Source of the DNA: Rhodospirillaceae bacterium
GTDB lineage: Bacteria; Pseudomonadota; Alphaproteobacteria; Azospirillales; Azospirillaceae
Direction of reading: 5' to 3'
Assembly (NCBI GenBank): GCA_029267445.1
Contig: JAJUIU010000003.1
Coordinates: 1 to 64,000 of the forward strand
Length of the DNA: 64,000 bases
Shown: piece by piece, positions 1 through 64,000 of the stretch
Position numbering within the stretch: the stretch's first letter is position 1
How the letters are laid out: every line of letters starts with the position of its first letter
Position numbers and translations under genes: made by a program
The notes under the pieces: generated by a model
Seen by the model: the letters and a program-made list of their open reading frames with translations, nothing else
Told to the model about the DNA's origin: nothing
Database searches by the model: none

Positions 1-1
1 G

Positions 2-355
2 AAGGGCTACATGCTGCTGGCCGAGAGGCTGCTGTCCGGCGACCGCACATTCGAGACGGCCTGGAATTTCGGCCCCGCCCAGGGCGACGCCCGCACGGTG
101 GAAGAGATCGTGACGGGCCTGATCCGGCTGTGGGGCGGTGATGCCCGGTGGGAGTTGGCCAATGACGCCCAGCCCTACGAGGCGAAGCTGCTGACCGTGG
201 ACAACAGCCTGGCCGTGGGCCGCCTGAAGTGGGCGCCGCGCTGGACCCTGGACACGGCACTGGAGCGGACGGTGGACTGGTACCGCGCGTTCTATGGCGG
301 CGACGGAATGGCGGCGGTGACCGCCCGGCAGATCGAGGAATTCCTGGATGCCTGA
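2..355 (+). CDS. rfbG: CDP-glucose 4,6-dehydratase, C-terminal end (5' truncated)
   Basis: Open from the window edge in this frame, so the N-terminal Rossmann part lies outside. The visible 118 codons show the C-terminal region of an extended short-chain dehydratase: GYMLLAERLL, then ETAWNFGPAQGD, a W-rich stretch and the closing WYRAFYGG segment typical of CDP-glucose 4,6-dehydratases. The family makes CDP-4-keto-6-deoxyglucose in the cytoplasm, precursor of branched and dideoxy sugars. The stop overlaps the next gene (a C-methyltransferase) by 8 bases, and a 3,5-epimerase follows, which supports a deoxysugar operon. The exact NDP carrier is inferred from family resemblance of a fragment. 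Confidence 0.75.
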   Translation, partial: KGYMLLAERLLSGDRTFETAWNFGPAQGDARTVEEIVTGLIRLWGGDARWELANDAQPYEAKLLTVDNSLAVGRLKWAPRWTLDTALERTVDWYRAFYGGDGMAAVTARQIEEFLDA

Positions 356-1592
356 CGTGAAACGGGCCCTCTGCCGCTCCTGCGGCACCCCGCTGGAGCA
401 TGTGTTCGCGGACCTCGGCCTTTCGCCGATCTCGAACGCCTTCCAGCGGCCGCAGGACCTGGACCGGCCGGAGGCCTTCTATCCGTTGCGCGCCTATGTC
501 TGCGGCGAGTGCAGGCTGGTGCAGCTTCAGGACTTCCATCAGGCGGACGACCTCTTCACGGCCGACTACGCCTATTTCTCGTCCTATTCCACGAGCTGGC
601 TGAAGCATGCGGAAACCTATGCGGGCCGCATGGTCGAGCGGTTCGGCCTCGGGGCCGGCAGCCTCGTCGTCGAACTCGCGAGCAACGACGGATACCTGCT
701 CCAATATTTCAAGGCGCGCGGGGTGCCGGTGCTTGGGGTGGAGCCGTCGGCCAACGTCGCGGCCGTGGCGGAGAAGGAGCGCGGCATTCCCACCCTGGTG
801 AAGTTCTTCGGGGTGGAGACCGCAAAGGCCATGCGGGCGGCCGGTCAGGCGGCCGACCTGATGGCCGCCAACAACGTCCTGGCCCATGTGCCGGACATCA
901 ACGACTTCGTCGGCGGCGTGCGGGTCCTGCTGAAGGAGACCGGGGCGATCACCTTCGAGTTCCCGCATCTGCTCCAGATGATCCGCCAGAACCAGTTCGA
1001 TACGATCTACCACGAGCATTACTCGTACCTGTCCCTGCTGGCCGTGGAGCGGGCCCTGGCGAACAACGACCTTGCCGTCTTCGATGTGGAGGAGCTGCCG
1101 ACCCATGGCGGGTCCCTGCGCGTCTACGCGGCGCCGAAGGGCCATCGCTTCCCCGTGTCGCCAAGCGTCGAGGCCGTCCGCCGGGCGGAGGCCGAGGACG
1201 GGCTGACAGGCCTGGACGTCTATCGCCGGTTCCACAGCCGGGTCATGCGGACCAAGCGCAGCCTGCTGCGTTTCCTGATCGAGGCGAAGGAGGCGGGCAA
1301 GAGCATCGTCGGCTACGGGGCGCCCGCCAAAGGCAACACCTTGCTGAATTACTGCGGGATCGGCACCGACCTGATCGACTACACGGTCGATCGAAGCCCG
1401 CACAAACAAGGGCTCTACCTGCCGGGCAGCCGCATTCCCATCATGGCGCCGGAGCATATCCTGGCCACCAAGCCGGACATCGTCCTGATCCTGCCCTGGA
1501 ACCTGAAGGACGAGGTCGTGGAGCAGATGGCGGCCGTCCGGCATTGGGGCGGACGCTTCGTCGTCCCCATTCCCGAGGTGCGGGAGGTCTGA
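348..1592 (+). CDS. SAM-dependent C-methyltransferase for a nucleotide sugar
   Basis: 414 aa, the usual size of TylC3/NovU-type sugar C-methyltransferases. N-terminal zinc-binding domain with Cys9-x2-Cys12 and Cys52-x2-Cys55; SAM-binding motif VVELASNDGYLL at about residues 107-118; C-terminal domain with GYGAPAKGNTLLNYCGI, characteristic of the Methyltransf_13/11/14 architecture. The enzyme is expected to add a methyl group to C3 of a 4-keto-6-deoxy sugar made by the upstream dehydratase. It overlaps the upstream gene by 8 nt and the downstream epimerase by one base (TGATG), so the three are probably translationally coupled. Substrate is inferred from context. Confidence 0.85.
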   Translation: MPDVKRALCRSCGTPLEHVFADLGLSPISNAFQRPQDLDRPEAFYPLRAYVCGECRLVQLQDFHQADDLFTADYAYFSSYSTSWLKHAETYAGRMVERFGLGAGSLVVELASNDGYLLQYFKARGVPVLGVEPSANVAAVAEKERGIPTLVKFFGVETAKAMRAAGQAADLMAANNVLAHVPDINDFVGGVRVLLKETGAITFEFPHLLQMIRQNQFDTIYHEHYSYLSLLAVERALANNDLAVFDVEELPTHGGSLRVYAAPKGHRFPVSPSVEAVRRAEAEDGLTGLDVYRRFHSRVMRTKRSLLRFLIEAKEAGKSIVGYGAPAKGNTLLNYCGIGTDLIDYTVDRSPHKQGLYLPGSRIPIMAPEHILATKPDIVLILPWNLKDEVVEQMAAVRHWGGRFVVPIPEVREV

Positions 1593-2125
1593 TGCGGTTC
1601 ACCCCGACGGCGGTCGCCGGCGTCATGCTGGTGGAGCCGGAGCCGATGACGGACGAGCGCGGATTCTTCGCCCGGACATGGTGCCGGGAGGAGTTCGCCG
1701 CCCAGGGGCTGAACCCGCATCTCGACCAATGCAGCATCTCCTTCAACGCGCGCCGGGGCACGCTGAGGGGCATGCACTATCAGCGCGATCCGCATGGAGA
1801 GGTGAAACTAGTGCGCTGCACGGCGGGCGCCATCTTCGATGTGGCGGTCGACCTCCGGCCCACCTCCCCCACATACATGAAATGGGCGGGCGCGGAACTG
1901 ACGGCGGGCAACCGCAAGGCCCTGTACATCCCGGAGGGCTGCGCCCACGGGTTCGTCACCCTGGCCGACGGGACGGAGGTCTTCTACCAGATCACCCCCG
2001 CTTTCCGGCCGGGCTTCGGCGCCGGGGTGCGCTGGAACGATCCCGTTTTCGGGATCGCATGGCCGATCCAGCCGGAGGTCATCTCAGACCGGGACCGGGA
2101 CTATCCGGACTACCGCGCCGACTGA
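1592..2125 (+). CDS. dTDP-4-dehydrorhamnose 3,5-epimerase-like protein (RmlC family)
   Basis: 177 aa, normal RmlC length. Motifs DERGFF (residues 21-26), RGTLRGMHYQ with the catalytic His62, and a FYQIT segment near residue 131 carrying the usual active-site Tyr; the C-terminal WPI and DRDRDYP segment is also typical. It should epimerise C3 and/or C5 of a 4-keto-6-deoxyhexose nucleotide. Start chosen at the ATG that overlaps the methyltransferase stop (TGATG). As the operon begins with a CDP-glucose dehydratase, the substrate may be a CDP-sugar rather than dTDP-4-dehydrorhamnose. It converges with manC, only 9 bp apart. Confidence 0.85.
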   Translation: MRFTPTAVAGVMLVEPEPMTDERGFFARTWCREEFAAQGLNPHLDQCSISFNARRGTLRGMHYQRDPHGEVKLVRCTAGAIFDVAVDLRPTSPTYMKWAGAELTAGNRKALYIPEGCAHGFVTLADGTEVFYQITPAFRPGFGAGVRWNDPVFGIAWPIQPEVISDRDRDYPDYRAD

Positions 2126-2134
2126 TCGGCCCCG

Positions 2135-3577
2135 CTAAGTCCGGCCGTAGGTGTCTTCGAAGCGGACGATGTCGTCCTCGCCCAGATAGGGGCCGGACTG
2201 CACCTCGATGAGGTTCAGCGGAACCTTGCCGGGATTCTCCAGCCGGTGGACGCAGCCGAGCGGCAGATAGACGGACTGGTTCTCGCCCAGCAGCATCTCC
2301 TCCCCGTCGCGGGTGACCAGCGCGGTCCCATTGACCACGATCCAGTGCTCCGCCCGGTGGTGGTGCTTCTGCAGGGAAAGCTTCGCCCCCGGTTTCACGG
2401 TGATGCGCTTGACCTGGAAGCGCTCCCCGGCGTGAACGGTCCTGTAGAAGCCCCAGGGCCGGTAGACCTGTACGCTTTCCACCGCCTCCTTGCGGCTCCG
2501 GCCCTTCAGATCCTTGACGACCTGCTTGATCTCCTCGACCCGGTCCTTGTGCGCGACGAGGACCACATCGTCGGTCGCGACGACCACCAAGCCCTCCACT
2601 CCCAGCAGAACGGTCAGGCGGTCGTCGCCGCGGACGAAGCAATCCTGCGCGTCCCGCAGGAAGACGTCCCCGCGGACTGCGTTTCCCGCCTCGTCTTTGG
2701 GCAGGACGTCCAGCAACGCCTTGAACGACCCGACATCGCTCCAGCCGATCGAACAGGGCACCACGGCGGCCTTGTCGGTCCGCGCGAAGACCGCGTCGTC
2801 GACCGAGACGGATTTGGCGGCGGCGAAGCTCACGGCCTCCAGCCGCAGGAAGTCGAGATCCTCCCGGCGTCCGGCGACGGCTGTCCGCACGGCCTCCACC
2901 AGTTCCGGCTCGAAGCGGGCCAGCTCCTCCAGGAAGCGGCCGGCCCGGAACAGGAACATGCCGCTGTTCCAGAGGAAGTTGCCGGACTCGATGTACCCGC
3001 GAGCCACGCTTTCGACCGGCTTCTCCACGAACTCCGCCACCTGGAAGACGCCCGGGGTGCCATCCAAGGCCGTGGCCCTGCGGATGTAGCCGTAACCGGT
3101 CTCGGGATGGGTCGGATTGATGCCGAAGGTCACGAGATGCCCGGCCGTCGCGGCGGCGGCGGCCTGCCCCAGGGCCGCCGTCCAGGCCTTGACGTCGGTG
3201 ATGACGTGATCGGCCGGCAGCACCAGCATCAGCGTGTCCGGCGAGTCCTGCGCGGCGACGAGCGCGGCAGCGGCGATGGCCGGCGCGGTGTTCCGCCCCC
3301 CCGGCTCCAGCAAGATCGCCTTCGGCGTCTGCCCGACGGCGCGAGCCTGCTCCGCCAGGATGAAACGGGTATCCTCCCCACCCACCAGCATGGGCGCGTC
3401 GAGCCCCGCAGCGGCACAACGGCGGAGCGTCTCCTGCAGCATCGAATGCTCGCCGACGAGCGGCAGGAACTGCTTGGGATAGCGCTCGCGGGAAAGCGGC
3501 CAGAGCCGGGTGCCGGAACCGCCGGACAGGATGACGGGACGGATGCGGGCGAGGGGCGAGGACTGCTGTCTGGTCAT
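2135..3577 (-). CDS. manC: Mannose-1-phosphate guanylyltransferase / mannose-6-phosphate isomerase
   Basis: About 480 aa, the usual size of bifunctional type II ManC/AlgA enzymes. The N-terminal nucleotidyltransferase has PVILSGGSGTRLWPLSRE and YPKQF; the C-terminal cupin isomerase domain has RPWGFYR, KPGAKLSLQKHHHRAEHW and the EDTYGR end. It makes GDP-mannose for surface polysaccharides. A longer reading frame upstream exists, but the ATG at 3577 begins ten or so residues before the nucleotidyltransferase motif as in the family. It faces the deoxysugar operon and is probably transcribed alone; the 160 bp to the HlyD gene hold no gene. Confidence 0.93.
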   Translation of the reverse strand: MTRQQSSPLARIRPVILSGGSGTRLWPLSRERYPKQFLPLVGEHSMLQETLRRCAAAGLDAPMLVGGEDTRFILAEQARAVGQTPKAILLEPGGRNTAPAIAAAALVAAQDSPDTLMLVLPADHVITDVKAWTAALGQAAAAATAGHLVTFGINPTHPETGYGYIRRATALDGTPGVFQVAEFVEKPVESVARGYIESGNFLWNSGMFLFRAGRFLEELARFEPELVEAVRTAVAGRREDLDFLRLEAVSFAAAKSVSVDDAVFARTDKAAVVPCSIGWSDVGSFKALLDVLPKDEAGNAVRGDVFLRDAQDCFVRGDDRLTVLLGVEGLVVVATDDVVLVAHKDRVEEIKQVVKDLKGRSRKEAVESVQVYRPWGFYRTVHAGERFQVKRITVKPGAKLSLQKHHHRAEHWIVVNGTALVTRDGEEMLLGENQSVYLPLGCVHRLENPGKVPLNLIEVQSGPYLGEDDIVRFEDTYGRT

Positions 3578-3737
3578 CGATCCGTTGCTGCGTCTCGCGA
3601 AGGCCGGTGCGGCACCGGCGATGCGCGCAGAATAGTCCAGACCATGCACAGCGAACAGGTGCATTCCGGGTGGCGGGGGGCGCCGATCAGGCGGGTCATC
3701 CGCCCGTTCGGGTACGCCCCCCGGCCAATATCGACCC

Positions 3738-5138
3738 TCAGCGGGGTTCGCTCATCGCCTCATCCAGCGCCCCGGTGATGGGATAGAGCAGGTAGGACAG
3801 GATGGAGCGGTCTCCGACTTCGATCTCCGCGGTCACGGTCATGCCGGGCATCAGCCGGAACGAAGACGGCGTGTTGCGCAGGTCCGTCTTGGTGAGTTCG
3901 ATCCGTGTGCGGTAGTAGGGCGCCTGTGGGTTCTCAGGATCGGTGAAGACATCCTCGCTGACCCACTTCAACCGCCCCTCGGCGGTCCCGTGCTTCTGGA
4001 ACGGGAAGGCGTGGAACTTCACCCGCACGTCCTGCCCCTGGGTCAGGAACCCGACATCGGAGGCCGGGACTTTCGCCTCGATCTCCAGGGTGTCGGTCAC
4101 GGGCACCAGCGTGACCAGCGCGTCGCCCTGGGAGACGACTGCGCCGATGGTGGCGCCCTTGACGTCCAGAACGACGGCGTCCTGCGGTGCCGTCAGCGTG
4201 ATGCGGTCGGAACGCAGGTTCGCCTTGCGGATCTGCTCCGCGAGCGCGGCCGCCTCGCGGCGGTGTGAGACCAGCTCCTCCGCGACCTTCTGGCGCCACT
4301 CCTGGACGAAGGACTCCCGTTTGGCCATCGTGCCGGCCAGCGCGTGCTCCGCTTCCGCCTTTGCGTTGCGGGCCCGTTCCAGGCTGCCGGCGATCTCCAG
4401 CCGGTCGTTCGTCGCCAAGAGCAGGTTGAGCCGGGAGCCGACCTCCTGCTTCGTCAGTTCCTGCCGCATCCCCTCGATCCGGGACACCACGGCCAGACGC
4501 TCGGTCAGGGCCTTGATGTCGGCGGTGGAGGAGGCGACCTGCGCCTCCTGGCGCCGGACCTCCTGGTCGAAGCTGTCCACCTGGGCGCGGTAAGCGGCCC
4601 GGCGTCGTTCGAACAGGGTCTGCTGCAGCAGGGCGTCGGCTCCCGCGTCGGCGACGGGCGGCAGGTCCGCGCCGGCCAGTTCCGCCTCCAGCCGCGCGAT
4701 GGCGGACCGCAGACTGCCTTCCTTCGCGGCGAGTTCCGCCAGATCGGCGGCGGCGAAAGTGGGATCGAGCACGACCAGCGTGTCACCCGCCTTCACCACG
4801 TCGCCCGGGCGCACCTTGACCTCGCGGATCAGGGACGCTTCGAAAGGCTGGACGACGAGGTTGGGCGAATGGGGCGAAAGCTTGCCCGGTGCCGAGACCA
4901 CCTGGTCCAGGGTGGCGAAGGTGGCCCACGCCACGGCGCAGACCAGAAGCCCGACCATCGTGTAGAGCACGATGGCGGCGTAGCGGCTGGGCGGCGCCTC
5001 CTCCACCTCCACCATGTCGGGCTGGAACTCGATCGCCAGCGACAGGTCGCGGCGACGGTCGGCAGCGTTCGGCCGGGTGGCCGGGGCGGGCCGGGGGGCA
5101 GCAGGCTCCGGCGCGTTCTTCAGGACGGCAAGGGACAT
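3738..5138 (-). CDS. Type I secretion periplasmic adaptor, HlyD family
   Basis: 466 aa membrane-fusion protein. A basic/Pro-rich cytoplasmic N-terminus is followed by one membrane segment at about residues 53-76, a lipoyl half-motif (VVQPFEASLIREVKVRPGD), a long coiled-coil hairpin rich in Glu/Arg/Ala (about 130-300), the second lipoyl half (ITLTAPQDAVVLDV) and a beta-barrel ending in PGMTVTAEIEVGDRSILSYL, the HlyD C-terminal signature. It links the inner-membrane ABC exporter to an outer-membrane TolC-like channel, absent here. Nine bases separate it from the upstream ABC gene, so they form an operon. Confidence 0.92.
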   Translation of the reverse strand: MSLAVLKNAPEPAAPRPAPATRPNAADRRRDLSLAIEFQPDMVEVEEAPPSRYAAIVLYTMVGLLVCAVAWATFATLDQVVSAPGKLSPHSPNLVVQPFEASLIREVKVRPGDVVKAGDTLVVLDPTFAAADLAELAAKEGSLRSAIARLEAELAGADLPPVADAGADALLQQTLFERRRAAYRAQVDSFDQEVRRQEAQVASSTADIKALTERLAVVSRIEGMRQELTKQEVGSRLNLLLATNDRLEIAGSLERARNAKAEAEHALAGTMAKRESFVQEWRQKVAEELVSHRREAAALAEQIRKANLRSDRITLTAPQDAVVLDVKGATIGAVVSQGDALVTLVPVTDTLEIEAKVPASDVGFLTQGQDVRVKFHAFPFQKHGTAEGRLKWVSEDVFTDPENPQAPYYRTRIELTKTDLRNTPSSFRLMPGMTVTAEIEVGDRSILSYLLYPITGALDEAMSEPR

Positions 5139-5147
5139 GGTCTGACC

Positions 5148-7379
5148 TCACTCGGCCGCGGCGCGGGCCGGCGCGCCCGCCATATGGCGGGTCTGCTGAT
5201 CCCACAGGGTGCGGTAGGTACGGCTGCGGGCGAGCAGCTCCGTATGGGTGCCGGCGGCCTCCAGGTTGCCCTGATGCAGGACCATGATCTTGTCGGCCCC
5301 GACCAGGCTGGAGAGACGGTGGGACACGATCACCAGCGTCCGCCCAGCCGCGATGGCCCGGAGGTTGCGCTGGATGATCGCCTCGGATTCCGGGTCGAGA
5401 GCGCTGGTCGCCTCGTCCAGGATGAGGATGGGCGGCTGGGTGATCAGCGCCCGCGCGATTGCGAGGCGCTGCTTCTGGCCGCCGGACAGGTTGGCGCCGT
5501 TCTCCTCCAGCACCGTGTCGTAGCCCTTGGGGAGCCGCTCGATGAACTCGTCCGCACCGGCGAGCCGGGCGGCGTGGACCACCTGGTCGAGGGAGGCGCC
5601 GGGCACGGCAGCGGCGATGTTCTCGCGCACGGTCCCGCTGAACAGGAAGTTCTCCTGCAGCACCACGCCGATGCGGGTCCGCAGATGGACGAGGTCGATC
5701 TCGCGGATGTCCGTCCCGTCCACCCGCACGATGCCCTGCTGGGCGGTGTAGAGGCCTTGGATCAGGCGGGTGACGGTGGTTTTGCCGGAACCGCTGCGCC
5801 CGACCAGACCGAAGATGGTGCCGGGCCGGATCTGGAACGACACGTCGTTCAGCGCCGGGGCGCCGTCGGGTGCATAGCGGAACAGCACGCGCTCGAACTG
5901 GATGGAGCCGCGGATGTCGGGACGCAGGCCGCCGTCGGACGCGCGCTCGGCCGGGGCGTTCATCACGTTGCCCAGCATCTTCACGGCCAACGATGTCTCC
6001 TGGTACCCCTGGATCAGCCCGACCAGTTGGAGCAACGGACCGGAAACCCGGCCGGCCAGCATCTGGAAGGCGATCAGCGCGCCGATCGTCAGCTCGCCAG
6101 CGAAGACGAGCTGCACCCCGACCACGATGATGGCGACCGTCATCGCCTTGGACAGGAACTGCGTGATCGTCGTGCCGACGAGGGAGATGCGCGACACGTC
6201 GTGAAGCATCATGACCGTGCGGGCGGAGCGGTCGTCCCACTCCTGCCGCTGCTGTGGCTCCAGCGCCAGGGACTTCACCGTGCGCATGCCCTGGATGGTC
6301 TCCACCAGCAGCGACTGCCGGTGCGCGTCCGCCTCGTACAGCGCCTTCAGCCGGCGCTGGAAGGCCGGGATCATCAGCGCGATGGTGCCCAGGGTGACGA
6401 CGGTGAAGCCGAGCACCAGCAGGGTGAGCTGCCAGCTGTAGAACAGCAGTACCGGCAGCACCACGAGCACGATGAAATTGTCCAGCACGGTGAACAGCAG
6501 CTGTCCGGTCAGGAAGTTCCTGATCTGGTTCGCCTGCTGCATGTGCTTGATCAGCACGCCCGAGGGATTGCGCTCGAAGAACTGGATCGGCAGGCGGAGC
6601 AGCTGGGCGAAGGTGCGCACCGCCACCCGGATGTCGATCTTGTTGGTGGCGTACAGCAGCAGGTACTGGCGCAGATAGCCGAACGCCGCCTCGAAGATGA
6701 GGACCGCGAGCATGCCGACGGCCAGCACCGTCAGCGTGGACGAGCCGTTATGGACCAGCACGCGGTCCAGCACGACCTGGGTGAACATCGGCAGCGCCAG
6801 CGCCAGCACTGCCAGCACGAGCGCGCAGACGATCACGTCGCGGAACAGCTTTCCTTGCCGCAGGATCTCCGGGATGAACCAGCGCAGCCCGAACGGCTGG
6901 TGCGGGTCGTTCAGGCGGTAGGACCGCTTGATGAAGACGGTTTCGCCCTTCCAGGCTTGGCGGAGATCGTCAAGCGACAGCAACAGCAGCTTGCCGTTCT
7001 CGGCCAGCGGATCGAACACACCGATCTGCCCGGTCTCGGCATCGCGCCCGACGATGACCACCCAGTTCCCGTTGACCAGCCGGGCCAGCGCCGGGAAGGC
7101 CATGCGGTCGGAGGCCGCCGTCGCCGGGTCGATCACGGCCGTGCGGCTGTGCAGCCCGGCCGATTTCGCCATACGGACGAGCTGGGCGGCGGTCGGCTCC
7201 TCGGTTCCGATTCGGTACTCATGTGCCAGCCGATCAACCGACAGGTCCGTGCGATGGTGCCGTGCGACGGTCACGAGGCAGCGCAGGCCGGTCTGCTGCG
7301 GTGGCGGCGGAGCGGCCTCCTCCGAGAAAGCCGCTTCCGGATCGGGTTCGGTCGTGGTCGGTTCGATCGCTGCGGTCAT
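5148..7379 (-). CDS. Type I secretion ABC exporter with C39-like domain
   Basis: 743 aa. N-terminal C39-peptidase-like domain (about 28-155): the position of the catalytic Cys reads Thr in QTGLRCLVTVARHH, so this looks like a non-cleaving CLD as in HlyB. Six-helix ABC membrane domain (about 165-450) and NBD with Walker A GRSGSGKTT (about 527-535), signature LSGGQKQR (about 632), Walker B ILILDEATSALD (about 652) and H-loop VIVSHRL. It should energise one-step export of an unprocessed substrate. Start at 7379 is fixed by ATGA overlap with the upstream small gene; a longer frame exists. No RTX-type cargo was seen in the window. Confidence 0.92.
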   Translation of the reverse strand: MTAAIEPTTTEPDPEAAFSEEAAPPPPQQTGLRCLVTVARHHRTDLSVDRLAHEYRIGTEEPTAAQLVRMAKSAGLHSRTAVIDPATAASDRMAFPALARLVNGNWVVIVGRDAETGQIGVFDPLAENGKLLLLSLDDLRQAWKGETVFIKRSYRLNDPHQPFGLRWFIPEILRQGKLFRDVIVCALVLAVLALALPMFTQVVLDRVLVHNGSSTLTVLAVGMLAVLIFEAAFGYLRQYLLLYATNKIDIRVAVRTFAQLLRLPIQFFERNPSGVLIKHMQQANQIRNFLTGQLLFTVLDNFIVLVVLPVLLFYSWQLTLLVLGFTVVTLGTIALMIPAFQRRLKALYEADAHRQSLLVETIQGMRTVKSLALEPQQRQEWDDRSARTVMMLHDVSRISLVGTTITQFLSKAMTVAIIVVGVQLVFAGELTIGALIAFQMLAGRVSGPLLQLVGLIQGYQETSLAVKMLGNVMNAPAERASDGGLRPDIRGSIQFERVLFRYAPDGAPALNDVSFQIRPGTIFGLVGRSGSGKTTVTRLIQGLYTAQQGIVRVDGTDIREIDLVHLRTRIGVVLQENFLFSGTVRENIAAAVPGASLDQVVHAARLAGADEFIERLPKGYDTVLEENGANLSGGQKQRLAIARALITQPPILILDEATSALDPESEAIIQRNLRAIAAGRTLVIVSHRLSSLVGADKIMVLHQGNLEAAGTHTELLARSRTYRTLWDQQTRHMAGAPARAAAE

Positions 7380-7789
7380 GCCGGCAGGTCCTCGCTTCTG
7401 GTCACGGTCGACGGGAAGTTGGCCGACCATGCGCGGCGCGGCTCCATGGGTTTCGCCTCCGCGACGGTGGGGGGCGGCGGCGGAGGCGGCTCGTCATGGC
7501 CCCCCTCCGCATCCGGCAGACCCGCCGGCTGGAAGCTGGCGCCGGTCGTCTCCAGTGGTGCGGCCGGAAGTGAGGAAAGAACCCCCCGCTCCCTCAGCGC
7601 GTCGACGGCGAAGCGCAGGGAGTCCAGGACCTGTGGAAGATTGTCCGGATGGACGATCAGACGGTGCTTGAACTCGGGACTGGGCGCTCCGTCCGGGCCG
7701 ACCTCGGTCGGTGAGAGGGAATACCAGTCGATCCTGACGAGACCGCGGGTGAGCACCACGTTCATGATGCCGTCGGCGAAGATTTCCAT
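7376..7789 (-). CDS. Hypothetical protein coupled to type I secretion genes
   Basis: 137 aa, not recognised. The first 85 residues look like a compact alpha/beta domain (MEIFADGIMNVVLTRGLVRIDW, later FKHRLIVHPDNLPQVLDSLR); the last 50 are Pro/Glu-rich with a run of prolines and look disordered. Start chosen at the ATG preceded by GGGA at good spacing; an ATG four codons upstream is possible. Its stop overlaps the ABC exporter start (ATGA), making it the first gene of the three-gene secretion operon. It may be a chaperone or regulator of the exporter or its substrate; that is inference from position only. Confidence 0.7.
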   Translation of the reverse strand: MEIFADGIMNVVLTRGLVRIDWYSLSPTEVGPDGAPSPEFKHRLIVHPDNLPQVLDSLRFAVDALRERGVLSSLPAAPLETTGASFQPAGLPDAEGGHDEPPPPPPPTVAEAKPMEPRRAWSANFPSTVTRSEDLPA

Positions 7790-8351
7790 GTCGGTTCCCA
7801 TATTCGGGCTATGGCGGGCGGACGGTCCGGCCCTCTTCGCAGGACCGGGGTCGGCTTGGTCAGACCGGCGCCAGTCGAGCGGCGGAAGCCTGACAGGGCT
7901 CGGGTGGTATTACCCAGTCCGGAGCCCCGGTGAATTTGCCCGGGGATTTGACGAATGCACGTGACAAATTGTGCCTGTCCTGAATCCACCCAGAGGGAGT
8001 AACGAATCGGGATTCCGAATGATTTTACGCGTTTTCGATCCATCGTTCCGGCCATCGACCGGATCGTCCTGGATGTCTCCGTTTCCCCGTGCGCTCGGCG
8101 ACGCGGTGCCGAAAGGGCTTGGAATCGCTTGTTTTCGGGGCTGAAAGCGCCTCCAGCGGAGTCGAAACGGGCTCCGGCGGGGAAAGTGGGCGGCGGTGGG
8201 TTGGCGGGCGCGCGGTTTCGGTGACATGGCGACGACGATGGCGCCGCCATCGGTCCCGCGATGTTTGACCCCCGCCGACCGTTGGGGTTAGACCTTCCGT
8301 GACGCGAAATTGTGGATCGATCCCGCGTCCTCAACGTCGGGCGGGCGGAGC
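7790..8351. other. Non-coding spacer upstream of secretion operon and helical gene
   Basis: About 560 bp without a convincing gene; frames here show biased composition but no recognisable protein. It lies between divergent transcription units (secretion operon to the left, 290-aa gene to the right) and is therefore expected to hold promoters for both. It contains one copy of the 20-bp iteron found upstream of repA (8206-8225) and a relatively AT-rich stretch around 7960-8040. Confidence 0.5.
8206..8225 (+). repeat. Iteron copy 1 (outlying)
   Basis: Matches the 20-bp consensus GGATTCGRGGTTTCGGTGAC at 16 of 20 positions with a perfect core TTTCGGTGAC. It is the most distant copy, about 1.7 kb from repA, and precedes the 290-aa gene. 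Confidence 0.6.
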
Positions 8352-9224
8352 ATGCATTCCTCCAAGGGGCTGAAGGCGATCGAGCAGCGCACCCTGAAGA
8401 GCTTGGACCAGCTCCATGGAAACCTGGCCGCGATCGAGCGGCGGTGTGCCGCGGTCAAGCCCCCGCGGACCGTGGGCGAGGCGATGGTCGAGTTCAAGCG
8501 CGTCTGGCCGGTGTTCGAGGAGGGCCTGTCCTTCCTCGCCGTCATCGAAACGAACATGCATTCGCTGGAGGAGCAGCGGCAGCGCGAGGTGGAGGTCCAG
8601 CTCGTCACCCTGCGCCGGTATCTGTCGCGCCTGCACTTGACGACGGTCGATCCCCTTCTCCGCCTCGTCGCCGACAGCAAGGAGCCGCTCGCCCTGGGGA
8701 CGCGGCACGTGATGGAACGCTGGATGGCCTATCTCGACCAGGTCGAAGGGCAGCTTTCAGGCGGCAAGGGTGCCAGCCTGTCCGAAGCCGAGCACCACCT
8801 GATGGAGCATATCCGCGGTCTGGCGCATCTCATCCTCGATCGAGCGCCCGATCTGCCGGAGTTCAGCACGCGGGAACCCGCCCAGACCGTGGAAGCCCTT
8901 CCGGCCGCGACGGCACGCCGGCTGGCGCCGATGCGTGACCAGGGAGTGGCGGGCGTTCCGAACATCGTGCGGCTCGCCGTGAAGATCCAGGGCCTGCGCG
9001 CCTACATCGACCCGACCCTGTCCGCCGGTCTGGCCGCCGAGGTGCGCCGCCTCGGCCTGACGGTCGGACTTGCCGGGGCGATGGGTATCCAGCCCAGCAA
9101 TGTGGTCATGGTGTTGAACGGCAAGGACCCCTTCTCCACCGATCACCTGCAGGCCACCTCCGACTTCCTGCGCAAGAACCTTGGGGAATCACGGTTCGAA
9201 CTGATCGAGGCGGGCGCTCTCTAG
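8352..9224 (+). CDS. Helical hypothetical protein located inside the iteron region
   Basis: 290 aa, not recognised; predicted to be almost entirely helical with several Leu/Glu/Arg-rich segments and no signal peptide or membrane segment. It contains a stretch LRRYLSRLHLTTVDP followed by RLVADS that resembles LERYQRKLSRVCRATIDP and RIVADG in the 476-aa protein at 15326-16756, both preceded by a [KR]PPR motif. ATG at 8352 chosen; a TTG at 8310 in frame is the alternative, and neither has a strong ribosome binding site. The gene sits between iteron copies 1 and 2 and upstream of repA in the same direction, so a role in replicon maintenance is possible but unproven. Confidence 0.7.
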   Translation: MHSSKGLKAIEQRTLKSLDQLHGNLAAIERRCAAVKPPRTVGEAMVEFKRVWPVFEEGLSFLAVIETNMHSLEEQRQREVEVQLVTLRRYLSRLHLTTVDPLLRLVADSKEPLALGTRHVMERWMAYLDQVEGQLSGGKGASLSEAEHHLMEHIRGLAHLILDRAPDLPEFSTREPAQTVEALPAATARRLAPMRDQGVAGVPNIVRLAVKIQGLRAYIDPTLSAGLAAEVRRLGLTVGLAGAMGIQPSNVVMVLNGKDPFSTDHLQATSDFLRKNLGESRFELIEAGAL

Positions 9225-9243
9225 CCACTGGCCCGGTCAAATG

Positions 9244-9263
9244 GGGTTCGCGGTTTCGGTGAC
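9244..9263 (+). repeat. Iteron copy 2
   Basis: 18 of 20 positions match GGATTCGRGGTTTCGGTGAC, same orientation as repA. Confidence 0.75.
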
Positions 9264-9508
9264 GCCTTCGCCATCCACCGCCAAGCAGTTTTCCTTGACC
9301 GTCCGAGTCGCGATGCAGCACTGCGGCGGCACCTTTCCTCAAACTGTCTGTCGACCCCAAGTCCTCGCGTCGATGCCTGTCGACGAGTCCCGCTGGAGTC
9401 AGGTTCTCAGGCGGTTGGGGTTTTGGTGTTAGGGAGAGTTAAGCTGTTACAGGGTTTCCAAGTTACCGTCTCGATTCAGCTCGTTGTGTCAAACGTTTAC
9501 GGCGCGTT

Positions 9509-9618
9509 CCGTCTCCATTCGAACGTGACGGCGTCCCCGGACCAACGTGCCGGCGTCCCTGGTCCAACGAATGGCCGTCCCCGATCCCTCCTGTCCCGGT
9601 TTCCGATCCAACGATGGC
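9509..9618 (+). repeat. Five phased 22-bp direct repeats
   Basis: Units start at 9509, 9531, 9553, 9575 and 9597, each 22 bp, about two helical turns. The first four share a [GC]CGTCYCC-like start; units 2, 3 and 5 carry the core CCAACG at offset 11 (9542, 9564, 9608), unit 1 has CGAACG there, and unit 4 has lost the core. A further CCAACGAACGGCC lies at 9638-9650, out of phase. Exact 22-bp phasing is typical of iterons bound by an initiator on one DNA face. Confidence 0.6.
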
Positions 9619-9673
9619 CCGGAAACCCGTCGCCGAACCAACGAACGGCCGGAGGTTCCGGATTCCGTGGAAT

Positions 9674-9693
9674 GTCACCGAAACCCCGAATCC
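9674..9693 (-). repeat. Iteron copy 3 (inverted)
   Basis: Reverse complement of the 20-bp iteron; differs from copy 6 at only one of 20 positions. Confidence 0.8.
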
Positions 9694-9717
9694 ACGTCCC
9701 GCTTTCCTCGACCGCAT

Positions 9718-9737
9718 GTCGCCGAAACCCCGAGGAT
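9718..9737 (-). repeat. Iteron copy 4 (inverted, degenerate)
   Basis: Reverse orientation, 14 of 20 positions; the core reads TTTCGGCGAC. Lies 44 bp after copy 3, again a multiple of 22. Confidence 0.5.
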
Positions 9738-9778
9738 GCGGACGTTTCATGCGGGAAGGGCAGCAATCGGGCCACAAA

Positions 9779-9798
9779 ATCTTCGTTGTTTCGGTGAC
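9779..9798 (+). repeat. Iteron copy 5
   Basis: Perfect core TTTCGGTGAC with a diverged 5' half, 15 of 20 positions overall. Confidence 0.6.
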
Positions 9799-9873
9799 GT
9801 CGGCACAATCGCTTGTGGACAGCCAGAAACGAGTCCGACCAAATGACTCGCCAGCCGCCCCGCCTGGGGGCGC

Positions 9874-9893
9874 GGATTCGAGGTTTCGGTGAC
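9874..9893 (+). repeat. Iteron copy 6, near the repA start
   Basis: Full match to the 20-bp consensus, 54 bp upstream of the repA ATG, a position where initiator binding could also repress repA. Confidence 0.8.
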
Positions 9894-9947
9894 GCGCCGG
9901 AGCCTAGGGGCCTGCGGCGCACGCGGTGGATTCGTTGGAAGGGTGAC

Positions 9948-10850
9948 ATGAGCAGAAACCTCGAAGAGGCGCATCAGCTGTCACTCCTGGACAGCCCGCT
10001 GATCGGGAGCGTCAAGAACGAGCGCTCCGTCATGGTCTACAACTTCTTCGCCCTCACGAAGGAGAAGCGGATGGACCCCATCCGCTACAACGACGGGCGG
10101 GTGAACATCGAGGTCAAGGGCACCGACGCGGGCATCGCCACGATCTACGACAAGGAATTCCTGATCTACATCGCCTCGCTGATGGTGGACAAAATGAACC
10201 GGGGGGAGAGCGTCAGCCCCGTGTTCAGCTTCTCCGGCCATGACTTCTTCCGGGTTTGCCGGGTGTCCGCCGGCGGCAAGTCCTACGACCGCATCTCCGG
10301 CGCGCTGGAACGGCTCCAGGGTACGCAGATCAAGACGAACATCGAAACGGGCGGCGAAGGCACCGACGAGTGGTTCAGCTGGCTGAAGTCCGCCAAGGCC
10401 GAGTACCGCAAGAACGCCAAGGGCGAGAAGGTCCTGAAGCGGATCACGGTGGAGCTGTGCGACTGGCTCTACCGGGCGATCCTGAAGGACAACCGGATGC
10501 TGACCTACGATCCGGCCTATTTCGACCTGCCGCCGCTCGAGAAGCGGCTGTACGAGATGGCCCGTGCCCATTGCGGCAATCAGCCCGGCTTCAAGATCAA
10601 CATGGAGAAGCTGCGGCTCCGCGTCGGTGCTGAGACCGATCTCAGGCAGTTCCGCTACAAGCTCGCCAAGATCGCCGAGAAGAAGAACCCATTGCCTGAG
10701 TACGGGTTCAAGCTGGTCAACGACCCCAACAGCGATGGTGTCGGCAATCGGGGCCAGCGCACGCAGCTGAAGAAGATCATCGTCGTGTTCTGGCGGCTGG
10801 ACCGCTGGCGCGAATACGATGTGGCCCGTTTCGCCACGCTCGAGGACTGA
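9948..10850 (+). CDS. repA: Plasmid replication initiator protein (RPA / RepA family)
   Basis: 300 aa. Matches the alphaproteobacterial replication initiator protein A family: NERSVMVYNFFALTK near the N-terminus, PIRYNDGRVNIEVKG, ATIYDKEFLIYIASL, SYDRISGALERLQGTQIKTNI (read as two adjacent motifs) and a winged-helix-like C-terminal half containing LPPLEKRLYEMARAHCG. The family binds origin iterons and recruits the replisome. ATG at 9948 is preceded by GGAAGGGTGAC, a good ribosome binding site; the frame extends further upstream through iteron DNA without coding character. Iterons lie directly upstream and probably autoregulate it. Three bases separate its stop from the convergent DUF3445 gene. 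Confidence 0.88.
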   Translation: MSRNLEEAHQLSLLDSPLIGSVKNERSVMVYNFFALTKEKRMDPIRYNDGRVNIEVKGTDAGIATIYDKEFLIYIASLMVDKMNRGESVSPVFSFSGHDFFRVCRVSAGGKSYDRISGALERLQGTQIKTNIETGGEGTDEWFSWLKSAKAEYRKNAKGEKVLKRITVELCDWLYRAILKDNRMLTYDPAYFDLPPLEKRLYEMARAHCGNQPGFKINMEKLRLRVGAETDLRQFRYKLAKIAEKKNPLPEYGFKLVNDPNSDGVGNRGQRTQLKKIIVVFWRLDRWREYDVARFATLED

Positions 10851-10853
10851 ACG

Positions 10854-11717
10854 TCACACCGTCCGCACCAGCACGGCCAGGGCAAGCTCCCGCGTGCGGT
10901 GCAGGCCCTTGTAGCGGGCTGAATCCGGCGGGACGCTGGCGAGCACCGATGCCAGCTGCCGGGCCATCTCACCGCTCAGCGCGCCGATCCGCCGCTGGTA
11001 TGTCCGGATACCGAACACCGCGGCACCGCTTTGGGGCAGCTTCACAAGGGTCTGCCGCTCGACCCGGAGGAACAGACGGTCGCCGGCGTTCTCCGCCGTG
11101 ATGTCGCCACGCGGATCCCGGTGCGAAGTCTCCTCCGGCTGGAACAGGGCGGGATCGTCGTTCAGCGCCCAGTTCGTCCGCCAAGCCCCCTTGCCCGGCC
11201 GCAGCCCATCCAGGAACCGGTCCACCGGGCCGGCCAGGACCCTGTCGTATCCCGGCACCGGCGCATGCACGCCGAGCAGCGGCCGGCCCAGCTTCTCGGC
11301 CAGCTTCCACCGGTTCGGGAAGCACAGGATGGCGGCCGACAACACCCAGCCCTCCTCTTCGCGCCGTAGCAGGCAGTAATCCTCCGGCACCAGGGCGTTC
11401 AGGGATTCCAGCGGGTCGCGACCGGTCAGCGGTATCGTCCGCCCGGTGATCCCGTTGACGATGCCGCCGTGCGTGGTCGCGTACAGATCAGGATGCACCG
11501 CCGTGAGGTGGCCTATCATGAGGTCCAGCAGTTCGGCTTCCGCGTCGGCCGTCCCGGCGAGACGGCCGAGCACGGCGGCGGGCCGATCCCGCAGCAGACG
11601 GTGCCGTTCCGCCAGAAGCTCCGGCGCGGCGCTGTCCACGGTCGTCCACGCCCCAAGGTCCAGTGCCCGCAGGCCCATGGTCATGCGGTACGCGTCCGCA
11701 TCGAAGGGCCACGGCAT
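10854..11717 (-). CDS. DUF3445 haem-dependent oxidative N-demethylase-like protein
   Basis: 287 aa. Recognisable features of the DUF3445/HDOD family: MGLRALDLGAWTTVD near the N-terminus, LLDLMIGHLTAVHPDLY, a central EDYCLLRREEEGWVLSAAILCFPNRW segment (two adjacent motifs), GVHAPVPGYD, and the NW-LNDDPALFQPE and LFLRVERQTLVKLPQSGA regions. Related proteins bind haem and flavin partners and demethylate secondary amines. Start at 11717 (GGAGGAA just upstream, short spacing); an in-frame ATG twelve codons in is the alternative. Divergent from the LytM-like gene and convergent with repA. No demethylase partner genes are nearby, so the substrate is unknown. Confidence 0.82.
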   Translation of the reverse strand: MPWPFDADAYRMTMGLRALDLGAWTTVDSAAPELLAERHRLLRDRPAAVLGRLAGTADAEAELLDLMIGHLTAVHPDLYATTHGGIVNGITGRTIPLTGRDPLESLNALVPEDYCLLRREEEGWVLSAAILCFPNRWKLAEKLGRPLLGVHAPVPGYDRVLAGPVDRFLDGLRPGKGAWRTNWALNDDPALFQPEETSHRDPRGDITAENAGDRLFLRVERQTLVKLPQSGAAVFGIRTYQRRIGALSGEMARQLASVLASVPPDSARYKGLHRTRELALAVLVRTV

Positions 11718-11780
11718 TTCCTCCCGCGGGAGCGCATGCGGCGGCTGAAATCCGCCGCGATTCCCGGCATGCTGCCCCCC

Positions 11781-12800
11781 ATGCGCCGACCCCTCGCCCT
11801 GCATCGACCGCTCCTGCTGATTCCGCTGCTGGCCGCCCTGGCCTTGTGGCGACCCGCCACCGCCAGTCCTGCGGAGACGATGCGCCTCGGCCTGCCGATC
11901 GACTGTACCATCGGCAGGGACTGCTTCATCCAGAACCATGTGGATACCGATCCGGGACCCGGCTTCCGCGACCATGCCTGCGGGACGCTGGGCTACAACG
12001 GCGACACGGGCACCGATTTCCGCCTGCCCAGTTTCGCCGAGATGCGCGCCGGGGTCGCCGTATTGGCGGCGGCAGATGGCGTAGTGAAGGCGACCCGGGA
12101 CGGCATGCCGGACACGGGTCGCCCGGCGGAGGGTCCGGCGGCGCTGGAGGGGCGGACGGCCGGGAACGCCGTCATCCTGGACCATGGCGGCGGCTGGGAG
12201 ACCCAGTACAGCCACCTGCGGCAAGGGTCCGTCCGCGTCAAACGCGGCGACACGGTTGAGGCGGGCGACGTCCTGGGCCTCGTCGGCTATTCCGGCAACA
12301 CGCAGTTTCCGCATGTCGAGATGATCGTGCGCCGCGACGGCACCGTGATCGACCCTTTCCTCGGTCCGGCGGGCTTCAAAGGCTGCGATGGTCCGCGAGA
12401 GCCGCTGTGGCGCGCCGATGTCGCCGGGTCCCTGGCGTACACGCCGACGGGCCTGCTGCAGGCGGGGTTCGCCGCGGAGCGGCCCGCCGACGATCGTATC
12501 CGCGACGGGGCCCATCGCGACGCCGAGCTTCCGGCCGACACCCCGACGCTCGTCTTCTGGATGGAGCTGTTCGGCCTCGGGGCCGGGGACAGTCTGGCGG
12601 TGCAGGTGGAGGGTCCCGGCGGGCGGCGCGTGTTCGCCCACAGCATGACGATCGACCGGAACAGCGCTGCGCGCATCTTGTCGGCCCCGGTCCGCCGCCC
12701 GGCCGAAGGCTATCGTCCCGGTGCCTACGAGGGACGGGTCGACATCATTCGTGACGGGGAGACCGTCGTCAGCGGGCGGCGGACGGTGACCCTGCGGTAG
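11781..12800 (+). CDS. M23/LytM-like protein with altered metal ligands
   Basis: 339 aa, secreted: a signal peptide runs to about residue 28 (LLLIPLLAALALW then ATASPAE). A LytM/M23 domain follows, with GYNGDTGTDF at 71-80, YSHL at 143-146 and GYSGNTQFPHVEM at 169-181. In active enzymes the first motif carries His four residues before the Asp (here Asp75) and the last is HxH (here His178-x-Glu180). Two of the zinc-binding positions are therefore changed, suggesting a degenerate LytM factor that regulates cell-wall hydrolases rather than an active endopeptidase. The C-terminal 150 residues look like a beta-rich domain. An ATG four codons upstream is possible. Confidence 0.8.
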   Translation: MRRPLALHRPLLLIPLLAALALWRPATASPAETMRLGLPIDCTIGRDCFIQNHVDTDPGPGFRDHACGTLGYNGDTGTDFRLPSFAEMRAGVAVLAAADGVVKATRDGMPDTGRPAEGPAALEGRTAGNAVILDHGGGWETQYSHLRQGSVRVKRGDTVEAGDVLGLVGYSGNTQFPHVEMIVRRDGTVIDPFLGPAGFKGCDGPREPLWRADVAGSLAYTPTGLLQAGFAAERPADDRIRDGAHRDAELPADTPTLVFWMELFGLGAGDSLAVQVEGPGGRRVFAHSMTIDRNSAARILSAPVRRPAEGYRPGAYEGRVDIIRDGETVVSGRRTVTLR

Positions 12801-12953
12801 GTCCCTTCAGTGACAGAAGGCGGACAAGGCATCCGGCGCCAAGGTCTGCGCGGGGCGCCGTCCAGCTTGCGCGCCCATGGGGGATGTAATCCCGCACCAG
12901 TTGGGATAAATCGAACGGACGTCCCGCCGTCCTTGTGTTCCGGGTTCCGCGCC

Positions 12954-13943
12954 TTGTCAGACACAGATCCGATCCTTGCCGCCGCCCGCGAGCTTCTGCA
13001 GATCGAGGCCAAGGCCGTCATCATGCAGGAGCGTGCCCTGGACGATGCGTTCCTTGCCGTCGTCAACCATATCGGCAGCCGCGATTCCAACACCCTGGTC
13101 GCCGGCATCGGCAAGTCCGGGCTGATCGCCCGGCTGCTGGCCAGCAAGCTTGCGTCCGTCGGCGCACGGGCCTGGTACTACAGCACCATCGACGCTCTGC
13201 ACGGGGAGCTGGGCGGGCTCCGCCCGGATGACCTGCTGATCCTTCTCTCCAACAGCGGACAGACGCAGGAGCTGGTGGACCTCGGCAAGGCGGCTGTTCA
13301 AAGGGGTGTCCGCGTGGCCGCGATGGTGTCCCGCGTCCCCTCCGCACTGTCCCGGATCGCGGACTGGACCCTGCAGGTCCATGTCGAGCGCGAGGCGACC
13401 GAAACCAAGCTGCCGACCGCCAGCACGACGGCGATGCTGGCCCTGGGCGACGCGCTGGTGATCGGTGTCGCCCGGCGCCGCGGGTTCACGGTGATGGACT
13501 ATGCCCGAAATCATCCCGGCGGCACGCTGGGTGTCGTCCTGGGGTCCCGTGTTCGCGACCTGATGGTCAAGGCGCCGGACGGGGTCGCCATCGTGACGCC
13601 GGACACGCCCATTTTCGAGACGCTGCTGGCGATGACCCGGTTCCCGAACGGCGCCGCCCTGGTGGTGCGGGCGGGGCTACTGGTCGGCATCGTCACGGAA
13701 GGCGACGTGCGACGGGGTCTGGCGACGAAGGGCAAGGGGTTCCTGGAGCTGGACACGGCGGCCTGCATGACGCCAGATCCGCGCGCCTGCGGTCCCGACC
13801 TAACGGCGCTGGAGGCGCTGGAAGTGATGGAGACGCCAAATCAGATTTATGTTCTTCCGGTCGTCGACGGCACGGGCTCGGTTGTCGGGCTGCTGCGGAT
13901 GCACGACATCGCCGGACTGGAGGTCGAAAAGTCTCTCGGCTGA
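12954..13943 (+). CDS. KpsF/GutQ-family sugar isomerase (SIS + two CBS domains)
   Basis: About 329 aa from a TTG start; the frame is open from an ATG at 12810, but the upstream residues look non-coding. SIS domain with GIGKSGLIARLLASKLAS, DALHGELG and LSNSGQTQEL, then MDYARNHPGGTLG, then two CBS repeats (residues about 200-325). Family members interconvert arabinose-5-phosphate and ribulose-5-phosphate for Kdo or capsule synthesis. The segment AWYYSTIDALHGELG departs from the usual FLHPADALHGDLG, so this may act on another sugar phosphate. It lies 258 bp before the six-gene unknown operon in the same orientation. Confidence 0.82.
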   Translation: MSDTDPILAAARELLQIEAKAVIMQERALDDAFLAVVNHIGSRDSNTLVAGIGKSGLIARLLASKLASVGARAWYYSTIDALHGELGGLRPDDLLILLSNSGQTQELVDLGKAAVQRGVRVAAMVSRVPSALSRIADWTLQVHVEREATETKLPTASTTAMLALGDALVIGVARRRGFTVMDYARNHPGGTLGVVLGSRVRDLMVKAPDGVAIVTPDTPIFETLLAMTRFPNGAALVVRAGLLVGIVTEGDVRRGLATKGKGFLELDTAACMTPDPRACGPDLTALEALEVMETPNQIYVLPVVDGTGSVVGLLRMHDIAGLEVEKSLG

Positions 13944-14201
13944 CCGGAGGCCCCGGCGCGCATCTCCGTCTTGTACTGTTGGGCCCTTTTTAAGTAAACG
14001 CGTTAACGGGCGATGATTTCGGTTGTCCGTATGGTGACTGGACGACTTGTTTTGTCTTAACGAACATCCTTGCATCCCCCCTTCAATCGGGTAGCATGCC
14101 TCACGAACGGCGATCCCGGGCGGAATCGGGCACCCGCCGCCATCCGGGCGGACCTGTCCGGATGTGATGCGATCAGTCTGGTTTGCCATCAGGGGACAAG
14201 G
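13944..14201. promoter_or_regulatory. Leader region of the six-gene operon
   Basis: 258 bp, clearly AT-richer than the neighbours around 13985-14080, with GGGCCCTTTTTAAG at 13981-13994 that could end transcription of the isomerase gene and several AACG/GTTAACG elements. No gene seen. The AT content and position suggest the operon promoter lies here, but I cannot name convincing -35 and -10 boxes. Confidence 0.4.
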
Positions 14202-15329
14202 GTGTCGACTGCCGTTCCGACAACCCATCTGGGGATCATCCAGGGCCGCCCCTCCACCTTCGCCGAGCGTGGCGTCTGCGTCCCGTTCACCACGCCGATC
14301 CTGGCGCAGGCGCGCATCGGCATGGACAGGTACGAGCAGCTGGAATGCCTGCTGCCGGGGTTTTCGGGTGGAAAGGGCACATATGTCTTCTCCTGGAAGA
14401 CCGTGCCCGAGGTCATCAAGATCACCCTGCATGACCGCGCCCTGCACAAGGAGATCCTGGAAGTCGGCGCCAACAGCCCGGACACCATCCGGACCTGTGC
14501 GCTGACCATCGCTGCGCGCGGTTTCGCAGGCCTCGCGGCGGCCCATCAGGCAAAACAGGCGCTGGCGCTCGACCAGCAGTATGTGGTCCTGACCAATTAC
14601 GTCTTCGTGCTCGAGCTGCTGAAGCTCGTCGGCGTCAGCACGCCGGACCTGTTGAAGACCGGCCTCGGCACGGAGGAGGCGCGGCAGACCGCCAAGAACG
14701 CGCTGAACCAGGTGGCCGAGAACTTCCGGATCGCGCCGGACGTCCTCTATGGCAGGGTGGAGGAACTCAGCCTCCAGCTTGCGCCCGTGGGCCTGCCGCA
14801 GGCGCCACGGCCGGGTCGCCTGCGCAGCCTGGTGGATCGTCTCCGCACCTTCGAGAAGTCGGTCCTGGACTGGGGGGCGGTGGAGACCACGGAAGCTTCG
14901 GGTCTCGCGAGCTTCATCGCGGACTGCGCGCAGCAGACGGTCGGCCTTGCGGAAACCAAGCTGTCGCGACTGGACAAGCTCCTGAAGAAGACCCGCGACG
15001 TCGTCGTCGGCAACAACAAGGTCTCGGCCGAGGTCGACAGCACGGTGACCGCCCTCTCCTGGCTGCTGGACGGGTGGGAATACATCTGCCAGCTCTGGGA
15101 GGACAGCCGCGACCAGTCCGAGGACATGCAGCGCATCGCCATCTGCGAGGTGTTCCGGATCGCGCCGGTCATCCCGTCGGAGGAGCTGGCCGCGAACGAG
15201 ACCTTCGATATGGAGGATATGAAGCGGGTGCAGCGTCGCTGGGTCCGGGGCAATCAGGACTGGCGGACGGGTGGCATGGACTACGACGCGGTCCGCCGCA
15301 TCGAGCAGCTGAAGGCGAAGGTGGCATGA
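14202..15329 (+). CDS. Unknown operon protein A (375 aa, soluble, helical)
   Basis: 375 aa, not recognised. GTG start chosen because AGGGGACAAGG sits at correct spacing before it; an ATG at 14070 in the same frame has no such site and an uncharacteristic peptide follows. The N-terminal 110 residues look alpha/beta (THLGIIQGRPSTF, TYVFSWKTVPEVIKITLHD); the rest is mostly helical with amphipathic Lys/Leu repeats (KLSRLDKLLKKTRDVVVG). No signal peptide or membrane segment. First gene of a chain coupled by ATGA or TGATG overlaps, so it is probably made in fixed ratio with the following proteins. Confidence 0.75.
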   Translation: MSTAVPTTHLGIIQGRPSTFAERGVCVPFTTPILAQARIGMDRYEQLECLLPGFSGGKGTYVFSWKTVPEVIKITLHDRALHKEILEVGANSPDTIRTCALTIAARGFAGLAAAHQAKQALALDQQYVVLTNYVFVLELLKLVGVSTPDLLKTGLGTEEARQTAKNALNQVAENFRIAPDVLYGRVEELSLQLAPVGLPQAPRPGRLRSLVDRLRTFEKSVLDWGAVETTEASGLASFIADCAQQTVGLAETKLSRLDKLLKKTRDVVVGNNKVSAEVDSTVTALSWLLDGWEYICQLWEDSRDQSEDMQRIAICEVFRIAPVIPSEELAANETFDMEDMKRVQRRWVRGNQDWRTGGMDYDAVRRIEQLKAKVA

Positions 15330-16756
15330 AGACACCCAGCCGCGAATGGACCCAGCTGGCGGCCAGCGCGGCCGCGCTCACGGACTCCAAGTTCCTGAAG
15401 ATCGTGGAGCTGTTCGAGCGCATCCGCCATGAGCCCGGCATCGCCGAAGCCATGGGCATGTTCCGCCCCCGGCTGGTCGAGCTGCGGCCACCGCGCCGCA
15501 TCACGGCGTCGCGCCTGTTCTTCCTGCCCGTCGAAGACCTGCTCGACGACCTCGAGCGTTATCAGCGCAAGCTGTCGCGGGTCTGCCGCGCCACCATCGA
15601 CCCATGCTGGCGGATCGTCGCAGACGGCTTCGGCGAAAAGCGGCTGGCCAAGCTGGAGCGGACGCTGCTGGAAACCGACAGTCATGATGTGTCCGCCATT
15701 GTCCGGCTGGGGGAGCCGCTCTGGAAGGAGGGCTCCCGGGCTCTGGGGAAGGCGCTGGACGAGGCGGAGACGAACCAGAAGGCCCGCATCGCCCTGTTCG
15801 GCCGCGACGACGACGTGCTGCGCCAGGTCGCCGTCACGGTGGCCGTCACCGATATCGGCGCCTTCCTGCAGGAGGTGAAGTCCAAGCTGCCGGACCGGCC
15901 GATCCAGACCCTGGCGGAGTTCCACGTCGAGGTGTTGCGCTCGGCCATCAAGGAGCTGGCCCAGGACGACATCCGCAGGGTGACCCCGTTCCTGCTGGTC
16001 CTGTCGGCGCGCATGCTGCGCCCCGGCGACCTGCTGGCCGTTCTGGGCGACACCCGGCTTGACGGCTATCAGCAGGAGAAGGACGAGATGGCCCGCGAGG
16101 TGGGCGTCTTCGCGCTGGAGAACCTGCTGCGCCAGTCGGGCGACATGTCGAAGGCGATGGGGGAAGGTGCCGCCGCCAAGGAGATCGCCAGCATCGCCGA
16201 GCGTCTGCTCGACGGGTTCGATTCTATGAAGACCACGCTGCAGCGGCCCGACCAGAAGGCGATGGTCAAGCGCGTGGATCGCGCCCGTGCGGTCATCTCC
16301 GACGCCCTGCTGGAGCGGGTGATCAATCCCGCCGACCAGGAACTGCTGGGCCATGTCAACCGGCTGGCCGATTCCAACCTGCTGCGGATGGGCCTGGACG
16401 AGCCGACCTTCCCCACGCCGGAGGAGATCGGCAAGGCGGAGGAGTTCGCGCGCGCCTATCGCCGGTGCGCGCGCATCGCGCCGCTGGTCGGGCTCAAATC
16501 GGAGGTGCAGGAGAAGACCGCCGACATATGCAGGACCGTGCGCAAGGTTTCCGAGAACCTGGGGAATGTGGCGCGGCCGGCCCGTGGACCCGTGCGGGTC
16601 GACCCGGCGGTCGCCGACGAGCAGTTCGTCTCCATGCTGCGCCTGATCGAGATCATCGCCGGCCCCGACGAGGCCGAGACCCTGCTGACCGACTGGCACG
16701 AGCGGATCGGCGATCTCCCCAAGCCGCCCCCCTTGAACCCGTGGGGCGACGACTGA
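15326..16756 (+). CDS. Unknown operon protein B (476 aa, soluble, helical)
   Basis: 476 aa, not recognised, starts at the ATG overlapping the stop of protein A (ATGA). Nearly all helical with repeated acidic/basic heptad-like stretches and a Pro-rich end. Residues about 50-95 contain RPPRRI, then LERYQRKLSRVCRATIDP and RIVADG, resembling the 290-aa protein at 8352-9224. That shared module implies the two loci use a common partner or fold. The longer frame that starts at 15074 overlaps protein A and is not credible. Cytoplasmic by sequence; function unknown. Confidence 0.75.
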   Translation: MKTPSREWTQLAASAAALTDSKFLKIVELFERIRHEPGIAEAMGMFRPRLVELRPPRRITASRLFFLPVEDLLDDLERYQRKLSRVCRATIDPCWRIVADGFGEKRLAKLERTLLETDSHDVSAIVRLGEPLWKEGSRALGKALDEAETNQKARIALFGRDDDVLRQVAVTVAVTDIGAFLQEVKSKLPDRPIQTLAEFHVEVLRSAIKELAQDDIRRVTPFLLVLSARMLRPGDLLAVLGDTRLDGYQQEKDEMAREVGVFALENLLRQSGDMSKAMGEGAAAKEIASIAERLLDGFDSMKTTLQRPDQKAMVKRVDRARAVISDALLERVINPADQELLGHVNRLADSNLLRMGLDEPTFPTPEEIGKAEEFARAYRRCARIAPLVGLKSEVQEKTADICRTVRKVSENLGNVARPARGPVRVDPAVADEQFVSMLRLIEIIAGPDEAETLLTDWHERIGDLPKPPPLNPWGDD

Positions 16757-17133
16757 TGAAGGAGATGCGGACCCTCGGCTTCGACGAGCGCGAGGCCATC
16801 ATGGCCATCCTCGACCTGATGCGGAAGCAGCGGCAGAAGCTGCCCCCGGGTCAGATCGTCGGGCTGCAGATCCACAGCTCCCCCATCAGCGCCGACCTCG
16901 TGGTCGAGGACGACCATGGCGAGCGGATCACGATCCACAAGAACGCGACCGAACTTGCGGCGTCGCTGGTCAACTACTGCATCGAACGGCGGATCAAGCT
17001 CCCGACGGGTGGCCGGAAGTTCGTCGAGGTGATCGCCGGCGGCCTCAATCTCATCATTTTCTTGGAAGAGGCGCCAAAATCTGAGAAGCGTACCACGCGC
17101 GCGCCACGGCGCGTTGCCGCCTTCCAGGATTGA
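16756..17133 (+). CDS. Unknown operon protein C (125 aa, small alpha/beta)
   Basis: 125 aa, not recognised. One base overlap with protein B (TGATG). The order helix (FDEREAIMAILDLMRKQRQK), strand (IVGLQIHSS), strand pair (SADLVVEDD, ERITIHKN), helix (ATELAASLVNYCIERR), strands (FVEVIAGGLNLIIFLE) suggests a compact domain; the tail is basic. No catalytic signature visible. Its place between soluble and membrane-anchored members suggests an adaptor, an inference from gene order alone. Confidence 0.7.
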   Translation: MKEMRTLGFDEREAIMAILDLMRKQRQKLPPGQIVGLQIHSSPISADLVVEDDHGERITIHKNATELAASLVNYCIERRIKLPTGGRKFVEVIAGGLNLIIFLEEAPKSEKRTTRAPRRVAAFQD

Positions 17134-17141
17134 GGTCGGGT

Positions 17142-17696
17142 GTGGAGCTCACCAACGAACTTGCCTTTTCGGCGACAACGCTGCTGGCCGCGATCGGGCT
17201 GTTCGCGGTCGCGATCTGGATGAACGCGTCCGCCAACACTCACACGGTCCGCAAAACATTGAAGATCAAGAAGCTGACCCGGCAGCTGGAGGCGGACTGC
17301 GAGGAGCTGATGAACCGGTTGAACGAGCTTCAGCCGGACTCCCGCAAGCTGGAGGCGGAGGAGAAGGCGCTGGGCACGGAGAACACCCAGCTTCGGAAAT
17401 CCTGCGCCGCCGCCATGCTGGACACTTTCGACATCGTCCATGAGATCGGCACGCCGGCCGGCGGCGCCACCTGCTATGAGGTCGAGATCCTGCTCAGCCC
17501 CGCCGCGATGCAGGAAGGACCGGCGGCGGCGCAGAACGACCCGCGCATCTGGGCCCTGCGCAACATCGCGCACATCTGGTCGACCTCTCCATACGAGGCG
17601 CTCCAGGCGGCCGGGCGGGCGTTTCCGGCGCGCTACGGCTTCGTCGTTACGAAGTTCCTGAATGCCCAGATGCCGACGGAGCTGTCGGAACCATGA
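17142..17696 (+). CDS. Unknown operon protein D (membrane-anchored coiled coil)
   Basis: 184 aa from a GTG preceded by TTGAGGTCGGG. One N-terminal membrane segment (about residues 8-27, ATTLLAAIGLFAVAIWM), a coiled coil (about 38-85, rich in Leu/Glu/Lys), then a small alpha/beta domain: YEVEILLSP, a helix, and SPYEALQAAGRAFPARYGF near the end. The final segment matches protein E in pattern (S-x2-[ED]A-x3-A-x3-F-x4-G-[FY]), so D and E are probably divergent paralogues. The gene ends with ATGA overlap into E. Confidence 0.72.
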   Translation: MELTNELAFSATTLLAAIGLFAVAIWMNASANTHTVRKTLKIKKLTRQLEADCEELMNRLNELQPDSRKLEAEEKALGTENTQLRKSCAAAMLDTFDIVHEIGTPAGGATCYEVEILLSPAAMQEGPAAAQNDPRIWALRNIAHIWSTSPYEALQAAGRAFPARYGFVVTKFLNAQMPTELSEP

Positions 17697-18211
17697 CCGA
17701 ACTCCTCCTTTTCGGCATCTCGCTGGCGATCATCTATGCCGCCGCCAAGCGGATGATTCAGGCGAACCGCACCTATCAGCGGTCGGTCAAGGAGATCGAA
17801 CTGCTTGCCGCCATCCCGGTCGAGCTCGCCAAGAACAAGAAGAACCTGGAGAAGAAGGTCGCCGAGCAGATCGACCTGATCGGTCGTTCCAAGGCCCGCA
17901 TCGAACAGCTCAAGGGCGAGAAGGTCCAGCTGGACGAGGAACTTAAGAAACTGAAGGCCCGTCCGAAGGACAATCTGTACGTCATGGAACGGGTCATGCA
18001 GCCCGGCCAGACCCTGTGGGAAGTCATCATCTCCAACGACAGCTATTTCCGCGACGTGCCGAACGAGGAGTTCAGAACGTCATGGGCCCATGGCCGGAAG
18101 TTCGTCGTGTCCGCCCCCAGCGAACGGGATGCCCGCCGCCGGGCGGAGCTGAAGTTCCTCAGCAACCAGGGCTATCGGATCCTGCAGATCCAGAAATCGG
18201 GACGTTTCTAG
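17693..18211 (+). CDS. Unknown operon protein E (membrane-anchored coiled coil)
   Basis: 172 aa. N-terminal membrane segment (about 3-19), then a long Lys/Glu/Leu coiled coil (about 28-90) and a C-terminal domain with NLYVMERVMQPGQTLWEV, FVVSAPSERDARRRAELKF and QGYRILQIQ. Start fixed by ATGA overlap with D. The same architecture as D and a similar closing motif suggest a D-E heteromer with the coiled coils on the same side of the membrane. The coiled coil carries many lysines next to the membrane, which would favour a cytoplasmic position. Confidence 0.72.
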   Translation: MTELLLFGISLAIIYAAAKRMIQANRTYQRSVKEIELLAAIPVELAKNKKNLEKKVAEQIDLIGRSKARIEQLKGEKVQLDEELKKLKARPKDNLYVMERVMQPGQTLWEVIISNDSYFRDVPNEEFRTSWAHGRKFVVSAPSERDARRRAELKFLSNQGYRILQIQKSGRF

Positions 18212-18239
18212 AACGCCAGGGACGGGCCGGGGGTAGCCC

Positions 18240-18413
18240 ATGGTGCTGAAGGGCCTGATCGCCGTCGTGGTGCTCTATCTCGCCCTGCTCGGCCGCAGCG
18301 CCTGGAAACAGGGCGAGTTCGCCCAGTTCGTCCGGTCGTTGGCGCTCGTCACGGCGCTTCTCGGCGCCATCGTCGCCTTCGTCGCGGTGTTCATCTGGAT
18401 CGACAGGGGGTGA
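18240..18413 (+). CDS. Unknown operon protein F (57-aa membrane protein)
   Basis: 57 aa with two hydrophobic segments (LKGLIAVVVLYLALLG and ALVTALLGAIVAFVAVFIW) separated by a short basic loop, so a small two-pass membrane protein. ATG at 18240 is preceded by GGGGG at good spacing, 28 bases after protein E. Too short for most gene callers. It ends 9 bp before the convergent epimerase and appears to be the last gene of the operon; it could be a membrane partner for D and E. Confidence 0.6.
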   Translation: MVLKGLIAVVVLYLALLGRSAWKQGEFAQFVRSLALVTALLGAIVAFVAVFIWIDRG

Positions 18414-18422
18414 TCGGCCGGA

Positions 18423-19439
18423 TCAGGCTCCGTAGCGCTGACGGTACCAGTCCACGAAACGGCCAAGGCCCTCCTCGATGCCGGTCCGGGGTTCGAAATC
18501 GACGGCCGACCGAAGGTCTGCGACATCCGCGCAGGTCGAAAGGACGTCACCGGGCTGCATCGGCGCAAGTCGGACGATGGCCCGCCGGCCGATACGCCGC
18601 TCAAGGATGTCCACTACGGTCCGCAGGCCGACGGGCCGATGGTTGCCGATGTTGTAAAGGCGGAAGGGCGCACGGCTCGTCGCCGGATCGGGGGACGTCG
18701 CGTTCCAGTCCGGCGCGGGGGCGGCGGCGCGGTCCAGCAGCCTGACCATGCCTTCGACGACGTCGTCGACAAAGGTGAAGTCCCGGTCCATGTCACCATC
18801 GTTGTAGAGCGTGATCGGCTCGCCCCGCAGGATCGCCCTGGTGAACAGGAAATACGACATGTCGGGCCGGCCCCAGGGGCCGTAGACGGTGAAGAAGCGC
18901 ACACCGCTGGTCGGTATCCCGAACAGATGCGCGTAGGCGTGTGCCATCAATTCGTTGGACCGCTTCGTCGCCGCGTAAAGCGTGAGCGGGTGGTCGGCCG
19001 GATCGTGAACAGAGAAGGGCAGACGGCCGCTGGCGCCATAGACCGAACTGGTTGACGCGAACACGAGGTGCCGCACCTGTTCCTGCCGGCAGCATTCCAG
19101 CAGATTGGCGAAGCCGACGAGGTTGGCCGACACGTAGGTTTCCGGATTGTCAATCGAGTGGCGCACGCCCGCCTGCGCGGCCAGATGCATCACGTCACGC
19201 GGGCCGTGGGTTTGGAAGACCTTCCTGAGTCTCGTGGCGTCGGCCATGTCGAGCTCGACGAAGTTGAAGCCGCTTTCGCCTTGCAACAGGGCCAGTCGGT
19301 CGCGTTTGAGCGCCGGATCATAATAGGGGCTGAGATTGTCGATCCCCAGGACGGACCGTCCCTCCCGCAACAGGCGGGCGGCGATATGGAAGCCGATGAA
19401 TCCGGCCACGCCGGTGACAAGGACGGGGGCGGGCGACAT
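18423..19439 (-). CDS. UDP-glucuronate 4-epimerase-like NAD-dependent epimerase
   Basis: 338 aa extended SDR. NAD motif TGVAGFIGFHIA at the N-terminus, NLSPYYDPALKRDRL typical of the LspL/UDP-glucuronate 4-epimerase group, catalytic Ser-Ser then Tyr-x3-Lys in STSSVYG and LYAATKRSNE, and the C-terminal QPGDV motif. It should convert UDP-glucuronate to UDP-galacturonate for lipopolysaccharide or exopolysaccharide. It stands alone, convergent with the six-gene operon and 90 bp downstream of the Crp-like gene. Confidence 0.88.
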   Translation of the reverse strand: MSPAPVLVTGVAGFIGFHIAARLLREGRSVLGIDNLSPYYDPALKRDRLALLQGESGFNFVELDMADATRLRKVFQTHGPRDVMHLAAQAGVRHSIDNPETYVSANLVGFANLLECCRQEQVRHLVFASTSSVYGASGRLPFSVHDPADHPLTLYAATKRSNELMAHAYAHLFGIPTSGVRFFTVYGPWGRPDMSYFLFTRAILRGEPITLYNDGDMDRDFTFVDDVVEGMVRLLDRAAAPAPDWNATSPDPATSRAPFRLYNIGNHRPVGLRTVVDILERRIGRRAIVRLAPMQPGDVLSTCADVADLRSAVDFEPRTGIEEGLGRFVDWYRQRYGA

Positions 19440-19529
19440 GAAGCGCCTATCGAATCAGGACCAGCCCCCTTGGTAGCCTTTAGGGGCGGTCGGCGCCAGC
19501 CCTTCGCTTCGTCCCGCGACCGCGCAGGA

Positions 19530-20297
19530 TCAGCGCGAGATGCGATCCAGAAACTCCTCGTCCTTCACGATCATGTAGCCGTTGCGGTAGGTGATCGCGC
19601 CGCTGCTCTGGAAGCTCTTGAGCGTCTTGTTCACGATCTCGCGCGAGACGCCGAGCATGTTCGCCAGGTCCTCCTGCGAGATGTATGTCGCGATGCGTAT
19701 CCCGTCCGCCGTCTTGCGCCCGTAGCTGTGTGACAGGGTGATGATCCGCTTCGCCAAGCGTCGTGTGAGGCTGAGGAAGACCGTGTCCTCGATGATGGCG
19801 CTGGTCCAACGGATGCGCTCGCAGAGGACCCCCATCAGCCTGATGCACAGGTCAGGGCGCGTTTCCAGGAAGGGCATGAAATCCCGCCTGTCGATGCGCA
19901 GGAGTTCGCAGGGCTCCTGCGCCGATACCGTCGCGGTGCGCTCGCCGCCGTCCAGCATGGCGATTTCCCCGAACACCTCGCCGGCGCTCAGGATGTTCAG
20001 GAACATCACCTTGGCGTCCTCGGACTCGGTCTGCACGGCCACCTTCCCGCGCAGGATGGCATAGAGGCAATCGCCCGCGTCGCCCTTCGAGAAGATGCGC
20101 TGGTCCACGTTGAACTTGCGCACGCGTGCGAACGCCAGGACGGCCTGCAGCTCGGAGGGATCAAGGATGCCGAACAGTCGGTTCCTCTTCAGGATGCCGA
20201 CATCGATGGGGGGTCGTTGTGCCACTGTCCCGAATCGCTGCGCTGGGGCGGCCTGCGACGTATCGCGCGGAACGCGTCGATCCGTTGGCGATCCCAT
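19530..20297 (-). CDS. Crp/Fnr-family transcription regulator
   Basis: 255 aa. Cyclic-nucleotide-binding fold (GDAGDCLYAILRGKVAV, GEVFGEIAMLDGGERTATV with the phosphate-cassette-like Gly-Glu-x-Ala and Arg-Thr-Ala), long dimer helix, and a Crp-type HTH near the C-terminus (ISQEDLANMLGVSREIVNKT). No N-terminal Cys cluster, so not an FNR iron-sulfur type. A 40-residue tail precedes the domain, so the real start could be inside. It follows tfuA by 30 bp and is likely cotranscribed with ycaO-tfuA, a possible regulator of them. Confidence 0.9.
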   Translation of the reverse strand: MGSPTDRRVPRDTSQAAPAQRFGTVAQRPPIDVGILKRNRLFGILDPSELQAVLAFARVRKFNVDQRIFSKGDAGDCLYAILRGKVAVQTESEDAKVMFLNILSAGEVFGEIAMLDGGERTATVSAQEPCELLRIDRRDFMPFLETRPDLCIRLMGVLCERIRWTSAIIEDTVFLSLTRRLAKRIITLSHSYGRKTADGIRIATYISQEDLANMLGVSREIVNKTLKSFQSSGAITYRNGYMIVKDEEFLDRISR

Positions 20298-20327
20298 TGT
20301 GCTGGAACCCGCGCGGCCGGGGAAGCG

Positions 20328-21071
20328 TCAGGCGCCTTCGGCGCCGACGCTCCGGAGCGCGGCCACGAAGGGGCCGGTATGCTCCAAAGAGAACAATGGC
20401 GAGGCCTTCGTCCATCCCTGCTCCGCCTCCTGGCGCATCCGGCGCAGCATGGCCATCGCATCGTCCCGCTTCTGGTCGGCACGGCCTCTTGGCAGCCAGG
20501 ACAGGAAGTTGTCCAGACGGTAGGCGGACAGGCCGGCCTCCCGTCCGAGCCGGAGGATGCGGGCGTAAGTGCGCTCCTTGTAGTTGAGGCCCTTTGCGAC
20601 CTCCTCCAGACCCCGCCGCGCCGGCTCGTCCAGGATGCCGGCGGCGTGGGCGTCCGACAGGGTTCGCCGGATGTTAACCATCGCTTCGGTCAGGATGGGA
20701 AAGCCGATCTCGGCCGGACCGTGTGTGACCGCCACCTCGTCGTCGTCCTCGAGGCGGCCGTCCATGTACGCCTCGAAGATCGCGCCCACGCCTTCCATGC
20801 CGAAGGCGTGCAGTTCGGCCGCCCGCAAGGCGCCCATGCTACCGCTTCCGAAGACGCGCACGCCTTCCGACATGGCGAAGAGGATTTCCTTGTGCCAGAC
20901 CGACGGCACATTCTCGAAGTAACCGTCGATGATGCCGATTGCCGCCGGCTTCGAAGCCAAGGCCCGAAGCACATCGCCCTGGGCGACCGGCGGCCGGTAA
21001 TCGGCGTCGAGCACCTCCTGGGCGTCGGCGATGGCCAGTGTGGGGCCGATGAAGATGATGATCCCGGTCAT
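20328..21071 (-). CDS. tfuA: TfuA-like protein
   Basis: 247 aa. The TfuA core is clear: FIGPTLAIADAQEVLDADYRPP at the start (two adjacent motifs), GIIDGYFENVPSVWHKEI, and GSGSMGALRAAELHAFGM. TfuA proteins partner YcaO enzymes that convert backbone amides to thioamides, TfuA being thought to help deliver sulfur or the peptide. Start at 21071 has GAGGG at good spacing and lies 11 bp after the YcaO stop. A C-terminal helical extension of about 100 residues follows the core. Cytoplasmic. Confidence 0.9.
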   Translation of the reverse strand: MTGIIIFIGPTLAIADAQEVLDADYRPPVAQGDVLRALASKPAAIGIIDGYFENVPSVWHKEILFAMSEGVRVFGSGSMGALRAAELHAFGMEGVGAIFEAYMDGRLEDDDEVAVTHGPAEIGFPILTEAMVNIRRTLSDAHAAGILDEPARRGLEEVAKGLNYKERTYARILRLGREAGLSAYRLDNFLSWLPRGRADQKRDDAMAMLRRMRQEAEQGWTKASPLFSLEHTGPFVAALRSVGAEGA

Positions 21072-21082
21072 GGTCGCCGCCC

Positions 21083-22315
21083 TCACTGACCGATGACGGC
21101 GCGGCCGCGCGCCCCGAGAAGATAATCCGGAGAGCTGTCGACCCCCTCCAGGCCAGGCACGATCACACGGACCACGGGGATGCCCAGCTCCGCCCGCGAC
21201 AGATCGACCACGATCACCTCGTCGAGGCCGACCTTTGCCAACCGACCCAGGATCTCGTCGAGATCGGCCCGAAGCGAACGCCCTCCCCAACTCGGCAGGG
21301 AATTGAAGCCCCGTACCGGTCGGCCATGCCGGATGGTGTCCAGCCAGGACCGCTGTATCTCCGTGTCGAGGGACTGCCGGTAGGCCGAACGCGGCATGTC
21401 GTCCCTGGCGCCCGCGATGTGGGTCAGCCGGCTCTGCGCCGCCTCGGTCAAGGCGCGGGACAGCGCGACCTCCTTCATGAGGTGGGTGCCGCAACCGGTT
21501 GCCGGTCGGATGGTTGCGACATGGTCGCCGGTGGACTGCACGATCCGGCACAGGAATGTGGGCAGACCCACATCGGAGGTCACGTCCCACACGCCGACTT
21601 CGACGCCAGCCCTCCCGAACCGCGCGATCAGGTCGCGGCAGACCGGATCGGACACGGTTTCGAGATCGACGCGGGTGTCCTCCTGTGCGGCTGCGCCGCG
21701 CAGATGCCACAGGGTCAGGGCGTCGCGCTCGATCACCTCGCAGAGGCCATGGACGATCGCCTCCAGTGGATGGTTGCCGGAGGCGAGGCCGTTGGACGAC
21801 GCCTGGAAGCAGCCGGACCCCGGCGCCATCTGCGCCGTGTAGTTCGTGTGTACCATTTCGTAGGGCACCCACACGCCGCGATCCCTGGTCAGGCTGCGGC
21901 CTTCGACCCAGAGGAGCTGCTTGAAGGGCGTGTAGGAGCTGTCGGCCAGACGCGGCAGCCGATCCGCGTCGACCATCACATGGGAGTAGCAGAGGTCTTC
22001 GAACGATCCCAGCTTCAGCGGAAGCGTGATCCGTTCCGCGTGCCAGCCCTCGATGGATTCCATGAGGGCGGACGCCTTGGCGGCGGCCAGCGTCAGACCC
22101 TTGCCCTGGGAAACCGCCAGTGAACGGGAATTCGGCCGCACGGCCATCACGACCGGGATGCCGATCGTATCGAGGCCGGTGACGTTGGCGACACGGGTGA
22201 TTCCGAACATCGGAAGCAAGGGCGACAGCCGCGCGATCGTCGCTTCGGCCGGCACCATCCGCCGCCAGCGGTCGGACTGCAGGGTCTGGAAAAGGGTCTC
22301 GCCGAGCATCGCCAT
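21083..22315 (-). CDS. ycaO: YcaO-domain cyclodehydratase/thioamidation enzyme
   Basis: 410 aa. YcaO ATP-binding residues are recognisable in ALMESIEGWHAE, GLCEVIERDALTLWH and ALTEAAQSRLTHIAGARDD. The C-terminus lacks the PxPxP ending of azoline-forming YcaOs, as in TfuA-associated members. It should use ATP to activate a peptide amide; with TfuA the product is expected to be a thioamide, or a modification of a housekeeping protein. It lies between a 57-aa ORF (82 bp upstream) and tfuA (11 bp downstream), all in one direction. Confidence 0.92.
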   Translation of the reverse strand: MAMLGETLFQTLQSDRWRRMVPAEATIARLSPLLPMFGITRVANVTGLDTIGIPVVMAVRPNSRSLAVSQGKGLTLAAAKASALMESIEGWHAERITLPLKLGSFEDLCYSHVMVDADRLPRLADSSYTPFKQLLWVEGRSLTRDRGVWVPYEMVHTNYTAQMAPGSGCFQASSNGLASGNHPLEAIVHGLCEVIERDALTLWHLRGAAAQEDTRVDLETVSDPVCRDLIARFGRAGVEVGVWDVTSDVGLPTFLCRIVQSTGDHVATIRPATGCGTHLMKEVALSRALTEAAQSRLTHIAGARDDMPRSAYRQSLDTEIQRSWLDTIRHGRPVRGFNSLPSWGGRSLRADLDEILGRLAKVGLDEVIVVDLSRAELGIPVVRVIVPGLEGVDSSPDYLLGARGRAVIGQ

Positions 22316-22397
22316 TCCGATGGGCCGTTGCGTTCAGAGATCCTGTGGGGAACGCGCGGCGGGCATGGGCCCGCCGCAGGCGTCCGGTACGGTCGGA

Positions 22398-22571
22398 TCA
22401 GGGAATGAACGGCGGACCATAGATCATTTCGCCGGCCAGGTGGTCGTCGCCCTTGTAGCCCGACTGCACGGCCTTGCCGGCTTGGCCCTTCACCGTCTCC
22501 TCCACCGCGACCTGGGTACGGTTGCTGATGCTGTAGAGGCGCCCATCGGCGCCGCGCACCTTCATCTCCAT
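22398..22571 (-). CDS. 57-aa protein upstream of ycaO, possible substrate peptide
   Basis: 57 aa: a hydrophilic Glu/Lys/Arg-rich part (MEMKVRGADGRLYSISNRTQ) then GQAGKAVQSGYKGDD and the end GEMIYGPPFIP. No Cys, so azole formation on Cys is excluded; thioamidation would not need it. ATG at 22571 is preceded by GGAG about ten bases upstream. Same strand as ycaO-tfuA-crp and immediately ahead of them. It could be a RiPP precursor, or simply a conserved small protein; the sequence does not decide. Confidence 0.5.
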   Translation of the reverse strand: MEMKVRGADGRLYSISNRTQVAVEETVKGQAGKAVQSGYKGDDHLAGEMIYGPPFIP

Positions 22572-22741
22572 CGTCTCGCTCCATCGTTCGATCCGCTGGC
22601 AAGGAATCGCCTGCGGTGCTGAGGACTTTCGGGGCGCGACGGCATGCGGAGGTGTGAAGCACTTCACAGGCGGAAACGGCACACCCCCATACTCTCGGAA
22701 AGGCTCAATGCGTTTCTCCATGTATGCGCGGGAGGTGGAAA

Positions 22742-23179
22742 ATGCCGAGGATTGGGAAGAGCAAGCCCACCCAGGCCGGGGGCGTGACCGGCGGCCGGAA
22801 GCGGCGTGCCACGCGGGACGTCGGCACGGCTGCGGAGGAGAACAAGATCGAAGTTTATGTGCCGGGGCCGCTGGAGGTCGATGGCCAACTCATCAGCCAC
22901 AATGTCTGGGTCGATGGGCACCGAACCAGCCTGCGGCTGGAGGCGGTGATGTGGCGGGCCCTGCGCACTGTCGCCGAGCGGGAGAAGAAGGATCTGCACG
23001 AGCTGGTGACGCTGATCAGCCGTCACCAGCATGAGAACTCATCCCTGACGGCCACCGTCCGGGCCTTCCTGCTGGCCTACTTCTTCCACATCGCGCCGGA
23101 GGACGGTCCACCGATCCTGCAGCGCCTTCTCGCCGAGGAAATGTTGAAGCGTCCCAAGCGTCGGCGCAGAAGCGCCTGA
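22742..23179 (+). CDS. Ribbon-helix-helix domain protein
   Basis: 145 aa. A basic N-terminal tail, then a RHH_4-like domain: HRTSLRLEAVMWRALRTVAE, KKDLHELVTLISR, NSSLTATVRAFLLAYFFH, which is the strand-helix-helix arrangement of this family with a conserved Thr-Ser-Leu-Arg-Leu strand. Such proteins bind DNA as dimers or act as small adaptors. ATG at 22742 follows GGGAGGTGGAAA, a strong ribosome binding site; an upstream ATG (22724) is less likely. Divergent from the ycaO operon (170 bp), so it could regulate it. Confidence 0.82.
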   Translation: MPRIGKSKPTQAGGVTGGRKRRATRDVGTAAEENKIEVYVPGPLEVDGQLISHNVWVDGHRTSLRLEAVMWRALRTVAEREKKDLHELVTLISRHQHENSSLTATVRAFLLAYFFHIAPEDGPPILQRLLAEEMLKRPKRRRRSA

Positions 23180-23193
23180 TCTGGATTCCCGCG

Positions 23194-26100
23194 TCAGCCG
23201 TCGAGCTGGCGCGGGACCCCTTGACCGCTCCGCTCCATGCATTCCATTAGCACGTCACACTGGCCCTGAAGTCTCCCCATCCCTAGCTCACGGGCGCGTG
23301 ATCGTGCGGATACGACGATCCGTCGGGCTGCCTGAACCTCACCTCTGGCAAGATGGCAACGCCCAATCAGCTCCAAAGCACGAGCGCCAGTGCCTTGGGC
23401 GCCACTTTGTACGGTCGCAGCCAAGCAGCGCTGCCCCACCTCGCTGGCGGAAGTGATATCTCCCGCTTTGAAATGGCTTTCAGCAAGAAGCAACAATATC
23501 GCGCCCTCGTATACCCTGGCTCCCAAATGACATTCGCGCAGGGCGGCATTTATCTCCCCGATGCCGACATCATGTTCCCCGAGAGAGACGCTGGCCGCTC
23601 CTGAGATTGCCCGCGCGTAACTCATGAACATGTTCGCGCCTGTCATTTCGATGAACTGGAGTGCGCTGTCCGCCGAGCGTTTGGCGCCAGTAGGGTCGTC
23701 CATGTTCATCATGCATTCAGCGCGATACACAAAATAATAAATTTGGTCAAAAGGATGGTTACCGTTTGCAACGGCTGACCATGCTTCGCTGAAATGTTGC
23801 TCGACCTGCTGCCTTGCTCCGAACTCGCACGCACATCGCGCTAACTGCGTATTGATCACCATTTGTGGGTTCAGGCGCATATACTTATGCTTCAGCCCAC
23901 CTTCGCCACTTATCTGGCGGAAGGCTTCGTTTAGTATCTGTTCCGCAAGTATGAAGTCTCCCTTTTCAACCAATGACGCCGCATAAGTTGCAAGTACCTC
24001 AAAGTGTGGAGTCCCATTGCTTTCGATCGCCGCAGAGAACTCCATTGCCTTCTTTCCAGCAAGGAAAGCGTCAGCGATGCGGCCGAGGGCAAGATTGGCT
24101 GAACCCAACAACCAATAGATCTTTGGAGGCCATGTGATGGCTCCAGTAACTGCCGCCAAATCCGCCATCGATTCCAAAAGTCTCGCGGATTTTTCCGGTT
24201 CGCCAAGCATCATATAGGTACGTGCGAGCAACATTCGGAGTTCGAGCGCTGTCTCCTTGTCGCGCTGATCCTCAGGCAATTGCCCGTGAGCGTCCACGGC
24301 ACGACTGAAAAGCTCCAGCCCCTCCGCTGCGAGGCAGCGGGAGAATGCGTCCGTTCCCGCGGCCCGGCCGGTTTCGACCGCCTTCGCCCAAAGCTCGCCG
24401 TGGAAGGCATGCCGGGCCAACGTGGCCAGCCGTCCTGGAAGATCGGCGAAATCCGCGGATTCCAGCAGCGCCACCAGCGACTGGTGGAGCTGCCGCCGGT
24501 CCTTCTTGGTCAGGGTGTTGTAGGCTGCCTCATGCAGCAGAGCGTGCCGGAAGCTGTATTCCTGGCGCGGTAGCAGGCGGGTATTGTCCATGAAGCCCCA
24601 GGCGATCAGCCTGGACAGGGCTGCGGCGGTCGTATCCTGGCCGAGGTTCAACACTCCCCCCAGCAGTTCGGAATCGAAGATGGGACCGACGACGGCAGCC
24701 GTCAGGATGATCTGACGGTCGAACTCGGGCAGGCGGTCGATGCGGGCCACCAGCAGCGCCTGCAACGTCTCCGGCAACCGGCCGGCACCGTCCCGGCCGA
24801 CCCGGTAGCGACCGTCCGTCCCCTCCAGCAGACGCTCCGCGACCATGCCGCGCACCAGCTCGACCAGAAAGTATGGGTTCCCGCCGCTCCGCTCGATCAG
24901 GGTCCGCTTGACCCTTTCCAGCCCCGGCGCATCACCGAGCAGGCTGTCGACCAGCACCTGCGTGGCCTGTGGATCGAACGCCTGCACGGGCGTCGTCGTC
25001 AGGCCCTCCGGCGCATCCGGCATCCCCTCGCGCGACGTGATCAGGACAAGGGGCGTCCGGCATCGTTCGACGATCCCGCGGACGGCCGCCGCCACGTCCG
25101 AACCGGCCAAGTGAAGATCATCGATGAGCAGCAGCATTGGCCGTCTATGGGCCACGGCCTCCACCAGCGTGGCGACGCCCTCGGCCACCAGCGCCAGCAT
25201 GGCGTCGATCGTCATCTCCACCTGCCGGCGCTGGGCCGGCAGTACGAAATCCGTCAACGCCGCCGCCGCCGGTCCGCGGAGGCCATGCTCCACGAGGATC
25301 TTCTCCAGCGTGTACCTGTGTTCAGGTAGTTCGCGGTCGATCAGGTCTGCGACCAGGTCCTGCAGGGGTTCCGGTGTGCCCACCGGCCGGATGGGATTGA
25401 TGTGCCAATCCAAAATGCGCAGCTGGCAGCGGCTGGCGATGTCCGCCACCTCGGCGGCCAGCCGTGACTTCCCGACTCCTGCGGGGCCGACCAGCAGATG
25501 CGCGGAACCCGTCCCAGCGCGGGCGGCCTCCAGCGCCGCGACAAGCTGTGCCAGCTCCCTGTCGCGCCCGACCAGCGGGCTGGTTTCCGTCTTGCGGCGG
25601 CGGCGGAGCACATGGTGCAGGTCGAAAACGGCGATCGTGGTGTTGTCGTCCACCGCGAACTGCCCGGTCTCCTCCACATCGACCCAGCCGGAGACGATTC
25701 GACATGTCGTCTCGGAAACCTTCACGCCATTGACCGGCGCCAACCCCTGGAGCTTTGCGGCGACGTGAACGGCCAGAGGCCGACAGCCGGGGGCGCTTCC
25801 CCGCCCATGCCGGGCTTGCCCTCCCATAGGATCTCCCCCGAACTCACACCCACCCGTACCTGTGGGCCGCCGCCCTGGCGGCCCTCGCGCGCGATCGCCT
25901 CGGCCGCGAGGCAGGCGCGGACGGCATGGTCTTCCAGCGAATAGGGAGCTCCGAAGATCGCCAGCAGTCCGTCGCCCATGACCTGGCACACCGTCCCGCC
26001 GAAGCGCGCGACATGGTGGCGCATGCCAGCGAGCGTGGCCGACAGCCTTTCGCGCGCCTCCTCCGGATCGGCGGCCGCGACGAGGCGGGTGGACCCGACG

Positions 26101-26204
26101 ATGTCGGCGAACAGCACGGTCGACATACGGCGGTCGAGACGCGCCTGGGCGCCCGGACCAGTCGATCCGGTCGGCACAGTCGGGGCGCTCTCGTGATCCA
26201 GCAT
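23194..26204 (-). pseudogene. Class III cyclase / AAA / TPR signalling protein, frameshifted
   Basis: Two overlapping frames together make one protein of about 1000 aa. The first (from ATG 26204) encodes a class III nucleotide cyclase domain (VLFADIVGSTRLV, GGTVCQVMGDGLLAIFGAP) up to GEAPPAVG at codon 142; the rest is in another frame: LAVHVAAKLQGLAP, then an AAA-type ATPase (LLVGPAGVGKSRL, PMLLLIDDLHLAG) and a long TPR-like C-terminus. Forward bases 25775-25778 read AGAG; removing one AG restores VGLAVHVAAKLQ, the family sequence. Either a recent 2-bp duplication or a sequencing error. The C-terminal third (about 23340-24260) is visibly AT-richer than the rest. Confidence 0.82.
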
Positions 26205-26417
26205 CGTCTCGGCCTTTCACACGCCCCGTCCGCCCGGCCCAGCCGTCCCGTTCAGGAAACGATCGGGTATCCGAGCGGCGACAACGTGATCGGATGGCCT
26301 ACGACGATATCATCGCACCCTACAACTGTGAATACCAAGGCGTGCGCCCACGTAAGGCGTAAATGCCGTTGGACGCCTATGACCGTTGATGAAACCTGAC
26401 GGCGCCTCCGCCCGGTG

Positions 26418-27647
26418 TCAGAAGCTGGCCGTCACGCCGACGAAGAACCGGTTGATGTCGTAATCGCGCCCCGGACGATTGGACGAGCGTGTGTCGAAAC
26501 TGTAGCCGGCATTGACGTCGAAGTTCCTGTTGAGCAGATACGTCACCGACACTTGGAACCGGGTGAAATCATCCTGCCGGTCGATTTCCTGGAAGTCCTC
26601 CTCGCGGTAGGCCACGCCCGCCCCGATCAGCAGATTCCGGAGCAGTTCGTGATTCGCGTCGACGCTGTAGGTGATCGCCTCGTATGAGGAGCTTCCGGCC
26701 AGGATCGTCTCCTCGATCTCGTCGACGATGGCGAAGCGGACGCTGGTCAGCGGCGTTGGATTCCAGAGCACGCTGGCGCCATAGGTGAATCCATCCACCG
26801 GCTGGAATGCAGGATTGTCATACTCCTGCTGGCGATAGCCGATGAAGGCCTCACCGGTCGTGATGCCGCCGAGATCGACGGTGACGCCGGCATCGATCTG
26901 ATAGCCGTCCGAATCCCGCGATCCCGTAAGGTCGTAACGGCGCCAGTTGTATGAGCCGCGGAGGAACCCGATGAAGTTGGGTGACGCGGCATATCCCACC
27001 CGCAGGTACGTGCCGTAGATTTCGCGGTCGCGGTCATCCTGGTCGATGATCGCGCCGCCCGCCGCCGGGACATCGTCGAAATCGAAGTTGTCATAGAAGA
27101 CGCCGCCGCGGAGCTGGAGCTGGGTCACGGCCCGCTCCACGTTAAGCCGGGCGTTCCAACGGTCGAACTCGGCGGGCTCGATGCCTCCGACATCGTTGGG
27201 CGAACCGCGATCCTCGTGCAGCCGCTCATACCCCAGCGTTCCTGTCGCGGTGGTGCCGCGCAGGATATCCAGCCTTCCGTCGGCGAGCAGGAAGTAATCC
27301 TCGTAATCCTCGCGCGGATTGTCCTGGTAATAGCCGAGGGTGGCACCCGCCCGGAGCGCCAGCGCGTGGCGCACCCAGTCTGACTGCACTCGAACCTGCG
27401 GCGTGATCTCGATGACATAGTCGTCGATGGTGTCGGTCGTGGTGGCGAAGATGTTGTCGTCGTATGTCGCCTCGACCGTGACCTCCGGGAAAATGAGGAA
27501 GGCGCCGGCCCGGACTCCCGAAGGGTCGTAATCGGGACGTGCCCGATCCTGGACGGGGACCCCGCGTGGGGGCGCGTCCTGCTGCGCCAGCGCGATGCCC
27601 GGCAGAAAGGCCGCGCAGGCGGCCAGCGTCAGAATTCGGCTCCGCAT
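26418..27647 (-). CDS. Outer-membrane beta-barrel protein (BBP2 type)
   Basis: 409 aa with a signal peptide (LTLAACAAFLPGIALAQ). The mature part alternates short aromatic strands: TVEATYDDNIFATTTDT near the start, many Tyr/Arg/Asp repeats, and a terminal GVTASF with C-terminal Phe, the outer-membrane assembly signal. The YDDNIF motif and length fit putative beta-barrel porin 2 proteins that accompany exopolysaccharide secretion. Upstream, AAAGGGCGAAAG precedes the ATG. It follows asnB after 223 bp of AT-rich DNA and likely has its own promoter. Role in polysaccharide export is inferred. Confidence 0.83.
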   Translation of the reverse strand: MRSRILTLAACAAFLPGIALAQQDAPPRGVPVQDRARPDYDPSGVRAGAFLIFPEVTVEATYDDNIFATTTDTIDDYVIEITPQVRVQSDWVRHALALRAGATLGYYQDNPREDYEDYFLLADGRLDILRGTTATGTLGYERLHEDRGSPNDVGGIEPAEFDRWNARLNVERAVTQLQLRGGVFYDNFDFDDVPAAGGAIIDQDDRDREIYGTYLRVGYAASPNFIGFLRGSYNWRRYDLTGSRDSDGYQIDAGVTVDLGGITTGEAFIGYRQQEYDNPAFQPVDGFTYGASVLWNPTPLTSVRFAIVDEIEETILAGSSSYEAITYSVDANHELLRNLLIGAGVAYREEDFQEIDRQDDFTRFQVSVTYLLNRNFDVNAGYSFDTRSSNRPGRDYDINRFFVGVTASF

Positions 27648-27870
27648 CTTTCGCCCTTTTTGGATTATCCCAAAGGGATCGGCGCTCAGGGAATTGTCGC
27701 CGTTGCTGCGTGCCTAACATCTGCAAAAACGTACATCAATAATGCCTTTAGTAAGCCGTTCGGTGCATATGGATAGGCAAGAGGATATACAGTATGTGCA
27801 TGCTGGCCGTGCGTATGGGGCTTCAACCACTTCAGACGCGCACTGCACATTGCGGCTAGACCGCAGGGGA

Positions 27871-29772
27871 TCAGCGCCAGCGCTGGTGCCACGCCACATA
27901 GGAGAGGATGCACCACAGGCGTTCGGCCGCGTCCTCGCGGCCGGCGAGGTGCGCCCGCCAGGTTGCGGCGACCGGTCCGGGGTCGACGCCCGCCGTCTCC
28001 AGGGCGCCCGAATGCAGCAGGGTCTCCGCCCACTCCCGCAACGGGCCCCGCAACCATGCACCCAGCGGCACGGTGAAGCCCGCCTTGGGCCTGTCCGTCA
28101 GTTTGCGGGGAACATACCTGTCGAGCAGGCGGCGGAGGAGCCACTTTCCCTGTCCGCCTCGCACGAGCTGACGCCCTGGGATCCGCCAGGCGAGTTCCAC
28201 GAGCCTGTGGTCGAGGAAGGGGACCCGCACCTCCATGCTGGCGGCCATGCTGGCGCGGTCCACCTTCACCAGAACGCCATCCGGCAAGTAGCCGCCCATG
28301 TCGGCAAGGCGGAACCTGTTCATCAGGTCCGGACCGTCCGGCAGGCCGAACGGCCGCCGTTCGAACGGTCCGACAAGCGGTTCGTCATGCCAGCGTGCCG
28401 TCACGCTGGCGTAGAGATCCGCCGGATCCATGGCCGTGAGCCCACCCGCCAGCTTGCGCACCTTGTCCCCCAGTTGCCGTGGCGCTGACGGCAGTCGCCC
28501 GGGACCTTGGTCCCAGACGGTCGGCGGGATGGCTTGGAGGGCGGCGGCCGCGGCGCGGCGCGCCGCGCCTGGAACGGTGCGGCGGAGGGCGTCGATCCGA
28601 TCCGCCCAGACATGCCGCGAGTACCCGGCGAAGCACTCGTCGCCCCCGTCACCGCTGAGCGCCACGGTCACATGGTCCCGCGCCAGACGGGACAGAAGCA
28701 GAGTCGGAATCTGCGAACTGTCGGCGAATGGCTCGTCATGGACGTCCGGCAATTGGGGGATGACCGCCATCGCCTCGTCCGCCGTGACGGTCAGCGCCGT
28801 GTGGTCGGTGCCAAGATGCGCCGCCACGGCGGCTGCCGCCGCCGCCTCGTCGTGGCTGCGTTCCGGAAAGCCGATGCTGAAGGTGCGCACGGCGGCACCC
28901 CCCTGGGCGCACATGAGCGCCGTCACGAGGCTGCTGTCGATGCCGCCCGAGAGGAAGACGCCGACGGGCACGTCGGCCAGACGCCGCAAGGCGACGGCGT
29001 CGGCGAGCAGTGCGTCCACCATCGCCACCTGGTCATCGGCGGACCCGCCCAGCGGCGCCGACAGGCCCCGCCGCGCGATGTCCGGCAAGGACCAGTAGGT
29101 TCTGGAATGCGACCGCCCGTCCGCCTCGATCGATACGAGATGTCCTGGCTGGAGCTGTTCCACCCCGTTGTAGATCGTCGCGGGTGCCGGTATGCGGGAC
29201 CAGCGGAGGAAGGCGGCGACCGCTTCGGGAGCCAATGTCGGCCTGAATTCGATGTCCGCTCGCAGGGCCTTCAGTTCGGAACCGAAGCGGAGGACGCCGC
29301 CCGACAGGCTCCAGTAGAGCGGCTTCTCCCCCAGCCGGTCGCGCACAAGGGTCAGCCGGCGGGCGGCAACGTCCCAGACCGCCAGGGCGAACATGCCGTT
29401 CAGCTTCGTCAGCGTCGCGTCCAGGCCCCAGCGGGCGATCGCCTCCACCAGAACCTCGGTGTCGCTCCTGGAGCGGAACGCCACCCCCTCCCCCTCCAGA
29501 TCGCGCCGCAGGGCGGGGTGGTTGTAGATCTCGCCATTGAACGCGATCACCACGCGCCCATCGGCGGACCGCATGGGCTGATGCCCGCCGGGTGAAAGAT
29601 CGACGATGGCGAGACGGCGGTTGGCCAGGGCGAGTCCTGCGGCCTCATCGACCCACACACCGCGATCGTCTGGCCCCCTGTGGCGCAGGGTGTCGATCAT
29701 CGCCCCGGCGACCCGCGCGACAGCGTCGGCGGACCCGCCATTCAGGCGCCAGATGCCGGCGATGCCGCACAT
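27871..29772 (-). CDS. asnB: Asparagine synthetase (glutamine-hydrolysing) family protein
   Basis: 633 aa. Starts MCGIAGIW so Cys2 is the glutaminase nucleophile; RHRGPDD and FNGEIYNH complete the class II amidotransferase domain (to about 200). The synthetase half has the PP-loop SGGIDSSLVTAL, and LSGDGGDECFAGY. A longer frame exists, but the family start is the ATG at 29772. Such enzymes also amidate sugars or peptides in surface-glycan clusters, so an amidotransferase role in flagellin glycan or exopolysaccharide synthesis is possible; the sequence alone says AsnB-like. 61 bp after a 92-aa gene on the same strand. Confidence 0.9.
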   Translation of the reverse strand: MCGIAGIWRLNGGSADAVARVAGAMIDTLRHRGPDDRGVWVDEAAGLALANRRLAIVDLSPGGHQPMRSADGRVVIAFNGEIYNHPALRRDLEGEGVAFRSRSDTEVLVEAIARWGLDATLTKLNGMFALAVWDVAARRLTLVRDRLGEKPLYWSLSGGVLRFGSELKALRADIEFRPTLAPEAVAAFLRWSRIPAPATIYNGVEQLQPGHLVSIEADGRSHSRTYWSLPDIARRGLSAPLGGSADDQVAMVDALLADAVALRRLADVPVGVFLSGGIDSSLVTALMCAQGGAAVRTFSIGFPERSHDEAAAAAAVAAHLGTDHTALTVTADEAMAVIPQLPDVHDEPFADSSQIPTLLLSRLARDHVTVALSGDGGDECFAGYSRHVWADRIDALRRTVPGAARRAAAAALQAIPPTVWDQGPGRLPSAPRQLGDKVRKLAGGLTAMDPADLYASVTARWHDEPLVGPFERRPFGLPDGPDLMNRFRLADMGGYLPDGVLVKVDRASMAASMEVRVPFLDHRLVELAWRIPGRQLVRGGQGKWLLRRLLDRYVPRKLTDRPKAGFTVPLGAWLRGPLREWAETLLHSGALETAGVDPGPVAATWRAHLAGREDAAERLWCILSYVAWHQRWR

Positions 29773-29833
29773 CAGAACCGCCGCGCCATCATGCGCGTCG
29801 TACGGCGGCGGTTCCGCATGCGGGCCAAGGGGG

Positions 29834-30112
29834 TCAATCCAGGTCCAGCGGCGGCAAGGCGACATCGCCGTGCCGGAACGGGATCCAGTCGGCGTGGTCG
29901 GGCCGCCATTGCAGGCCATAAGGCGATTTCAGGAAGATGCGTGACGGAGACGTGCCGCCTTCGCGAAGGGTGCGCTCGACATCCACGAGCGCGGCGCCCT
30001 TGAAGAACCGGTCCCAATAAACCGCAGGTGTCGGTGGCGGCACCAGGCCTTTGGCGAATTCCCTGGCCTGATCGCTCAGCTGCCAGCATTCCTCGACCTG
30101 TTCGAAACTCAT
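29834..30112 (-). CDS. Small hypothetical protein (92 aa)
   Basis: 92 aa, not recognised: MSFEQVEECWQLSDQAREF, VYWDRFFKGAALVDVERTL, IFLKSPYGLQWRPDHADW. Acidic, aromatic-rich, no signal peptide. The frame is open further upstream with non-coding-like content, so the ATG at 30112 is preferred although its ribosome site is weak. It lies just ahead of asnB on the same strand and may be cotranscribed. Confidence 0.55.
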   Translation of the reverse strand: MSFEQVEECWQLSDQAREFAKGLVPPPTPAVYWDRFFKGAALVDVERTLREGGTSPSRIFLKSPYGLQWRPDHADWIPFRHGDVALPPLDLD

Positions 30113-30254
30113 CCTGGCGCCCGTGTTCCCCGATTGCGCGCCACCGCTCCCGCACGGAACGGCGTCAGGACATCCTTCTAGAGGAATCCGTGCCCTGCTC
30201 CCAAGGGTTTCGAAACACCCGCCTTCGCCAGAGGCGGAACCACTCAGGCCGAGG

Positions 30255-30488
30255 TCAGGCGAACTGGTCGACGATTCCGCCCCGGACGAGGGATTGCTGG
30301 CCGATATTCTCAAGGCGCGACGGCTGGATCGAACTGATCAGCTGGCGCGCCTGTCGGTCTATCATGGCGTCCGTGAACTCATTGAGCCGCTCGAGCCGGC
30401 TTGTGGCCGCGTTGATGTTGGCCTGGGAGGCCTGGGCGAACGCCCGGGCGATCTCGCCCCCGTTCACCATGCTGACACTGCTCGACAT
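30255..30488 (-). CDS. Small YjfB-like putative motility protein (77 aa)
   Basis: 77 aa: EIARAFAQASQANINAATSR, then LNEFTDAMIDRQARQLISSI. Size and the helix-rich pattern with Gln/Ala and a closing QLI resemble the YjfB motility family, though identity is weak. AGGGGAACC precedes the ATG at good spacing. It is divergent from flgE across 335 bp, and a second YjfB-like ORF occurs at 46815-46994, which strengthens the flagellar link. Function unknown. Confidence 0.55.
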   Translation of the reverse strand: MSSSVSMVNGGEIARAFAQASQANINAATSRLERLNEFTDAMIDRQARQLISSIQPSRLENIGQQSLVRGGIVDQFA

Positions 30489-30823
30489 CGTTCGGTTCCC
30501 CTTTAGGACTGATTTTGGGCGGGCTTTTCCACCACCTGGAGCCACATTAAGGGCCAGGTCCCTCAACGAACTCTTAATCGTATACGAATCCAGGTAGGCC
30601 CTCAATCCGGTGCGGCAACTGGACCCGCCCACGACGCCCGCCACTAGGCACCTTTCGCCTACCGGCCACATGCAGCTTCTGCCGCCGGATCGGCGGAATG
30701 TATCCGCGAACGAACGTGGAAACGGCGGAAATCCTGGCTTCCAGCGACTGGCACACCCCTTGCTGATGGTTGGCGGGACAATTCGCCGCCACGCCTGTGG
30801 CCCGTGCAGGAAGGAGACTTGCC
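30489..30823. other. Divergent intergenic region before flgE
   Basis: 335 bp with no gene. It holds the sigma-54 site for flgE and, on the other side, an AT-richer stretch (30520-30600) likely to carry the promoter of the YjfB-like gene. Confidence 0.6.
30749..30764 (+). promoter_or_regulatory. Sigma-54 promoter for flgE
   Basis: TGGCACACCCCTTGCT: invariant GG (-24) and GC (-12) with exactly 10 bases between them and near-consensus flanks. It lies 60 bp upstream of the flgE start, in line with enhancer-dependent class II flagellar genes of alphaproteobacteria. Confidence 0.85.
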
Positions 30824-32764
30824 ATGTCCGTTTTTGGTTCACTCACCACCGCGGTGACCGGCCTTACCGCACAGGCCCGGGCACTCGGCCACCTCGCCGA
30901 CAACATCTCGAACTCGCAGACGGTGGGCTTCAAGCGCGTCGACTCGAGCTTCCAGAACCTTGTCACACAGTCGAACTCGTCGATCCATGCGCCGGGCGGC
31001 GTGCGTGCCCGTCCGCAGTTCACCAACGACCTGCAGGGCACCATCCTGCAGTCCGACACCCGGACCCACATCGCCATTTCCGGCAACGGCTTCTTCCAGG
31101 TCAGCCGGGGCACCGACGGCCAGAGCGATGTCGCCTTCAGCGGCGCGCCCGTCTTCACCCGCGCCGGTGACTTCGCGCTCGACCGCTTCGGCTACCTGCG
31201 CAACAGCTCCGGCCTCTATCTGAACGGCTGGGGCATCAACGCCGCGACCGGCGACATCGAACGCGGCATCCCGCAGCCGATCCGCCTGCAGCAGCTGATC
31301 GACAATCCGAGCGCCACGCGGAACGTGAACCTGTCGGCCAACCTGCCGTTGACGCCCCCGGCCAACCAGCCGCTGCCGCCGCAGACCATCTCCATCATCG
31401 ATGGCAACGGCTCGTCGCGGGACCTGCAGCTGAACTGGCGCCAGCAGTCGCCGAACAACTGGCGCCTCGCGATCAATTCCCCCGACAGCGGCGTCCAGGC
31501 CACGTCCGGCTCGCTGACCGGCATCAACGACAACACCATGGGCCCGGTGGTCGCCGTCCGCGCCGCCGTCGCCCCGGTGCCGCAGGTCGACACGGTCACG
31601 GTCAACACCGCGACCGCCGGTGCCACCTACTCCGTCACGCTGGAGGGCCAGACCTTCTCCTACGTGGCGCAGGCCTTCGACACCACGGACTCCATCGCGG
31701 TCCAGCTGTTCAGCCAGATCAACGCCAGCGGCCGGGCGCCCGGCACGGTCACCATCGCCGGCAGCGTGATCACCTTGAACGGCAATGCCAACGGCACCTC
31801 GTTCACGTCGTCCGCCACATCCTCGGCGGCCGGCGCGATCACGCGGGTGAACGCCACGCCCAACACCGTGGGGGTGCGTCAGCAGGATTTCGTGCCGCTG
31901 GCTGGTTCCGCCGGCGACGTCGGCGACATCTACTCGATCGACGTCGGTGGCACGGTGATCAGCTATACGACCGACGGGACCGAGAGCGGCATCGCCACCA
32001 TCGCTGAGCGGCTGGCCAGCGCGATCAACGCCAGCGCGCCAGCGACCATGACGGCTGAGGTCAGCGGGTCCGGCCTGTTCCTGACCGCGAAAACCTTCGC
32101 GGCCACGACCGCCACCCCGCAGGCGACCGTCAACGGCACCACACCCGCCCATATCGGCGTGACCTTCGGCGATGGCGGCACCATCACGTCGCTGACGACG
32201 ACCAACGTCGGCAGCGGCAACGCCAGCGTCTCGGCCAACCAGACGACCGGCGACGACGCCTTCGTCGAGTTCAACCTCAACTTCGGCACGGGCAACCAGA
32301 CGGTCCGCCTGAACTTCGGGCAGTTCGGCAGCAGCACGAGCGGCCTGACCCAGTTCGCCGGCGAGGCGATCGACGTCTTCGCCCTGACGCAGGACGGTTT
32401 CACCCGCGGCGCCTTCCGTGAGCTGGAGGTCCGGTCCTCGGGCGATATCGTCGCCAACTACGATAACGGCCGCTCCCGCGTCCTGGCCCGCATCCCGGTC
32501 TTCCAGGTGACGAGCCCCAACGCCCTGCAGAAGGTCGACGGCAACGCCTTCGTGACCACGCTGGAGAGCGGTGCCGCCCGCGCCGACGACCCCGGCTCCA
32601 ACGGCGCCGGCGGCCTGGTGGTGAGCAGCCTGGAAGGGTCGAACGTCGATATCGCCCAGGAGTTCACGAAGATGATCGTGACCCAGCGGGCCTATTCGGC
32701 GAACACCCGCGTGGTGACCACGTCCGACGAAATGCTGACCGAAACCCTGGCGATGAAGCGGTAA
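30824..32764 (+). CDS. flgE: Flagellar hook protein FlgE (enlarged)
   Basis: 646 aa, versus about 400-450 in many bacteria. N-terminal rod/hook motif SLTTAVTGLTAQARALGHLA with NISNSQTVGFKR; GNGFFQV; C-terminal VDIAQEFTKMIVTQRAYSAN with the hook-family coiled coil. The centre (about 240-440) holds two related insert modules resembling the Flagellin_IN motif (DSIAVQLFSQINA and ATIAERLASAINA followed by beta strands), which account for the extra length and would lie on the hook surface. AAGGAG precedes the ATG. Preceded by a sigma-54 promoter and followed by a terminator, so monocistronic. Confidence 0.92.
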   Translation: MSVFGSLTTAVTGLTAQARALGHLADNISNSQTVGFKRVDSSFQNLVTQSNSSIHAPGGVRARPQFTNDLQGTILQSDTRTHIAISGNGFFQVSRGTDGQSDVAFSGAPVFTRAGDFALDRFGYLRNSSGLYLNGWGINAATGDIERGIPQPIRLQQLIDNPSATRNVNLSANLPLTPPANQPLPPQTISIIDGNGSSRDLQLNWRQQSPNNWRLAINSPDSGVQATSGSLTGINDNTMGPVVAVRAAVAPVPQVDTVTVNTATAGATYSVTLEGQTFSYVAQAFDTTDSIAVQLFSQINASGRAPGTVTIAGSVITLNGNANGTSFTSSATSSAAGAITRVNATPNTVGVRQQDFVPLAGSAGDVGDIYSIDVGGTVISYTTDGTESGIATIAERLASAINASAPATMTAEVSGSGLFLTAKTFAATTATPQATVNGTTPAHIGVTFGDGGTITSLTTTNVGSGNASVSANQTTGDDAFVEFNLNFGTGNQTVRLNFGQFGSSTSGLTQFAGEAIDVFALTQDGFTRGAFRELEVRSSGDIVANYDNGRSRVLARIPVFQVTSPNALQKVDGNAFVTTLESGAARADDPGSNGAGGLVVSSLEGSNVDIAQEFTKMIVTQRAYSANTRVVTTSDEMLTETLAMKR

Positions 32765-32793
32765 ATCCGCTGACCGACATCGGTCGGTGACAC

Positions 32794-32826
32794 GGGTCCG
32801 GGATCGCAAAAGGCGGTCCCGGACCC
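32794..32826 (+). terminator. Rho-independent terminator of flgE
   Basis: Perfect 10-bp stem GGGTCCGGGA (32794-32803) with TCCCGGACCC (32817-32826), 13-base loop, then GATTTCTTT. Thirty bases after the flgE stop. Confidence 0.85.
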
Positions 32827-32865
32827 GATTTCTTTACGTCCGGTGCCTCAACACGCGCGTATGCT

Positions 32866-33297
32866 TCAGCCCGCCGGGCCGGACTTGCCCGGCGGCATCC
32901 CCCGCGTCTCCGGCGGCAGGAACTTGTCGTCGTGCGCGAACAGGGCCCGCGCGGTGCGCATCGCCGGATAATAGTCGCCCTGCTGGAAGCTGATGCGGAG
33001 CTGGCTCAGGCTTTCCTTCACACTGGGCAGCGTGGTGGCCTCGCTCAGCTCGTCGATCAACCGGTTGGCCTGCTCGACCCAGTAGGGCTTCTCTCCGGGC
33101 TCGCTCACATAGGCGTTCTGCACGGCGAAATAGATGCGGCGGCTTGGCGTGTTCGCCTCCTCCGGCCGCATGATCTGCCGCTCCAGGATCATGGTCGCGC
33201 GATTGTGGAAAATGAGGCTGGTCGGGTTCTCCGCCGAGATCAGCGCCCCGTTGACGATAAGACGCTCTCCCGCGCGCAAAGACACTTTCAGCGGCAT
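32866..33297 (-). CDS. flbT: Flagellar biosynthesis repressor FlbT
   Basis: 143 aa, usual length. Starts MPLKVSLRAGERLIVNGALI and continues LIFHNRATMILERQIMRPEEA and YFAVQNAYV, the FlbT signature. FlbT binds the flagellin mRNA leader and, with FlaF, couples flagellin translation to hook completion in alphaproteobacteria. The frame is open farther upstream but the family begins at this ATG. It is on the opposite strand to flgE and flgK, in contrast to the usual flbT-flaF-flagellin order; FlaF copies lie 3 to 12 kb away. Confidence 0.93.
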   Translation of the reverse strand: MPLKVSLRAGERLIVNGALISAENPTSLIFHNRATMILERQIMRPEEANTPSRRIYFAVQNAYVSEPGEKPYWVEQANRLIDELSEATTLPSVKESLSQLRISFQQGDYYPAMRTARALFAHDDKFLPPETRGMPPGKSGPAG

Positions 33298-33642
33298 GGT
33301 CTGTCCACCAGAGAAGACGATCCGGACCCCGTCCGTCGGACGCGCGTCGCTCAACCCGGGACCGAACCGGCGACGGTCGCCCGATGGCGCCAGTATCGCA
33401 CAGCGTTTTCGATCCTGGATGTCTTTATCCGTCAACTGATCCGACAACACCACATCCATCGCGCGGCGTCACGGCGGGCTTGGCAGGCCGATCCGACCCG
33501 GTGGCCCGGCAGAATGTGCCGGGTTGCCGCCACGTCCCGCCGGTCCGCAGTGACCGCACCCCTGAAATCCTGCGGATTCCCTGACGGCGGCGCTGGCATG
33601 CGACTTGCTTTTGGAAGGACGACACAGTCGGGACCGCCTTCC
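33298..33642. other. Divergent intergenic region flbT-flgK
   Basis: 345 bp without a supported gene. It contains the sigma-54 site for flgK at its right end. No second convincing -24/-12 site for flbT was seen. Confidence 0.5.
33594..33609 (+). promoter_or_regulatory. Sigma-54 promoter for flgK-flgL
   Basis: TGGCATGCGACTTGCT has GG and GC separated by exactly 10 bases and closely matches the site before flgE. It is 34 bp upstream of the flgK ATG and would drive flgK and flgL. Confidence 0.85.
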
Positions 33643-35202
33643 ATGACCCTGAACCTCGCGATCAACAACGCCCTCAGCGGCCTGCGCACCGCGCAGCGGA
33701 GCCTGGACACGGTTTCGCATAACATCGCGAACGCCGAGACGGCGGGCTTCACGCGCAAGACGCGTCAGCAGGAGGCCGTGGTCATCGGCGGTGTCGGTAC
33801 GGGTGTGCGCTCGTCGGAGGTGGTCCGGTCAGTCAATGCCACGCTCCAACGCGAGGCCTTCCGGCAGAACGGCCTGACCCTCGGCCTGGAGGTGCGTGAG
33901 AACTTCCTCAGCAAGATCGAGCTGTTGAGCGGCCGGCCGGAGGACGAGACGTCACTGGCCGCCTCGCTCGCCGATCTGCGCGTGTCGTTCGAGCAGCTTT
34001 CGGCGACGCCGGAATCCCGCACATTGCAGCTGAACGCGATCAACACGGCCGAGCGGCTGACCCGCGAGCTGAACCGTATGGCCCAGGGCGTCACCCAGCT
34101 GCGCAACGATGTGCAGGCCGACTTGGACGCCGCCATCGACAGCGTCAATGTCGAACTCCGCAAGATCCACGAACTGAACGAGGCGATCGTCCGCGACACG
34201 CAGGCCGGCCGCAGCACCGCGGAGCTTGAGGATAAACGCGACCAGGCCCTGCGGACCCTCTCGGAATGGGTTGACATCTCATACGCCAGGGTCTCCGACG
34301 GCCGCATGGTCGTGCTGACCCGGACGGGCCAGACCCTGGTCGAGAAGCAGCCCTACCCCTTGTCCTTCACGCCGTCCACCCTCGACGACTTCTCCTACTA
34401 TCGCGCCTCGCCGCCGGGCAATGTCGCGCCGATCACGCTGGCGACGAGCCCTGACAGCCCCGACATCACCAACCAGCTGAAGGGCGGCAAGATCGGCGCG
34501 TTGCTGGAGCTGCGCGACGTCACCATGCCCACGCTGACGGCGCAGCTCGACGAGTTCGCCCACAAGCTGGCGCTGCGCTTCCGCGCGGCCGGCATGTCGA
34601 TCTTCTCCGACGACAATACCCGGGTCTACACCGATCCCCTGTCAGCGCCGCCGCCCGTCGGTGACGGTGCGCGAATCCCGCCGGATGTCGCGGGACCGGC
34701 CGGCTATGTCGGTCTGGCCGGGCGTCTGCGGCTGAGCCCCGAAACGGAGAACCCGGAGTTCCTGCGCTACGGCAACGCCGGCGTCCCCGCGACGCCGCCC
34801 AACCTGACGGTCGCCAACAGCGTCATCGAGCTCGTTCTGGACGTGGCGTTCGGGGAGACCCAGCGCGACGGCACGCCCCATACCCCGTTCCGCACCCGCA
34901 ATGTCGGGCCGGACGTGCTGGCGAACCTGGAATCCCGGCTGCCCCAGCAGGCCTCGCTCCAGAACTTCATCGAGGCGCTGATCACCAATCAGGGACAGGC
35001 CCGGTCGGAGACGACGTCGCTGGTCGCCCAGGCCCGCGATCTCCGGGAGTCGCTGGACGGACGGATCTCGAACGAAACAGGTGTCAATCTTGACCAGGAA
35101 CTTGCGCAGCTCACGATCCTGCAGCGCACATACGGTGCTGCGGCTCAGGTGCTGCGGACCAGCCAGACGCTGCTGGACGAGATCCTGGCGATCAACCGCT
35201 GA
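33643..35202 (+). CDS. flgK: Flagellar hook-associated protein FlgK (HAP1)
   Basis: 519 aa. N-terminal AINNALSGLRTAQRSLDTVS with HNIANAETAGFTRK; C-terminal GVNLDQELAQLTILQRTYGA and QTLLDEILAINR, the FlgK hallmarks. Forms the first hook-filament junction ring together with FlgL and is exported through the flagellar type III apparatus. Start at 33643 sits after the sigma-54 promoter. FlgL follows after 18 bp with GGGGG before its ATG, so the two are cotranscribed. Confidence 0.95.
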   Translation: MTLNLAINNALSGLRTAQRSLDTVSHNIANAETAGFTRKTRQQEAVVIGGVGTGVRSSEVVRSVNATLQREAFRQNGLTLGLEVRENFLSKIELLSGRPEDETSLAASLADLRVSFEQLSATPESRTLQLNAINTAERLTRELNRMAQGVTQLRNDVQADLDAAIDSVNVELRKIHELNEAIVRDTQAGRSTAELEDKRDQALRTLSEWVDISYARVSDGRMVVLTRTGQTLVEKQPYPLSFTPSTLDDFSYYRASPPGNVAPITLATSPDSPDITNQLKGGKIGALLELRDVTMPTLTAQLDEFAHKLALRFRAAGMSIFSDDNTRVYTDPLSAPPPVGDGARIPPDVAGPAGYVGLAGRLRLSPETENPEFLRYGNAGVPATPPNLTVANSVIELVLDVAFGETQRDGTPHTPFRTRNVGPDVLANLESRLPQQASLQNFIEALITNQGQARSETTSLVAQARDLRESLDGRISNETGVNLDQELAQLTILQRTYGAAAQVLRTSQTLLDEILAINR

Positions 35203-35220
35203 TTCTAGGGGGAACCTGCC

Positions 35221-36318
35221 ATGACCACCGGGATTTCCACCATCGGTCAGTTCAAGCGCATCCAGACGGACATGCTGCGCACGCAGGAACGCCTGCTGGA
35301 TTTGCAGACCCAGGCCACGACCGGCAAGCGGGGCACGACCTTCGGCGATCTTGGCGCCGACGCCCGGCGCTCGTTGAATGTGCGCGCCGCCGTCGACCAG
35401 ATCGAGGTGTTCCGCCGCAACATCGACACGGTGGAGACGCGCGGTGGCGTCATGGACGCCGCCCTCGCCCGCATCACCACCCTGATGAACGAACTGCGCA
35501 CGGAGTATTCCAAGGTCGCCGGCAACGTGAACAACGACACCACGTTCCTGAACGAGTTCGGACGCCGCGGACTGCGCGAGATCGCGAACATCCTCAACAC
35601 GCGCCTGGACGGCCGCTACCTGTTCGCCGGCAACGACATCGACCGCAGGGACGACCCGCCCGTCCGTGATCCCGCCGAGCTGATCACCCGCTTCCAGAAC
35701 CTGGTCGGGGAGTATCGCACCGGCGGTGTCGACGGCACGGCCGTGGTCGCCGCCATGGACGCCGCCCTGAACGATCCCGGCCGCGCCTACGATCCCGCAC
35801 CGGCCGGTTTCGTGACGGCGCCGGCGCCGGCGGCACCGCCGGGCACCGCGTCTGTCGACGTGGCACCGATCTTCCGAGGCAGCCTGTTCTATGCCGGCAA
35901 CGGCCCCCGCGCCCGCGTCGACACGAACTTCGACGTCGAGTACGGCGTGCGTGCCGACCTGCCGGTGTTCCGCGACATCATCCAGGCTTTCGCGATCGCG
36001 GCCACCGTTCAGCACGACCCCGCCGAGGACGCCGATTACCGCGCCGTCCTGGCCCGCGGCCAGGAACTGACGCTGAACAGCATTCCCGAATTGAACAACG
36101 AGATCGGCAAGCTGGGTCTGACGCGCAAGGAGATTCAGGCCCTCAAGTCGAAGCACGAGGATGTGGGTGTCTACCTGGAGACTGAGATCGGCCAGATCGA
36201 GGACGCCGACCTTGCGGAGGTGTTCGCCCGGATCGAGCAGAGCCAGGTCGTCCTTCAGGCGACCTACAAGATCACGGCCGACCTGCAGGGGCTGTCGCTG
36301 CTGAACTTCCTGCGCTGA
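35221..36318 (+). CDS. flgL: Flagellar hook-associated protein FlgL (HAP3)
   Basis: 365 aa. N-terminal ISTIGQFKRIQTDMLRTQER and LLDLQTQATTGKRGTTFGDL; centre with LDGRYLFAGND, a motif shared by FlgL proteins; C-terminal DADLAEVFARIEQSQVVLQA and GLSLLNFLR, the flagellin-like helix. Second junction protein between hook and filament. Directly downstream of flgK. The middle region contains a Pro/Ala-rich loop (PAPAAPPGTAS) that probably lies on the outer surface. Confidence 0.93.
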   Translation: MTTGISTIGQFKRIQTDMLRTQERLLDLQTQATTGKRGTTFGDLGADARRSLNVRAAVDQIEVFRRNIDTVETRGGVMDAALARITTLMNELRTEYSKVAGNVNNDTTFLNEFGRRGLREIANILNTRLDGRYLFAGNDIDRRDDPPVRDPAELITRFQNLVGEYRTGGVDGTAVVAAMDAALNDPGRAYDPAPAGFVTAPAPAAPPGTASVDVAPIFRGSLFYAGNGPRARVDTNFDVEYGVRADLPVFRDIIQAFAIAATVQHDPAEDADYRAVLARGQELTLNSIPELNNEIGKLGLTRKEIQALKSKHEDVGVYLETEIGQIEDADLAEVFARIEQSQVVLQATYKITADLQGLSLLNFLR

Positions 36319-36416
36319 GCGGGGTCGGCGCGCTTCGGTCTGTTCCGCCGGCGTGATCGCCGGTATCCTGCGCCGCCGGGCAATCCCGCCCGCCGTCGCG
36401 CAGCCGGAAACCGGCC

Positions 36417-36812
36417 ATGTCCCTGGGTTCCTACAAGCGGGTCCATGAGTCCACCGAAACCCCGCGGCAGACCGAGATCCGCGTTCTCCGCGCGATCAAC
36501 TACGCGCTGCGGCACAGCGTGGAGAACCAGGACCGGATCGGCCTGATGAAGGCCGCGCTGAACAACCGGATGGTCTGGCAGGTTTTCCTGGACGACGTCC
36601 AGCATCAGGACAACAAGCTGCCGCGCGACCTTCGGCGGAGCATCGTCATCGCCAGCCGCTCGATCATCCAGGAGATCGACGACAACATCCAGGCGGAACT
36701 GGATGTCGATTTCCTGCTGACGATGAACGAGAACGTGATCCAGGGCCTGATCGCCGGAGCGGCTGCGGAAGCCCAGCTCGCTTCCGGCATCGCGCCGGCG
36801 ACGACGCCCTGA
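36417..36812 (+). CDS. flaF: Flagellar biosynthesis regulator FlaF, copy 1
   Basis: 131 aa. FlaF pattern: VLRAINYALRHSVENQDRIG, MVWQVFLDDVQHQDNKLPRDLR (two adjacent motifs), ASRSIIQEIDDN, DVDFLLTMNENVIQGL. FlaF promotes flagellin secretion and acts against FlbT repression in alphaproteobacteria. It is 98 bp downstream of flgL and may be in the same operon. This is one of three FlaF-like genes in the window; it is the one with the longest N-terminal extension. Confidence 0.88.
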   Translation: MSLGSYKRVHESTETPRQTEIRVLRAINYALRHSVENQDRIGLMKAALNNRMVWQVFLDDVQHQDNKLPRDLRRSIVIASRSIIQEIDDNIQAELDVDFLLTMNENVIQGLIAGAAAEAQLASGIAPATTP

Positions 36813-36817
36813 AACCG

Positions 36818-37618
36818 TCAGACGACGATGTTGACGCCGGTCCGCAACGCGTTGACCGAGGGAAGCAGGTCGTTCAGGTTTCCGCCGCCGAACAGGGCCA
36901 GCGCCGACGCGCCTGCGGCGTTTCCACCGCTCGCCGCGGTCTCCTGATCGACAATGGTCAGGTACCGCCGGATGAACTTGTCGGTGAACTCCGGATCCTT
37001 GAACTTGGCGAGATCGACGCGCGAGCTGATGGCGCGGGCCTGCGTCTCCACCGGTTGGACGGCGATGCGCTCCGGCAGGCCGAGTGTCTTGGTGATGACG
37101 TCGCGCAGGAAGCGGTCGCCCAGGATCTTGAACGGGTCGTCCGCCGCCGCCGCGATGTTCTGCTTGAAGTAGCGGGCCCGGCTCACATTGCCGTTCCCCT
37201 GCGTCAGCGACCGCTCGTGCTGCGTGGAAACGTAGGCGTCGACCAGTTCCTTCACCGTTTCCGGATTCTTGAGCTTGGCGATCCCATTGTTCAGGCCGAG
37301 GAAGCCCACGGCCGACTTCAGTTGCGGCTTGTTCAGCCGGGCCGCGATGTTCTTGTCGTCATCCGGCGAGGTCAGCGCCCGGCGCACCACGCCGACGGAC
37401 TCCATCTCCCGGCTGTTGCCGGTGGCGTCCATGAGAAACTGCAGAAGACGGCGATCACGGAAGACGTCGTCAACCGAACCCACGCGGTCGAGCCGGGCGC
37501 GGAAGTCAGTGACGGTACGCTGGATCTGCGCGCTGCTGCGCGTCCGGTCGAGGGCTGAGGAGTCGGATTTCTCCGCCAGCCGGTAAATGACCGATGCGGG
37601 CAGACTGCCCAAGGACAT
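36818..37618 (-). CDS. DUF1217 flagellar-associated protein
   Basis: 266 aa, helical. DUF1217 features: DFRARLDRVGSVDDVFRDRR, LLQFLMDATG, DDPFKILGDRFLRDVITKTLGLP (two adjacent motifs). Genes of this family sit in flagellar regions of Rhodospirillales and rhizobia; the molecular role is not known to me. AGGAG precedes the ATG. Convergent with flaF copy 1, 5 bp apart. Confidence 0.82.
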   Translation of the reverse strand: MSLGSLPASVIYRLAEKSDSSALDRTRSSAQIQRTVTDFRARLDRVGSVDDVFRDRRLLQFLMDATGNSREMESVGVVRRALTSPDDDKNIAARLNKPQLKSAVGFLGLNNGIAKLKNPETVKELVDAYVSTQHERSLTQGNGNVSRARYFKQNIAAAADDPFKILGDRFLRDVITKTLGLPERIAVQPVETQARAISSRVDLAKFKDPEFTDKFIRRYLTIVDQETAASGGNAAGASALALFGGGNLNDLLPSVNALRTGVNIVV

Positions 37619-37950
37619 TGTGCTCTCCTTTTGATCGCAGTTGCATCCTACCCCTTTCTCGCGGAAGACTCAACTCCGCCATGGGCTCGCCATGGGAAAG
37701 GTCGGCCACATCTCCGTCCTAACCTTGAAGATGACGCCTCGTCGACTGTTCCCTGAACTTCCCTGGGTCTTGCGCTTCCACCGGTCCGGCAGCGTTCAGC
37801 TCCGCTTCTCCCGGCGCTATACGGACGCGTAGGGGCGCGTTCGGATTAATTCTTTCATTTGCGGACTATCCGGGCGCGCGTTAAGGTTTTCCTCAGAAGA
37901 TAGCGGCAGGATTCCGCGATCTTTGGGGGGCAGCAAGAAAGAGCGGGACG
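37619..37950. other. Divergent intergenic region, no gene seen
   Basis: 332 bp between divergent genes. A 63-codon frame at 37641-37832 has no coding character. AT-richer around 37840-37900, presumably holding promoters for the DUF1217 gene and the 85-aa gene. No sigma-54 site found. Confidence 0.5.
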
Positions 37951-38208
37951 ATGAGCGACAAGCCGACCCTGAGTGATCTGGTGCTGATCCAGCGCATCGC
38001 CGATGAGCATACCCGGTTCGCCAGCAGCCAGCTTGAGCAGTGCTTCAGCGATCTGCGCGCCGTCGGCATCAAGGAGCAGCTGATCGGGGCCACCGCCATG
38101 CACCTTGGCCTCGCCTCGCTGGTCAAGGTGTTCGGGCGGGACCAGGTCGTGGAGATGCTCGGACGCCTCGCCCCGCTCGTCGCCGATGGAACCGTGGGCG
38201 GCGAGTGA
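37951..38208 (+). CDS. Small helical hypothetical protein (85 aa)
   Basis: 85 aa, not recognised: DKPTLSDLVLIQRIADEHTR, LEQCFSDLRAVGIKEQLIGA, LASLVKVFGRDQVVEMLGRL. All helical, soluble, good coding character, AAAGAGCGGGACG before the ATG. 96 bp ahead of a methyltransferase in the same direction, so they may form an operon. Confidence 0.65.
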   Translation: MSDKPTLSDLVLIQRIADEHTRFASSQLEQCFSDLRAVGIKEQLIGATAMHLGLASLVKVFGRDQVVEMLGRLAPLVADGTVGGE

Positions 38209-38304
38209 TCGTCCACGCCGTCCGCGAGGACGATTCCAGCCCTGGGCGGCCAGCCGCCGACCTGCGCGCCGTGTCCTCCTGGGGGCGGCGACGGGAGACC
38301 CCAC

Positions 38305-39021
38305 ATGACTGACGCCGCCGCGAGCCTCGCCCAGCAGATCGAGGCTTTGCGCAACGACCTGCATACGCTGGCCACGTCCGTACTGCCGGACCTCGTCGCC
38401 CGGCAGCGCTATCATGCGGAGGCCCTGGACCGGATCCATTTCCGCCTGAACTGGCCCCGCGGCGTGTTCCCGCCCGGGAACACCTGGGCGGCGGCACCGG
38501 ACATGCTGCTTGAGGTCGTCAACTGGGCCCTGGACAATGGGCCTGAAGTCGCGGTCGAATGCGGTAGTGGGACTTCCACCGTCGCCCTCGCCCGCTGCAT
38601 GCAGCTTGCCGGCCGGGGCCATGTCTACAGTCTGGAACAGGACGCGGACCACGTGGCGCTGACCCGCCGCAACCTGGCCATCGCCGGGGTGGCGGACTAT
38701 GCGACCGTGATCCAGGCGCCGCTTCAGCCCTACAGCTTCTATGGCGAGGACCACGCCTGGTACGCGCTGGCCGACCTGCCGGAGCGGCCGATCGACATTT
38801 TGCTCGTCGACGGACCGGTGGGCCGCCACAATATGCTGGTGCGCTATCCCGCCGGGCCGCTGCTGATCACCCGGCTGACCGATCGCGGTGTGGTGTTCCT
38901 CGACGATCTGAAGCGCCAGGAGGAGCGGCGCTGTTTCGCGCGCTGGCGCCTGGAACATCCGGCGCTGAAGGCGAGCGTGCGCGAGACCGAACGCGGTCTT
39001 GGAATCCTGAGCGCCGGCTGA
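38305..39021 (+). CDS. Class I SAM-dependent methyltransferase
   Basis: 238 aa. A helical N-terminal part (about 1-70), then the Rossmann methyltransferase: VAVECGSGTSTVALARCMQ (motif I), GHVYSLEQDADHVALTRRNL, IDILLVDGP (motif IV). The glycine-rich motif I and the acidic end of the next strand are intact, so it is probably active. Located between flagellar genes and a TPR methyltransferase, where flagellin or its glycan could be the target; target is inferred. Confidence 0.8.
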   Translation: MTDAAASLAQQIEALRNDLHTLATSVLPDLVARQRYHAEALDRIHFRLNWPRGVFPPGNTWAAAPDMLLEVVNWALDNGPEVAVECGSGTSTVALARCMQLAGRGHVYSLEQDADHVALTRRNLAIAGVADYATVIQAPLQPYSFYGEDHAWYALADLPERPIDILLVDGPVGRHNMLVRYPAGPLLITRLTDRGVVFLDDLKRQEERRCFARWRLEHPALKASVRETERGLGILSAG

Positions 39022-39038
39022 CCCGGTCCCTCACCTGT

Positions 39039-40493
39039 TCACGTTGTGAGGACGACCGGTCGCCCCTTGCCGGCCATCGCGATGTAATGCTCGACGGGCT
39101 TACGCTCCTCCATGCGGAGCTGGTCCTCGATCACCACGAACTCGGTGAACCCGGCCTTCCGCAGGCAACCCTCCAGATAGTCCTTGGCGTAGGCGAAACG
39201 GCCGTTCGGCAACAGCTTGTAGCGCCCCGTCTCCGTCGTCTTCTCCACCGTGAAGATAAAGAACCCGGGGTCGGCCAACGCGGCGTGGACATCGGCGCAG
39301 ACGGCGTCGAGCTCACCGATGTAGAGGAACACGTCGGCGGCGGCGATCAGATCGAATCGCTGCCCAGCATCCGACTGGGCGCGCAGGTAGTCTTTGATAT
39401 CCGCCTTGTCCAGGGCGTCGTAAATCCCCTTCTCCCGCGCCTTCTCCAGCATGTTGCCGGACAGGTCCATGCCGGTCAGCCGTTCCACATGGTCGCGGAT
39501 GACGAGGCCGAGCAGGCCGGTGCCGCAGCCCAGGTCCAGGCAGTTCGTGAACTTCCCGCCCGCCGGCAGGTTCCGTTCGATGTGGCGTGCCATGACCCCG
39601 GGACCGCGATAGACCAGACCCTGGATCAGGTGCTCGTCGAAGGTGTCCGCATAGGCGTCGAAGACGTTGACGATGTACTCGGCCGGCGCTGAGGTCACAT
39701 CGTCGCCGCGCATGGCGGCGCCGAGATGCTTGAACAGCACGTTGTCGGGATAGAGGGACTCCGCCTTGGCCAGGGTCTGGCGGCATTCGTCCAGACGATT
39801 GGCGCTCAGCAGGTAGGTGGCGTACATGGTGAGGTAGTTCGCGTCCTGGCTGCCCCGCGCGAACTCCTTCTCCAGCAGCCCGGCCGCCTCCTCCCGGCGC
39901 CTCATGCGCCACAGCAGCTTGATGACATTGCCGCGCACATTGTCATTGTCCGGGTTGATCGTGGCCAGCGCCCGGAAGATCTCGAGCGCCGCCTCCTCTT
40001 CCCCCAGCCTGTCCATCGCAAGACCCAGCTTGAACTGGGCATCGACGACTTGCTGCACGTTGGAGGCGGCGAGGGCGATGTCCGCCGCTTTCTTGTAGTA
40101 GAGTGCCGCCTCATCGTGGAGATTGGCGTCGCCCAATGTGTCGGCGAGGTCGATGAGCAGGTCGTAATCGTCGGGCGACGCCAGGAACGCCTCCGACAAA
40201 TCCATGATGGCGCGCGCGGGCTCGCCTTTGAGCGACCAGCACTGCGCCCGGCTGCGCAGAAGCGTCACGTTCCGGGGGTGTGCCGCCAGCGCCGCGGTGA
40301 AATGGTTCATGGCGCCGGGCAGATCGCCCGAGCGCAACGCCATCTCTCCCGCCAGCGCCCTGGCGTCGGGATCCGTGCCGTCAAGCCGGAGGGCGAGGTC
40401 GATGCAGACCCGGGCGACATCTCCCTTGCCTTCGCCGATGAGCTTACGGGCCTGTTCGACGAGGCGCGCGCTTTCCTGATTTGCCGTTTCCAT
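39039..40493 (-). CDS. TPR-repeat methyltransferase
   Basis: 484 aa. The first 280 residues are seven or so TPR units (for example ALAGEMALRSGDLPGAMNHF, AQFKLGLAMDRLGEEEAALE); the C-terminal part is a class I methyltransferase: CLDLGCGTGLLGLVIRD (motif I), GMDLSGNMLEKAREKGIYD, FDLIAAADVFLYIGEL. AGGGCAGT precedes the ATG. Last gene of the operon GT41 glycosyltransferase - flaF copy 2 - this gene (56-bp gap to flaF), which points to flagellin or flagellin-glycan methylation. Confidence 0.88.
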   Translation of the reverse strand: METANQESARLVEQARKLIGEGKGDVARVCIDLALRLDGTDPDARALAGEMALRSGDLPGAMNHFTAALAAHPRNVTLLRSRAQCWSLKGEPARAIMDLSEAFLASPDDYDLLIDLADTLGDANLHDEAALYYKKAADIALAASNVQQVVDAQFKLGLAMDRLGEEEAALEIFRALATINPDNDNVRGNVIKLLWRMRRREEAAGLLEKEFARGSQDANYLTMYATYLLSANRLDECRQTLAKAESLYPDNVLFKHLGAAMRGDDVTSAPAEYIVNVFDAYADTFDEHLIQGLVYRGPGVMARHIERNLPAGGKFTNCLDLGCGTGLLGLVIRDHVERLTGMDLSGNMLEKAREKGIYDALDKADIKDYLRAQSDAGQRFDLIAAADVFLYIGELDAVCADVHAALADPGFFIFTVEKTTETGRYKLLPNGRFAYAKDYLEGCLRKAGFTEFVVIEDQLRMEERKPVEHYIAMAGKGRPVVLTT

Positions 40494-40549
40494 ACTGCCC
40501 TGTCCCCTTGCCTGCCCGTTCAGCGCCTGATGCCCGCGGCGACCATCGG

Positions 40550-40879
40550 CTACTGGCTCGCCAGCCCGTCGATGATCGCCTTGTTGATATCGAGGATGAA
40601 GTCGACGTCGACGTCCTTGGGCGCCTTGCCGTTTATTTCATTCAGCACCGCCATGCCGATGTTGACGATGCCCTCGCGCAGTGGCTTCGGCAGCGGGTTC
40701 CCGTCGTTGCTCACCTCCACGACGAAGACGCGCCAAAGCGTCTCGACCTGTGTCAGCGCGGTCTGGAGGGCCGCCATGTCCCCCGCCGCGTGCGCGGCCT
40801 TGAGCGCGGCCGTCACCGTGCTGAGCACGGCATGTTCGGTCGCCCTGCTGTTGCCGCCGACGGTGGCCGTTCCTGTCAT
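40550..40879 (-). CDS. flaF: FlaF-like protein, copy 2
   Basis: 109 aa. Same layout as the other FlaF copies: VLSTVTAALKAAHAAGDMAA, ETLWRVFVVEVSNDGNPLPK, LREGIVNIGMAVLNEIN, DVDFILDINKAIIDGL. The shared LW.[IV]F...V...GN.LP...R and [FI]..[EDM][VIM]N..[IV]I.GL positions make the family assignment firm. 32 bp downstream of the FlmG-like glycosyltransferase and 56 bp before the TPR methyltransferase, so it belongs to the filament modification operon. Confidence 0.85.
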   Translation of the reverse strand: MTGTATVGGNSRATEHAVLSTVTAALKAAHAAGDMAALQTALTQVETLWRVFVVEVSNDGNPLPKPLREGIVNIGMAVLNEINGKAPKDVDVDFILDINKAIIDGLASQ

Positions 40880-40911
40880 CCCAAATCCCCCCTCAAGCGA
40901 TGTCCAGCCCG

Positions 40912-43368
40912 TCAGCGCGTCTTTCCGGTGACGGCGAAAAGCATGTCCTCGAAATCCCGGGCGAACCGCGCGTGATCCATCAGCGGCGATGCCTGCATCC
41001 TCGACCGCAGGCCCGCGCGGAGCGTCGCGAGGCGATCCAAGTCACGGGCGGTGGCCACGGCGACCTCCACATAGCGGTCCATCGTGGCGCAGACGAATTC
41101 CCCCAGGCCGGCGTTCACCAGATGCGACGCCGAATGGCGGCTGGCGAAGGAGGCCTGTGGCGCGGTGACCACGGGGACGCCCATATAGAGCGCTTCGCAG
41201 GTGGTGAGGCCGCCGCTGTATGGCGTCGGATCGAGCGCGACGTCGATGCGCCCATAGGTCTGCAGGACGACCCGGTGGGGGCTCTTGCCGATGCATTCGA
41301 TCCGGTCGGGGGTGATGCCCCTCTCGTAAAGCCGCCCCTTCAGCGCTTCGACGATCTTCGGATTGCCGTACTGCAGCGACAGCAGCAGCAGGCGGGAGTC
41401 CGGGCAGGCGTGAAGGATCCGGGCCCAGGCGTCCAGCAAGGGATCGTTGAGCTTGGCGTAATTGTTCAGACAGCCGAACGTCACGAACCCGTTCTCAAGC
41501 GCGGGCAAGGGGCGCACCTCGGGCGTGATCGCCGACGGCATGTAGGAGACATAATCGTGCGGCAGGCGATACACGGATCGCTCGACGAAGGCCGCCTCCG
41601 CGCCGGCGGGGCTCTCGATCCAATCGCTGATGACGTAGTCGAACTGTCTGACACCGGTGGTTCCGCACAGACCGCCCACCCACTTCATCTGCACGGGCGC
41701 CACCCTGGAAACGGGAAGCGCCAGGCGGGCGCCCTGGAAACATCCGGCCAAATCGATGAACACGTCCAGGTTCAAGGATCGGGCCCGGGCGACCGCCATC
41801 GGATCGCTCATCACCGTCAGGTCTACGACCTCGTCCGCCAGCTTGAAGAAGATGTCCGTGGTGGCATCCCGCTCGGTCCCGGAATCCAGCAGGACGACAC
41901 GGAACCGCGATTTGTCTATGTGTTCCAGGAGGCCCCGGGCGAAATGACCGACGGGATGGTTGCGGAATCCACCGGACATGAAGCCGATGTTCAGGCGGTC
42001 GCCCTGCCCAGGCGGACGCGGGTTCCAGTGCTGTGCAAGTCCGCCATATTTGCGGTCGCCCGCGTCGGCCAGCAGCTCGCCGACCGCCCTCATCTGCTCA
42101 ACCGTGGCCGTGGGCTGGTAATGCATGGCGAGCAGCAGCGTGCCGATGATCTCAATGCTGTCCGGCCAGCGTCGGGCGGCATTCATCAGGACATCGACGG
42201 CCTGGTCATGGGCGCCCGTTTCATAGAGCGTCGTTCCAAGCCCCTGCCAGACGGTCGGCGAGTCCTCCATCGAGGCCATCGCCCACTCCAGGAACTCCCG
42301 TGATTTCATCGCGTCGCCGGACATCCGAATGATCGCCGCGATGCCGGTCAGGATTGACTTGTCGGTTGGGTCCTCCTGGAACGCGTACTGGAACGCCGTC
42401 ATCGCCTCGACCGAGGCATAGTCCTGGTACAGCAAGTGACCGAGCAGACTGTAGAAATCCTTGCGGCTGTCGACCTTGGTGGCGAGTTCATCCGCCAGCG
42501 TCCACAGAGCCTGCCTGCCGCGGCGATGGAACACGACATGGCAGACGTGTGCTGCGTCCCCCGGAAGGCTCTTGAGCGCGAACGCCTCGCGGAAAGCGTC
42601 CTCGGCGCCCGCATGGTCCTTCGCCCGGAAGAGCATTTCCCCAAGCTGGGTCCACAGCTTGTTGTCCGTCGGATGGTGGTCCAGAGCCTGTCGCAACCAC
42701 GCGGCGCCCGCCTTGAAATCCTCCAGGACATACTCCTGGCTCGCCAGGGCGCCAAGCACGCCCTTGCTCTTGGGATCCAGGCGCAAGGCCTGCTCGAGCT
42801 TGGATCTTGCTTCCGCTGGCTTCAATTCCGCCAGATCCAGCTTCGCGAGGACCAACAGGGCCTGTGCGCCGAGGGGGCTTGCCTCGGCCGCAAGATCGGT
42901 CAGGAGGGCTCGCGCTTCCGTATGCTGGTCCATACCGACAAGCGCGATGGCGAGGTTCAGGGTCGCCTCCGGGTTCTGGAGGCCCGCCGCAAGGGCCTGT
43001 CGGAAGGCCGTAAGCGCCTCGGCGACGTTTCCCAGCTTGAACTGGATCGCCGCCCAGTCATGGAGAACTCTGGAATCCTCGGGTGCGATCTTACGCGCAA
43101 GGTCGAGGTAGGCCTTCGCGCCGGACTGATCGCCATTCTCCTCGGCGATCACGGCGGCCGACAACAGGTCGTCGATCATCGAGTCTGGAGCGGAGCCACC
43201 AGCCAGCACGGCATCGAAAGCCGTGATGATCCCGACCGTCCCCATGCGCTTGCGAAGACGGTCCGTGAACCCGGCGGCCATCTCGGGTCCGTAAGACAGG
43301 AACTGGAGGAACTGGGTGACGATCTGCGACGCTTTGCCCGGGGAGGAAGCGGTCTGATTGTCGGACAT
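40912..43368 (-). CDS. TPR + GT41 (SPINDLY/OGT-like) glycosyltransferase, FlmG-like
   Basis: 818 aa. N-terminal half: TPR array (about 70-400; for example LARKIAPEDSRVLHDWAAIQ, PEATLNLAIALVGMDQHTEA). C-terminal half (about 460-810) is an OGT-type glycosyltransferase: LNIGFMSGGFRNHPVGHFA, VFIDLAGCFQGARL, PVQMKWVGGLCGTTGV, LDPTPYSGGLTTCEALYMGVP (adjacent motifs). Caulobacter FlmG has this architecture and glycosylates flagellin with a nonulosonic acid. Location next to flagellin fits. Start at 43368 (GGGG upstream), 16 codons inside the longest frame. Heads the operon with flaF copy 2 and a methyltransferase. Confidence 0.87.
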   Translation of the reverse strand: MSDNQTASSPGKASQIVTQFLQFLSYGPEMAAGFTDRLRKRMGTVGIITAFDAVLAGGSAPDSMIDDLLSAAVIAEENGDQSGAKAYLDLARKIAPEDSRVLHDWAAIQFKLGNVAEALTAFRQALAAGLQNPEATLNLAIALVGMDQHTEARALLTDLAAEASPLGAQALLVLAKLDLAELKPAEARSKLEQALRLDPKSKGVLGALASQEYVLEDFKAGAAWLRQALDHHPTDNKLWTQLGEMLFRAKDHAGAEDAFREAFALKSLPGDAAHVCHVVFHRRGRQALWTLADELATKVDSRKDFYSLLGHLLYQDYASVEAMTAFQYAFQEDPTDKSILTGIAAIIRMSGDAMKSREFLEWAMASMEDSPTVWQGLGTTLYETGAHDQAVDVLMNAARRWPDSIEIIGTLLLAMHYQPTATVEQMRAVGELLADAGDRKYGGLAQHWNPRPPGQGDRLNIGFMSGGFRNHPVGHFARGLLEHIDKSRFRVVLLDSGTERDATTDIFFKLADEVVDLTVMSDPMAVARARSLNLDVFIDLAGCFQGARLALPVSRVAPVQMKWVGGLCGTTGVRQFDYVISDWIESPAGAEAAFVERSVYRLPHDYVSYMPSAITPEVRPLPALENGFVTFGCLNNYAKLNDPLLDAWARILHACPDSRLLLLSLQYGNPKIVEALKGRLYERGITPDRIECIGKSPHRVVLQTYGRIDVALDPTPYSGGLTTCEALYMGVPVVTAPQASFASRHSASHLVNAGLGEFVCATMDRYVEVAVATARDLDRLATLRAGLRSRMQASPLMDHARFARDFEDMLFAVTGKTR

Positions 43369-43427
43369 GAAATCCCCGTGCGCCTGCTGTTGCCGGTCTT
43401 TCGTCGTTCGAGGCATGACCGAGCCTA

Positions 43428-43445
43428 CCCACTATATCAAGTGGG
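43428..43445. promoter_or_regulatory. Inverted repeat in the glycosyltransferase leader
   Basis: CCCACT (43428-43433) and AGTGGG (43440-43445) around ATATCA, 60 bp upstream of the GT41 start. On the minus strand it reads CCCACTTGATATAGTGGG, so a -10-like TATAGT lies inside. Could be an operator overlapping the promoter. Confidence 0.4.
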
Positions 43446-43465
43446 CGGGGAATAGGTACTCCCAA

Positions 43466-43490
43466 CTTGCTGGGTGTTGGGACCAGCAAG
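43466..43490. promoter_or_regulatory. 8-bp inverted repeat between flagellin and glycosyltransferase
   Basis: CTTGCTGG (43466-43473) and CCAGCAAG (43483-43490), perfect, 9-base loop, no T run. Operator or RNA stem-loop; it is not a terminator. Confidence 0.4.
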
Positions 43491-43533
43491 GGACAAGCGC
43501 TCGTCCCACACCGTGACAGGGATGCGTAAATGA

Positions 43534-43557
43534 AAAGGGGGGCTTCCGCCCCCCTTT
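43534..43557 (-). terminator. Rho-independent terminator of the flagellin gene
   Basis: Perfect 10-bp stem: AAAGGGGGGC (43534-43543), loop TTCC, GCCCCCCTTT (43548-43557). On the minus strand it ends in TTTTCATTT. It lies 27 bp beyond the flagellin stop and separates it from the glycosyltransferase operon. Confidence 0.88.
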
Positions 43558-43583
43558 CCGGTTTCCGTCTAGCGCCGGGAACC

Positions 43584-44405
43584 TTACCGGAACAGACCCA
43601 GCAGGATCTGCGGAGCCTGGTTCGCGATGCTGAGCGTCTGGGTGCCCAGCTGCTGCCGGATCTGCAGGGACTGCAGACGGGCGCTTTCCTTCGCCAGATC
43701 GGCGTCGACGATGGCGCCGATGGCCTCGTCCGTCGCCTTCTGCAGCGCGGCGTTGAACGTGATCTGGTTGTTGATGCGGCGCATGTCGCCGCCCAGTTCG
43801 TTCAGGGCCGTCGAGGTCGCCGCGTTGCCCTTGCTCCAGGCGCCACCGGCCGTCAGGGCCGCCGCCGCCGCCGTGGCGTCCGCCACAGCAGCGAGAGCGA
43901 CCGTCGCAGAGTTCAGCGTCTGGGCGTTGATGGTGAACAGCGTGCCATCGATGTTCGAGATGATCTTGCGCGACGCGGCGGTGGCGCTGATCAGGTTCAC
44001 GCCGTTGAAGTTGGCGCTGTCGATGAAGTTCTTCACTTCGCCCAGCAGACGCGCCAGGTCGGCGTTGTACTGGTTGCGCTGATCGGTGCTGAGGTTCGCA
44101 TCCGCCAGCTTCGTCAGAACCTCACGGCCCTTGGCGAGCGTGTTCGAAATCTGGGTGGACGCTTCCAGAGCGATACCGACGACACCCTTGCCGACGTTCA
44201 GCTGCTGGTTCACGGCACCATAGGCGCCGGACTCGCTGCGGAGGGTCTGGGCAACGGCGAAAGCGGCACCGTCATCGATCGAGTCGTTGACGCGGTTGCC
44301 GGTGGTGACACGCTTCTGGACGGACTGGAGCGCCTCGTTCGTCCGATTCAGGCTCTGGAGAGCGACGAGGGCGCCGGGATTCGTGTTGACAGAGTTCATG
44401 ACCAT
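43584..44405 (-). CDS. fla: Flagellin
   Basis: 273 aa, short like many alphaproteobacterial flagellins. N-terminal D0/D1: NSVNTNPGALVALQSLNRTN, RVTTGNRVNDSIDDGAAFAV, with the C-terminal helix ATDEAIGAIVDADLAKESAR, LQSLQIRQQLGTQTLSIANQ and final GLFR. The central variable region is small and Ala/Thr-rich. ATG at 44405 with GGGAGAT upstream. Followed by its own terminator. The 118-nt leader may be the FlbT target. Probably the substrate of the adjacent GT41 enzyme; number of Ser/Thr sites is moderate. Confidence 0.95.
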   Translation of the reverse strand: MVMNSVNTNPGALVALQSLNRTNEALQSVQKRVTTGNRVNDSIDDGAAFAVAQTLRSESGAYGAVNQQLNVGKGVVGIALEASTQISNTLAKGREVLTKLADANLSTDQRNQYNADLARLLGEVKNFIDSANFNGVNLISATAASRKIISNIDGTLFTINAQTLNSATVALAAVADATAAAAALTAGGAWSKGNAATSTALNELGGDMRRINNQITFNAALQKATDEAIGAIVDADLAKESARLQSLQIRQQLGTQTLSIANQAPQILLGLFR

Positions 44406-44524
44406 TTTGGTGATCTCCCTTTTTTAGGAATACACGGTACGCTGATGCTTAACGCGAAAGGGGCAGCCGACGCAAGACCTTTTTCTTTCGGGCTGCCGCC
44501 TGGACGAAGATCCTATCCTTCCGA

Positions 44525-44923
44525 TCAGGCTTCCGCGGAGATTTCGCGGCTTGGCCGCTGGGGCGCGGGGCCGGCGGCGGGTCTTTCCGACAGCCCGGCG
44601 ATGATGTTGCGGTTCACCTCGACGAGGAACGGGATGTCCGGGTTCTCGAAGTTCTCCGACATCTCCTTGATGACGGCCATGCCGACCGACGCGATGGAGG
44701 CGCGGAGCTCGGCCGGGAGCTTGTTCCCCTGCCCCACCACGTCGCTCACGAAGATGGTCCAGAGACTCTGATTGTCGGTGATCGCCTTGATCATCATGAA
44801 GCGGTCGCCCTTCTCGTCGGCCAGCTCGAGAGCCCGCGTGACGCGCAGCAGCAGGTCGCGCTCGATCGCACGGGGATCGTTCGTCGCCGCGGCGGCGGCC
44901 TGGGCTTTGCGGTACGGATCCAT
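44525..44923 (-). CDS. flaF: FlaF-like protein, copy 3
   Basis: 132 aa. LLLRVTRALELADEKGDRFM, SLWTIFVSDVVGQGNKLPAE, LRASIASVGMAVIKEMSEN, IPFLVEVNRNIIAGL match copies 1 and 2. ATG at 44923; a TTG two codons upstream (44929) is an alternative with tighter spacing to GGAG. It is 119 bp upstream of flagellin on the same strand, the classical flaF neighbourhood, so this is the best candidate for canonical FlaF function. The C-terminal 20 residues are Pro-rich. Confidence 0.86.
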   Translation of the reverse strand: MDPYRKAQAAAAATNDPRAIERDLLLRVTRALELADEKGDRFMMIKAITDNQSLWTIFVSDVVGQGNKLPAELRASIASVGMAVIKEMSENFENPDIPFLVEVNRNIIAGLSERPAAGPAPQRPSREISAEA

Positions 44924-45069
44924 GATCAACAGTCTCCAGGGTGCGCTTCACGGGCGCCGCCACGCGTCCGGACGGCGCCATCGCGGCCACACCATAGCCG
45001 CAATAAATTGCCAAATCACGAACATGTGCGTCGCCCGGCCGCGTTATGGCCGCTTGCGCAGCCCGGGCT

Positions 45070-46062
45070 TCAGGCGACGATCTGGGTGACGTTGAAGCCC
45101 TGCTCCGTCCGGATGGTCAGCGAACTGCCGCCTTCTTGCAGCTTCATGAGGGTCTGCGCCGCGGTGTAGCTGCCGATCGCCGAATTGAACTCCAGGTCGA
45201 ACTGGTTCATCCGCACCGAGTTGCCGTTGCCCGTCAACACCATGAAGCGGTTGAAGTTGATCCGGTCGGCGGGGTCGCTGGAGGTGTAGTTGACGTCGTA
45301 GGACAGGCCGGCTTCGGACACGCCGTTCACGAGGCGCGTCTGCAGCAGGTTGTCCAGGCTGAGCGGCACGCCGCCAAGGAGCGCCGCGTTGTCGAAGCCG
45401 AACAGTTCGCTCTCGTTGTCGATGCGTCCGTTGTCGTTCGCATCATAACCGAGCAGGCCCTGCGTGCCCCCGAACAGGTTGCGGATCTGATCCTCCTGCT
45501 TGCGGATGGCATCCTCGAAGGCGAAGTACTGATTCTGGGTCGCGGTGCCGATCGGCACGAAGACGCCGTCCACAAACGACCCGAAAGGATTTGCGAGGCG
45601 CGTGCCTTCTGCGACGGAGCCGCGTGTAAGGTCGATGAACAGCGCGCCGCGTGTCGCACTGGTCACAGGGGTCGCCGGATCCCGCGCCGTGATCTGCGAC
45701 GCGATGTCGTCCTCCGTCGCCCAGATCTTCGCGAAGGCCTGCAACGTCTCGGCCGTCGGGGTGGCCGAGAAATAGTCGAGCCGGTTGGCGAAGACGTTGG
45801 CAGGCAACGCGTTCTGCTGGCTCGACCCGCGCGACACGAAATTGCCCGTGGGTGTTCCGGTCGAGCCGGTGCCGCTCGTGCCGGTACCCGTCGTGCCCGT
45901 GCTCGTGCCGCTTCCGGTGCTGGTCGATGTCTGTGGCGGATTGGAAAGGATTTCCGAACGGCGGGTGCTGGTAAGGCTCTCCCAGATCGTCCGCCGATTC
46001 AGTTCCGTCACCGTCCCATCACTCAGGAAAAAGGACGGCATCGCCGGGATGGATGTGGTCAT
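45070..46062 (-). CDS. Hypothetical EF-hand-containing protein in the flagellar locus
   Basis: 330 aa, not recognised. No signal peptide. Residues about 45-75 are a Ser/Gly/Thr-rich linker (TSTSTGSGTSTGTTGTG). A single EF-hand-like loop occurs near residue 210: DANDNGRIDNESE, with Asp/Asn/Asp at 1,3,5, Gly 6, Ile 8 and Glu 12. The rest is mixed alpha/beta ending IRTEQGFNVTQIVA. Calcium loop plus lack of signal peptide suggests export through the flagellar or type I route. Expression with flagellar genes is inferred from its position between FlaG-like and flaF genes. Confidence 0.65.
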   Translation of the reverse strand: MTTSIPAMPSFFLSDGTVTELNRRTIWESLTSTRRSEILSNPPQTSTSTGSGTSTGTTGTGTSGTGSTGTPTGNFVSRGSSQQNALPANVFANRLDYFSATPTAETLQAFAKIWATEDDIASQITARDPATPVTSATRGALFIDLTRGSVAEGTRLANPFGSFVDGVFVPIGTATQNQYFAFEDAIRKQEDQIRNLFGGTQGLLGYDANDNGRIDNESELFGFDNAALLGGVPLSLDNLLQTRLVNGVSEAGLSYDVNYTSSDPADRINFNRFMVLTGNGNSVRMNQFDLEFNSAIGSYTAAQTLMKLQEGGSSLTIRTEQGFNVTQIVA

Positions 46063-46242
46063 TGTGACCTCGCGCTCATTCTGAACTACATCTTCGGTAG
46101 TGGATCATACCCCGATTTTGCGCTCGGATAAAGTCCCCTGCGCTGTCGGGCAGCCCCGACTCGGACGTGTGTGTCAATCGGGCGGTGAAAGCATCAGCCA
46201 ACGGCTATAGGTTCATGCCTGATGGGCACGACCGACCGAATG

Positions 46243-46695
46243 TCAGGCGATGTCGCCTGAACCGGCTGCGGCCTGCGCAGCCGGGCGGCCCGGCGCACGG
46301 TCTTCTGCGCCGCTGACCGTCGTGGGTGGCTGGGGTTCGGAGGGCCGGGGCGCGACCACCGGTGCCGGATCCTCTCCGCCCTGGGCGCCGCGTCCGCTTC
46401 CCGAGACGGCGACCGGCGCCTCGTCACGCCCCGGCAGCCGTTGGGCGTCGGCGTAGGCCTTGAGCTGACGCTCACTCGGAACCGAGCGGGCCACTTCGCC
46501 GGTCTCGAAGTCACGGAATTCCATGACGATGACGTTTGCGGCCGTATCGAAGCGGAACCGGGGATTGTAGATGACCTGGGGCTTGGGCAGCGCCTCGGCT
46601 CCCACGGGCTCGCGCGACTCCGTCCGTTCCGCGCCCGTCGAGGGCGGGAGCGGCGAAATCGCCGGCGGCAGGGACTGGACCGAGATCGCGGTCAT
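46243..46695 (-). CDS. FlaG-like protein
   Basis: 150 aa. The core FRFDTAANVIVMEFRDFETG followed by EVARSVPSERQLKAYADAQ matches the FlaG pattern (F-D-x-n-x-IV-x-v-x-D-x2-TGEV-x-R-x-[VI]P-[PS]E). N- and C-terminal thirds are Pro/Ala-rich and disordered. FlaG influences filament length in other bacteria. GGAGGTTTAG precedes the ATG, an excellent ribosome binding site, and a sigma-70-like promoter lies 18-46 bp upstream. Confidence 0.72.
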   Translation of the reverse strand: MTAISVQSLPPAISPLPPSTGAERTESREPVGAEALPKPQVIYNPRFRFDTAANVIVMEFRDFETGEVARSVPSERQLKAYADAQRLPGRDEAPVAVSGSGRGAQGGEDPAPVVAPRPSEPQPPTTVSGAEDRAPGRPAAQAAAGSGDIA

Positions 46696-46712
46696 CTAAA
46701 CCTCCAAACCGC

Positions 46713-46741
46713 AAGATAGTGTTATCGCGGAGTGGAGTCAA
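46713..46741 (-). promoter_or_regulatory. Sigma-70-like promoter of the FlaG-like gene
   Basis: On the minus strand TTGACT (46741-46736), 17-bp spacer, TATCTT (46718-46713), 18 bp ahead of the ATG. This short leader suits a direct housekeeping promoter rather than sigma-54 control. Confidence 0.45.
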
Positions 46742-46814
46742 TTACAGGGGGCAGTGTTCCGGCCGGTCTGCCCGGTGCCGGCTGCGCCGCTGGATTCTCG
46801 GCGGAGGTGCCCGG

Positions 46815-46994
46815 TCAGACGGCGATGTCGATCGTCCCGCCGCGCTCCGGCGGGGGAGCGGCCGCCACGGCCGCCTTCATGCCGGCCAGGGCGTCGCCCA
46901 CCACGGTGGCCAGTGTTCGCTGCGAGTCCAGCTGGCTCTTCAATCCGATGATCGCCAGCTGCTGCCGCAGTTGTGTCGCGCCCGTAATGTCCAC
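46815..46994 (-). CDS. Small YjfB-like protein (59 aa)
   Basis: 59 aa from a GTG preceded by CAGGGCAACAAC: VDITGATQLRQQLAIIGLKS, then QLDSQRTLATVVGDALAGMK, then APPPERGGTIDIAV. The helix-turn-helix-like content with LR.QLA.IGLKSQLDSQ resembles YjfB putative motility proteins. Below common length cut-offs and easily missed. Between the SprA-type metalloprotease and FlaG-like genes on the same strand. Related in size and pattern to the 77-aa gene at 30255-30488. Confidence 0.6.
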   Translation of the reverse strand: MDITGATQLRQQLAIIGLKSQLDSQRTLATVVGDALAGMKAAVAAAPPPERGGTIDIAV

Positions 46995-47066
46995 GTTGTT
47001 GCCCTGTCCCTCACCCGCAAGTCACTCAACTATGCCAGAAGGGCCGCCATCGGCAAAGGGCCCACC

Positions 47067-47582
47067 CTAGACGACGATGTCCAGCACGCTGCCACGCTGG
47101 CGTGACCGCACGCTGCCCTGCTGTTCGAGCTGCCGTTGCGCGGCTGCGTCGGCCTGTGCCTGCAGCTTCTGCTCCCGCGCTGCGGCCGCGACCTTCATAT
47201 CCTGTGGCGACGGTTCCGCCGGGGCCAGTGCCGCGCGGATGACCACCTCCATCTTGGCCACCGTGGCTTCCGGGTCGCCGGGAACCGGGGAGGCGTCGAT
47301 GTTGACGCTGCCGCCGACGGCATAGCGCTGTCCGTCCGGCCCCTTCTGATAATCATAGTAGGGACCGGAGACATAGGGGCCGCCCGCCGCCATGTGCGCC
47401 TGTTCATGGGCGCGGACCTCCCTGTCCCGCGCCCGCAGCTCGCGGACGACGCGCTGTTCCTCGTCGCTGAGCTGGAATGGGGATGCTCCGGCGCCACCCT
47501 TCCCCAGGGCGGTCGCGGGCCTTAGCCCGGGCGACATGACGCCGGCTGGCATGGTGGACGACGCTGTGGAAACGGGCGTCAT
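47067..47582 (-). CDS. SprA-related putative metalloprotease
   Basis: 171 aa. Conserved block LRARDREVRAHEQAHMAAGG with an HEQAH (HExxH) zinc motif, then YYDYQKGPDGQRYAVGGSV, DASPVPGDPEATVAKMEVVI and RAALAPAEPSPQDMKVAAAA: the SprA family (CJM1_0395-type). No signal peptide. Start uncertain: the ATG at 47582 has a poorly spaced GGAT; a TTG at 47615 adds eleven residues. These proteins are common near flagellar genes; their substrate is not known. First gene of the rightmost flagellar block (followed by the 59-aa gene and FlaG-like). Confidence 0.85.
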   Translation of the reverse strand: MTPVSTASSTMPAGVMSPGLRPATALGKGGAGASPFQLSDEEQRVVRELRARDREVRAHEQAHMAAGGPYVSGPYYDYQKGPDGQRYAVGGSVNIDASPVPGDPEATVAKMEVVIRAALAPAEPSPQDMKVAAAAREQKLQAQADAAAQRQLEQQGSVRSRQRGSVLDIVV

Positions 47583-47712
47583 GCTGTGCGGCGATCCGGA
47601 GGTTGTGATGCCCAATCTATCGTGGAGCGGAGGGCTCCGGCAAACGATCGTGTGGCGGACGGACAGGATCGGGTTCTGCTAGGGTCGGCGGGCTGTCATG
47701 AGGAGGATGGGC

Positions 47713-48306
47713 ATGTCACGTCGCGTCGCGCGGCCGCGAAGGCCGGATCCGGACCAGTTCGACCTGTTCGAGATGCCTGAGCCGACTGCGGTGATGCTGA
47801 CTTTCTCCGGGCGTACGGTCGATTTGGAGGCGCCTGACCTCACCCGCTTCGACATCGAGGATATCGCCCGGCCGCTGGCGTACCAGTGCCGGTTCGTCGG
47901 GAACACGATCGGCTTCTACAGCGTGGCTCAGCACTGCGTGCTGGCGAGCCAGCTGGCACCGGAAGGTTTCGCCTACGAGGCGCTTCTGCACGACGCGGAG
48001 GAGGCATTCACCGGTGACTGGCCGACGCCATGGAAAGTGCGCATCGGCCGGGAGGCCATCGAGGCGGCCATGGCGCCTCTGAAGCGGGCCGTGGCGGAGC
48101 GGTTCGGGGTGACCTATCCGCAACCGAAGGCCGTCAAGATCGCCGACCAGCGCGCCCTGGCGACGGAACTCCGTGACCTCTGCGCGCCGCACCGCGTCAA
48201 CTGGCGGGACCTGCCGCCGCCCTCGCCAACGCCCATCGTGCCGCTGGGTCCCGAGGAGGCGATGGCGGCCTTCCTCGCGCGTTACCGGGAGCTTCGGCCG
48301 GTCTGA
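47713..48306 (+). CDS. HD-domain phosphohydrolase
   Basis: 197 aa. HD superfamily: YSVAQHCVLASQLA (first His), YEALLHDAEEAFTGDWPTPWK (His-Asp pair, two adjacent motifs), then KIADQRALATELRD. Related to YfbR-like nucleotidases that hydrolyse nucleoside monophosphates; substrate not determined. AGGAGG 7 bases before the ATG at 47713 fixes the start; two upstream ATGs are in frame. Divergent from the SprA-type gene. Confidence 0.85.
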   Translation: MSRRVARPRRPDPDQFDLFEMPEPTAVMLTFSGRTVDLEAPDLTRFDIEDIARPLAYQCRFVGNTIGFYSVAQHCVLASQLAPEGFAYEALLHDAEEAFTGDWPTPWKVRIGREAIEAAMAPLKRAVAERFGVTYPQPKAVKIADQRALATELRDLCAPHRVNWRDLPPPSPTPIVPLGPEEAMAAFLARYRELRPV

Positions 48307-48488
48307 CGGGACGCTGCCGTAATGCCGACATGCCAGTGCGCGGAGGTGTCAGCGCGCCAGCATGCTGGCGGTTCAGCGAGTCCGCATGCAGACGTGCCGT
48401 CTGCGGTCAACGCCTGTGTGCCGCGATGCCGGCCTGGAGGCATGCCAGCACGCCATGGTACAGGCATGGCCAGGCGCCGAATGGCGGT
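48307..48488. other. Repeat-rich spacer between HD-domain and 367-aa genes
   Basis: 182 bp, no gene. Holds a perfect 16-bp palindrome (48355-48370) and further TGCCAG, GCATGCCAGCACGCCATG-type pieces. Similar motifs fill the other spacers as far as 54.4 kb. Confidence 0.6.
48355..48370. repeat. Palindrome CGCCAGCATGCTGGCG
   Basis: Perfect 16-bp palindrome in the 48.3 kb spacer. A near-identical copy occurs at 50059-50074. Confidence 0.8.
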
Positions 48489-49592
48489 CTAGCGGAGGAC
48501 GTCCATGAGGATGGAGTAGAGCTCCTCCAATTCCTCCGACCGCAGACGCGGCTTCTTACCGTTCTGCGTGAAGTTATTGAAGATTTCGATGCTGTGATCG
48601 ATCTTGTTGAAAGCAGCACCCATCTCAACATAGTAGCGCCGGCAGTTCTTGAGAAAGTTTTGAAAATCGCCGGCGGCCTGCTTCTTGATGAAGAGCTTGT
48701 CGTAGCTCGTCTTGTATTCCTCGACGATGTTGGCGACGCTCCGCCAAGCCTCGCGGAGCTTCGTCTTCACCACATCGCACTGTCCCTCCAGCTGAAGCTT
48801 CAGGGAGTGCGGAACGAAGTCGGCCGGGCCTGAGGCCTCCTTCAGCCAGGTCGCCAGCTGCCGGATCGCCTCATAACGCCTGTTGTATTGGAACTCGAAG
48901 AAGGTGACGCCCTTCCACGCGAAGACCACTTCGTTGCCATCGCTCAGCGGGATGGAAAGGGCGGAAAGCAGGGGGAAAAGGCTGGAGATATCGCTGCCGT
49001 CCCAGATCCGCTCGATGAAATCGTCCACCTTCTTGATCGTGGCGGCCGTCTTGTCGGTCAGCCCGAACTCGATCATGGGCGACACTTTCTGCCGCACATG
49101 GTCGCGGATCGCGTTCCACTCGTCGTCGGTGATCCTGAGATACTGGGTCGGCACCTCGATCCCGTGGCGCTGGAAGTTCGTCTTCAGCAGGAACGGGTCG
49201 AGGGAGGGTGACTCCTTCAGCACGCGCAGGATGGTGCGGTCGGTGCCGGAGTCTGAGTGGCCGGACGTGCCGAAGGTCTGTGCGAACTCCCGGATCACAG
49301 CCTCGAAGCGCGGGTCGTTGAGCGAGACCGACGCCCCGCCGTCCATGATCCTGTCTGCGTCGTACGGGAAATAGAGCATGGTGTCGATGGTCAGGTCGCC
49401 GCCGCGGGTGGCTTTCCCATCCAGGGCCGGCTCCTTGAAGAAGACGCCATAATTGAGCGCCTTCACGGAAAACAGTTTGGGCGCGTCCTGTCCTTCGGCG
49501 GCCGCCATGGTCGCCTGTTTGGTTATGTCGAGGACGTTGAAGACCTTGGACGAGCCGGAGGTCAGCGTCAGTTTTAGGAGCTTCTTGTCCAT
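48489..49592 (-). CDS. Orphan hypothetical protein (367 aa)
   Basis: 367 aa, not recognised. MDKKLLKLTLTSGSSKVFNV then mixed alpha/beta, later an aromatic section (VVFAWKGVTFFEFQYNRR) and a helical C-terminus with many Lys/Glu (YKTSYDKLFIKKQAAGDFQN). No signal peptide, membrane segment or known catalytic motif. ATG at 49592; the frame continues 50 codons upstream without protein-like content. Codon composition is less GC-rich than neighbours. Both flanks consist of palindrome-bearing spacers, so it may have arrived with them. Confidence 0.7.
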   Translation of the reverse strand: MDKKLLKLTLTSGSSKVFNVLDITKQATMAAAEGQDAPKLFSVKALNYGVFFKEPALDGKATRGGDLTIDTMLYFPYDADRIMDGGASVSLNDPRFEAVIREFAQTFGTSGHSDSGTDRTILRVLKESPSLDPFLLKTNFQRHGIEVPTQYLRITDDEWNAIRDHVRQKVSPMIEFGLTDKTAATIKKVDDFIERIWDGSDISSLFPLLSALSIPLSDGNEVVFAWKGVTFFEFQYNRRYEAIRQLATWLKEASGPADFVPHSLKLQLEGQCDVVKTKLREAWRSVANIVEEYKTSYDKLFIKKQAAGDFQNFLKNCRRYYVEMGAAFNKIDHSIEIFNNFTQNGKKPRLRSEELEELYSILMDVLR

Positions 49593-50200
49593 GCCCACTC
49601 GTCGAAAAGGCCGCGGTCGCGACGCGGCCAATCGCGTCCCAGCATCCCACTGGTGGGAATAAAGAAGAAACGCGACCGGATGTCCAGTCGACTGGACGGC
49701 TTTGGACACGGTTTCAAGACGAATCATGTGTGAACCGCACATTAATGAAGTGGTTTTGGCTACCGGGATGACCTTGAGGATTATGGGGTCGATGCCGCCA
49801 ACTCTGCGTCCCGGGTATGGTCATGCGGCGTGCTAGATGCGTCGGGACGGAAGGCCGGCGCGGCAGCATATCCTCATGGCAGCATGCCGGCATGTCGTCG
49901 CGCTGTGGCCCGGACGAAGCCGTTCTCCATGCCGGCAGGCTGGAATGCTTGAAGGCTGGCAAGCTGGCACGCAGCCGTGAAGGCGTGTTGTCAGCAGCGA
50001 GTGGCTGCCAGTGTACATGCTGGCGTCATGTCGCCCCTGCACGACCCAGACGCTGTCACGCCAGCATGTTGGCGACCTGCCATGTCGACGATCATGTTGC
50101 TGGCGGCGGGTGCGGTTCCGGCGTAGAAAACCGTGCCGTACAGCCATGCCGGAATGACGCCGCGTTGCGCACCGAAGCTTCTGCCATCCATAGCGGGCCC
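49593..50200. other. Long repeat-bearing spacer
   Basis: 608 bp with no supported gene. The left 200 bp are AT-richer and probably hold the promoter of the 367-aa gene. From about 49860 on it contains GCCAGCATG-family pieces: CATGGCAGCATGCCGGCATG at 49875-49894, a CATGCTGGCG half-site at 50017-50026, and the near-palindrome at 50059-50074. Open frames here (for example 49833-50147, minus) look non-coding. Confidence 0.6.
50059..50074. repeat. Near-palindrome CGCCAGCATGTTGGCG
   Basis: Differs from the 48355 palindrome by one base. In the spacer before the glycosyltransferase gene. Confidence 0.75.
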
Positions 50201-51358
50201 ATGCCAGGTGGGGCGGACCCCACCCGCCTTCTCTACCTGGTGACCGAGGATTGGTACGTCTGCTCCCATAGGCTCCCGCTGATCCGGGCGGCTGTCGAGG
50301 CCGGCTTGGCCGTGACCGTCGTGACCCGCGTCCGAGACCATGGCGAAGCGATACGGGCCACTGGCGCGCAACTCGTGCCGCTGGACTGGCGCCGTGGCTC
50401 CGCGGGGCCGGTCGCGGCGTTGCGTGACGCTGCCAGGATCACGGCGCTCTACCGGCGTCTCAAACCGCACATCGTCCACCATGTCGCCATCAAGCCGGCG
50501 GTTCTCGGCGGGATCGCGGCAATGCTCGCGGACGTGCCAGCGGTGGTCACGACACTCGCCGGGCGCGGTGTCGCTCTTTCCGGCGATGGTCCTGGCGCGC
50601 GGATCGGTGGCGCGGTCCTGCGGGGCGTGTTGGGCTTGCTGGAATCGTCAAGGATGGCGCGGCTGATCGTCCAGAATGCCGACGACCTTGAATGGGCCCG
50701 TCGCCGACCCGCCGTACGTGCTGTCGAGCTCTTGCGCGGCTCTGGAGTGGATCTCGCCCGCTTCAGTCCGGTCGGGGAGCCTTCGACACCGTTCACGGTC
50801 GCCCAGGTCTCCCGCATGCTGACGATCAAGGGTGTCGGAACAGTTGTGGATGCGATCGGGAGGCTGCGAGAGGCCGGGATCGATGCCCGTCTGCTGCTGG
50901 CCGGTGACAGCGACCCCGAAAGCCGTGCGGCCATTCCGGAAGAGACATTGCGGGCCTGGTCCCAGTTGCCGGGGGTCGAATGGCTGGGCCGCGTGCGGGA
51001 TGTGCGCGCCGTTTGGGCGCGGGCCCATGTCGCCGTTCTGGCGTCGATCGGCGGGGAAGGCGTGCCGAAGTCGTTGCTCGAGGCCGCCGCATGCGCCAAG
51101 CCAATCGTCGCGACCGATGTTCCAGGAAACCGGGAGGTGGCTCGGCCGGAGGTCAACGCCGTTCTCGTGCCGCCCGGGGATGCCCGGGCGCTGTCCGAAG
51201 CGCTGGCCCGGATGGCCGGGGACCCGGCGTTGCGCCGAAGGCTTGGTGCCGCGAGCCGCGCTGTCGTGGACCCGGAGTTCGGGGACGCGTTCGTCACCGC
51301 CCGTGTGTTGGAGATTTACCGCGAACTGGCGCCCATGGTGGCTTCGGTCGCGTCGTGA
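50201..51358 (+). CDS. Glycosyltransferase, GT4 family
   Basis: 385 aa. N-terminal donor/acceptor domain (LLYLVTEDWYVCSHRLPLIR, VVTRVRDHGEAIRATGAQLV), then RRLKPHIVHHVAIKPAVLGG; C-terminal half with FTVAQVSRMLTIKGVGTVVD, LPGVEWLGRVRDVRAVWARA and GEGVPKSLLEAAACAKPIVA, the GT4 nucleotide-sugar binding signature with E-x7-E. Similar to enzymes acting early in O-antigen or capsule assembly. ATG at 50201; the frame is open much further upstream through the repeat spacer. Probably inverting or retaining status: GT4, retaining. Confidence 0.88.
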   Translation: MPGGADPTRLLYLVTEDWYVCSHRLPLIRAAVEAGLAVTVVTRVRDHGEAIRATGAQLVPLDWRRGSAGPVAALRDAARITALYRRLKPHIVHHVAIKPAVLGGIAAMLADVPAVVTTLAGRGVALSGDGPGARIGGAVLRGVLGLLESSRMARLIVQNADDLEWARRRPAVRAVELLRGSGVDLARFSPVGEPSTPFTVAQVSRMLTIKGVGTVVDAIGRLREAGIDARLLLAGDSDPESRAAIPEETLRAWSQLPGVEWLGRVRDVRAVWARAHVAVLASIGGEGVPKSLLEAAACAKPIVATDVPGNREVARPEVNAVLVPPGDARALSEALARMAGDPALRRRLGAASRAVVDPEFGDAFVTARVLEIYRELAPMVASVAS

Positions 51359-51397
51359 GCGACGAGGCTGTGACGCTCCGCCAACTGGGTCGCAGCA

Positions 51398-51493
51398 TGC
51401 CAGCATGCCCGCATGGCGGCACATCGGCGCGCTGGCCGGCCATCGATCACCCCATGTTGCATGCAGTCTCGATGGCCTGCCAGCATGCCCGCA
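51398..51493 (+). repeat. Direct repeat TGCCAGCATGCCCGCA, two copies
   Basis: Identical 16-mers at 51398-51413 and 51478-51493, 80 bp apart, between the glycosyltransferase and the DUF1612-type gene. Same GCCAGCATGC core as the palindromes at 48355 and 50059. Confidence 0.75.
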
Positions 51494-51506
51494 GGCCAGC
51501 CTGCCG

Positions 51507-52568
51507 CTAGGGAAGTCCGGTCAATGCGAACACCCGGAACGAGGCACGGCCGGTCACATCGCGGATCAGCCCGCGCTCCACCAGCAAGTCGATCAGCATC
51601 GCCGCGGCCCGCGGCGTGATCCCGGCCGCGGTCCCCAGGTCCGACGCGGTGACCCCCCCGTTAGCCACAAGCGCCGACACGGCAGCAGGCAAGTGCCTTT
51701 CCCGGCGGCGATCCGCCAACGCTTCAATCAGGTCGGCCCGTCGCCGCGCCAGCGCGCCGGCAAGCTCCAGGCCCCGTATGGCTCCCCGTTCGAATCCCGA
51801 CAAGCATCGGCTCTCCCAGTCCGGCGCCCACGGGCGGTAGGAATGGGCCTGTCCCAGGAACCCCAGCGATAGCAGGGGCAGGGGGGTCGCGGTCAGCCCG
51901 ACCCTGGCTGAAAGGGCGGTCGCGATCATGCGCCCAAAGGCCCCCCCGAACAGGGTGCCCGCATCCGATGCATGCCAGCGCGCCAGCATGGCGGCGGAAT
52001 GGCGTAGCGCGACATGACCGCCGACATTGCCGACCGTGAATCCGGAAAAGAAGCTTTGAAGCGCTTCCATCCCACCGGCACTTCCGTCGGGAACAAGCCC
52101 GAGCCACGCTGCCGCGCGCCGCATCCCGACACCGTCGCGCACGCTGGCGAGGGCGGCAAGACGGCGGGCCGTGAACATCTGCCGCGGTGAGCGTCGAGCC
52201 GCCGCACGCACGAATGCCAGGAGACGGAGAGCCTGCGCCTCATGCGCATCAGGTGCGCCGACAGCGGCCCCGCGCGCCAGCAGCTCCAGACGGTCCGCAT
52301 CCACGATCCAGCCCTCCAGGCGCGCGCTCGCCGCGGCCTCCCGGACAAGCATCCGCTCCAGCCAGCCGGACCGGACATCCGGCGGCGCCATGGTCAAGCG
52401 CTCATCCAACCGCACAACGGCAGCCGTTGCGGCGACGAGACAGAACTCCGGCACGTCAGGGGCGTGCGACGTCTCATTCCCAGCGTGCGGGTTCCGTGTC
52501 GGCAAATCAGGATCGGTCGGTTCCTCGAACAACCAGTCGAAACGTCCCGCCCCACCCGTCGATCCCAT
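51507..52568 (-). CDS. DUF1612 / RHE_PE00001-family DNA-binding protein
   Basis: 353 aa. Recognisable by VVRLDERLTMAPPDVRSGWL, then ASARLEGWIVDADRLELLAR, GGHVALRHSAAMLARWHASD and a C-terminal helix-turn-helix (NGGVTASDLGTAAGITPRAA). These proteins are frequent on alphaproteobacterial plasmids; role unknown, DNA binding likely. ATG at 52568 with GGAAACGCGAT upstream is preferred; a TTG at 52643 extends it by 25 residues. Its closest neighbours are the repeats and a recombinase cassette. Confidence 0.72.
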   Translation of the reverse strand: MGSTGGAGRFDWLFEEPTDPDLPTRNPHAGNETSHAPDVPEFCLVAATAAVVRLDERLTMAPPDVRSGWLERMLVREAAASARLEGWIVDADRLELLARGAAVGAPDAHEAQALRLLAFVRAAARRSPRQMFTARRLAALASVRDGVGMRRAAAWLGLVPDGSAGGMEALQSFFSGFTVGNVGGHVALRHSAAMLARWHASDAGTLFGGAFGRMIATALSARVGLTATPLPLLSLGFLGQAHSYRPWAPDWESRCLSGFERGAIRGLELAGALARRRADLIEALADRRRERHLPAAVSALVANGGVTASDLGTAAGITPRAAAMLIDLLVERGLIRDVTGRASFRVFALTGLP

Positions 52569-52875
52569 ATCGCGTTTCCATGACCGCTCAAAGGCCGCTT
52601 CATCTTGGGGCCTCCGGCGCGAAATGGAAAGATCGTCATTCAAGTTTCCGCGTGACGGCCATCGCGTCGGTCCGTGCCGCGCGCCGGCGATTGCGTCCGT
52701 GCCCTCCAGTCAAGCGCCGGCCCCTGGGCCGCACGGGCCGAGGGCCGGCGTCCGTCGGCAGCCACAGAACCGACGTGAACACGCTTTTGCGCAAGAATGC
52801 AAAGGGTCGTTTTCAAACTTGCGCGACTTTGTATTAGCTCCTATGACCGCAGGAGCGATCCGATCGTGGGACAGA

Positions 52876-53403
52876 ATGCTTTACCTGACGCTGCTCATCG
52901 TCGCCCTCGGACCCTTTTGCGCCATCTTGGGACCGCTCCTTATTCGTCCCAAGACGTCCCGTCACATCATCGCGACGGGGCGCGTCTCTAGCATGAGAGC
53001 TTTGACCAAGCGGCAGGTACAGTTCGAACTGGACAACGCGCCGCCGACATACCGCCTCACCGTAAGCGAGGCGTGGGTGATCAAGAAAGGCGACGTGGTG
53101 TCTGTTGGCGGCACACGCAACGCGGACGGAACCGTTGAGGCTACCGCTTATCGGAACCATTCAGCTGACGTCAGGGGGGCCGCATATGTCGGCAGCTATC
53201 TGGGCACGACCGTCCTCTTGACGTTCGGATCCTGGGCGCTCGCGGGGGGCTTGCTGACCGCGGTCTTCGAAAGCTGGGAGGGCGCGGTCATCGCGGTCAT
53301 CGGCGCCTTCATGCTGCTGCTGGGTGTCGGACATACGGTCACTGTGAAGGATGCTGCAATGATCAGGAAATCGGTCCATGGCATGCGTCGTCCAGATCGA
53401 TGA
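52876..53403 (+). CDS. Membrane protein upstream of recombinase
   Basis: 175 aa, not recognised. One N-terminal membrane segment (about 3-22, LTLLIVALGPFCAILGPLL), a beta-rich domain (about 30-95: ATGRVSSMRALTKRQVQFEL, AWVIKKGDVVSVGGTRNADG), and two C-terminal membrane segments (VLLTFGSWALAGGLLTAV; VIAVIGAFMLLLGVGHTV). ATG at 52876 follows GTGGGACAGA; an ATG at 52843 is the alternative. The stop overlaps the recombinase start (ATGA), so the two are translated together, an unusual pairing. Confidence 0.65.
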   Translation: MLYLTLLIVALGPFCAILGPLLIRPKTSRHIIATGRVSSMRALTKRQVQFELDNAPPTYRLTVSEAWVIKKGDVVSVGGTRNADGTVEATAYRNHSADVRGAAYVGSYLGTTVLLTFGSWALAGGLLTAVFESWEGAVIAVIGAFMLLLGVGHTVTVKDAAMIRKSVHGMRRPDR

Positions 53404-54329
53404 CCCTCATCGGCTACGCCCGCGTCTCGACAGACGAGCAGACCACCGACCCGCAACTGGACGAGCTCCGCCGCGCCGGCTGCGCCCGCGTCTTTCAGGA
53501 CATCATGTCGGGCTCCTCGCGAGCGCGGCCGGAACTCCGCAAGGCACAGGCCGCCGCGCGTCCTGGCGATACCCTGGTCGTCGTGCGCCTCGACCGCCTG
53601 GCGCGCTCGCTGTCCCATCTCCTGGAGGTTGTCGAGGACCTGGACAAGCGCGGCATCGGCTTCCGCTCGCTGAACGATCCGGTTGACACGACGACACCGC
53701 AGGGAAGGTTCACGCTGCAGATCTTGGGGGCGGTCGCGGAGCTTGAGCGCGCCCTGATCCGTGAACGGACCAAGGCGGGCCTCCGCGCGGCGCGGGCGCA
53801 GGGCAGGGTAGGGGGCAATCCTGGCCTCAGGCGCCGTGACCCGGATGCGGTCGCGAAGGTCGCCCGGGCGCGGGAGGATCGACGGTCCGACATCGTGGCC
53901 GCCGCCGCCGCGGAGTTCCTGCCGCAGGTGCGGCGGCTCCGGCCGGCCGGTGCCAGCTGGGACCAGATCGCGGCGCTGCTGCGGCAGCAGAACAGGCAGA
54001 GGCCCGGCGGTGGGGATTGGACCCGCGACGCCCTGATCAGGGCCGTCCGCCGGCTTGTCCGGGACGGGCTCGCCGAGGCGGCACTGCTTCGCCCCGCTGG
54101 CAGGAAAGGGGCGGAGGATGAGACGGCGTTGGCCATGGTGGCCGCCCTATGGACCGCCATGGAGAAGCCGACCTTGCTCGGCGTCGCGGCACGTCTGGAG
54201 CAGGCGCGGGTGCGCACGCCGCGCGGCGGAACACGCTGGCACGCCAGCAGCGTCAGGAATCTTCTGGAAAAGGCCCGGCTGATGGGTCTGCTGCCGGAGT
54301 TGACCGCTGCGGTCACCACACGGGCATGA
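53400..54329 (+). CDS. Serine recombinase (resolvase/invertase family)
   Basis: 309 aa. Catalytic domain: IGYARVSTDEQ with the nucleophile Ser10 and Arg8, later LVVVRLDRLARSLSHLLEVV with the conserved Arg-Leu-Asp-Arg-Leu-Ala-Arg motif, and ALIRERTKAGLRAARAQGR. The C-terminal part is longer than in Tn3 resolvases (about 110 residues beyond the usual HTH), with a RSS-binding-like section KPTLLGVAARLEQARVRT, TRWHASSVRNLLEKARL. ATG overlaps the membrane gene. Nearby repeats with dyad symmetry could be its sites, but no typical res site was identified. Confidence 0.86.
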   Translation: MTLIGYARVSTDEQTTDPQLDELRRAGCARVFQDIMSGSSRARPELRKAQAAARPGDTLVVVRLDRLARSLSHLLEVVEDLDKRGIGFRSLNDPVDTTTPQGRFTLQILGAVAELERALIRERTKAGLRAARAQGRVGGNPGLRRRDPDAVAKVARAREDRRSDIVAAAAAEFLPQVRRLRPAGASWDQIAALLRQQNRQRPGGGDWTRDALIRAVRRLVRDGLAEAALLRPAGRKGAEDETALAMVAALWTAMEKPTLLGVAARLEQARVRTPRGGTRWHASSVRNLLEKARLMGLLPELTAAVTTRA

Positions 54330-54485
54330 CTGCCGGCTGGCAAGCTGCCATGCCAGCAGAGTAGGCAGGCTCGCAGGCAAGCCGGTCCTCGACCGTGCCT
54401 CTGTCCTGTTCCGATCGGCGCGGATATGCTACCGCACAAGGGTAAACGAACGGGCCCGCCGCGCATGCGGCCAGCTGAGGGTCAG
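54330..54485. other. Repeat-bearing spacer after the recombinase
   Basis: 156 bp, no gene. CTGCCGGCTGGCAAGCTGCC and ATGCCAGCAGAG-type pieces belong to the same repeat family; last of the repeat-bearing spacers. Confidence 0.55.
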
Positions 54486-55952
54486 ATGAACGACCTCGTC
54501 ATCCGAATGAAGTCCGGTATCCGGGTCCAGGTTCCCGCGCGGCTCGACTCGATCACCACATACGTGCTGCTTGAACAGGAACAGTGGTTCGAGCGCGAGG
54601 TGCAGTTCATCGCCGCCTGGCTGAAGCCGGGGATGACGGCCATCGATATCGGGGCGAATCTCGGTGTGTACGCGCTCACCATGGCGAGGGCGGTCGGCGA
54701 GGGCGGCCATGTCTACGCCTTCGAGCCGGCCGCCGCCGTTCGGGCCAGTCTTGAGGCCAGCCGCGATATCAACGGCATTCGGAACCTGACCGTGATCGGT
54801 GCCGCCCTTGCCGACACGGAGCGGGAGGGCTGGCTGGATTACGGGCAGTCCAGCGAGCTGAACGCGATCGGGGAAGGGGGGTCCGCTGCGGAGGGTCGCC
54901 TGGGTGAGCCGATCCGGGTCAGCACCCTGGACGCGCAGGAGCGGGAGGTCGGCTGGCCCGCACCGGATTTCGTCAAGATCGACGCGGAGGGTGCGGAGGC
55001 GCTGATCCTGGAGGGCGCGCCCCGGTTCTTCCGCGAGCACTCGCCGCTCATCATGTTCGAGGTGAAGGCCGGGGCGACGCAGAACAAGGGGCTGCAGGCC
55101 CTGTTCGAGGCGCGCGGCTTCGTGACATACCGCCTTCTCGGCAACGGCCGATTCCTGGTGCCCGCCCCGGTGGAGGCGGCCCTCGACGGGTTCGAGCTCA
55201 ACCTGTTCGCCTGCAAGCCGGACCGGGCCCGCCTGTTGGAAGGGGAGGGCTGGCTTGCCGCCGCCGCGACGCCCTACTCCCCGACGCCCGAGGCGCGGGC
55301 GGCCGGACTGCGGGCGTTCCACGCCCAGCCCTTCGCCGGCCCGCTGGCACAGCTCGGCCACGACCCGGCGCGCTTCGAACCCGCCCTAATGGACGGCCTT
55401 GCGGCCTTCGTCCTGTCGCGGGATGCGGGAAGGCCGGCCGCCGAGCGGTATGGAGCGCTGCTCCACGCCCATGGCACCCTTGGCGCGCTCTGCGACAGCC
55501 AGCCCAGCGTCTCCCGCCTGTCCATGTTCGCGCGCGTGGCGGTGGAGCTGGGCGAGCGGGGGCACGCGGTCAGCGCCCTGCGGATCGCCATGCAGATGCT
55601 GGGCGGAACGGACCCGATCGGCATCGGCGAGCCGTTCTGGCCTGCGGACGAGCGGTTCGACGCGATCGATCCCGGCGCCCAGTTCGGCGATTGGTTCGTG
55701 ACCAGTGTCGCCGAGTCGCTGGAAAGGCTTTGCGCCTACTCCTCGATCTTCGGCAAGGGGCCGGTCCCGGTCGAGTGGACGGCGGCCTTGCCGTTCGCCA
55801 GCGCCGAGATGGAGCGGCGGCGCGTCCTCGCGGCGCTGCTGGCGGGTCAGCCCGCGTCCATGCCGGACAGGCTCGCCGTCGAGGCGCCCGACAATCTGAA
55901 CGCCGACATCTGGAAGGCGGTGCTGGCACCGCGGGCAACCGCGACCGCCTGA
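54486..55952 (+). CDS. FkbM-family methyltransferase with C-terminal extension
   Basis: 488 aa. N-terminal FkbM domain (about 45-235): LKPGMTAIDIGANLGVYALT (motif I), GHVYAFEPAAAVRASLEAS, DFVKIDAEGAEALILEGA, all characteristic. The remaining 250 residues are helical and not recognised, perhaps a substrate-binding module. ATG at 54486 with CTGAGGGTCAG upstream; the frame is open 20 codons earlier. FkbM proteins methylate sugar hydroxyls in surface glycans. sbtA follows after 22 bp. Confidence 0.87.
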   Translation: MNDLVIRMKSGIRVQVPARLDSITTYVLLEQEQWFEREVQFIAAWLKPGMTAIDIGANLGVYALTMARAVGEGGHVYAFEPAAAVRASLEASRDINGIRNLTVIGAALADTEREGWLDYGQSSELNAIGEGGSAAEGRLGEPIRVSTLDAQEREVGWPAPDFVKIDAEGAEALILEGAPRFFREHSPLIMFEVKAGATQNKGLQALFEARGFVTYRLLGNGRFLVPAPVEAALDGFELNLFACKPDRARLLEGEGWLAAAATPYSPTPEARAAGLRAFHAQPFAGPLAQLGHDPARFEPALMDGLAAFVLSRDAGRPAAERYGALLHAHGTLGALCDSQPSVSRLSMFARVAVELGERGHAVSALRIAMQMLGGTDPIGIGEPFWPADERFDAIDPGAQFGDWFVTSVAESLERLCAYSSIFGKGPVPVEWTAALPFASAEMERRRVLAALLAGQPASMPDRLAVEAPDNLNADIWKAVLAPRATATA

Positions 55953-55974
55953 GCGTCGTACCGGAGGGGCGCGC

Positions 55975-56937
55975 ATGAGCGGCGGTCTCGGTGTCTTGTT
56001 GTCACCGGTCATTCTCTTCTTCGTTCTGGGCGCCTCCGCCGCGTTCGCGCGTTCGGACCTGTCGATCCCCGAAGCCATCGCCAAGGGCCTCTCGCTCTAC
56101 CTGATGGCCGCCATCGGGCTGAAGGGCGGGGTCCAGGTGGCGGAGGCGGGATTCACGGCCGACATGGCCGCCGCCGCCGCCGCCGGTCTCGTGCTCAGCT
56201 GCCTGATACCGTTGCCGGCCTACCTCGCCCTGCGCCGGTTCGGCCGACTGAACGCCGTCAACGCCGCCGCCGTGGCGGCCCATTACGGCTCCGTCAGCGT
56301 CGTCACCTTCGTCACCGGCGTGGAGGTTCTGGACTCCGGCGGCCTGCCGCCGGCCGGCTACATGGTCGCCGTGCTGGCGCTGATGGAAACGCCGGCGATC
56401 ATCGTCGGCCTCATGCTGGCCCGTCGTGGTGCGACCGGGGTGGAGGCGCAGCCGCGCGGCGCCCTGCTGCACGAAACGCTGCTGAACGGCTCCGTCGTCC
56501 TGCTGACCGGCAGCTTCGTCATCGGCCTGATCGCCGGGAAGGACGGCTACGCGCCGATCGCCCCCGTGTTCGACACGGCCTTCCGGGGCATCCTCTGCCT
56601 GTTCCTGCTGGACATGGGGCTGGTCGCCGCCCGTCGGCTGCGGGACGCGCGCGCCCTGACGTGGCGGACGGCGATCCTGGCCGTGGTCTTTCCCGTCGTG
56701 AACGGGACCGTCGGGGTCCTGGTCGGGGTCTGGGCGGGGCTTGACACCGGGTCCGCCGCAGCGCTCGGCATCCTCGCGGCCAGCGCCTCCTACATCGCCG
56801 TTCCAGCCGCGATGCGGCTCGCCTTGCCGCAGGCCGATCCCGGCCTGTACCTCTCGATGTCGCTCGCGGTGACCTTCCCGTTCAACATCACCCTGGGCAT
56901 TCCGCTCTACACCGCCCTCGCAACCGCGCTGAGCTGA
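55975..56937 (+). CDS. sbtA: SbtA-type sodium-dependent bicarbonate transporter
   Basis: 320 aa with about ten hydrophobic segments throughout. SbtA family: LLSPVILFFVLGASAAFARS, SIPEAIAKGLSLYLMAAIGL, KGGVQVAEAG, and AAHYGSVSVVTFVTG. It should import bicarbonate with sodium across the inner membrane. It is followed after three bases by a PII-like gene, as in cyanobacterial sbtAB, where the PII-like partner closes the transporter. CO2-fixation genes were not seen in the window, so the use of bicarbonate (carboxylases, pH) is open. Confidence 0.9.
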   Translation: MSGGLGVLLSPVILFFVLGASAAFARSDLSIPEAIAKGLSLYLMAAIGLKGGVQVAEAGFTADMAAAAAAGLVLSCLIPLPAYLALRRFGRLNAVNAAAVAAHYGSVSVVTFVTGVEVLDSGGLPPAGYMVAVLALMETPAIIVGLMLARRGATGVEAQPRGALLHETLLNGSVVLLTGSFVIGLIAGKDGYAPIAPVFDTAFRGILCLFLLDMGLVAARRLRDARALTWRTAILAVVFPVVNGTVGVLVGVWAGLDTGSAAALGILAASASYIAVPAAMRLALPQADPGLYLSMSLAVTFPFNITLGIPLYTALATALS

Positions 56938-56940
56938 GCC

Positions 56941-57252
56941 ATGACCGACACCGTCTCCCGCCGCAAGATCGAGGTGCTTGTCGATGCCCCGCTGATCCCG
57001 CGCGTCACGGCGGCGGCCGAACGGGCGGGTGTTTCCGGCTACACCTTGTTGCCGGCCCTGGGCGGATCCGGGCGGGGTGGGCGCTGGTCCGACGACCAGG
57101 TCACCGGTGTGGAATCCAAGGTCATGTTCATGACCGTCGCGTCGGCGGAGAAGGCGGCCGCCCTGATCGACGCGCTGGCCCCGGTTTTGGAAAGCCACGG
57201 ACTCCTGCTGATCAACACGGCCGTGGAGGTCGTGCGCGGAGGCAAGTTCTGA
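56941..57252 (+). CDS. PII-like SbtB-type regulator
   Basis: 103 aa. PII fold by pattern: KIEVLVDAPLIPRVTAAAER, GVSGYTLLPALGGSGRGGRW (the T-loop region with a Gly-rich end), SKVMFMTVASAEKAAALIDA, LESHGLLLINTAVEVVRGG. No uridylylated Tyr in a GlnB-type T-loop, in line with SbtB-like members that bind cAMP or ADP. Located 3 bp behind sbtA, thus cotranscribed, and probably its regulator. 7 bp from the convergent glutamine synthetase gene. Confidence 0.85.
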   Translation: MTDTVSRRKIEVLVDAPLIPRVTAAAERAGVSGYTLLPALGGSGRGGRWSDDQVTGVESKVMFMTVASAEKAAALIDALAPVLESHGLLLINTAVEVVRGGKF

Positions 57253-57259
57253 CGCGCGT

Positions 57260-58636
57260 TCAGACGGTGTGCAGGTACAGCCTGTAATCCAGGTCCGGCA
57301 CGGCGGCTGCCACGCGGCGGTACTCCGCCTCCTTGATGGCGACGAAGGCGCGGTGCAGTTCGGGCCCCAGCGTCTCGGCCAGGAAAGTGGACCCGCGCGC
57401 CAGTTCGATGGCCGCGCGCCAGTCCGTCGGCAGGGGCCTGCCGACCGACGCGGGCTCTCCCGGCTGTGCCGGCGGCCCGGGATCAAGAGCGCTGTCGAGT
57501 CCCCGACGCATCCCGGCGAGCGCCAGCGTGGCGACGAGATAGGGGTTGGCGTCCACACCCGCCAGCCGATGCTCGATCCGGCGGGAGGTGGCCGGCCCCG
57601 CTGGAACCCGCAAGGCCACGTCGCGCGTGTTGAAGCCCCAGCAGGCGGCGGACGGGGCATAGCTCCTGGACACATAGCGCCGCCAGGAGTTCGCATGCGG
57701 CGCGAATGCCAGCATGCTGTCCGGCAGGCACTCCAGCAGGCCGCCAAGGGCGTGCAGCAGGGCGGGCGCGAAGCTGCGGGCGCCGTCATCCTCGCCGAAA
57801 ATACTTCGACCGTCCGCAGCCGCGAGCGACAGGTGGAGATGCATCCCCGAGCCGGCCAGCCCGGCGAAGGGCTTGGCCATGAAGCAGGCCTCCATGCCGT
57901 GGCGGCGGGCGATCCCCCGCACCAGACGCTTCAGCATGGCCAGATCGTCCGCCGCCCGCAGCGGGTCGTCCCGGTAGCGCAGCGTCAGTTCGAACTGGCC
58001 CGGCGCATACTCCGCGATCAGCGTCTCCAGCGGCAGCCCTTGCAGGGCGGCGGAGTCGTAGATGTCGGCGAACAGGGGCTGCAACGCGTCCAGATCGTCC
58101 AGCCCATACACCTGGACATCGGCGATGCGCCGCCCGTCAAGCGGGCGGCGGGCCGGCTGCGGCCGCCCGTCCGATCCGGGGTCCCGGTCCAGCAGGTAGA
58201 ATTCCAGTTCGAAGGCCGCATTCGCCCGGAGGTCCGCGGACTTGAGCGCGGCTATCTGGCGCGCCAGCGCATGGCGCGGGTCGCACGGGGCCGGCCGCCC
58301 GTCGAGCTGGTGCAGGGTGACCAAGACCTGTGCCCGCAGCGGCGCCGTCCAGGGCAGCAGGACCAGCGTCCCGGCCACCGGCCAGGCGCGCAGGTCGGCG
58401 TCGCCGACCTCCCAGACGAGGCCTGTCTCCTCCACATCCTCACCGGTGACGTCCAGGCCGAGGATCGAACTCGGCAGATGCCGTCCGTCCCGGTACAGGT
58501 CCATCAGCTCGTGCCGGCGGATGATCTTGCCGCGGCCGATCCCGTTGACGTCGATGAGGACGAGGTCGATCGCCTCGACATCGGGATGGCGGGCGAGGAA
58601 GGCCTCGGCCTCCGCCGGATCGGCTCCCAGGCTCAT
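57260..58636 (-). CDS. Glutamine synthetase family protein, PuuA-like
   Basis: 458 aa. Beta-grasp domain with VEAIDLVLIDVNGIGRGK (residues about 18-35) and the catalytic domain: FELEFYLLDRD, FMAKPFAGLAGSGMHLHLSL, NPYLVATLALAGMRRGLDS. Overall closest to gamma-glutamylpolyamine synthetases, which ligate glutamate to putrescine or similar amines. The usual adenylylation Tyr region of GlnA is absent. ATG at 58636 overlaps the aminotransferase stop (ATGA), so they are one operon. Convergent with the PII-like gene. Substrate inferred. Confidence 0.88.
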   Translation of the reverse strand: MSLGADPAEAEAFLARHPDVEAIDLVLIDVNGIGRGKIIRRHELMDLYRDGRHLPSSILGLDVTGEDVEETGLVWEVGDADLRAWPVAGTLVLLPWTAPLRAQVLVTLHQLDGRPAPCDPRHALARQIAALKSADLRANAAFELEFYLLDRDPGSDGRPQPARRPLDGRRIADVQVYGLDDLDALQPLFADIYDSAALQGLPLETLIAEYAPGQFELTLRYRDDPLRAADDLAMLKRLVRGIARRHGMEACFMAKPFAGLAGSGMHLHLSLAAADGRSIFGEDDGARSFAPALLHALGGLLECLPDSMLAFAPHANSWRRYVSRSYAPSAACWGFNTRDVALRVPAGPATSRRIEHRLAGVDANPYLVATLALAGMRRGLDSALDPGPPAQPGEPASVGRPLPTDWRAAIELARGSTFLAETLGPELHRAFVAIKEAEYRRVAAAVPDLDYRLYLHTV

Positions 58637-60030
58637 GCGTCCGCTCCCGTCAGGGCGTCCAGCACCGCGTCGAAGGCGGCGATCAGCCCCGCCACCTGCG
58701 CCGGCTCCGTCGCCGGGCACACCAACAGCATGTTGTGGAATGGCGTGATCAGGAAGCCCTGGTTCAGCAGGCCCAGATGCAGCGCCCGCTCCAAGGCATG
58801 GACGTCCAGCGCTTCAGCCTCGCCGCCATTGCGCAAGGGCCGTGGCGCGCAGACCACCTCCACCCGGGCGCCGACCCTGACAACATGCCAGGGAAGGGCG
58901 CGGGCGGCGATCACGCGGGCGAGGCCCCGCTGGAGAGTTTCCGCCAGCGCCTCCATATGGGCGTAGGCAGCCTCCGTCATCACAGATTCCAGGCAGGCCC
59001 GCATGGCGGCGAGCGACAGCGGGTTGGCGGACAGGGTCGTCCCCATGCCGGAATGTCCGGGGGGAAGTGCCGCGCGTGCCCGGTCCAGCCCGTCACCCAC
59101 CGCGTCGGTGAAGCCCCACACGGCCGCGGGCACGCCGCCGGCGATCGGCTTTCCGACCACCAGTATGTCCGGCTCCAGCCCGTGCATCCGGGTGTAGCCG
59201 CCTGGACCGGTGGAGATCGTATGGGTCTCGTCGATCAGCAGCAGGGTGCCGTGACGCCGGGTCAGGTCGCGGAGAGCCGCATGGAATCCCGGCTCCGGCA
59301 GGACCATGGCGCAGTTGGTCAGCACCGGTTCGGTGATGACGCAGGCCACATCCCCTGCCGCCAATGCCGCTTCCAGTGCTGGAATGTCGTTGAACTCCAC
59401 CACCCGCGTGCCGGCCGTCAGGTCCACGAACTGGCCGAGCAGGCCGGGCCGGTGCAGCGGCCGCCCGTCGATCAGGCGCACGAAGGTTTCGTCGACGGTG
59501 CCGTGGTAGCAGCCGTTGAAGACCAGGATCTTGGGCCGTCCGGTGACCGCGCGCGCCACCCGCAGGGCGAACCGGTTGGCATCCGTCGCGGTGGTGGCGA
59601 TCTGCCAGCGCGGCAGCCCGAAACGCTCCCGCAGCAGCGCGCCGACCACGGCCGCGTCGGGGGAGGGGAGCATGGTCGTCAGGCCCCGCGCCGCCTGCGC
59701 CTGCACCGCGCGCACCACGGGGGGTGGGGCGTGGCCGAACATGGCACCGGTGTCGCCCAGGCAGAAATCCGCCACGGCATGCCCGTCCACATCCGTCAGC
59801 GACGCGCCCTCCGCACGGTCGACCAGCAACGGGAAGGGCATCGGCCAGTCCCGCATCCAGTGCATTGGCACGCCACCATGCAGGCCTTCCAGCCCGTCGG
59901 CCGCCATGGCGCGGTTGCGTGGGCGCACGGCGGCGAAGCGCTCCGACTCGCGCAGGGTGAAATGCCGGATCCGCTCCGGATCGACGCCGGCGATGGAGGT
60001 AGGGGGGTCGTTCGTCTTGCCGTCGAGCAT
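58633..60030 (-). CDS. Class III aminotransferase (PLP, glutamate-1-semialdehyde-aminomutase-like)
   Basis: 465 aa. ADFCLGDTGAMFGHAPPPVV, FNGCYHGTVDETFV, LLLIDETHTISTGPG (the Asp that binds the PLP nitrogen), and LVVGKPIAGGVPAAVWGF with the Schiff-base Lys, then GTTLSANPLSLAAMRA. Fold type I, class III. With the PuuA-like gene it may transaminate an amine or a gamma-glutamylated product. ATG at 60030; the frame is open further upstream without coding character. 53 bp before it lies the lipoprotein stop (same strand). Confidence 0.88.
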   Translation of the reverse strand: MLDGKTNDPPTSIAGVDPERIRHFTLRESERFAAVRPRNRAMAADGLEGLHGGVPMHWMRDWPMPFPLLVDRAEGASLTDVDGHAVADFCLGDTGAMFGHAPPPVVRAVQAQAARGLTTMLPSPDAAVVGALLRERFGLPRWQIATTATDANRFALRVARAVTGRPKILVFNGCYHGTVDETFVRLIDGRPLHRPGLLGQFVDLTAGTRVVEFNDIPALEAALAAGDVACVITEPVLTNCAMVLPEPGFHAALRDLTRRHGTLLLIDETHTISTGPGGYTRMHGLEPDILVVGKPIAGGVPAAVWGFTDAVGDGLDRARAALPPGHSGMGTTLSANPLSLAAMRACLESVMTEAAYAHMEALAETLQRGLARVIAARALPWHVVRVGARVEVVCAPRPLRNGGEAEALDVHALERALHLGLLNQGFLITPFHNMLLVCPATEPAQVAGLIAAFDAVLDALTGADA

Positions 60031-60083
60031 GCCCCAAGCCTGCCGGGACGCGATGGCGTCGCGCAACGACTTTCGCGGAGCGT

Positions 60084-60962
60084 TCAGCGCCCGGCCACCT
60101 GCTCCGTCGGCGCGACGGCGGCCCGCTGGGTGGCCCCCGTCCGGCCCGACACTTCCCGCAACGCCGCCAGGGGTGATCCGTCGAAGGTCTCCGGAGAGCA
60201 GAAATCGCCCCGCTGGCGGATCGCCTCGCACAGGCGGGCGACCTCGGCATCCGTGGTCAAGGGGCCGGCCTTGAGCCTCAGCAACGTGGCACCGCGATCC
60301 GTCTGGATCGGCGCAACGACGGCGGACAGGGTGCCGAGCAGCGCCGGATACCGCGCCTGCAGCGACCGCCAGCCGCGTGCTGCGGTCTCACGCGACCCGT
60401 ATGAGGCGAGATGGATGGCGAGCCCGCCGGCCGGCGGCGCGGTCGCGGCGGCCGGCAACACGGCGGGCTGCTGAACCTGTGCGGGCTGTGCTGCGGGCAG
60501 TGACGGTGCGGAAGGTGACGGTGCCGCGGCGACGGGCACGTCTGGCCGCGCCGGTGCCGGGCTGGGCGCTTCGACCGGCGGCGTCTCGACGGGAGGGGCG
60601 GGCTGTATCGGTGGCGATGCCGCGGCCGGGGCGGGCGCCGGGCTGGGTGCGGGTGTCTGGGGGGCGGGTGTTTGGGGAGCGGGTGGCGCAGGCGCTGCGG
60701 CGACCGGCTGGGGTGCCGCGCTTGCGGGGGCCGGCGCCTCCGCCAGCATCTTCAGGTCCTCCACGACCTGCCGGATGTCGCTTTCGACCTGCACTAGCCG
60801 CTCGATGGCGGGGCGCATGGCGGACATCTCTTCGCGGATCGCCTTGACCTCCGCCTCCAGCTTCACGACGCGGTCGCTGATCGGCCTGACGCCGTCGCTC
60901 TCGTCCGACCCGCATCCGGCCAGCAGCAGCGCCAGAACGACAATTGAGGGAACCCGCTTCAC
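60084..60962 (-). CDS. SPOR-domain lipoprotein
   Basis: 292 aa. GTG at 60962 preceded by GGGAAAGCG; the peptide begins with a lipoprotein signal peptide ending in LALLLAGC (lipobox Cys about residue 18). Then a coiled coil (about 30-75: DRVVKLEAEVKAIREEMSAM), a long Pro/Ala-rich linker (about 80-185) and a C-terminal SPOR domain (LAIHLASYGSRETAARGWRS, ATLLRLKAGPLTTDAEVARL). SPOR domains bind denuded glycan at septa. The linker suits reaching through the cell wall. A TTG ten codons earlier gives a worse signal peptide. Confidence 0.83.
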   Translation of the reverse strand: MKRVPSIVVLALLLAGCGSDESDGVRPISDRVVKLEAEVKAIREEMSAMRPAIERLVQVESDIRQVVEDLKMLAEAPAPASAAPQPVAAAPAPPAPQTPAPQTPAPSPAPAPAAASPPIQPAPPVETPPVEAPSPAPARPDVPVAAAPSPSAPSLPAAQPAQVQQPAVLPAAATAPPAGGLAIHLASYGSRETAARGWRSLQARYPALLGTLSAVVAPIQTDRGATLLRLKAGPLTTDAEVARLCEAIRQRGDFCSPETFDGSPLAALREVSGRTGATQRAAVAPTEQVAGR

Positions 60963-61118
60963 GAATCGCTTTCCCAGTCTGCCGCCAAACAAAATCGTGG
61001 TACTGTCGGTTACTGATTATACTATATGATGAGACCAAAAAGGTCCAATCGGTTGTCGAACCCCAAACGGGCTGGTTTTCGGAAGATGACGTCACCGTGG
61101 CGGCGGCAGGGGAGCTCG
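60963..61118. promoter_or_regulatory. Divergent promoter region
   Basis: 156 bp between the divergent lipoprotein and usher-like genes. The AT-richest point is 61008-61030; on the minus strand it reads TATAGTATAATCAG, with a perfect TATAAT at 61021-61016. A matching -35 was not evident. Confidence 0.4.
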
Positions 61119-64000
61119 ATGCGGCCTGCGCGGACCGGACCGTTGGTCTTCGTTTCCGGTCTCGCCATTCTGATGGGGACCGCGCCCGCCCTGGCGGACG
61201 AGGGTGAGCGGACCGGCATCCTGAAGCGTCTGCTCGACCGCCTGTCCACCCATTACGCCGCTCCGCCGCCATCCGTCCTGGTGCCGGTCGTGCGCGGCCA
61301 GCCTGCCGATGTGCTGTCCGCCTTCGACACGATCCCGGACGGGGATGAGCTGCTGCTGGAACTGCGGCTCGCGGACATTTCGCTGACCCAGTCCCTGATC
61401 GGCATCAAGTCCGGCCGCACCGTCCTGCTGCCCCTGGCGGAGCTGACGAACGCCCTGTCCTTCTCCATCGAGGTCAACCCCGCCCAGCGCCGGGCCGAAG
61501 GCTGGTTCATCCGCGAGGACCGGCGGTTCCAGCTGGATGTCCGGGCGCGGCAGGCTTTGGTCGACGGCATCGCGTACCCGTTTCCGGAGAACGCCATCGA
61601 GCCGCGCGAAGCGGACCTTTACGTCAGCCACACGCTGCTGAACGCGTGGTTCGGGCTGGGCCTCGATCCGAACCTCGTGGATCTCGTCGTCACGGTCAGT
61701 CCGACGGAGCCGCTGCCGATCCAGGAACGCCTGCAGCGCGAGCAACGGCAGCAGGGGGGGCCGGGCGAGTCGATGGCCGGCTCCACCCTCCCGATCAAGC
61801 CCACGCCCAACAGGCTCATCGACTGGCCGGTGCTCGACCTCACGGTCGCCCAGCGCCTGAGCAAGCGGCCCAACAGCCCGCTCACCTTCATCGCCGACTA
61901 TGCGGTACAGGGCACCGCCGATCTCGCCTACTTCGGCGCGAGCTTCTTCGCCACCGGCGACCCCGTCAGTCCGGGGCAGGAAACGCTGGTCAGCCAGTTC
62001 CGGACCACGCTTGTGCGCGAGGATTACGATGATCTGTTCCCGCTCGGTATCACGCGGGTCGAGGTGGGCGAAATCCGCCCCCTGAACGCCCCGTTGATCG
62101 GAGCCGGGTTCGAGCGTGGCATCTTTCTCAGCAACGAGCGGCTGGACGAGGTCACGCGGTTCGACACTGTGGACATCACCGGCGAGGCGCTGCCGGGCTG
62201 GGACGCCGACCTGTTCCAGAACGGCGTCCTGGTGGCGAGCCAGCGCATCGGGCCCAACGGCCGCTTCCTCTTCGACGACCGGAACCTCTTCATCGGCGAC
62301 AACGAGTTCAAGGTCGTCCTCTACGGGCCGCAGGGCCAGATCCGTGAGGAGGTGCGGCGAATCCCGCTCGGGCTTGGCCTGACGACGCCCGGTGCGACGG
62401 CCTGGTCCTTCAGCTTGTCGCAGCGGGACACGCCGATCTACGACCGGAACTTCTTTGAGACGGAGGATCAGGGCGGGCTTCGCGTGGTCGGCTCGGCCTC
62501 CTACGGTCTGACGCGCAATCTGTCCCTGACCGGTGCCGCGCAGCATGTCGATGTCGGCACCCAGCGGATCAACGCCGTGCAGACCGGTGCTGTTGGACAG
62601 CTCGGCGGCGCGTTGCTGAGCGGATCGGTCGCCACGGCCACCGGTGGCGGGTACGCGTTCACCGGGTCCGGGCAGGGGTCCATCGGGCGGGAGCGCGTCT
62701 ACCTGACCTACGGCCGCACGGAGGGTCTGCTCGGCGCCGGGACGTCCCAGACCGCGCTCATTTCCCTGTCGGGATCGCGCAACAGGGGTCGCAGCAGCTT
62801 CTCCTACGGAACGTCGTTCGGCTGGTTCGATGATTTCAATGGTGAACGGATGACCGCGACCGTGCGCGGCGGCCTGTCGATACCGGGCTATTCGCTGCTC
62901 GGCTCGCTCTCGGGGGAGGACAGCACCCGGCTCGGCACGACGCTCGACGGAACGCTGCAAGGCTATGCGCGCCTGGGGCGCCTGCTGCTGCGCGCCCAGG
63001 TGGACGCGGAACTCTATCCGGACCGCAAGCTGAACGATCTGTCGGTCGCCACCAACATCCCGTTCAGTCTGTTCGACCAGCTTTCGGTGAATGTCAGCTA
63101 CGAACCGACCACCAGTGCCGCGACACTGTCGGCCTTCTACGACCTGTCCGGCCGGCAGTTCCGGCTAGGGCCGAGCCTGTCGCTCGGCAGCGATGGGGCC
63201 TTCGGCATCGGTGTCGTCGCGGGCACGACGGTCTACAGGCATCCCGGTAGCGGCTCCGTGCGGCTGGCCGAAAACACCCACGAGGCATTCGCCCGCCTCG
63301 CCGTTCGTGTGCTCGAGGATGTGAACCAGAACGGCCGGGCGGATCCGGAGGATCGCCCCATGGAGGGCGTGGCCGTGCGCATCGTTCCGGGCGACATCAT
63401 TTCCGCCCCCACCGACGCCAGCGGCGCCACACTGGTCTCCGAACTGCTGCCAGGCCGTCCGGTCGACGTTCTGCTCGACGACTTCAGCCTGCCGGACCCC
63501 TTCCAACGCCTTGTCGGCGACGGCTTCGCCGTGCGTCCGCGCAAGGGCACCATACCCGGGGTCGACCTCCTGGTCGGCATGACGGACGAGGTCTACGGCA
63601 CCGTCCTGGTCGAGGATCGCGGCGGCGATCCCCAACCCCAGAACGGGGTCAGGCTCCGCCTGTCGCCGGCGGGTGGCGGTCGCGCCATCGTCGCCAGCAC
63701 CGATTCCCAGGGCAGCGTCTACCTCGGCAATCTGCTGAAGGGCAGTTATGTGATGTCGGTCGATGAGGCGGACGCGAAACGCCTGGGCGGCGTGGCGCCC
63801 CCGCCCATGACTGTCGAGGTCCAGGCCACGGGCACCGTCGTCAACCTTCCCACGGTGATCGTGCCCCGTCGGTATCGCGGATACTTCGTCGCCGTCGGTG
63901 ACAACCAGTCGGAACTCGGCCGGATGGCCAGTCTCATGGTTCTGCGCCGGCGGTTGCCGTCTCTGTTGCAGGAGCTGCCCATCTTCACGCCGGCCGAGGG
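61119..64000 (+). CDS. Usher-like outer-membrane protein (3' truncated)
   Basis: More than 960 aa, still open at the window end. AGGGGAG precedes the ATG; signal peptide LVFVSGLAILMGTAPALA. After an N-terminal domain (to about 300) a long beta-barrel-like region with repeated short amphipathic strands begins; the section WDADLFQNGVLVASQRIGPN plus VVLYGPQGQIREEVR resembles the plug/linker of fimbrial ushers. Around residue 725 VLEDVNQNGRADPEDRPMEG starts an SdrD_B-like / carboxypeptidase-regulatory beta-sandwich, which is unlike classical FimD. No chaperone or pilin is visible, so the class is tentative. Confidence 0.72.
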   Translation, partial: MRPARTGPLVFVSGLAILMGTAPALADEGERTGILKRLLDRLSTHYAAPPPSVLVPVVRGQPADVLSAFDTIPDGDELLLELRLADISLTQSLIGIKSGRTVLLPLAELTNALSFSIEVNPAQRRAEGWFIREDRRFQLDVRARQALVDGIAYPFPENAIEPREADLYVSHTLLNAWFGLGLDPNLVDLVVTVSPTEPLPIQERLQREQRQQGGPGESMAGSTLPIKPTPNRLIDWPVLDLTVAQRLSKRPNSPLTFIADYAVQGTADLAYFGASFFATGDPVSPGQETLVSQFRTTLVREDYDDLFPLGITRVEVGEIRPLNAPLIGAGFERGIFLSNERLDEVTRFDTVDITGEALPGWDADLFQNGVLVASQRIGPNGRFLFDDRNLFIGDNEFKVVLYGPQGQIREEVRRIPLGLGLTTPGATAWSFSLSQRDTPIYDRNFFETEDQGGLRVVGSASYGLTRNLSLTGAAQHVDVGTQRINAVQTGAVGQLGGALLSGSVATATGGGYAFTGSGQGSIGRERVYLTYGRTEGLLGAGTSQTALISLSGSRNRGRSSFSYGTSFGWFDDFNGERMTATVRGGLSIPGYSLLGSLSGEDSTRLGTTLDGTLQGYARLGRLLLRAQVDAELYPDRKLNDLSVATNIPFSLFDQLSVNVSYEPTTSAATLSAFYDLSGRQFRLGPSLSLGSDGAFGIGVVAGTTVYRHPGSGSVRLAENTHEAFARLAVRVLEDVNQNGRADPEDRPMEGVAVRIVPGDIISAPTDASGATLVSELLPGRPVDVLLDDFSLPDPFQRLVGDGFAVRPRKGTIPGVDLLVGMTDEVYGTVLVEDRGGDPQPQNGVRLRLSPAGGGRAIVASTDSQGSVYLGNLLKGSYVMSVDEADAKRLGGVAPPPMTVEVQATGTVVNLPTVIVPRRYRGYFVAVGDNQSELGRMASLMVLRRRLPSLLQELPIFTPAE

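Follow-up and report, generated by a model that had tools for sequence, protein, structure and literature searches.

Results

Six closely chained genes and their genomic setting

The window analyzed here, a 64,000-nucleotide stretch of a Rhodospirillaceae bacterium genome (contig JAJUIU010000003.1), contains six genes that follow one another with almost no space between them. We asked whether these genes, designated A to F, encode one system or several that have come to share a locus. The genes are as follows.

14202 to 15329, + strand: gene A, 375 aa, GTG start
15326 to 16756, + strand: gene B, 476 aa, 4-base overlap with A
16756 to 17133, + strand: gene C, 125 aa, 1-base overlap with B
17142 to 17696, + strand: gene D, 184 aa, GTG start, 8-base gap after C
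17693 to 18211, + strand: gene E, 172 aa, 4-base overlap with D
18240 to 18413, + strand: gene F, 57 aa, 28-base gap after E

The tight chaining that a sequence-only reading of this DNA had described was confirmed, since all six genes lie on one strand and are separated by overlaps of 1 to 4 bases or by gaps of at most 28 bases. An alternative start for D, a TTG at 17130, would make D overlap C, and the relatives of D favor 17142. Codon usage called all of A to F as genes, and no sigma-70-like promoter and no same-strand terminator-like site was found within the chain. Comparison of A to F with genome G002 and of A to E with genome G027 gave dN below dS in every gene, showing purifying selection, with C to F diverging faster than A and B. 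The pattern of overlaps at the junctions is repeated in both of these genomes, which belong to two other genera.

We searched the six proteins against Pfam and NCBIfam, and none scored above a curated cutoff, in agreement with the earlier statement that no family could be named for any of them. Alignments of the A, B, D, and E families gave no Pfam match above cutoff, one weak match of a D member described below aside, and searches of the six proteins against PHROGs and PADLOC gave nothing convincing. No relevant publication on these families in Azospirillum or Rhodospirillales came up in literature searches. The sequence-only reading had taken the chain for a candidate undescribed system, and none of the products could be placed in a named family. 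The novelty of the locus is that no known family or system can be assigned to A to F, a claim that does not extend to a new mechanism.

The host is of the Azospirillaceae type, as relatives of B among plasmid records were all from Azospirillum and the closest matches were from Aerophototrophica, Niveispirillum, and Nitrospirillum. A KpsF-like SIS-CBS sugar-phosphate isomerase gene flanks the chain upstream, and genes for an epimerase, a Crp-type regulator, TfuA, and YcaO flank it downstream. TfuA (PF07812) adjoins YcaO (PF02624) at window positions 20328 to 22315 on the − strand, and this pairing is familiar from thioamide or azoline modification; the pair is conserved near the C locus in G002, and TfuA is also present at the Indioceanicola locus. 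An RPA-type replication initiator (PF10134) is encoded at 9948 to 10850 (+), and such an initiator also lies beside the corresponding G002 locus (L022) and on the 1.18-Mb Indioceanicola plasmid NZ_CP030127 (L254). Based on these three occurrences, the region may be a chromid or plasmid or may derive from one. Outside the six-gene chain, positions 8352 to 9224 (+) encode a 290-aa protein without any Pfam match.

The locus is a lineage-specific fusion of four modules

The complete set of six genes was found in this genome and one syntenic relative and nowhere else. In Aerophototrophica, A to E are joined at a different locus and F lies elsewhere, and close homologues of C, D, and E stand behind A-B only in G002 and Aerophototrophica. 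The order A-B-C-D-E, with overlapping junctions, is thus present in two unrelated neighborhoods, one in G000 and G002 and the other in Aerophototrophica. A-B, C, and D-E are multicopy, with F as the exception. These results show that four modules (A-B, C, D-E, and F), which are separate in most relatives, have been fused here in a lineage-specific way. The idea that the six genes make up one conserved system was not upheld, because the modules are mostly separate elsewhere: the six are not kept together beyond close relatives, whereas the A-B and D-E pairs are very widely kept. Three related genera account for the joined loci, which may go back to a single fusion event.

F lies beside C in a few genomes, as at the KpsF..TfuA locus of Indioceanicola profundi (G012) and at a second Aerophototrophica locus. 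In Niveispirillum, C adjoins KpsF and F is some 5 to 12 kb away. Because C and F are neighbors in Indioceanicola and C lies by KpsF in Niveispirillum, the window looks like a C-F locus that gained A-B ahead of C and, between C and F, the D-E pair, an order of events that we infer from these arrangements. In one genus, C is near D-E in convergent orientation.

A second line of evidence links A-type proteins to D-E pairs. A family related to A (probability, 92; E value, 8e-7) is present in all 59 sampled Azospirillaceae genomes. In both G002 and G027, a member of this family immediately precedes a D-E pair other than that of the chain, and in G002 it overlaps this pair by 1 base. A three-gene cluster made up of a D-E pair and the gene for an A-related protein of about 318 aa is thus present in two genera (L191:4532-6605 and L258:5243-7353). 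Outside Azospirillaceae, A was present in 3 of the 5 genomes with full-length D-E versus 22 of 285 overall (hypergeometric, 0.0036), a test that involves five genomes and a statistic that ignores phylogeny. D-E pairs and C also occur in five family genomes with no detected B homologue (G003, G004, G014, G032, and G036), which indicates that D-E does not need A-B.

We propose that A to F are a composite operon whose four modules cooperate on the inner membrane, at its cytoplasmic side, and we assign this reading a probability of roughly 0.35. The joining could instead be incidental, with independent modules sharing a transcript for expression needs and forming no single complex. Each module is alone in most genomes, and the Indioceanicola locus holds C-F only, as if A-B and D-E had been inserted later, both as expected of incidental joining. 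However, A-B-C-D-E is kept in two different neighborhoods with its translational overlaps conserved, and a second D-E pair has an A-related gene attached to it. We regard incidental joining as only slightly less probable than the composite operon.

A and B form a conserved pair

A search with A of named genomes, from which 80 loci were fetched, showed that B adjoins A in 75 of the 80. A search with B found it in 57 of 99 relatives. The pair ranges over Azospirillaceae, Thalassobaculum, Minwuia, a Kordiimonadales genome, BAL199, Elioraea, and other Rhodospirillales, and in a class-wide sample 29 of 289 genomes had A and 42 had B. Most A-B pairs stand alone, with unrelated neighbors. These results show that A-B is a conserved gene pair.

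A is a soluble protein predicted to have an N-terminal beta-hairpin part followed by an all-helical body (AlphaFold2 mean pLDDT, 81; pTM, 0.81) and carries the invariant motifs HD(R), P, WLLDGW, and P..P. A profile search against PDB sequences gave no significant match for A, and a fold search found nothing beyond designed helical repeats, with the N-terminal part of A barely covered. An assignment of A to HisG was rejected, since the match reached 16.2 bits versus a curated cutoff of 25.5 in one of 30 family members. B is soluble and probably helical, with a conserved RPRL..LRPPRR.T..RLFF.P.EDLL segment near its N terminus; its profile search against PDB sequences yielded nothing beyond designed or unrelated helical proteins. 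Comparison of the A and B profiles showed no homology between them.

In three other families, solitary B homologues have response regulator and histidine kinase genes as direct or near neighbors (L039:5915-7321, L040:6180-7610, and L041:6549-7961). Such neighbors are consistent with a membrane-proximal signaling or regulatory pathway linked to two-component systems, in which the D and E heads would be sensors or relays for a signal from the cytoplasm or membrane, with A-B as the effector. The expansion of the modules into many paralogues, as is often seen in sensory families, also agrees with this possibility. However, no product contains a known sensory or output domain, and the A-B pairs have no constant two-component neighbor. 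We consider a signaling pathway improbable.

D and E are paired, membrane-anchored coiled-coil proteins

D has one N-terminal membrane helix, a coiled coil, and a small C-terminal head. In the predicted structure of E (mean pLDDT, 84; pTM, 0.45), the membrane helix and coiled coil make up one long helix (residues 2 to 89), followed by a beta-beta-alpha-beta-alpha-beta head. Both proteins therefore have the single N-terminal membrane segment and coiled coil that had been noticed earlier. A profile comparison identified D and E as homologues (hhalign probability, 98.9), and D-like and E-like genes were present in 59 of 59 sampled Azospirillaceae genomes, with nine D-like and eleven E-like matches in this genome. 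Most of the neighborhoods read had D next to E, as a rule with an overlap between the genes, and these sites were scattered and unrelated. Two tandem D/E-type pairs also occur outside Azospirillaceae (L215:5040-7385), apparently near ribosomal uL13 and uS9 genes, as judged from translated starts only.

In all 28 D sequences and in 28 of 29 E sequences, the positive charges (K/R) come after the membrane helix, which predicts that the heads are cytoplasmic, on the inner face of the membrane. The head also occurs as a free-standing soluble protein of 70 to 110 aa in other alphaproteobacteria, consistent with the D/E head being a cytoplasmic domain; free heads and D/E heads together were found in 26 of 289 class genomes. 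The free heads (L202 to L213) have the consensus FEV.VYNQ.VR...G..H..LDD.WAE, are homologous to the D/E head, and are absent from Pfam. A profile search with the free head against PDB sequences gave no match other than designed or unrelated helical proteins.

A membrane-attached complex, as suggested in the sequence-only reading, is plausible; the same reading had also suggested envelope machinery, and the charge pattern disfavors periplasmic parts. A trans-envelope or cell division-like machinery, or a phage spanin-like pair, would place the coiled coils in the periplasm. The short N-terminal membrane helix followed by a coiled coil does recall FtsL, FtsB, ZapB, and the Rz spanins, and there were weak matches of D to FtsL-broad and an Rz-like spanin and of E to ZapB. 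These matches cover the coiled coil and are below cutoff or insignificant: FtsL_broad scored 10.6 bits versus a cutoff of 42.45 for D, ZapB scored 17.4 bits versus 31.5 for E, and the Rz-type spanin phrog_89 gave an E value of only 0.014. We accordingly rejected D as FtsL and E as ZapB. The topology predicted from the K/R charges of 56 of 57 sequences (C-in) is opposite to that of FtsL and FtsB, and unlike FtsL, FtsB, ZapB, and the spanins, D and E exist in many dispersed copies per genome with no family-level sequence match. No obvious lysis or phage gene was seen beside the D-E pairs read (translated starts only), A matched nothing in phage records, and viral contigs held no relatives of A, B, or the free head. 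We consider a periplasmic machinery very unlikely.

The predicted E head weakly resembles several known folds, none of them significantly. Its top PDB fold matches were small linker domains of the CpcD/ApcC phycobilisome type, with E values of 0.018 (8imi_z; probability, 0.99; 3.4 Å over 64 columns) and above. Unlike that linker, D and E are membrane anchored with a long coiled coil, and none of the 57 D/E members matched such a Pfam family at an E value of ≤0.01. The head also aligned with phage T7 Gp2, an RNA polymerase inhibitor (Z score, 6.2; 1.9 Å over 51 residues), and ribosomal protein eL20 (Z score, 6.7; 4.7 Å over 63 residues), with both scores under the Z score of 8 that marks the tool's meaningful level. 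The corresponding RNA_pol_inhib family matched weakly in one of 28 D members (E value, 0.0049). A fold search of E against viral models found small uncharacterized phage proteins, with a best E value of 4e-3.

C and F are small accessory candidates

C is a small soluble protein of a multicopy family present in 57 of 59 family genomes, with seven matches in this genome, and its earlier description as an alpha/beta protein is plausible from its sequence. A two-pass membrane topology is likewise plausible for F, which is predicted to be such a protein and is single copy in 49 of 59 family genomes, with one match marginal. A defense or toxin-like system with F as its membrane effector, suggested by weak matches of F to a PADLOC two-transmembrane effector model (E value, 4e-4) and of E to JetC, is most improbable, since membrane-helix or coiled-coil composition could account for both matches and F, largely single copy, lies in varied places with no recognized defense genes around it. 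We rejected assignment to a PADLOC defense system, for which the weak E and F matches, probably compositional, were the only ones.

Possible working and significance of the locus

If the four modules act together as a composite operon, D and E would form a heteromeric coiled-coil stalk whose heads may dock with soluble A-B complexes or with A-like proteins and so recruit them to the membrane. C would be a small soluble accessory subunit and F a membrane accessory subunit. The many D-E, C, and A-type paralogues could then provide alternative tethers or clients for different sites or conditions. Stated as a general system, this would be an undescribed alphaproteobacterial membrane recruitment platform in which paralogous D-E tethers dock A-B-type complexes, with C and F as adaptors, in genome-specific combinations. 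We hold this broader form to be a tentative and rather doubtful extension.

The families of this locus, unnamed in Pfam and NCBIfam, are kept under selection across a whole bacterial family that includes the plant-associated Azospirillum, some of them at about ten copies per genome. The recombination of their modules is a direct clue to which parts cooperate. If the docking model is true, D-E and its partners would represent a novel type of scaffold at the inner membrane. Should docking prove false, the recurrence of A-B in several orders would still make this pair an obvious target.
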